Below are positions 1 through 22,932 of a stretch of 22,932 nt of DNA, one piece after another (positions within the stretch are counted from its first letter, which is position 1; every line of letters starts with the position of its first letter). Both the position numbers and the translations under genes were made by a program. Where the stretch lies: IMG/VR virus record IMGVR_UViG_3300035698_007650, positions 1 through 22,932 of that record. One strand, 5' to 3'. The notes beneath the pieces were generated by a model that saw nothing but the letters and a program-made list of their open reading frames with translations, did no database searches and was not told the origin of the DNA. This DNA comes from a virus.

Positions 1-1257
1 GCTGTAACTGGGTATCTATATCACAGAACAATTACTAATCCAGGAAGAACAACAGCATTAATTGGATACAATAGTGCCCTTACAACAGAGTTACTAGATA
101 AGGTTAAAACATTCTGGAGAACAACTCCAGTTGAATTGAGACCAACCATATCGTATAACTCAAAATATGAAATTAGTTTTCCTAAGCTAAACTCTAAGAT
201 TCTTGTTTTACCATCGACTGAAAATGTTGGTCGTGGTTATACAATTACAGATTGTTTATGTACAGAGTTAGCATTTTGGGATAAGCCAGATGAGAAAATG
301 ACGGCTTTGGAAAACTCAGTTCCAATTGACGGTAAGATTATTATTGAAAGCACTCCTAATGGACAGGGTAACCTATACCATAGAATGTGGATGGCAGAAG
401 ATAATGGCTATTCAAAGAAAGCATATGGTTGGTGGTGGGAATATGATGAAAATCACATTGACACTGTTAGGAAGAGAATGAATAACCCAAGGAAGTTTGC
501 TCAGGAATATGATTTAGAATTCTTAGCATCTGGACGATCAGTATTTGATCAGAACGTTGTTAAAGAACAAAGAGCTCACTTATTAAACGTTGGAGATAAA
601 ACAAGTGACTATGAAGGAAATGAATTTATTGTTAAGGAAGAAGATGATTGGGTAATATACAAAGAACCATCATCAGAGAGATTATATGTTTGTGGAGTAG
701 ATATTTCAGAAGGTGTAGAGGGTGGAGATTTCTCAGTAGCAACAATAATAGATAGAATATCAGGAGAAGAGGTAGCATCATTTAGGAAATATATTCCACC
801 AGATGTATTTGGAACAAAGTTAGATAAAATGGGAAGAAAATATAATAATGCATTAATGGTTCCAGAAATTAATAATCATGGGCTAACAACTGTTACAATA
901 TTAAAGCAGAGACTATATCCATCATTATATTTTAGGCCAATAAAGTTTGATACTTTGGGAGCATCTACTAGTGATAAACTTGGATGGTTAACAAACAAAA
1001 AGACTAAGCCAATAATGATTGATGATTTAGCACAGGGAATGAGAGATAAAGAATTGATGTTCCATAGTAAATATATGATAGATGAGCTTTCAGTATTCGT
1101 ATATGATGATAATGGTAATATGACAGCACAGGAAGGATTTCATGATGATTGCATTATGGCATCTGCTATCGCATTCCAGGGATTTAAAGTTTTATATGAC
1201 AAACCACTTAATCAAATTGATTCACAAGCACACTTACCAGTTAATTTTGCTTACTAA
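1..1257 (+). CDS. terL: Terminase large subunit, 5'-truncated by window edge
   Basis: This is the DNA-packaging motor: an N-terminal ATPase that pumps DNA into the procapsid through the portal, and a C-terminal RNase H-like nuclease that cuts the concatemer. The frame is open from base 1, so the true start and the Walker A loop lie upstream; a TTG at 136 is only an internal codon. Visible ATPase parts are the stretch CLCTELAFW (Walker B region, catalytic Glu codon at 265-267, with Thr where Asp is more usual) and ESTPNGQG (coupling motif, about 346-369). The nuclease shows its acidic residues in VDIS (Asp at 700-702), VPEINN (Glu at 865-867) and FHDDC (Asp at 1144-1149). The portal follows 31 bases later, the usual phage order. 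The family is certain; the headful or cos type cannot be told. Confidence 0.93.
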   Translation, partial: AVTGYLYHRTITNPGRTTALIGYNSALTTELLDKVKTFWRTTPVELRPTISYNSKYEISFPKLNSKILVLPSTENVGRGYTITDCLCTELAFWDKPDEKMTALENSVPIDGKIIIESTPNGQGNLYHRMWMAEDNGYSKKAYGWWWEYDENHIDTVRKRMNNPRKFAQEYDLEFLASGRSVFDQNVVKEQRAHLLNVGDKTSDYEGNEFIVKEEDDWVIYKEPSSERLYVCGVDISEGVEGGDFSVATIIDRISGEEVASFRKYIPPDVFGTKLDKMGRKYNNALMVPEINNHGLTTVTILKQRLYPSLYFRPIKFDTLGASTSDKLGWLTNKKTKPIMIDDLAQGMRDKELMFHSKYMIDELSVFVYDDNGNMTAQEGFHDDCIMASAIAFQGFKVLYDKPLNQIDSQAHLPVNFAY

Positions 1258-1288
1258 TACTAATAGAATAATATAATAATAAATAAAT

Positions 1289-3406
1289 ATGGCTACTATT
1301 AATGACTATCGTCCTTCCGATTTCGGAAAGAACGAAGAAAAACTTATAAATAAGTTTAGATTACAATTAGAAGATGCTAGAACATATTTCGAATCCTGTA
1401 TCAAACCAAGGTTAGACAGGTCGTATAAGTTATACATAGCTTATAACGGAGATAGGTCAAAGCAAATTAAGAGCTGGCAAGCTAATGTTTTTGTTCCGTA
1501 CATTCAGGCTGTTGTTGAAACACTGAAACCAAGAATTTTAGACGCTCGCCCAGATTTTACCGTTCAAGGTAGAACTGAAGATGATAATATGAAAGCTAAT
1601 AAACTACAGCAATTAGCAGACTATACGTGGGAGGTATCTAAAATGGATGTTGTATCAGAAAACCTTGTTAGTTCATCATTGATTTATGGTACTGGATACA
1701 TGCAAGTAGGATGGAAGAAGGATGTAAGAAAACAAAAGTTCTTAGAAACAAAGGATATATCTAAAAAGAAATATGTCTGGAAGGAAAAGGAAGTTACATT
1801 TTATGATGCACCATTTTGCGATTGGGTTGATAATTATTCTCTATGGTATGATTGGCACAATATAGAAGCTAAAAGTAAGCAATATTGGTTTAAGAGATTA
1901 ATATTAACTGAATCTGAAATAAGAAGGAGATATCCATATTCAGACAAAAAGAGATTAGATATAGCACTAAAGAGATCTGGTGGAGATTTAATGGATTATG
2001 CATGGATTAGAAATGAAGTTAAATATAACCATGAGTCTATAGTTAAGGGAGCTGATTACGCACCATTTTCAAATGCTGGATCTATCGGTTCTAATATATT
2101 TATGAGTGCAGCAGATGCTAAGCTTAAAATGTATGAAGTATTTGAATGGTGGAGACCATTTGATGATGAATTCTCAGTAATGGTAAATTATGTTCCAATT
2201 CTTAAGGGAGCATCAATTCCTATTCCTTATGATTTCAAGGAAGCTCCATTTATTGCAGTTCCATATCTAAAACTACCAAATGAGTTTGAGGGATACGGTA
2301 TTCCAATGCTATTGGAAAGTCCACAGACAATGTTAAACATGATTAAGAATCAGAGATTAGATTCAATGACATTAAGCATCCACAAAATGTGGGTAGTTAA
2401 TCCATTAGCTAATATCAACAAAGAGGAATTAGTCACAAGACCATTCGGTATCATTTATTCTACAGATCCAAACGGAGTAAGAGAAGTTCAATTCTCAGAC
2501 ATTAAACAGAGCGCATACAAAGAAGAAGAACTATTAAAGGGTGATATGAGATATTCATCTGGAGTAGATGACTCTTCAATGGGTGTTGGTGGTGCTGGAG
2601 GTAGTGCTACTGAAGTTAGACACTTAAGAGAATCAACATTAGAACGTGTTAGATTATACATAAATCATTTAGGTGAAGGATATTCCGATGTTTTGAGATA
2701 TTGGATATCAATGTATAGACAGTTCTTTACAGAAGATATGACAATAAGAATAATTGGTGAGGATGGAAAAGAAGCATATCCATTGATAGAAAAAGATGAT
2801 CTTGTAGGTAACTATGACTTTAAGGCATCTGTAATACCATCAATTGCTGGTCAGAATGATGTTAAAAAGAAACAGGACATGGATTTATTCCAATTGTTAA
2901 TTTCATTGCCATTTGTTGATCCTCAAAAGCTTACATCTAAGATATTGGCAGACTTTAAGTGGGACTTAGAATCTATAAGCAAGGATGAAGGACAAGAACA
3001 ACCAGTTGGCCCAGACGGTCAACCACTTCCAGTTGGACCAGATGGTCAACCAATGGATCCATCCATGATGGGTGGTATGCCACAGGGAATGCCTCAGGGA
3101 ATGCCTCAGGGAATGCCTCAGGGCTCTCCACAGGGTGCAGAAGTGAATATACCTTCTGGAGTAAGAGATGAGCTATTAGCTTTGCTTGGAAGAGATGCAG
3201 GTGCGTCTGCTCAATCACCATTTGCTGAAGCAGCTATGCCAATAAATATGATGAACGGAGTAGCTCCACCAACAGTTGAAGGTGTAGCAAAAGGAAATCC
3301 AAGGGGTTTTAATCGGGGCGGGAAGGTAAACACAAATGTATCTATGAAGGCGCCAAATGGTATTGAATCTCAAATAAATCAACAGGCAAGTAACTTGCAA
3401 TCTTAA
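1289..3406 (+). CDS. Portal protein (P22-like size)
   Basis: The portal is the dodecameric ring at one capsid vertex through which the terminase packages DNA and to which the tail attaches. The 705-residue length and position directly after the terminase fit the long P22-like portals of podovirus-type phages. Characteristic stretches are ARPDFTVQGRTEDD near residue 91, the segment around GYGIPMLLESPQTMLNMI (near 345) and a Gly-rich loop GVGGAGGSATEVRHLRESTLER near 430, which is the part usually clearest in portals. The C-terminal ~140 residues are low-complexity: two VGPDGQP copies, then five M/S-P-Q-G units, then a Gly/Asn-rich tail, probably disordered. The start at 1289 has no Shine-Dalgarno; the leader is A/T only and T precedes ATG. 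Family assignment is by sequence character and synteny. Confidence 0.85.
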   Translation: MATINDYRPSDFGKNEEKLINKFRLQLEDARTYFESCIKPRLDRSYKLYIAYNGDRSKQIKSWQANVFVPYIQAVVETLKPRILDARPDFTVQGRTEDDNMKANKLQQLADYTWEVSKMDVVSENLVSSSLIYGTGYMQVGWKKDVRKQKFLETKDISKKKYVWKEKEVTFYDAPFCDWVDNYSLWYDWHNIEAKSKQYWFKRLILTESEIRRRYPYSDKKRLDIALKRSGGDLMDYAWIRNEVKYNHESIVKGADYAPFSNAGSIGSNIFMSAADAKLKMYEVFEWWRPFDDEFSVMVNYVPILKGASIPIPYDFKEAPFIAVPYLKLPNEFEGYGIPMLLESPQTMLNMIKNQRLDSMTLSIHKMWVVNPLANINKEELVTRPFGIIYSTDPNGVREVQFSDIKQSAYKEEELLKGDMRYSSGVDDSSMGVGGAGGSATEVRHLRESTLERVRLYINHLGEGYSDVLRYWISMYRQFFTEDMTIRIIGEDGKEAYPLIEKDDLVGNYDFKASVIPSIAGQNDVKKKQDMDLFQLLISLPFVDPQKLTSKILADFKWDLESISKDEGQEQPVGPDGQPLPVGPDGQPMDPSMMGGMPQGMPQGMPQGMPQGSPQGAEVNIPSGVRDELLALLGRDAGASAQSPFAEAAMPINMMNGVAPPTVEGVAKGNPRGFNRGGKVNTNVSMKAPNGIESQINQQASNLQS
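3077..3136 (+). repeat. 12-bp in-frame tandem repeat in portal C-terminus
   Basis: Five consecutive 12-base units encode Met-Pro-Gln-Gly four times and then Ser-Pro-Gln-Gly (portal residues 597-616). Units 2 and 3 are identical and the others differ at one or a few bases. The copy number is likely to vary by slippage. It lies in a region outside the conserved portal fold. Confidence 0.85.
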
Positions 3407-3424
3407 TAATCAAAAAACAATATT

Positions 3425-3850
3425 ATGTCAAGTGACAAAAACAAAAAAGTACGTGGTATCTTGGGTAAGATGTTCGGAAAAGCAAAAGATGCATACGCAG
3501 ATAAAGTAAACAGTGCTATTGGAGGAGTAATGCACTGGAATAATGAAAATAAAGAAAGGGTTCGTCAGATGGGTAAGGTTATGCCAAAAAAGTATCCAAA
3601 TTTAATATTTGGATCAGATAAATGGAAGAAAGCATATAATAAGGAATCTAGTGCAATTAAAGACGCTAGGGACTACAAAAAATATGATAAAGAACAAAAG
3701 AAAAAAGAAGGTAAAAAATCAATATTAAAAAAGGCGGTTAAAAAGGCAGTACCAGTAGCAGCACCAAAGTCATCTGGTTATATGAGTGGTGGAAGGCATC
3801 TTGATAAAAGAAAGATAAGAAAGAGTGCACTTAGTAAATACATAAAATAA
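3425..3850 (+). CDS. Lys-rich small protein of the head module, unknown function
   Basis: This 141-residue, strongly basic protein is not recognised. The N-terminal half has a short Gly/Ala region (SAIGGVMHWNNENKERV) and the second half is dominated by Lys-rich helices (KKYDKEQKKKEGKKS, then KKAVKKAV), ending in a basic tail. No membrane segment or signal peptide is visible. It lies 18 bases after the portal and 15 bases before the next gene, so it is in the same head-assembly transcript. The high charge is compatible with contact with DNA or with the acidic scaffold, but that is only an inference from composition. The start has an A-rich leader without Shine-Dalgarno and T at -1. Confidence 0.7.
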   Translation: MSSDKNKKVRGILGKMFGKAKDAYADKVNSAIGGVMHWNNENKERVRQMGKVMPKKYPNLIFGSDKWKKAYNKESSAIKDARDYKKYDKEQKKKEGKKSILKKAVKKAVPVAAPKSSGYMSGGRHLDKRKIRKSALSKYIK

Positions 3851-3865
3851 TAAATAAAAAAATAT

Positions 3866-4150
3866 ATGCCAAAAACACCAAAAACAGAGAAACTAGAGGA
3901 ATTAGATGATAGTACAATGAATGAGTTGCTATTAGCCTTATCAACATCAGAGTATTGGCCTGCAATATTAAAGTATAATATATTCAGGTATACTCAAGTA
4001 GACAATGGATTAAGGACAATAGACCCATTTAAGGCCCCAACAGAGATGGCCAGAACACAGGGATTCTTCGGTGGAATAACTGATTTAAATAAATACATTG
4101 ATGAATTAAAGAAGAAATCAATAGAAGCAGAGAAGACAACTATTGAATAA
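3866..4150 (+). CDS. Small conserved-type head-module protein, unknown function
   Basis: A 94-residue soluble protein that I cannot name. It begins with a charged segment (MPKTPKTEKLEELDD), has a central aromatic stretch (STSEYWPAILKYNIFRYTQ) and a segment ARTQGFFGGITDLNKYIDEL, and ends in a Lys/Glu helix. Small proteins of this size between portal and scaffold are common in tailed phages. It closes the first gene group: the next 61 bases contain an inverted repeat and a promoter-like box rather than a gene. Confidence 0.65.
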   Translation: MPKTPKTEKLEELDDSTMNELLLALSTSEYWPAILKYNIFRYTQVDNGLRTIDPFKAPTEMARTQGFFGGITDLNKYIDELKKKSIEAEKTTIE

Positions 4151-4155
4151 ACTTT

Positions 4156-4184
4156 TATATTATAGTAACTTGTGCTATAATATA
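4156..4184. promoter_or_regulatory. 10-bp perfect inverted repeat overlapping the promoter
   Basis: TATATTATAG (4156-4165) is the exact reverse complement of CTATAATATA (4175-4184), with a nine-base centre TAACTTGTG. The right arm contains the -10 box described in the next entry. It could be an operator for a dimeric regulator or an RNA hairpin ending the upstream operon; there is no T tract after it, which argues against a standard intrinsic terminator. Confidence 0.5.
4168..4184 (+). promoter_or_regulatory. Candidate extended -10 promoter for scaffold/capsid genes
   Basis: ACTTGTGCTATAATATA contains TGC-TATAAT, an extended -10 element (TATAAT at 4176-4181). A transcription start is expected near 4188, giving a short leader before the gene at 4212. 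No convincing -35 hexamer is present about 17 bases upstream, as is usual for extended -10 promoters. The same 17 bases, with one difference, recur at 20160-20176 before the fibre-like gene, which strengthens both calls. Confidence 0.55.
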
Positions 4185-4211
4185 GTTAAATAATTTAAAT
4201 TAAAAAGTAAT

Positions 4212-4364
4212 ATGAAAATTCTAAAAAAAGATGATGTTAAAACCGTTATGGATGCTATCTCCAGGAAAGATAGATTATCTGGTAAAAGGGAAGACATTAA
4301 TCTGCAGTCTCTAGCTCAGTCTCTTGCTCAAAGAAGAGTGGAATCTGAGAACGAGTCTAAATAA
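4212..4364 (+). CDS. Small 50-residue protein upstream of scaffold
   Basis: This short frame encodes 50 residues beginning MKILKKDDVKTVMDAISRKD and ending ESENESK. It is a charged, probably helical protein with a repeat-like SLAQSLAQ segment. I do not recognise it. Support for being real: it is the first frame after the predicted promoter, starts with T-ATG and an A-rich leader exactly like its neighbours, and ends 19 bases before the scaffold-like gene. Its TAA lies within the repeated leader that precedes that gene, so the two may be translationally linked. Confidence 0.6.
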   Translation: MKILKKDDVKTVMDAISRKDRLSGKREDINLQSLAQSLAQRRVESENESK

Positions 4365-4381
4365 TTAATATGAACAAAACA
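4360..4381 (+). repeat. Repeated 22-base translation leader, copy 1
   Basis: A 22-base sequence ending ATATGAACAAAACA stands two bases before the start codon of the gene at 4384. It is identical to 7466-7487, which stands two bases before the start of the gene at 7490. It carries an upstream ATG (4370) opening a 12-codon frame (4370-4408) that overlaps the main start in another frame. Confidence 0.8.
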
Positions 4382-4383
4382 TT

Positions 4384-5211
4384 ATGTCAGAAGAACAAAA
4401 CAAAGTAATTGGGTCCACAGATACTGTGGGTAGTCCAAATAACTTAGCTGGTCCAGCAGATACTGCAGGGGAGTCAGCGCAAAATTCAACTGAAAAAGTT
4501 GATGAAGGAAGTAAAGAAGAAACAGTTTCTAAGTCCCAATACGATTCTCTTGAATCGAAACTAGGAGAACAAGGAAACGAACTTGGCCAATATAGGGAAT
4601 TCTATGAACAGATTTCACCTATTCTAGATAAATTAGATTCTCAACCAGAATTAGTTAAAGCTATTATGGATGATAAAATCGATGGATCTTTGGCTCAGTC
4701 AGTTTTAGATGGTAAGGTTTCTGTTAAAGAAGCTGAAGTCGTCACAGAGGCTCACAAAGAAGTTATAAAAGAAGTTGGTCAGAAAGAATATAAAAATCTT
4801 TCTCCAGCCGAAGTTGAAAAGTTAATTGAAGAGAAATTTTCTAAATTGGCAGATCCAATGAGGAAAGATCTTAATAATAAACTTAACGATGCAGAAAAGA
4901 TTAGGGTTTATGAAAACAGTATTAATGAATTCATTAATAAGACAGAAGATTTCCCAGAATACGCTGAGAAAATTTCTAAATGGTTTTCAGACAATCCAAA
5001 ACAAGATGATATTAAAGTTGCTTATGACGCTGTAAAGGGTGCAGTTTTACAAGAGAAATTTGATTCTGATAAGTCAAAGACAGATGCTGAGAAAGCAAAA
5101 GAATTAGCTCTTAATGCTGGTTCTGGGTCTGGATCAGGAAGCGGTGAAATAAACGCAGAATCAACTGTTGATTCACTTATATCAGGAATAAGCAATCCAA
5201 ATTCATTTTAA
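4384..5211 (+). CDS. Probable capsid scaffolding protein
   Basis: A 275-residue acidic protein directly before the major capsid gene, the normal place of a scaffold. Scaffolds guide capsid assembly inside the procapsid and leave before or during packaging. Residues 1-50 are low-complexity Ser/Thr/Gly/Glu; residues 50-230 are rich in Glu, Lys, Asp and Leu with heptad-like helices (KSQYDSLESKLGEQGNELGQY, KNLSPAEVEKLIEEKFSKL), suitable for a coiled coil. A GSGSGSGSGE tract near residue 246 links to a short hydrophobic C-terminus (STVDSLISGISNPNSF), where scaffolds often contact capsid. No protease motif is seen. The assignment rests on composition and synteny rather than on a diagnostic motif. 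The start is fixed by the repeated leader. Confidence 0.65.
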   Translation: MSEEQNKVIGSTDTVGSPNNLAGPADTAGESAQNSTEKVDEGSKEETVSKSQYDSLESKLGEQGNELGQYREFYEQISPILDKLDSQPELVKAIMDDKIDGSLAQSVLDGKVSVKEAEVVTEAHKEVIKEVGQKEYKNLSPAEVEKLIEEKFSKLADPMRKDLNNKLNDAEKIRVYENSINEFINKTEDFPEYAEKISKWFSDNPKQDDIKVAYDAVKGAVLQEKFDSDKSKTDAEKAKELALNAGSGSGSGSGEINAESTVDSLISGISNPNSF

Positions 5212-5291
5212 ATTAGTGAGCCATATATATATTGAAAAAAACGTAGGCAGTCCTGGTAGTGCCTTTATAATAAATTAAAGAAAATAAATAT

Positions 5292-6557
5292 ATGGGAACA
5301 TATCCTTATTACACAGAACCTACACATGATGAAGGTGATGTGTCAACACAAACAGCTACAAACTATGCTCGTGGTACCGATGTTTCGGTAGCAGAAGGCA
5401 GAATGATTGTAGAAGCTCAAGACAAGATTTTCTTGTTAGAACCTAACAAACATCCATTGGTTACTCTTTTGACTAACGTTGGTAAAGTTTATGACGGTAA
5501 AGCTTGGAAGGGCTCAAGCATGATGAAGCAATCAACTGGAAATCCAGAATTCAAATGGTTCGAAGATTTCTACGGTGGTCGTTACGCTAAGGTAAGCGGA
5601 ACTTACACTGCAGCTGCTTCTCAAACTCCAACAGTAACTGGAGCAGGAACTAAATCTGGAACAATTTTCACAATCGGTGATCTTGTAAAGAATGCTAGAA
5701 CTGGTGAAATCGCTAGGGTTTCAGCAGTTGCAGATACAACTATTACTCTTGGTACTAGAAGTGTCGGTTCAACCGCTGCTGCAGCTGGTGCTGATGGTGA
5801 TGGTCTATACATTGTTGGTAACTCTAATGAAGAGAATTCTGGCGCTAGAAATGCTAACGTTACAAGATCTTCATCTCAAAGTAATTACACTCAGATTTTT
5901 AAGACAACAATTGCTGTTTCTGGTACTGAGAAAGAAGCTAACCTATATGGTGGTGCTGATCTTCCTTACTTACGTGCTAAGAAAGGTACAGAACATGCAT
6001 TGGATATTGAAAGAGCTTTCTGGTGGGGTGAAAAGGGAAGTACTACTGGTAGCGTAATTGGGCAACCATTGAAAACTACTGGTGGTGTTCTAGAGTACAT
6101 TGAAGGAAATAACGCTTATGCACAAGATCAAGGTGGTGTTTTAACTGCTCCTGATTTTAATACTTTCCTAAGGGAAGGTTTCACATATGGTAATGACACT
6201 AAGACATTATTCTGTGGTGGTATCGTTCTACAAGCTATTAACGAATTCGCACGTGGTCAAATTCAAATGAGACCATTGGAGAAGAGTTATGGTATGTCAA
6301 TTAGTGAGTATGTAACTCCATTTGGTAAGATTAATCTAATCCATAATCCTCTATTCGTAGAAGACTATGCTGGTTATGCTTTCTTACTTGATATGGAATG
6401 TTTCAAATACATTAGTATGAATAACAGAGATACTAAGTTACAAACTAATGTACAGGGTAATGATGTTGATGGTGAGATCGATCAGTATATTTCTGAGGTA
6501 GGTCTAAAGAGAATTCAAGCTCCTAAATGTGCATTGCTTAAGGGCGTAGAAGCATAG
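5292..6557 (+). CDS. Major capsid protein (SU10/DUF5309-like, HK97 fold expected)
   Basis: This 421-residue protein forms the capsid shell. Its size, position after the scaffold-like gene and several stretches resemble the SU10-type (DUF5309) capsid family: EAQDKIFLLEPNKHPLVTLL near residue 42, ALDIERAFWWGEK near 236 followed by TTGGVLEYI, and a C-terminal FGKINLIHNPLF / YAFLLDMECFKYI region. Residues of about 100-195 are Thr/Ala/Gly-rich (TYTAAASQTPTVTGAG; RSVGSTAAAAGADGDG) and look like a beta-rich insertion. The 80-base gap before it has a weak 5-bp stem (AGGCA 5245-5249 with TGCCT 5260-5264). Codons such as GGT, GCT and AAC are commoner here than in the glycan cluster, as expected of a highly expressed gene. 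Confidence 0.8.
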   Translation: MGTYPYYTEPTHDEGDVSTQTATNYARGTDVSVAEGRMIVEAQDKIFLLEPNKHPLVTLLTNVGKVYDGKAWKGSSMMKQSTGNPEFKWFEDFYGGRYAKVSGTYTAAASQTPTVTGAGTKSGTIFTIGDLVKNARTGEIARVSAVADTTITLGTRSVGSTAAAAGADGDGLYIVGNSNEENSGARNANVTRSSSQSNYTQIFKTTIAVSGTEKEANLYGGADLPYLRAKKGTEHALDIERAFWWGEKGSTTGSVIGQPLKTTGGVLEYIEGNNAYAQDQGGVLTAPDFNTFLREGFTYGNDTKTLFCGGIVLQAINEFARGQIQMRPLEKSYGMSISEYVTPFGKINLIHNPLFVEDYAGYAFLLDMECFKYISMNNRDTKLQTNVQGNDVDGEIDQYISEVGLKRIQAPKCALLKGVEA

Positions 6558-6585
6558 ACACAAATTAGTTTAATATAGTCTTTAA

Positions 6586-6678
6586 TGGGGGAGCAGACTT
6601 TTAAAAAACTCCCCTAGTGGTGGCATGTCCATCACTCCGACAAGGGCACGGGTAATTGTCCTCCAGGATTAACCTGGA
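6586..6678 (+). ncRNA. Four-hairpin structured leader between capsid gene and next gene
   Basis: The 139-base gap after the capsid gene contains a 93-base segment with about 52% G+C in a strongly AT-rich genome. On the + transcript it folds into four adjacent hairpins: H1 6586-6593 with 6609-6616 (8 bp, one G-U); H2 6617-6623 with 6629-6635 (7 bp, one G-U, loop CATGT); H3 6639-6643 with 6656-6660 (5 bp, weak); H4 6662-6667 with 6673-6678 (TCCAGG/CCTGGA, loop ATTAA). H1 and H2 abut, and H3 and H4 are one base apart. Function is unknown: mRNA stabiliser, termination or processing element, or a leader controlling the gene at 6697. Confidence 0.5.
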
Positions 6679-6696
6679 AATATAAAATATAAACAT

Positions 6697-7425
6697 ATGG
6701 GATCATTAGATTCAATCTTGGTAAAACAAGGAGTAGCCCAAAACGTTTCTGCTACAGTAGTAGATGACGGACCAATGGCTATAAGATTAAAGTATGTAGG
6801 TGCTGGTACAATTACTAGTGTAACAATCGACACTGGAACAGATCTTGTTCTAATTACTTCAGATGGTGGTACCGAAACATTTATTTTCGCTACTTACACC
6901 AACATGGGGCTATTAGCTGATAAGATTAACTCAAGTGCTTATTGGGAATGTAAAATTCTTGATGCATTACGTACTGACGAAACTACTAACTCTGACTTTA
7001 TTGATGGAGTTATCACAGTATCCTCTGCTGGTTACTACGATTTAACTATCAATACAGACACTGCTCAAAATTCAGATAATGAATTTATTTATACTTACAG
7101 GTGTACTTATGATAGAGGTGTTGGAACATGTGCTCCAAAGGGATCACATAGAGTAAGATTATCAGAAATACTTTACAATGTTAATGTAAATGGTGCTGAA
7201 GCAAAGGGATTACAAGTTATCGAATGGGATGCTTCTGCTAAAACAGAAACTACTGTTTATAACGTAGCCTCTGTTGATGCAACTGCTACAACTGTAAATT
7301 TTGCAGATGGTAATAAAACATTAGATGCTGGTGTTGGCAATGATTTAATTGTTAGGGTAAAGGATACCACTTCAATTACTGATGCTACTGCTAACTATCT
7401 TGTTACATCTTACACAAGAGAATAG
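6697..7425 (+). CDS. Virion-associated beta-rich protein, unknown role
   Basis: A 242-residue Thr/Val/Asp/Gly-rich protein without membrane segment, signal peptide or catalytic motif that I can see. Alternating hydrophobic and Thr/Ser residues throughout (for example GAGTITSVTIDTGTDLVLIT and YYDLTINTDTAQ) predict an all-beta protein. It contains three Cys in a central stretch (CTYDRGVGTC and an earlier WECKI). Its place directly after the capsid gene, behind its own structured leader, suggests a capsid decoration or head-completion protein, but that is inference from position. It ends with TAG, eight bases before a GC-rich hairpin. Confidence 0.65.
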   Translation: MGSLDSILVKQGVAQNVSATVVDDGPMAIRLKYVGAGTITSVTIDTGTDLVLITSDGGTETFIFATYTNMGLLADKINSSAYWECKILDALRTDETTNSDFIDGVITVSSAGYYDLTINTDTAQNSDNEFIYTYRCTYDRGVGTCAPKGSHRVRLSEILYNVNVNGAEAKGLQVIEWDASAKTETTVYNVASVDATATTVNFADGNKTLDAGVGNDLIVRVKDTTSITDATANYLVTSYTRE

Positions 7426-7433
7426 ATTTTTAT

Positions 7434-7458
7434 GGGGGTGGCTTTCGCTGCCCCCTTT
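7434..7458 (+). terminator. GC-rich hairpin after 6697 gene, terminator-like
   Basis: GGGGGTGGC (7434-7442) pairs with GCTGCCCCC (7447-7455), nine pairs including two G-U, around the tetraloop TTTC, followed by only TTT. The G-U pairs favour a + strand RNA hairpin. It may be a weak or partial terminator setting expression steps between virion genes, or an mRNA-stabilising element. Confidence 0.5.
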
Positions 7459-7465
7459 AGGGAAT

Positions 7466-7487
7466 AATAATTAATATGAACAAAACA
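7466..7487 (+). repeat. Repeated 22-base translation leader, copy 2
   Basis: Identical in all 22 bases to 4360-4381 and at the same two-base distance from its gene's ATG. The upstream ATG at 7476 opens a five-codon frame, Met-Asn-Lys-Thr-Leu, whose TGA (7491-7493) overlaps the main start codon as ATGA, an arrangement typical of translational coupling. Confidence 0.8.
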
Positions 7488-7489
7488 CT

Positions 7490-8077
7490 ATGAAATTCGT
7501 ATCAAAAATGTCTAACTATAGAGTTGTTTTACAACACTCTATGCCTGCAGAGCCTATTACTGGACGTGTAGCAACCCCTGGAATTTGGGTAAAATTCGAG
7601 AATGGTATTGCTGACGTTAGAGATGAAAAAACAATCGAAATGATGAAAAATCATCGAATGTTTAATACAGATTTTTTAATTATGGATGATCAAGAAATTG
7701 ATCCATATGATAGTTCTAGAAATTTAGTAGAACCAGACCATAATACAACAGAAATCAAGTACGGCCAAGTCAGTGGGTCAACAAATCCAAGGTCAAAAGT
7801 CAAAATCAATAATGAAACCAAGAAGGTTTTAACTGATATGGCTAAAGATATGGCTAAGGATATGGCCCCAGAAATAGCTAAGCAAATGTTAAAAGACATT
7901 TTAAGTAAAAATCCTGAATTAGTTAAAGATGCATTAGAGGATGCTGGTGCTGTTGTTGATGAAAGTGAAGTTATTCCAGAGATTATTACCGAGGACACAT
8001 CTGAGGTAGTAGAATCATTGGAAGAGCCAAAAAAGAAAACAACAACTAAGCCAAAAACTAAAAAGGAAAATAAGTAA
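7490..8077 (+). CDS. Head-module hypothetical protein with N-terminal beta domain and helical/Lys-rich tail
   Basis: A 195-residue protein. Residues 1-65 form a compact region (YRVVLQHSMPAEPITGR, then PGIWVKFENGIADV and a helix EKTIEMMKNHRMF) of the kind seen in small uncharacterised phage head proteins. Residues 105-140 are a helical segment with a near-perfect repeat KDMAKDMA followed by PEIAKQMLKDIL. The end is acidic (ESEVIPEIITEDTSE) and then Lys/Thr-rich (KKKTTTKPKTKKENK). No catalytic motif is seen and I cannot name a function. It shares its leader with the scaffold-like gene, suggesting coordinated translation. Confidence 0.65.
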   Translation: MKFVSKMSNYRVVLQHSMPAEPITGRVATPGIWVKFENGIADVRDEKTIEMMKNHRMFNTDFLIMDDQEIDPYDSSRNLVEPDHNTTEIKYGQVSGSTNPRSKVKINNETKKVLTDMAKDMAKDMAPEIAKQMLKDILSKNPELVKDALEDAGAVVDESEVIPEIITEDTSEVVESLEEPKKKTTTKPKTKKENK

Positions 8078-8091
8078 AATAATAAATATTT

Positions 8092-8925
8092 ATGTCACAA
8101 TCGAAATTGGTGGATGAACAATATTCATTTCTCTATGACCCATACCTATATGGTTATGCTGACGGTGATTACTGGAAAGCTTCCACTGGAACACCAGAAG
8201 CACATAGTGGGAAAATTAGATTTAGGTCCGCTACTGCAAGTACACTTGACACGTATATGTTTGGAAATTTTAATTTTAAGTTTACTATTCCAACAGCTCC
8301 AGCTGGTGGTGATTCCCGTATTTGGGGATTATATGGTAGATCAAATCCAAATAGAAACGCTGCGTACTTCTTTATACAAGGATCCAGTTTCTATACAAGA
8401 ACATTTGGAAATAATAATGCAACTCCAGAACAAAATACAATAGCATGGGTTTCTGATTGGACCAACACTCCAACAGAATTTGAGATAAGGTGGAGAATTG
8501 ACAGTGTTGAATTTTGGGTAGGAAATGGAACAGATAAGGTTAGGGTTTCTAAACATCATGTAACAACTACTATTCCTAAACAGAAGCTAGTTCCAATTTA
8601 TATATCTAATAGCACTAGTGATCTCTTTAATTTATCATTTCTTGAGATTGCAAATGTTAGAAAGATGGCAACAGCAAATGTAAGTTGGTATTCATCTACT
8701 TCAACAAGTTCTACTTCTAGTTCTACTTCTAGTTCTACTTCAAGTTCTACTTCAAGTTCATCTAGTTCTACTTCTAGTTCTACTTCTAGTTCTACTTCAA
8801 GTTCTACTTCTAGTTCATCTAGTTCTACTTCAAGTTCTACTTCTAGTTCTACTTCAAGTTCTACTTCAAGTTCATCTAGTTCTACTTCAAGTTCTACTTC
8901 AAGTTCTACTTCATTGCTTGGTTAA
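8092..8925 (+). CDS. Lectin-like virion protein with long C-terminal Ser/Thr tail
   Basis: 277 residues. Residues 1-195 look like an all-beta concanavalin-A-like jelly roll: KIRFRSATASTLDTYMFGNF, FNFKFTIP, then RIWGLYGR, then TEFEIRWRIDSVEFWVG, a strand order common in LamG/GH16-like carbohydrate-binding folds. No catalytic Glu pair of the GH16 type is visible, so binding rather than cleavage is likelier. Residues 202-274 consist only of Ser and Thr in a regular array, and the protein ends LLG directly after it. The tail resembles the linkers of the fibre-like protein at 20238 but joins no further domain here. A role as fibre or surface appendage is inferred. Confidence 0.65.
   Translation: MSQSKLVDEQYSFLYDPYLYGYADGDYWKASTGTPEAHSGKIRFRSATASTLDTYMFGNFNFKFTIPTAPAGGDSRIWGLYGRSNPNRNAAYFFIQGSSFYTRTFGNNNATPEQNTIAWVSDWTNTPTEFEIRWRIDSVEFWVGNGTDKVRVSKHHVTTTIPKQKLVPIYISNSTSDLFNLSFLEIANVRKMATANVSWYSSTSTSSTSSSTSSSTSSSTSSSSSSTSSSTSSSTSSSTSSSSSSTSSSTSSSTSSSTSSSSSSTSSSTSSSTSLLG
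8713..8913 (+). repeat. 57-bp higher-order Ser/Thr repeat array
   Basis: Three full 57-base units (8713-8769, 8770-8826, 8827-8883) and a partial fourth (8884-8913). Each encodes three TSSS blocks plus one TSSSSSS block from 12-base subunits of ACT-TCW-AGT-TCT type. Differences between full units are confined to TCT versus TCA, all silent. Only ACT is used for Thr, whereas the linkers after 20238 also use ACA and AGC. Confidence 0.9.
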
Positions 8926-8938
8926 TAACTTAATATAT

Positions 8939-8955
8939 GGGGGGTTTATCCCCCC
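8939..8955 (+). terminator. Poly-G/poly-C hairpin after the lectin-like gene
   Basis: GGGGGG (8939-8944) pairs with CCCCCC (8950-8955) around the loop TTTAT, 13 bases after the stop codon. No T tract follows, so a standard intrinsic terminator is doubtful. It resembles the hairpins at 6586 and 7434 in starting with ATGGGG and standing just after a virion gene. Confidence 0.4.
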
Positions 8956-8984
8956 TAGTATTAATAAAATAATAATAAATTACT

Positions 8985-9176
8985 ATGACAAAAACAGACT
9001 TAGGAATCTATATTTTAACAGGATTGGCTATCATAGCCTCTGGAATACTGTTAGCATTAGATAAAGAACTATCTATTCTTATTCCAACTGTAACTGCCTT
9101 AATTGGTTTAATTGTTGGTAAAAAGAATGTTGTTATATCAGAAAAGGTTTCTGGTGTTCTTAAGAGAAAGAAATAA
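8985..9176 (+). CDS. Small two-helix membrane protein, holin-like
   Basis: 63 residues with two hydrophobic segments, about 7-25 (GIYILTGLAIIASGILLAL) and 31-46 (ILIPTVTALIGLIVG), separated by a short DKE turn, and a basic C-terminus (LKRKK). This hairpin topology and size fit class II holins, which form the hole letting endolysin cross the inner membrane. No endolysin is visible next to it, so holin is a suggestion rather than an identification; a small virion membrane protein is possible. It is the last gene before the non-coding gap and the carbohydrate operon. Confidence 0.5.
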   Translation: MTKTDLGIYILTGLAIIASGILLALDKELSILIPTVTALIGLIVGKKNVVISEKVSGVLKRKK

Positions 9177-9187
9177 AAAATTTAATA

Positions 9188-9275
9188 AATCGTGGGTAAT
9201 AGAATGAAAACTCTATAGATTATGCTTTTCCCCACGATTAGCATATATTTATGGGGTTTTCATTTTGTTACGATT
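9188..9275 (+). ncRNA. Long RNA hairpin with competing upstream arm: candidate RNA switch or structured leader
   Basis: 9196-9220 pairs with 9247-9271 and 9221-9225 with 9241-9245, giving 30 pairs (25 Watson-Crick, 5 G-U), no mismatch, and one bulged base (T9246). The 15-base loop is 9226-9240. Five G-U pairs keep the helix as + strand RNA but would be A-C mismatches on the other strand, which argues for an RNA function. The upstream arm AATCGTGGG (9188-9196) is also perfectly complementary over nine bases to CCCACGATT in the loop (9231-9239), and its first six bases to ACGATT at 9270-9275. The three-base gap makes the full hairpin and the loop pairing sterically incompatible together. It lies 21 bases before the first carbohydrate gene. 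It matches no RNA family I recognise. Confidence 0.6.
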
Positions 9276-9295
9276 AAGTTTAATATATATATAAT

Positions 9296-10738
9296 ATGAA
9301 TTTAGAAACAATAATAGATAAAGCAAAAGAGTTTGATTCTTATTTTATCACTGTCACAACAAGAGATGGTAGTAAAACTGAGAACGATCTTAAGCATTAT
9401 TACTTTAAAAGAAGATTTTCTCAAGACGATATAATACCATGTCTTGATGAGTCCGTCAGGTTACTTGGTATTTATCCAGATAAACCAGTTAATGTTGTAA
9501 AACCTAAGAAAATAACTGAAGATAAAGAACCATTAAGAATAGCTATTGTAAGTCATTTTAATTCAATGCCTGCGTCTTATAGTCCAGCTAGGGCTGTTAG
9601 AAATCAGATTAAAATGCTTAAATCACATGGTCACGATGTTACTATCTTTATTAGAGAAGATTCAAAGTTGACAGAAGAAGAACTAGGCTGCAATGTATTA
9701 AAGATAATGCCTAAGTTCAGGAGGGAAAAGATGGTTATAAACGAAGAAGCTAAGGATAAGCTTATAAGTATATTTAAAGAAGAGCTTGCTCCAAATTTTG
9801 ATATTGCTATTACTCACGATTTTTACATACAGGATACAGTTACATATTCAGAGGCGATTAGAGAATGTGGCATTAAAATGCCATGGTTACATTTCGCGAG
9901 AAGTGGCGTTGGACACGAGATGGATTTCTCTATGGACAACGCTAATTTTGTTTACTTAAATTATGCTGACATAGGAAAGTTTTCTAAAGCAATTAAAGTA
10001 AAACCAGAACAATGTAGAACTGTATTTAATGAGAAGGAACCATCTTTTATGTTAGATTGGAATCCAATTACAAAAATGATAGTTGATAAATTTGAACTAT
10101 GGGATAGAGATATTATACAGACATACCCAATATGTTCTACAAGAATGGACGCAAAGGGATTGAATTCAGTAATTAAAACATTTGTAGAGCTTAAGAGGTT
10201 AGGTAAGAAGGTTGCTCTTGTAGTGGCAAACTCAAATGGTAGGAGAAGGGCAGACGAGCTTAGGGCAAAACAACAATTTGCTAAAGACTTGGGATTAAAT
10301 GAAGATGAATTTATCTTTACAAGTTTATTGGCTGATGATACATACAAAATACAAAGTGAAGTTCCAAATAAGGTATGCGCAGAACTAATGCAGATGTCTA
10401 ATCTATTTGTGTTTCCAACAATAGCTGAGGTTGGACCAAACATTGTTTTAGAAGCATCTATGACTAAGAATCTAATAGTAATCAATAGTGACTTACCATT
10501 GATGTATGACTTTGTAGAAGAGGGTTCTTATTTAGAATATCCATTTACTAGTAATAGAAGATTACATTACAGTGGAAGAGACAATAAGTCTCTATCAGAG
10601 CTTGCAGAAAAGATTGTAGCTGAATTAGATAATAATAAGATTGATAAGCAGTTTAGGAGAGTATGGCGCGTTCATAACTCTGAATCTATATATAATAATA
10701 TGTTAAAACCCATCCTATATGAAAACAGCATACAGTAG
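9296..10738 (+). CDS. GT-B glycosyltransferase (GT4-like)
   Basis: A 480-residue enzyme expected to transfer a sugar from a nucleotide donor to a glycan or protein, with retention if it is truly GT4. Residues 1-75 are an extra N-terminal region of unknown role. The first Rossmann-like domain begins at 81 (RIAIVSHFNS...SPARAVRNQIKMLKSHGHDV), typical of GT4. The donor-binding domain begins around 275 (TRMDAKGLNSVIKTFVELKRLGKKVALVV), with the EX7E motif at Glu378 and Glu386 in EVGPNIVLEAS. No membrane segment, so cytoplasmic. It is the first gene of the carbohydrate operon, behind the structured leader; the next small gene overlaps its end by 20 bases. Confidence 0.85.
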   Translation: MNLETIIDKAKEFDSYFITVTTRDGSKTENDLKHYYFKRRFSQDDIIPCLDESVRLLGIYPDKPVNVVKPKKITEDKEPLRIAIVSHFNSMPASYSPARAVRNQIKMLKSHGHDVTIFIREDSKLTEEELGCNVLKIMPKFRREKMVINEEAKDKLISIFKEELAPNFDIAITHDFYIQDTVTYSEAIRECGIKMPWLHFARSGVGHEMDFSMDNANFVYLNYADIGKFSKAIKVKPEQCRTVFNEKEPSFMLDWNPITKMIVDKFELWDRDIIQTYPICSTRMDAKGLNSVIKTFVELKRLGKKVALVVANSNGRRRADELRAKQQFAKDLGLNEDEFIFTSLLADDTYKIQSEVPNKVCAELMQMSNLFVFPTIAEVGPNIVLEASMTKNLIVINSDLPLMYDFVEEGSYLEYPFTSNRRLHYSGRDNKSLSELAEKIVAELDNNKIDKQFRRVWRVHNSESIYNNMLKPILYENSIQ

Positions 10739-10889
10739 ATTAGTAGCAAGTTATAATTATAAATATCAAATAAGAAATACATCAAAAAAAATGAAGCCAA
10801 GGTTCTATATAACAAATGGTGTTACTAGACTTTATGGATTTGATAGACGTAGAGATGCAAGAACATTTATTAATAAATATTTAAAATAA
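10719..10889 (+). CDS. Small basic protein between glycosyltransferases
   Basis: A 56-residue frame that starts inside the end of the GT4-like gene and ends three bases before the next gene. It is Lys/Arg/Tyr-rich, with a central segment KPRFYITNGVTRLYGFD and a helical end RRRDARTFINKYLK. No known domain. Evidence for being real: it fills an otherwise empty 154-base gap, its ATG is preceded by T as for all neighbours, and the next gene begins just after its stop. It could be a small nucleic-acid-binding or accessory protein; function unknown. Confidence 0.55.
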   Translation: MKTAYSRLVASYNYKYQIRNTSKKMKPRFYITNGVTRLYGFDRRRDARTFINKYLK

Positions 10890-10892
10890 AAT

Positions 10893-12422
10893 ATGCCAAA
10901 TGAATTTCCTAAATTAGTTCCAGTAACTATTTTACTAACAACATATAATAGAATAGGAATGTTAAAGAAGTCTATTCAAAAAATAAATGAACGTACATTC
11001 CATCCATTTAAAATAATTGTTATTGATAATAATTCTACTGATGGAACACAAGCATACTTAAAGAGCTGCAAGGTTCAAGGAAAGATATTTGATTGTATTT
11101 TACTAACTGAAAATATTGGTCAATCAAAAGCTCTAAACAAAGGGTTTGCTGAAATTGGTATGTGGGATGTAGGAATGGGTAGACCGACAAGACCAAGTAA
11201 TGATTTTTTTGTCACTACCAATGATGATATTTATCCACCAATGCTTGGTCAGGATAATTGTTGGCTTACTCAGATGATTGATATATTAGAACGAAACGAG
11301 CCAGAGTATGGTGGTATTTGTATGCGTATTCAACGAACTCCAAGAACAGACATAGATGAAGATACGGAAATAATTCCTTGCTATAAGGGATTCCCATCAG
11401 TATTTCGCTTAATTAAAAAGAGTGACTTTATACAACTGGGAGATAGACCATTCGGAAGGTTATTGAAGTGGGATTCTAATACTTCTGGCGATAAGTTCAG
11501 AAATGAAATTAAGAAAAAGTTTGGTTTTACTACCAAGATTTATGCAGACCATGCTGGTTTTATACCAAATAAGGGATTTCCAGAAGGAACACAGACATTT
11601 ACTGTAGCTGCTAATAAAGTTAATGAGTCATCCGATAAACCATATCCAGATATTGATCCAGATACAAATGTTCCAATTAAAGTGAATCATAGATGTGATG
11701 CATATGAGCAACAACTAAGGGAAGAGGGCAATGAACCAAAGGTAGACCCAGATGTTACGATTCTAATATTGACATATAATAGAGTTGATGGTCTTAAGAG
11801 AATGGTTGATTCTGTAATTAAGAATACAAAAAAGACGGCTTACGATTTATTAGTAATGGTAGATAACGATGACACAGATTCATACAATTATTGTATTGAG
11901 AATAATATAAAATGTATGTTGTCAAGTGTTAAAAATGAGTTTGTTTTACAAGCTAATATAGGTATTTCTGCGTGCAAGACACCATATATTGTAAAGTTTG
12001 ATGATGATCAAGAAATACCAGATGATGAAAACTGGTTAGAGAGAGCCTTAGAGCTCTATAAAAACAAGTTTCCTGAAAATAATGGATTATTGTGCTTTAA
12101 TGATGACATAAGTCATGGAGCGGTCTTTACAACAGGTTTGTTTTCTAAGAAATTTATATATGCTTTAGGTGGTTATCTATATAACCCAAAATATCTTCAT
12201 TATTCTACAGATAGACAATTAGTTAGATTAGCAAAACATTTAGGTTTATATCATTACGAAAAAGATATAAATATAAATCATTTTCATCCAAGCAAAGGAA
12301 CTGCTGAAAAAGATGATGTATATAAAGAATCTGAAGACGAATGTTTTAAAAAAGACCAAAGATTAAAAAAACAATTACAGGATAACTTATTAGAAGATAA
12401 ACATTATTGTGATTTTTTATAA
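10893..12422 (+). CDS. Two-domain GT-A (GT2-like) glycosyltransferase
   Basis: 509 residues with two GT2-type domains in tandem. Domain 1 (about 10-235) starts VTILLTTYNRIGMLKK, has IVIDNNSTDGT at 43-52 and the metal-binding NDD at 110-112. Domain 2 (about 286-480) starts VTILILTYNRVDGLKR and has FDDDQE at 369-374 as its DXD motif. After the first catalytic region lies a module CWLTQMIDILERNEPEYGG ... SVFRLIKKSDF that recurs in the genes at 13254 and 14242. Two active sites may add two sugars in sequence, as in bifunctional polymerising enzymes, but substrates cannot be read from sequence. No membrane helices, so cytoplasmic. Confidence 0.85.
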   Translation: MPNEFPKLVPVTILLTTYNRIGMLKKSIQKINERTFHPFKIIVIDNNSTDGTQAYLKSCKVQGKIFDCILLTENIGQSKALNKGFAEIGMWDVGMGRPTRPSNDFFVTTNDDIYPPMLGQDNCWLTQMIDILERNEPEYGGICMRIQRTPRTDIDEDTEIIPCYKGFPSVFRLIKKSDFIQLGDRPFGRLLKWDSNTSGDKFRNEIKKKFGFTTKIYADHAGFIPNKGFPEGTQTFTVAANKVNESSDKPYPDIDPDTNVPIKVNHRCDAYEQQLREEGNEPKVDPDVTILILTYNRVDGLKRMVDSVIKNTKKTAYDLLVMVDNDDTDSYNYCIENNIKCMLSSVKNEFVLQANIGISACKTPYIVKFDDDQEIPDDENWLERALELYKNKFPENNGLLCFNDDISHGAVFTTGLFSKKFIYALGGYLYNPKYLHYSTDRQLVRLAKHLGLYHYEKDININHFHPSKGTAEKDDVYKESEDECFKKDQRLKKQLQDNLLEDKHYCDFL

Positions 12423-12430
12423 ATAAATAT

Positions 12431-12496
12431 ATGACAAAAATTTGTACTAAATGCAAAGAAGAAAAGAATTTGTATTTTTTAAAAAGAAATAAACAT
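12431..12496 (+). other. 22-codon Cys-rich extension, possible zinc-finger remnant
   Basis: These codons are in frame with the dehydratase gene and read MTKICTKCKEEKNLYF and onward to KRNKH. The C-x-x-C-K-E-E-K pattern near an N-terminus is typical of the zinc knuckle that opens many phage HNH endonucleases and similar small proteins; the second Cys pair is missing. Both this ATG (12431) and that at 12497 have a suitable T-ATG leader. The Rossmann domain starts at the second one, so this stretch is probably a degraded remnant or a short leader peptide. Confidence 0.45.
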
Positions 12497-13252
12497 ATGA
12501 AATATTTAATAACAGGTGGAACTGGTTCATTGGGACAGGCGCTGGTTAAAATACTGTTAAATATAAACAGTACTGAAGAAATTATAGTTTATTCTAGGGA
12601 TGAATATAAGCAATCTGAAATGGCTAGAAAATTAAGGAATAACAAGGTTTCATATTGGCTTGGAGATATTAGAGATTTAGAAAGAATCAAGGAAGCGTGT
12701 GATGGAGTTGACGTTGTTATTCATACAGCAGCAATGAAAAGAATGGACACTATTTCTCGAAATGCTTCTGTTGTTGCTGACGTTAATATAAATGGTACTA
12801 ATAATGTAATGATAGCTGGAAAGAACTGTCAGAGGGTTGTATTTGTATCTTCTGATAAAGCATTTAAACCAGAGAATATTTATGGTGCCAGTAAAATGGT
12901 GGCAGAAGGAATAGTACTAGCAAGACCAAATGGTATTGTTTGGAGGTTTGGAAATTTTATAGGAAGTCGTGGCAGCGTATGGGAAATATTTGAAGAACAA
13001 AAAAAGAACGGTAAACCATTTACAATAACAGATCCAGATGCAACAAGATTCGTTATAGACCTAGAAGAGGTTTGTTGTTGTCTTTTGTCTGATACAACAA
13101 CTGGATTGCACTATCCAAGGGACCTAAAGTCAATGACAGTATTAGATATAGCTAGGTCAATAGACCCTTCAAATGATTTCGAGATTGTGGGACTAAGAGA
13201 GGGAGAAAAGCTTCACGAGGCTTTTGATGATAATTATTCAAGTAAAAAATAG
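12497..13252 (+). CDS. NAD(P)-dependent SDR, UDP-GlcNAc 4,6-dehydratase-like (PseB/FlaA1 type)
   Basis: 251 residues. Enzymes of this type remove water from UDP-GlcNAc to give 4-keto-6-deoxy sugars, the entry to pseudaminic acid, bacillosamine and related sugars. The dinucleotide loop GGTGSLG is at 7-13, GDIRD at 56-60, SSDKA at 118-122 and the YxxxK pair at Tyr129/Lys133 in NIYGASK. The segments RFGNFIGSRGSVWEIF, PFTITDPDATRFVIDLEE and the C-terminal LREGEKLHEAF follow the PseB/FlaA1/CapD pattern closely. It is shorter than typical PseB (about 330 residues) and lacks the membrane part of FlaA1/WbpM-type proteins. The start at 12497 leaves a normal N-terminus; an upstream in-frame start adds the Cys-rich extension described separately. 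Confidence 0.8.
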   Translation: MKYLITGGTGSLGQALVKILLNINSTEEIIVYSRDEYKQSEMARKLRNNKVSYWLGDIRDLERIKEACDGVDVVIHTAAMKRMDTISRNASVVADVNINGTNNVMIAGKNCQRVVFVSSDKAFKPENIYGASKMVAEGIVLARPNGIVWRFGNFIGSRGSVWEIFEEQKKNGKPFTITDPDATRFVIDLEEVCCCLLSDTTTGLHYPRDLKSMTVLDIARSIDPSNDFEIVGLREGEKLHEAFDDNYSSKK

Positions 13253-13253
13253 T

Positions 13254-14252
13254 ATGGAAACTACAGACATCATTCTATTGACATGTAATCGTTTAGAATT
13301 TCTTAAGAAGTGTATCAAATCAATGGAAGATAGACTTAATACTCCATATAGACTTATTATAATAAATAACGAGTCAATGGACGGAACTACAGAATATCTA
13401 GAGGAACTTAAGAAGAATTCTAACTATGATATTATATTAGTTCATAATGAAGAACAGCCATTATTATCTGGAAACTATACACATGGATTAAAATATGTTG
13501 AGAGCGAATATTTTATAGCTACTCAGGACGATATTATTATCCCATTACATAATCCAGATGTAATGACAAAGCTAAAAACAATAATAGATAACAACCCAAG
13601 ATATGCTGCTATAACTCTTAGGAAGCCATGGTTCAAAGCAGCTGATGGAGCGTTTACTCCAGACGTTACAAGAACAATTAGCGCTGGAGCTGGATTCAGA
13701 ATACACAAAACTAGTGACTGGAAGGAATGTGGATTTGGCAATAGAAGATGGGAGAGTTTAGCAACAAAGAAATTTGCAAATAAAATGGGTAAGATAGTTG
13801 GTATAGCGACAGATTTGTGGTTATATGACCTTGGATGGAGCGAAACAAGGGGTTATCCAAAGGAATACCTTGCTAATGTTAATGAAAAATCTGGAAACAA
13901 CTGGTTAATTAAAAGACCAGGTGGATTTAGTAGTAAGAATCCATGGCCAGAAGTTGATAAATGGACAAACGTGCCATTCTTTCTAGGTGATAACATTCTT
14001 GGTATTAAAGAAAATAATAAAAGTTGTGGATCTATATTTAGAATACAAAGAAAGAGCGATGTTGAAAAGATAGGATTTGGAACAGGTCAATACGAAAGAC
14101 CATATTGGGCTAAGGCAATGAATGGGTTAGGAAAGAAGGTAGGAATTGTGCCAAGAGAATCTTGCATTAATGCTAGTGAATGGAAGAATGTTAATGGTAG
14201 CAATAGGGGTTACGATAAAGATTTTAAAAATTATCATACGTATGAGCACTAA
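13254..14252 (+). CDS. GT2-like glycosyltransferase with internal duplication
   Basis: 332 residues from the T-ATG at 13254, one base after the previous stop; an earlier in-frame ATG (13224) would add ten residues overlapping that gene and lacks T at -1. The GT-A domain begins TTDIILLTCNRLEFLKK, with IIINNESMDGT at 35-45 and the DXD-like QDD at 91-93. The C-terminal half carries a module twice: residues 148-204 (FRIHKTSDWKECGFG ... MGKIVGIATDL ... RGYPKEY) and 262-324 (FRIQRKSDVEKIGFG ... LGKKVGIVPRE ... RGYDKDF). The same module occurs once in the first half of the protein at 10893, so these genes are related by duplication. Cytoplasmic; donor and acceptor unknown. Confidence 0.8.
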   Translation: METTDIILLTCNRLEFLKKCIKSMEDRLNTPYRLIIINNESMDGTTEYLEELKKNSNYDIILVHNEEQPLLSGNYTHGLKYVESEYFIATQDDIIIPLHNPDVMTKLKTIIDNNPRYAAITLRKPWFKAADGAFTPDVTRTISAGAGFRIHKTSDWKECGFGNRRWESLATKKFANKMGKIVGIATDLWLYDLGWSETRGYPKEYLANVNEKSGNNWLIKRPGGFSSKNPWPEVDKWTNVPFFLGDNILGIKENNKSCGSIFRIQRKSDVEKIGFGTGQYERPYWAKAMNGLGKKVGIVPRESCINASEWKNVNGSNRGYDKDFKNYHTYEH

Positions 14253-14769
14253 AGAACCAATAGACATTATAGTAGTACATTTTAATCGTATTAAATATAT
14301 CAAAATATATTTATTGGTATTGCATTTATTTACTTTTTATCCATTTCGTTTAATTGTAGTAGACAATGGTTCTACTGATGGGTCAAGAGAGTGGTTGACA
14401 GAAATGAAAGAAAAGGGTTTAGTACATAAACTAGTTTTCACAACAAATAATATGCCAATGACAGAAGCCTTTGCAGAGGGGTTTAAGGAGGTTGAAAGTG
14501 AGTTGTTTATAACAAGCGCTAATGACATGATGGTTCCATATACTAAGTGGCCATATGGTCCAAAAGTATGTTGGCTAACAATGCTTGTTGCAACAATAGA
14601 AAATAGCCCTGAATATGGCTCTATTAACTTTTATGGCTTAAGACAGGGATTTGCTCCATTTAGAGCAAAGAGATGGTCTGGGTTAAAAAAAATAGCAGAT
14701 AGTGAAAAGTTAGAGAAACTTCATAAAACTATATTTGCTGATGGAGAAGATTATTATCTTAATTTATAA
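14242..14769 (+). CDS. Short GT2-like protein, C-terminally truncated relative to paralogues
   Basis: 175 residues from the ATG at 14242, overlapping the previous gene by 11 bases; longer upstream readings begin with a non-ATG codon inside that gene. It has the GT2 nucleotide-binding core (PIDIIVVHFNRIKYIK, VVDNGSTDGS) and the segment CWLTMLVATIENSPEYGSI matching the protein at 10893, but it ends soon after and lacks the FR-I/L-x-K-S-D module of its two relatives. The metal-site segment is SANDMM, with Asn-Asp in place of a full DXD. It may be inactive, work with a neighbouring subunit, or be decaying after duplication. Confidence 0.7.
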   Translation: MSTKEPIDIIVVHFNRIKYIKIYLLVLHLFTFYPFRLIVVDNGSTDGSREWLTEMKEKGLVHKLVFTTNNMPMTEAFAEGFKEVESELFITSANDMMVPYTKWPYGPKVCWLTMLVATIENSPEYGSINFYGLRQGFAPFRAKRWSGLKKIADSEKLEKLHKTIFADGEDYYLNL

Positions 14770-14771
14770 TT

Positions 14772-15476
14772 ATGAAAGTAAGTATAAACATACCATGCTT
14801 CAATAGAAAAGATATGCTACGTGATTGTATTAATAGTTTTATCAACCAAACATACAAAGACTTTGAGATCATAGTTGTTGACGATGGTTCTGATGATGAT
14901 TTAACTTTCATATCTAGTATGGATAATAGGATTAAGTATGTAAGGCAGGAACACCTTGGAATAGCTAAGGCATTCAATAATGCAATTGATAATTCTATTG
15001 GTGAATATATCTTACCATTTGGGTCAGATGATTTAGCAAGTAATAAAGATTTATTAAAAGTATTGGTTGAAACAGCTGAACAAAATAAAGAATATGACGT
15101 TTTTTATACTGATTATATAAAAAATGGAAAAGTTGTTAGATTTCCAGATGCTCACCAAAAATACAATAAACAGGAGTGTTATGAGAAGATGTTGAATAGG
15201 CAGTTTGTACCACATGGGGCTACATTATGGAAAAAAGATAAGGTAATCAGGTATGATGAATCTTTAGAGTCAGCAGTAGATTGGCAAATTTTTTTAGATG
15301 CGTTTGAAAGTGATTTGAAATTTTATCATATTCCAGAAGCATTGTGGACATACGTGGTTGGTCATAGTAGAGAAGAAAAGACAAAAAGACAAACAGATTG
15401 TTGTAATAAATTATTAAATAGACGTGGATATTATTTTGATAATAAAAACAGATGTAGTAAAAAAATATGCAATTAA
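14772..15476 (+). CDS. GT2 family glycosyltransferase
   Basis: A canonical, compact GT2 enzyme of 234 residues: MKVSINIPCFNRKDMLRDCI at the N-terminus, VVDDGSDDD at 36-43 for the nucleotide, GSDD at 84-87 as metal-binding motif, FVPHGATLWKKD, and an ESAVDWQIFLDA segment in the place of the catalytic-base region (usually ED near the acceptor site). It starts three bases after the preceding stop, and its end overlaps the next gene by 10 bases, so all are co-translated. Expected to invert configuration when adding one sugar. No membrane helices. Confidence 0.88.
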   Translation: MKVSINIPCFNRKDMLRDCINSFINQTYKDFEIIVVDDGSDDDLTFISSMDNRIKYVRQEHLGIAKAFNNAIDNSIGEYILPFGSDDLASNKDLLKVLVETAEQNKEYDVFYTDYIKNGKVVRFPDAHQKYNKQECYEKMLNRQFVPHGATLWKKDKVIRYDESLESAVDWQIFLDAFESDLKFYHIPEALWTYVVGHSREEKTKRQTDCCNKLLNRRGYYFDNKNRCSKKICN

Positions 15477-16255
15477 GGACTTCAATAGCTATACATTTTT
15501 TTGATAAAGCATTTAGATGTAAATATAATTTTGATGAGTATATCAATAATAGTGATCCTGTGTTGTTCTTTGGTATTTATAGGAAAAACGATATTAGAAG
15601 TGTAATTGATCATGTTGGTCCTAAAGTACTATGGCTAGCTGGAACAGATTCAATGAATTATAAGACTCTGCATTATATAAGTAAATATTGTATTAATAAT
15701 AAAACTGAGGTTATAGCAGAAAGTAAATGGATAGAAGAAGACTTAGATAGGTTTAATATTAAATATAATAAAATAACTATGTTAAATAATAATACAAATG
15801 ATTGGAAAATAGAACCACTAGGTAAAAGTATATATTGGTATAAGGGTGGTAAAAGTAAGTATGGAAAAAAGGTTCTTCATGAAGTAAGGAAGGCTATACC
15901 AGACTTAGATATTATTATTGTTAATGATAATGATCTATCACACGAAGAGATTAAAGAGTTATATAAGAAATGCTTTGCGTGTGTGAGGCCAATAGAACAC
16001 GATGGTCAGAGCCAAACCGTTGCTGAGATGGGGTTAATGGGCAGAAAGAGCATTTGGAATGGCAATATACCGTGCTCAATATCCTATATAGATACTAATG
16101 ATATTATAGAAAATATAAAGGAATTACGTAAGGGATATGATTATGAGAAGGTTGCTATTGACACGAGAGAATTCTTCGAGTATAATGAGAATAAGTTTAA
16201 AGAGCTTATAGGAAAAATGTGTGGAGATGAAGAAGTAAATAAAATGTTTAATTAA
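15467..16255 (+). CDS. GT-B-like glycosyltransferase (GT4-type C-terminal half)
   Basis: 262 residues. The N-terminal half (HFFDKAFRCKYNFDE, VLFFGIYRKNDIRSV, VLWLAGTDSMN, VIAESKWIEEDLDRFNIK) is a compact acceptor-side domain; the C-terminal half starts near 120 and has the donor-site region CFACVRPIEHDGQSQTVAEMGLMGRKSIWNG, in which Glu177 and Glu187 recall the GT4 Glu pair though with unusual spacing. The gene overlaps its predecessor by 10 bases. A truncated copy of its first half follows directly at 16260. The GT assignment rests mainly on the C-terminal motif and on context. Confidence 0.7.
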   Translation: MQLRTSIAIHFFDKAFRCKYNFDEYINNSDPVLFFGIYRKNDIRSVIDHVGPKVLWLAGTDSMNYKTLHYISKYCINNKTEVIAESKWIEEDLDRFNIKYNKITMLNNNTNDWKIEPLGKSIYWYKGGKSKYGKKVLHEVRKAIPDLDIIIVNDNDLSHEEIKELYKKCFACVRPIEHDGQSQTVAEMGLMGRKSIWNGNIPCSISYIDTNDIIENIKELRKGYDYEKVAIDTREFFEYNENKFKELIGKMCGDEEVNKMFN

Positions 16256-16259
16256 AGAT

Positions 16260-16604
16260 ATGCAGTTATTTGTAGCATCACAAATAAAACTATTTGAAAA
16301 GACACTTAGAGATAAATATAACTTTGATAATAGCAATGATAAGAGTAAGCCAACGTTGTTCTGGGGTATATATGGAATAGGTGATATGAATATACTAAGA
16401 ACATATACTGGAGTAAGAATAGTAGTTTTAAATGGTACTGATTCTACTCATAAGAAAGTATTAAGGTTATTGAGAACATTACCAGATACGCAGGGAGTTA
16501 TATATATTGCTGGAAGTGATTGGGTAGCAGACGATTTGGATGTAGCTTCTATCAAATATAATAAGATACAACTATTAATGAGTAATTTAAAAATATGGCA
16601 ATAA
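16260..16604 (+). CDS. Truncated tandem paralogue of the preceding glycosyltransferase
   Basis: 114 residues aligning to the first half of the preceding protein: both start MQL, both have KYNFD, then a LF(W/F)GIY segment, then NGTDS/AGTDS, then W-x-x-x-DLD and IKYNKI near the end. The copy stops where its neighbour continues into the donor-binding half with the Glu motif. The stop overlaps the start of the next gene by 10 bases, so nothing of the second half remains. It is either a decaying duplicate or a stand-alone acceptor-binding or regulatory subunit. Sequence divergence from its neighbour is large, so the duplication is not recent. Confidence 0.75.
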   Translation: MQLFVASQIKLFEKTLRDKYNFDNSNDKSKPTLFWGIYGIGDMNILRTYTGVRIVVLNGTDSTHKKVLRLLRTLPDTQGVIYIAGSDWVADDLDVASIKYNKIQLLMSNLKIWQ

Positions 16605-17425
16605 GAAACTATTTACAAGACATTGAAATTGTTGGAGCGGTATTAGTATATCAAGAAGGTGAACAGTGTCGCTGGGCGCTTGATTGGTTATATTCTAATT
16701 GTGATAGGGTTTGCATTGTTCTTGATAACTTTGATGAAATAACAGAGAAGATAATATTAGAGTATAAAGAAAAATATCCAGAAAGAACTAATGTAGCATA
16801 TTCTAAATATCCTATAAATGAAAGTAAGAATAGTGGTGGTAGAATTAAACAGAGATTCAATAAATATCAGCAATACATACGAGAAGAGGTGGTCAAGGAG
16901 TTGAAGGTTATGCACGAAGAAAAACCAATTGATTTACTTATATGGCCAGATAGTGATGAAACGTTTATTGATTGTTTCCCAGAATATCTAGATAGATTTT
17001 GGAATGAACAAACAGCCCATTCATATATGATGTTAGGTCCAGTTGAAGTATACGATGAATTCAACGTTATAGTTTCACAGAGGATGGGACCACATGGAAG
17101 AGTTTGGAAATATACTCCAGAGTTCAGTTGTATACCAAGGAGAAGTAGGACAATACATAATCCATACTATGGAACTAGGCCATGGAAGCTAAGGCATATA
17201 ATTGTTCATTGCTGTAATTTAAATAAAGAAGCTAGAGAAAAGAGACAGTATGTTTCTGGAAGAGATATGATGACTGAAATGAGAGAGGAGAGAATGGCAT
17301 GGATTTTACCAGACGATGTTAGAAAGATGAGGCCAGAAGAGATATCTAGATATCAGCCAAGTCCAAGGGGGGCATCAGCTGAGTTCAAGCCAATCCTATT
17401 AATAGAACATATAAATAATAAATAA
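16595..17425 (+). CDS. GT-A-like glycosyltransferase (GT2/GT92-related)
   Basis: 276 residues. It opens with IEIVGAVLVYQEGEQCRWALDWLYSNCDRVCIVLDN, the pattern of GT2-like enzymes that scan acceptor and donor, and has WPDSDET at 117-123 with the DXD triad at 119-121. The later part is rich in Arg, His and aromatics (RPWKLRHIIVHCC, RMAWILPDD) as in GT92/DUF-type relatives. No membrane segment. It starts inside the end of the truncated paralogue and is followed four bases later by the acetyltransferase. Donor and acceptor cannot be predicted. Confidence 0.7.
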   Translation: MAIRNYLQDIEIVGAVLVYQEGEQCRWALDWLYSNCDRVCIVLDNFDEITEKIILEYKEKYPERTNVAYSKYPINESKNSGGRIKQRFNKYQQYIREEVVKELKVMHEEKPIDLLIWPDSDETFIDCFPEYLDRFWNEQTAHSYMMLGPVEVYDEFNVIVSQRMGPHGRVWKYTPEFSCIPRRSRTIHNPYYGTRPWKLRHIIVHCCNLNKEAREKRQYVSGRDMMTEMREERMAWILPDDVRKMRPEEISRYQPSPRGASAEFKPILLIEHINNK

Positions 17426-17429
17426 AACT

Positions 17430-17837
17430 ATGATTAAGTTTTGGAAGAAAAGACTTTCCAACATAAACAGAAAGGCTGTTATTGGAAAGAATTGTGTTAT
17501 ACATAGTCATGTCGTTATCTTTAACGATGTAACTATCGGTGATAATTGCAAAATACAATCTGGAGCATTTATACCAAATGGAATTACACTTATGAATAAC
17601 GTATTCATAGGACCAGGTGTAATATTCACAAATGATAAGAAACCACCATCAGATCATAAGGGTTGGGAAAAAACAACTGTTATGGACAATGCTTCTATAG
17701 GTGCTGGAGCTATCATATTACCTGGAATAACTATTTATAACAATGCAATAATTGGAGCTGGGGCTGTTGTAACTAAAGATGTTATGCCATTTAATACAGT
17801 TGTTGGAAATCCTGCTAAATCAATAAACGATAAATAG
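17430..17837 (+). CDS. Hexapeptide-repeat sugar N-acetyltransferase (WlbB/WbpD/FdtC-like)
   Basis: 135 residues, nearly all left-handed beta-helix built of imperfect hexapeptides: VIGKNCVIHSHVVIFNDVT, IGDNCKIQSGAFI, then after a loop IGAGAIILPGITIYNNAIIGAGAVVTKD. The loop contains VIFTNDKKPP (64-73), the signature of the acyltransferases that N-acetylate 3-amino sugars on UDP or dTDP (WlbB, WbpD, FdtC). Acetyl-CoA is the usual donor and the enzyme is a trimer. With the aminotransferase at 18345 and the WlbA-like oxidoreductase at 19348 it completes a three-enzyme set for a 3-acetamido sugar. The family is secure; the exact sugar is inferred. Confidence 0.85.
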   Translation: MIKFWKKRLSNINRKAVIGKNCVIHSHVVIFNDVTIGDNCKIQSGAFIPNGITLMNNVFIGPGVIFTNDKKPPSDHKGWEKTTVMDNASIGAGAIILPGITIYNNAIIGAGAVVTKDVMPFNTVVGNPAKSINDK

Positions 17838-17838
17838 T

Positions 17839-18348
17839 ATGTCAAAAATTGAAGAACGAAACGATGCACTCGATAGAAATATAAAGGTAGCAGTAAATCG
17901 TTATAATTTTGCTATTGAGTGTTTAGATGGAAAAAGAGAAATATTAGATATGGGATGTGGAATGGGATATGGTTCACATCTATTAAGAGAAGCTGGTCAT
18001 AATGTTGTTGGAGCTGATAACTCAGAAGATGCAATAGACTATGCTCGTTCAAAATATCCTGGAAGTTATATTAAGTTAAATTTAAATAAAGATAAATTAC
18101 CAAGTTCTGATGTAGTCGTATGTTTAGAAACTATGTGTCATTTAGAGTATCCAAAAACATTTATAAACAGACTAGATGCTAATGAATTAATAATATCAGC
18201 TCCAATAGACCCAAATCCAAAGGATGGTTATATATATAGATTACATAACCTATCTGCAAAAGAATTTAAATATTTATTAAAGGATTGGGAAATAATAAAA
18301 GAATTTAAACAAAAACAATATTTAACTATTTACGCAAAAAAGATATGA
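17839..18348 (+). CDS. Class I SAM-dependent methyltransferase
   Basis: 169 residues. Motif I (ILDMGCGMGYG, residues 35-45) and the acidic residue ending strand 2 (VVGAD, Asp60) bind S-adenosylmethionine; motif IV region reads VVVCLETMCHLEYP. The compact size is near the minimum for the fold and there is no extra substrate domain. In this operon it may methylate a sugar hydroxyl or amine of the glycan, which is inference from context. Its TGA, the only TGA stop among the genes here, overlaps the next start as ATGA, so the two are translationally coupled. Confidence 0.85.
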   Translation: MSKIEERNDALDRNIKVAVNRYNFAIECLDGKREILDMGCGMGYGSHLLREAGHNVVGADNSEDAIDYARSKYPGSYIKLNLNKDKLPSSDVVVCLETMCHLEYPKTFINRLDANELIISAPIDPNPKDGYIYRLHNLSAKEFKYLLKDWEIIKEFKQKQYLTIYAKKI

Positions 18349-19355
18349 AAACAATACCATTCTGCAAAACAACATTTGATAGAAAAGAAAAGAGAGCAAT
18401 AAATAAATGTATTAATTCTGGTTGGGTTGTGCTCGGTCCAAAAACATTAGAATTCGAAAAAGAATTTGCAAAGTATGTTGGAGCTAAATATGCTGTATTT
18501 GTAGATTCTGGAACAGCTGCATTATTTCTAGCACTACAAACAGTTAATAATAAGGGTAGTTTCATAACTATACCATCTATGACATTTGTATCTGATGCTG
18601 AGGTTGTTAAAAACTCTGGTCTAGATATTAAATTTGCTGACATCAATATCAATACTTTATGCGTTGATGAAAAACATAAGAATCTTATGTCAACAAATTT
18701 TGCTGGTGTTAAGGCTAAGGCAAGTGGTGAAGTTGTTGACTCATGTCACAGAATAGAGAAGAATGACGTTAAGGGATCTAAGTCATTGTGGTGTTATTCT
18801 TTCTATGCTACAAAGAATATGAGCACAGTCCAAGGTGGAATGATAGCTCTAAATGATAAAAGTAAATACGAATGGCTTTTGATGGCTCGTGATCATGGTG
18901 TTACAAAGGGAACAGCTCAAAGGTATAAAGGCAAGAATCCAGTATATGATGTTAAATTCCCTGGGTGGAGAGTCAAGGGAGACGACCTGAGAGCCTGTAT
19001 AGGCCTTTCACAGCTGTCTAAACTACCAAAGATGACTATTAGGCGCAATGAGATAGTAAATCGCTATAATATGAACCTAGGGCTTAATAATACAGGTAAC
19101 CATATCTATCCAATATTAGTTGATAGTAGGAAGAAATTCATAGAAGAAATGTTTGAAAATAATATTCAGACATCAATACACTTTTTACCTATTCACAAGT
19201 TTACAGCATATAAAGATAAGAAGGTAAAATTGCCAGTAACTGAGTTTGTTGGCGATAGAGTTGTAAGTCTACCACTATTTCCAGGACTTACTGATAGACA
19301 AGTTGACTACATAAGTTGGAAAGCATTAAAAACTAAGAAAATTATATATGTATAA
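18345..19355 (+). CDS. DegT/DnrJ/EryC1 sugar aminotransferase (PLP)
   Basis: 336 residues, close to the usual length of the family (360-390). These enzymes turn a keto group on a nucleotide sugar into an amine using glutamate and pyridoxal phosphate. SGTAAL at 55-60 holds the phosphate, Asp132 in VVDSCH pairs with the pyridine nitrogen (His135 stacks), and Lys157 in SFYATKNMSTVQGG forms the internal aldimine. The C-terminal IHFLPIHKF / SLPLFPGLT region matches family members such as WlbC/WbpE and PglE. Between the methyltransferase (four-base overlap) and the oxidoreductase (eight-base overlap), it acts as the C-3 or C-4 transaminase of the pathway; WlbC-like C-3 is favoured by the neighbours. 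Confidence 0.88.
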   Translation: MKTIPFCKTTFDRKEKRAINKCINSGWVVLGPKTLEFEKEFAKYVGAKYAVFVDSGTAALFLALQTVNNKGSFITIPSMTFVSDAEVVKNSGLDIKFADININTLCVDEKHKNLMSTNFAGVKAKASGEVVDSCHRIEKNDVKGSKSLWCYSFYATKNMSTVQGGMIALNDKSKYEWLLMARDHGVTKGTAQRYKGKNPVYDVKFPGWRVKGDDLRACIGLSQLSKLPKMTIRRNEIVNRYNMNLGLNNTGNHIYPILVDSRKKFIEEMFENNIQTSIHFLPIHKFTAYKDKKVKLPVTEFVGDRVVSLPLFPGLTDRQVDYISWKALKTKKIIYV

Positions 19356-20151
19356 GTATGCAATAATCGGAATGGGATTTATATTTGATCGTCATTTGGA
19401 AGCCATTGAAAAAACAGGTGGAAAGGTTCTTTTAACTTGTGATATAAATAAAGATAAAAGTCCTGATTTTTTAGATTATAAGGAAATGTTTAAAACACCA
19501 TTGATGAAAAATGTTGATGTAGTTGTTATTTGTACTCCTAACCATCTACATAAAGAGATGATAAAAGCTTCGCTAAAGGCTGGTAAGAAGGTTTTATGTG
19601 AAAAGCCACTTATTATTGATGATGATTTCTCTGGACTAGATGGAGCTAATGTTGTTCTACAACTTAGATATCACGATATGATAGATGAAATAGATGAAGA
19701 ATTAAGTGGAACTATTGGTAATAAAGATAATATAGAACTAGTAATGAAGGTATGTAGAGACGAAAAGTGGTGGAATTCTTGGCGTGGAGATGAAAAGAAG
19801 AGTGGTGGTATAGTTATTGGGTTAGCTATTCACATGTTTGACTTCTTAATATACTTGTTAGGAGATTCATATAAAATTATAAAGTCAGAAAATTCAAGAA
19901 AGTTATGCACTGGAGAGATAAAGTTTCTAACTGCAAATATTAAATATCACGTTGAGGTTCTAGATAATGACAATAAGAAAGATCAAACTAGAAAGTTTAT
20001 AGTTAATGATAAGGAATTTGAATTATGCAATAAAGATAATCTTTCATTTGCTGGTTATCATGACAAGGTTTATGAGAATTTTATCAAAAACAATGGTATT
20101 CCTATATCAGAAGCAAAGAAAGCTATTGAATTAGTTCTAAAAATGTCATAA
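19348..20151 (+). CDS. Gfo/Idh/MocA oxidoreductase, WlbA/WbpB-like UDP-sugar 3-dehydrogenase
   Basis: 267 residues, shorter than usual WlbA (about 315). The NAD site is YAIIGMGFIFDRHLEAI (5-20); CTPNHLH (62-68) and the EKP motif (85-87, Lys86) follow as in all Gfo/Idh enzymes. The substrate domain has SGGIVIGLAIHMFDFLIYLLGD (152-173), the stretch that marks the WlbA/WbpB group, with the catalytic pair of His162 and Asp165. WlbA oxidises the C-3 hydroxyl of UDP-GlcNAc-uronate, giving the keto sugar that the aminotransferase uses. No UDP-sugar 6-dehydrogenase is in the window, so if the pathway is as in WlbA it must come from the host or elsewhere. It is the last gene of the operon. Confidence 0.85.
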   Translation: MYKYAIIGMGFIFDRHLEAIEKTGGKVLLTCDINKDKSPDFLDYKEMFKTPLMKNVDVVVICTPNHLHKEMIKASLKAGKKVLCEKPLIIDDDFSGLDGANVVLQLRYHDMIDEIDEELSGTIGNKDNIELVMKVCRDEKWWNSWRGDEKKSGGIVIGLAIHMFDFLIYLLGDSYKIIKSENSRKLCTGEIKFLTANIKYHVEVLDNDNKKDQTRKFIVNDKEFELCNKDNLSFAGYHDKVYENFIKNNGIPISEAKKAIELVLKMS

Positions 20152-20159
20152 ATTAGCAT

Positions 20160-20176
20160 ACTTGTGGTATAATATA
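20160..20176 (+). promoter_or_regulatory. Candidate extended -10 promoter for the fibre-like gene
   Basis: ACTTGTGGTATAATATA differs by one base from the motif at 4168-4184 and contains TGG-TATAAT (TATAAT at 20168-20173). A start near 20180 would give a short transcript leader beginning before the tiny frame and hairpin described in the next entry. No good -35 hexamer is visible. Confidence 0.55.
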
Positions 20177-20186
20177 TGTATTAAAT

Positions 20187-20224
20187 ATGAAAGATAAGTA
20201 GTTTTTTGTTACTTATCTTTTTTT
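20187..20224 (+). terminator. Intrinsic terminator/attenuator with tiny leader frame
   Basis: AAAGATAAGTA (20190-20200) and TACTTATCTTT (20210-20220) form a perfect 11-bp stem with loop GTTTTTTGT, followed by TTTT, a good intrinsic terminator. A four-codon frame ATG-AAA-GAT-AAG-TAG (20187-20201) with T at -1 covers the 5' arm. It ends the carbohydrate operon, but because it lies downstream of the promoter-like box at 20160 it could also act as an attenuator for the gene at 20238. Confidence 0.7.
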
Positions 20225-20237
20225 GTAAACTTCTCTT

Positions 20238-22932
20238 ATGTCAACTATTTACGAACAAAATTTTGATGCTTTAAATATTGGTGATTTAAACGGACAAGAC
20301 TCATGGTCTAGTTCCACTGATTTTGATGTAGAAAGCTCAGTATCACACTCAGCCTCACAAGCAGTTCAATGTACTGTCAATAGCGTATCAATTAAAAGAT
20401 CTTTTACTGGGCAAGCTCATGGAATAGCAACTGGTTATCTTCGTTCCTCTAATGTTTCTACTGCAGAGGTTACTCTTATAATTGCTGAAAGTACAAATAA
20501 TAAGGGTTATGTAAGAATAAACGGAAGTAAGGTTCAGATTTATAACGGTGGTGGTGCTGCTTATGTTGATATAGTTGCTGCATCCAATGACACTTGGTAT
20601 AAAATTGATATTCAATGGGATAACGTTGCACAAGCAAATAAATATAGAGCAAGAGTTGATGGTGGAACTTGGTCATCTTGGTATACAGTTAATGGAACAT
20701 CATATACAAGTATAGATGGTATTGATCTTTCAACGTCTGATATGAATAGTGGTACTGGATACTGGGATGATATTTCTGTTTATACTTCCGTAGAAATAGA
20801 ACAATGTGTAGATGGTGATACTGTAGCCCTATGGCACATGAATGGAACAGCTGCATCTGCTGCAAAGAAAGACAATGCAGAAGGTACTGCTGACTTAGAT
20901 TTAACAGAGGTAGGAACTCCAACATCGGTAGCTGGTTTTAACGCATCAACAGATGGAGCATACGAGTTTAATGGATCAGATCAATATTGTTCTTTTACAG
21001 ACACGGGAATGCCAACTGGGTCATTAAATGCAACATACGAAGCATGGTGCTGGCCAGATGATTTTGGAGACCATGGTAATATAATAGCATACGGAACAAG
21101 AAGCACATCAGATATGTTTCAATTAAGTATAGGAACAACTACTGGTTATGTTCAAGTTGGAACATATGGTTCTAATGTTGCCAGTGATACAGGTTTAACA
21201 TTAGGTGTATGGAATTATGTTGCTATAACAATAGCTGGAACAGCAGTAAAGATGTATGTTAATGGATTATTAGTTGGAGATAAAACTCTTGGTGCAACTC
21301 CAACAGTAGCTCTTACTGGCACTGGTTATATAGGCGTTAATAATGATACTACAACACAGTTTCTTGATGGAAGATTAGATGAGGTTAAGGTATCAACTAG
21401 AATAAAAACAGCAGATGAAATACTTAAATATTATTTAGGTACAGTAAGTGCTAAATATTATAGTGGAGCTGGTGACGGAAGTGTCCAAAGTTCAATATCT
21501 GGTACTTGGGATGCAGCACATGATGATACAGATGGAGTTTCTGCTGATTATACTAGCACTACTGGTATAACTGTTCACTCTGGAACTGGTAGTGATTCAC
21601 AGTTTAGAATATGGAGAGGATTTTATCCAATTGATACATCAGAATTAGCAAACGGAACTATATCATATGCATCATTTAATGTATATACGTTAAGTAAAAA
21701 TCTTGGTATAGATGATGCATACGCTTACACAAATACAGTTCAAACAACACAGGCAAGCGATACAACACTTTCTACAACTGATTTTGATCAATGTGGTTCA
21801 GTAAATAGTCCTACGGTTGGAAGTAGTAATAAAACTTTTGCAGACACAACAAATAATCAATATAATTCTTGGATACTTAATTCCACTGGTTTAACATGGA
21901 TTGATAATGCTGGATATACAAACATAGGTTGGAGAGAAGGACATGACATTGACGATATTACAACTGGTGGTGGCGCTTCAGTTTCAAACTGGATTAATAG
22001 TTCTTTATCTGAAAATGCAACTATAACTCAAAGACCTTATTTGTGGGTAGAATATGGAGAATCTACTTCATCAAGCACATCTAGTTCTACATCATCTAGC
22101 ACATCTAGCTCTACATCAAGTTCTACTTCTAGTTCATCTAGCTCTACAAGTTCTAGCACATCAAGTTCTACTTCTAGCTCTACTTCTACAACTACTACAT
22201 TAGAAGTAGATAAAACATCTATAAACAATAAAGACGCAGGAAATAATTCAAGGTATAACACTACTAATTATGGTAGTGAAGAAACTCTTGTTGTTAAAAC
22301 ACAGACAGATGGAATTCCAGAGAGCGATAGGTTTATAATGTCATTCACTACTCCAAATATATCTGGGACTATTAGTAAGGTTGAGTTATTTTTATACCAG
22401 AATAACTATGGTTATGAGGCAGGCACAAAAGATCAGAATGTTGATGTTCACGAATTGAATGCTCACACTGATTGGGTAGAAGATGAAATGACTTGGGATA
22501 TTTATAAAACTAGCAATAATTGGACTAATGGAGGTGGCGATTACTCTGCTACTATTATTGATAGCACATTAATTACTGGTGTTGTTGATACTTGGAGAAG
22601 TTGGGTTTTAATGGGAACAGGAGCGACTAACCCACTTACAATAGGATTTAATGATACCATTGATTTATTATTTAAGATGGCTAGTGAAGCTGGAACATTA
22701 CAATTTTTTACGTTTAGAAGTAAAGAATATTCTACTTCTAATTTAAGACCTTATTTAGAAATTACATATTCTCAAGAAGCTACAACCACTTCTACAACTA
22801 GCAGTTCAACTTCAAGTTCTACATCTAGCTCAACTTCAAGTTCTACATCATCTAGTACTAGTTCTTCTAGTTCTAGCACTTCTAGTTCTACATCATCTAG
22901 TACAAGCAGTTCTACATCATCCAGCACATCTA
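20238..22932 (+). CDS. Large modular fibre/appendage-like protein, 3' end outside window
   Basis: Open from ATG at 20238 to the window end, at least 898 residues. Domains: 1-185 a jelly-roll-like lectin (IYEQNFDALNIGDLNGQDSW ... YWDDISVYTS); about 190-400 a LamG-type concanavalin-A fold (VALWHMNGTA, YEFNGSDQYCSFTD, GVWNYVAITIAG, KMYVNGLLVGDK, FLDGRLDEVKV); about 402-608 a beta domain of DNRLRE-like pattern; 609-654 a Ser/Thr linker; 655-847 a clear DNRLRE-like carbohydrate-associated domain (NYGSEETLVV ... LRPYLEITY); then a second Ser/Thr linker running out of the window. No signal peptide. The architecture fits a receptor-binding tail fibre or a glycan-binding head appendage. It lies behind its own promoter-like and terminator-like elements. 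Confidence 0.75.
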   Translation, partial: MSTIYEQNFDALNIGDLNGQDSWSSSTDFDVESSVSHSASQAVQCTVNSVSIKRSFTGQAHGIATGYLRSSNVSTAEVTLIIAESTNNKGYVRINGSKVQIYNGGGAAYVDIVAASNDTWYKIDIQWDNVAQANKYRARVDGGTWSSWYTVNGTSYTSIDGIDLSTSDMNSGTGYWDDISVYTSVEIEQCVDGDTVALWHMNGTAASAAKKDNAEGTADLDLTEVGTPTSVAGFNASTDGAYEFNGSDQYCSFTDTGMPTGSLNATYEAWCWPDDFGDHGNIIAYGTRSTSDMFQLSIGTTTGYVQVGTYGSNVASDTGLTLGVWNYVAITIAGTAVKMYVNGLLVGDKTLGATPTVALTGTGYIGVNNDTTTQFLDGRLDEVKVSTRIKTADEILKYYLGTVSAKYYSGAGDGSVQSSISGTWDAAHDDTDGVSADYTSTTGITVHSGTGSDSQFRIWRGFYPIDTSELANGTISYASFNVYTLSKNLGIDDAYAYTNTVQTTQASDTTLSTTDFDQCGSVNSPTVGSSNKTFADTTNNQYNSWILNSTGLTWIDNAGYTNIGWREGHDIDDITTGGGASVSNWINSSLSENATITQRPYLWVEYGESTSSSTSSSTSSSTSSSTSSSTSSSSSSTSSSTSSSTSSSTSTTTTLEVDKTSINNKDAGNNSRYNTTNYGSEETLVVKTQTDGIPESDRFIMSFTTPNISGTISKVELFLYQNNYGYEAGTKDQNVDVHELNAHTDWVEDEMTWDIYKTSNNWTNGGGDYSATIIDSTLITGVVDTWRSWVLMGTGATNPLTIGFNDTIDLLFKMASEAGTLQFFTFRSKEYSTSNLRPYLEITYSQEATTTSTTSSSTSSSTSSSTSSSTSSSTSSSSSSTSSSTSSSTSSSTSSSTS
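22062..22199 (+). repeat. Ser/Thr linker repeat 1 in the fibre-like gene
   Basis: 46 codons encode only Ser and Thr, built of 12-base-like units AGT/AGC-TCT-ACA/ACT-TCW. It separates the third and fourth domains. Codon choice is more varied than in the array at 8713. Confidence 0.9.
22782..22932 (+). repeat. Ser/Thr linker repeat 2, cut by window end
   Basis: At least 50 codons of Ser and Thr after the DNRLRE-like domain, open to the end of the window, so another domain probably follows. Unit composition is like linker 1, offering a homologous site for recombination between linkers. Confidence 0.9.

Follow-up and report, generated by a model that had tools for sequence, protein, structure and literature searches.

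The DNA analysed here, referred to as the window, is the whole stretch of 22,932 nucleotides (1-22,932) of the IMG/VR virus record IMGVR_UViG_3300035698_007650. Its main genes all lie on the + strand and comprise terminase, portal, major capsid protein (MCP, 5292-6557) and several small structural genes, followed on the 3' side by a Ser/Thr-repeat protein (8092-8925) and a 63-aa membrane protein of holin-like size (8985-9176). Carbohydrate genes, including glycosyltransferases, start at 9296. The first of them, GT1 (9296-10738, + strand), has weak GT4-type matches and opens the downstream operon. The membrane protein gene, also on the + strand, is the last gene 5' of the element described here, and its homologues occupy the same position in two other phages (L001 and L048); the protein matched nothing in Pfam or PHROG, and a search with the protein alone found no relatives. 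MCP relatives were found in 34 uncultured loci, several of them on 86-101 kb contigs; those in isolated phages are remote (about 31% identity or below), and several are podovirus-like. The query DNA had no meaningful match to known phage DNA.

Two observations concern the coding sequences of this region. A long Ser/Thr-rich low-complexity tail with SSTSSST repeats (window 8700-8922; L003:9140-9640, of different length) ends the gene located 5' of the membrane protein, near the glycosyltransferases, and is possibly a glycosylation target. Further downstream (12431-12500), the epimerase/dehydratase ORF opens with a CxxC-type stretch (MTKICTKCKEEKNLYFLKRNK) 5' of its second methionine. This stretch resembles the start of an HNH endonuclease and is possibly a remnant or the product of a wrong start.

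The intergenic region between the membrane protein gene and GT1 contains a long hairpin. Its 5' arm (9196-9225, + strand) pairs with its 3' arm (9241-9271, + strand) through 25 Watson-Crick and 5 G-U pairs, with one bulge (U9246) and no mismatch, so the first-pass annotation was exact in describing a 30-position stem with a single bulge and five G-U pairs. Its folding energy on the + strand is -36.3 kcal/mol, and no other intergenic hairpin in the window is as stable. The minimum free energy of 9150-9300 was -40.3 kcal/mol, compared to -22.6 ± 3.5 kcal/mol for 200 dinucleotide shuffles (z -5.1, 0/200). GT1 starts 24 nt after the hairpin, and the same order holds in both homologues described below, in agreement with the earlier statement that the element sits directly before the first glycosyltransferase.

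Relatives of the element were found by way of a GT1 search. Two homologues were recovered, both in other uncultured phages and in the same place, between the gene for the 63-aa membrane protein and the same glycosyltransferase. In L001 (which shares one contig with L003 and L033) GT1 is 76% identical and the element has 79% DNA identity. In L048, located on a 101-kb contig, GT1 is 68% identical and the element lies at the same place with a strongly changed sequence. In the three-sequence alignment 91% of the cells of the long stem are paired, compared to 45-55% when the partner strand is shifted by 1-3 columns, and six pairs have changes in both partners. Stem cells contain 15 G-U against 1 A-C combinations (10 to 1 when counted by site, p = 0.012), and the + strand folds at -36.3, -27.6 and -23.5 kcal/mol in the three homologues versus -15.9, -12.9 and -18.4 kcal/mol for the - strand. 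Because G-U exceeds A-C and the + strand folds more strongly in all three, selection acts on the + strand RNA, as had been proposed from the wobble pairs of the window.

The second feature is a helix, P1, that would compete with this hairpin. Its 5' strand, AATCGTGGG (9188-9196, + strand), is an arm upstream of the hairpin, and its 3' strand, CCCACGATT (9231-9239, + strand), lies within the hairpin loop. The nine-base complementarity noted by the first-pass annotation is exact, base 9196 also taking part in the first pair of the long stem, and random sequences of the same composition are expected to contain a flank/loop complement of this length in about 0.2% of cases. Its cores, AATCGTG and CACGATT, are conserved in all three phages at 14/14 positions; between the window and L048, these 14 positions are identical whereas the remaining element is 61% identical. 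The two outer G-C pairs are absent on both sides in L048, and the spacing between the two sites varies (44-46 nt). Covariation in both helices had been named as the check to make in homologues. The long stem does covary; P1 is unchanged in the three sequences, so that it neither covaries nor breaks. P1 is thus conserved at the sequence level, with its pairing not demonstrated by covariation. A single base separates the 3' strands of P1 and the long stem, so on geometric grounds P1 and the top of the stem should be mutually exclusive. A second competition had been suggested from a six-base complement of the upstream arm (AATCGT) to 9270-9275. It is present in the window and lost in both homologues (ATGAAT and ACAACA), and is therefore probably incidental. 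Within P1, a possible small hairpin, P2 (ATAGA/TCTAT, 9199-9216, + strand), is weak; one of its pairs has a two-sided change in L001. Between the upstream gene's stop codon and P1 there are 9-11 nt in two phages (11 nt in the window) and about 21 nt in L048. Since this distance varies between phages, an effect of the terminating ribosome on P1 is possible but unconstrained.

Three further carriers of GT1, at 56-58% identity (L049, L014, and L030), are without the element. L014 and L049 have only short unstructured gaps before GT1, and in L030 a promoter that matches the sigma-70 consensus perfectly (TTGACA-17-TATAAT, L030:19016-19044) lies 5' of the gene. From their sequences, these other GT1 lineages appear to handle the boundary between structural and glycosyltransferase genes differently. 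Covariance models run over 17 whole contigs placed a single copy in each of the three phages, always between the same two genes, and found no second copies or further members, the weak matches having E values of 0.02-0.8. Because the other GT1 carriers lack it and the models find nothing convincing elsewhere, the element seems to belong to one GT1 lineage. Other MCP relatives had no homologue recognisable by sequence or by the three-part pattern. A search of viral contigs with the pattern AATCGTGGG-N-CCCACGATT gave 11 loci, of which only L003 was homologous and the others were unrelated, about as many as expected by chance; a more specific pattern returned only L003 and the contig of L048 from viral contigs, and five unrelated sequences from bacterial genomes.

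The 3' side of the hairpin resembles a terminator. A core hairpin (ACTCT...GGGGT, 9210-9257, + strand, -17.9 kcal/mol) ends in a G-run (9253-9256) and leads into the U-tract TTTTCATTTTGTT (9257-9269, + strand), whose counterparts in the homologues are TTTTCATTTTTTTA and TTTTATTTTG. This U-tract is a new observation, absent from the first-pass annotation. In all three phages a G-rich stem end (GGGG, GGAG, or GAAG) is followed directly by a TTTTCATTTTG-type U-tract, with tract scores (3.99, 4.27, and 4.45) that only the best 0.13% of window positions reach. When hairpins followed by U-tracts were ranked, the element was the top candidate in the window and on L033; on L048 it took second place, one remote hairpin scoring higher. 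Some features fit less well: a CA breaks up the U-tract, part of which lies within the lower stem; the terminator-like stem is rich in A-U pairs and in L048 contains internal loops that interrupt it; and a standard terminator scan with loops limited to 3-8 nt reported none. Judged by sequence, the element has the appearance of an intrinsic terminator, with a stable conserved stem-loop and a U-rich tract right after the G/C-rich stem end.

Growing transcripts were also folded stepwise, the values obtained being those of equilibrium. P1 is predicted to have a probability of about 1 from completion of its second strand until 16-18 nt further, and in each of the phages it is predicted to give way to the long hairpin at +17 to +22 nt, with the takeover finished by 18-22 nt; at this point the G-run is complete. 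P1 would then compete with the terminator during passage of the polymerase over the U-tract. Without the 5' strand of P1, the long hairpin is predicted to be favoured from +4 to +12 nt. The folding model thus predicts what is expected of an attenuator, namely an earlier-forming upstream pairing that excludes the terminator and delays the hairpin, in each of the three phages. For the full-length RNA at equilibrium the long hairpin is far more stable, and antitermination would therefore need kinetic trapping or assistance.

On balance, and with guarded confidence, we favour the reading of the element as a cis-acting + strand RNA that attenuates transcription where the late structural genes give way to the glycosyltransferase operon, and that probably sets the amount of sugar-gene transcript. 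P1 would form first on the emerging RNA and stay favoured until the G-run is done and the U-tract has begun, after which the long hairpin would win. If the hairpin formed while the polymerase was on the U-tract, transcription would stop before GT1; if P1 persisted, either kinetically or held by a ribosome, a protein or a ligand, the polymerase would read through. The outcome would be an output of sugar-modification genes that is below that of the capsid genes and may be conditional. The first-pass annotation had suggested a switch or attenuator. The covarying stem, the invariant arm and loop strands and the U-tract in all three phages support this, whereas the second of its two competitions, at 9270-9275, did not hold up. 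Glycosyltransferase islands are common in phages and their separation from highly expressed structural genes is rarely understood. At this boundary the element, which covaries, is strand-specific and has the features of a terminator, offers a short regulatory part that can be tested.

Other modes of control in cis fit less well. A metabolite riboswitch is not favoured because no conserved unpaired ligand-binding core is visible; among the three sequences, L048 shares little with the other two within P1 beyond A/T matches. Translational control through a masked start site is also less likely, given that the hairpin ends 24 nt (window) or about 11 nt (L048) before the ATG and that the 21 window genes examined, GT1 included, all lack an evident Shine-Dalgarno sequence.

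The main rival explanation, which we regard as possible though rather unlikely, is a processing or stability hairpin (an RNase III-type site or a degradation barrier) that would split the structural from the glycosyltransferase mRNA, the competing arm being secondary. A duplex of 25-30 bp suffices for RNase III, the element stands at a functional boundary of the operon, and hairpins without U-tracts, several of them 23-28 bp long, also occur elsewhere between the late genes in this phage family. The duplex length for RNase III (about 20 bp or more) is reached in the window and in L001, but in L048 the duplex runs uninterrupted for just 8-9 bp on either side of a mismatch. Processing would also leave unexplained the invariant P1 strands and the U-tract right after the G-run in all three phages.

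We entertain, as a speculative and on the whole doubtful extension, that the element represents an undescribed RNA family, a phage antitermination switch whose invariant seven-pair helix would be recognised by a phage or host factor and would gate read-through from the capsid genes to the glycosylation operon, as one of several dosage-setting RNA structures in the late operon. In another reading, the element would be a simple terminator or read-through attenuator with no switch, giving a fixed ratio of structural to glycosyltransferase mRNA, and AATCGTG/CACGATT would be a protein site on RNA or DNA. Invariance of P1 without covariation fits recognition by a protein, and the terminator features would be accounted for as well. 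We consider this improbable, however, as the P1 strands are exactly complementary and positioned so that their helix excludes the top of the hairpin, and the variable spacing of the two sites mildly disfavours a phased DNA operator.

It is very improbable that the element is a trans-acting or dimerising RNA freed from the intergenic region. The complementary flank and loop could pair between two molecules and a terminator would free a short 3' end, but a sigma-70 search found no promoter above chance level just upstream, and P1 is equally workable in cis. Dimerisation through the loop, which had been raised earlier, gained no support, the loop not being self-complementary. A DNA-level site for recombination, cruciform formation or operator binding is just as improbable: the inverted repeats AATCGTG...CACGATT are invariant, but the stem substitutions keep G-U and not A-C, which only a + strand RNA would reward, and the element is single-copy with no rearrangement seen.

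Classical attenuators (of the trp, pyr, and T-box type) combine two exclusive folds with a later hairpin and U-tract before the controlled gene. The element is predicted to share the exclusive folds, and it has the later hairpin with its U-tract and the position. It differs in that no leader peptide, tRNA-binding or known protein-binding motif was identified in it, in its very long and A-U-rich terminator stem, and in its competing helix, which joins the upstream flank to the terminator loop and not to a stem arm. Its assignment to the terminator/antiterminator attenuators is partly supported, and we lean only slightly toward it. EAR/epsC RNA is a processive antiterminator acting on distant terminators in polysaccharide operons. 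Like it, the element is proposed to govern transcription into polysaccharide genes; unlike it, the proposed terminator lies within the element, and the epsC family in Rfam gave no covariance-model match. In phage T7, RNase III hairpins between genes process polycistronic mRNA. The element likewise is a long intergenic hairpin in a phage polycistronic mRNA but has, in addition, a U-tract after the stem and an invariant competing strand.

The claim that the element matches no RNA family stands, since in the window no Rfam family scored at or above its gathering threshold, and the only models that appeared at E values up to 10, for miRNAs and sRNAs, were at chance level. The microRNA matches were look-alikes of long hairpins, far below gathering scores. 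Closest in setting are manA (RF01745) and wcaG (RF01761), phage-borne cis RNA candidates of T4-like cyanophages, of which wcaG RNAs are typically found 5' of genes related to exopolysaccharide; the epsC motif was described in the same work (Weinberg et al., 2010; PMC2864571). The likeness consists in being phage-borne cis RNA candidates. The element has one long stem and an invariant competing strand in place of a conserved multi-stem core, belongs to another phage lineage, and is not matched by the manA and wcaG covariance models (E up to 10 in the window and up to 1 in the homologues). Publications dealing with attenuators in phages, with RNase III hairpins or with antitermination did not yield a description of it.

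Other RNA structures accompany the late genes of this phage family. Right after the MCP gene (window 6558-6696), before the next gene, lies a conserved structured RNA that recurs in about 25 related contigs (e.g., L020:7780-7923, L040:7845-7981, and L047:11849-12013). One of its hairpins carries the conserved internal loop TGGGA...TAAAATCA; it also has a second hairpin and, shortly 5' of the next start codon, an H-type pseudoknot (CCCGAC-GGYCA-CGGGT-YAT-TGRCC). Among 27 distinct sequences 95% of the pseudoknot cells are paired and 43 cells have two-sided changes, a result that no shuffle equals. It has no match in Rfam, is probably an undescribed phage RNA family, and is better supported than the hairpin before GT1. 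Together, the element and this pseudoknot suggest that this uncultured phage family relies on RNA structure to set its late gene output.

Further late-operon intergenic hairpins at 7427-7463 and 8930-8964 (GGGGGTGGC...GCTGCCCCC and GGGGGGTTTATCCCCCC) have equivalents in many related contigs, variable in sequence and kept in position; no U-tract was seen by eye after these other hairpins. Relatives with late-operon hairpins of 23-28 bp include L016:8623, L017:2359, L018:12166, and L020:8642. In L047, a group I intron (Rfam Intron_gpI, L047:9764-9992) lies within the major capsid gene, and interrupted capsid genes were also found in L036, L037, L039, L041, and L044.
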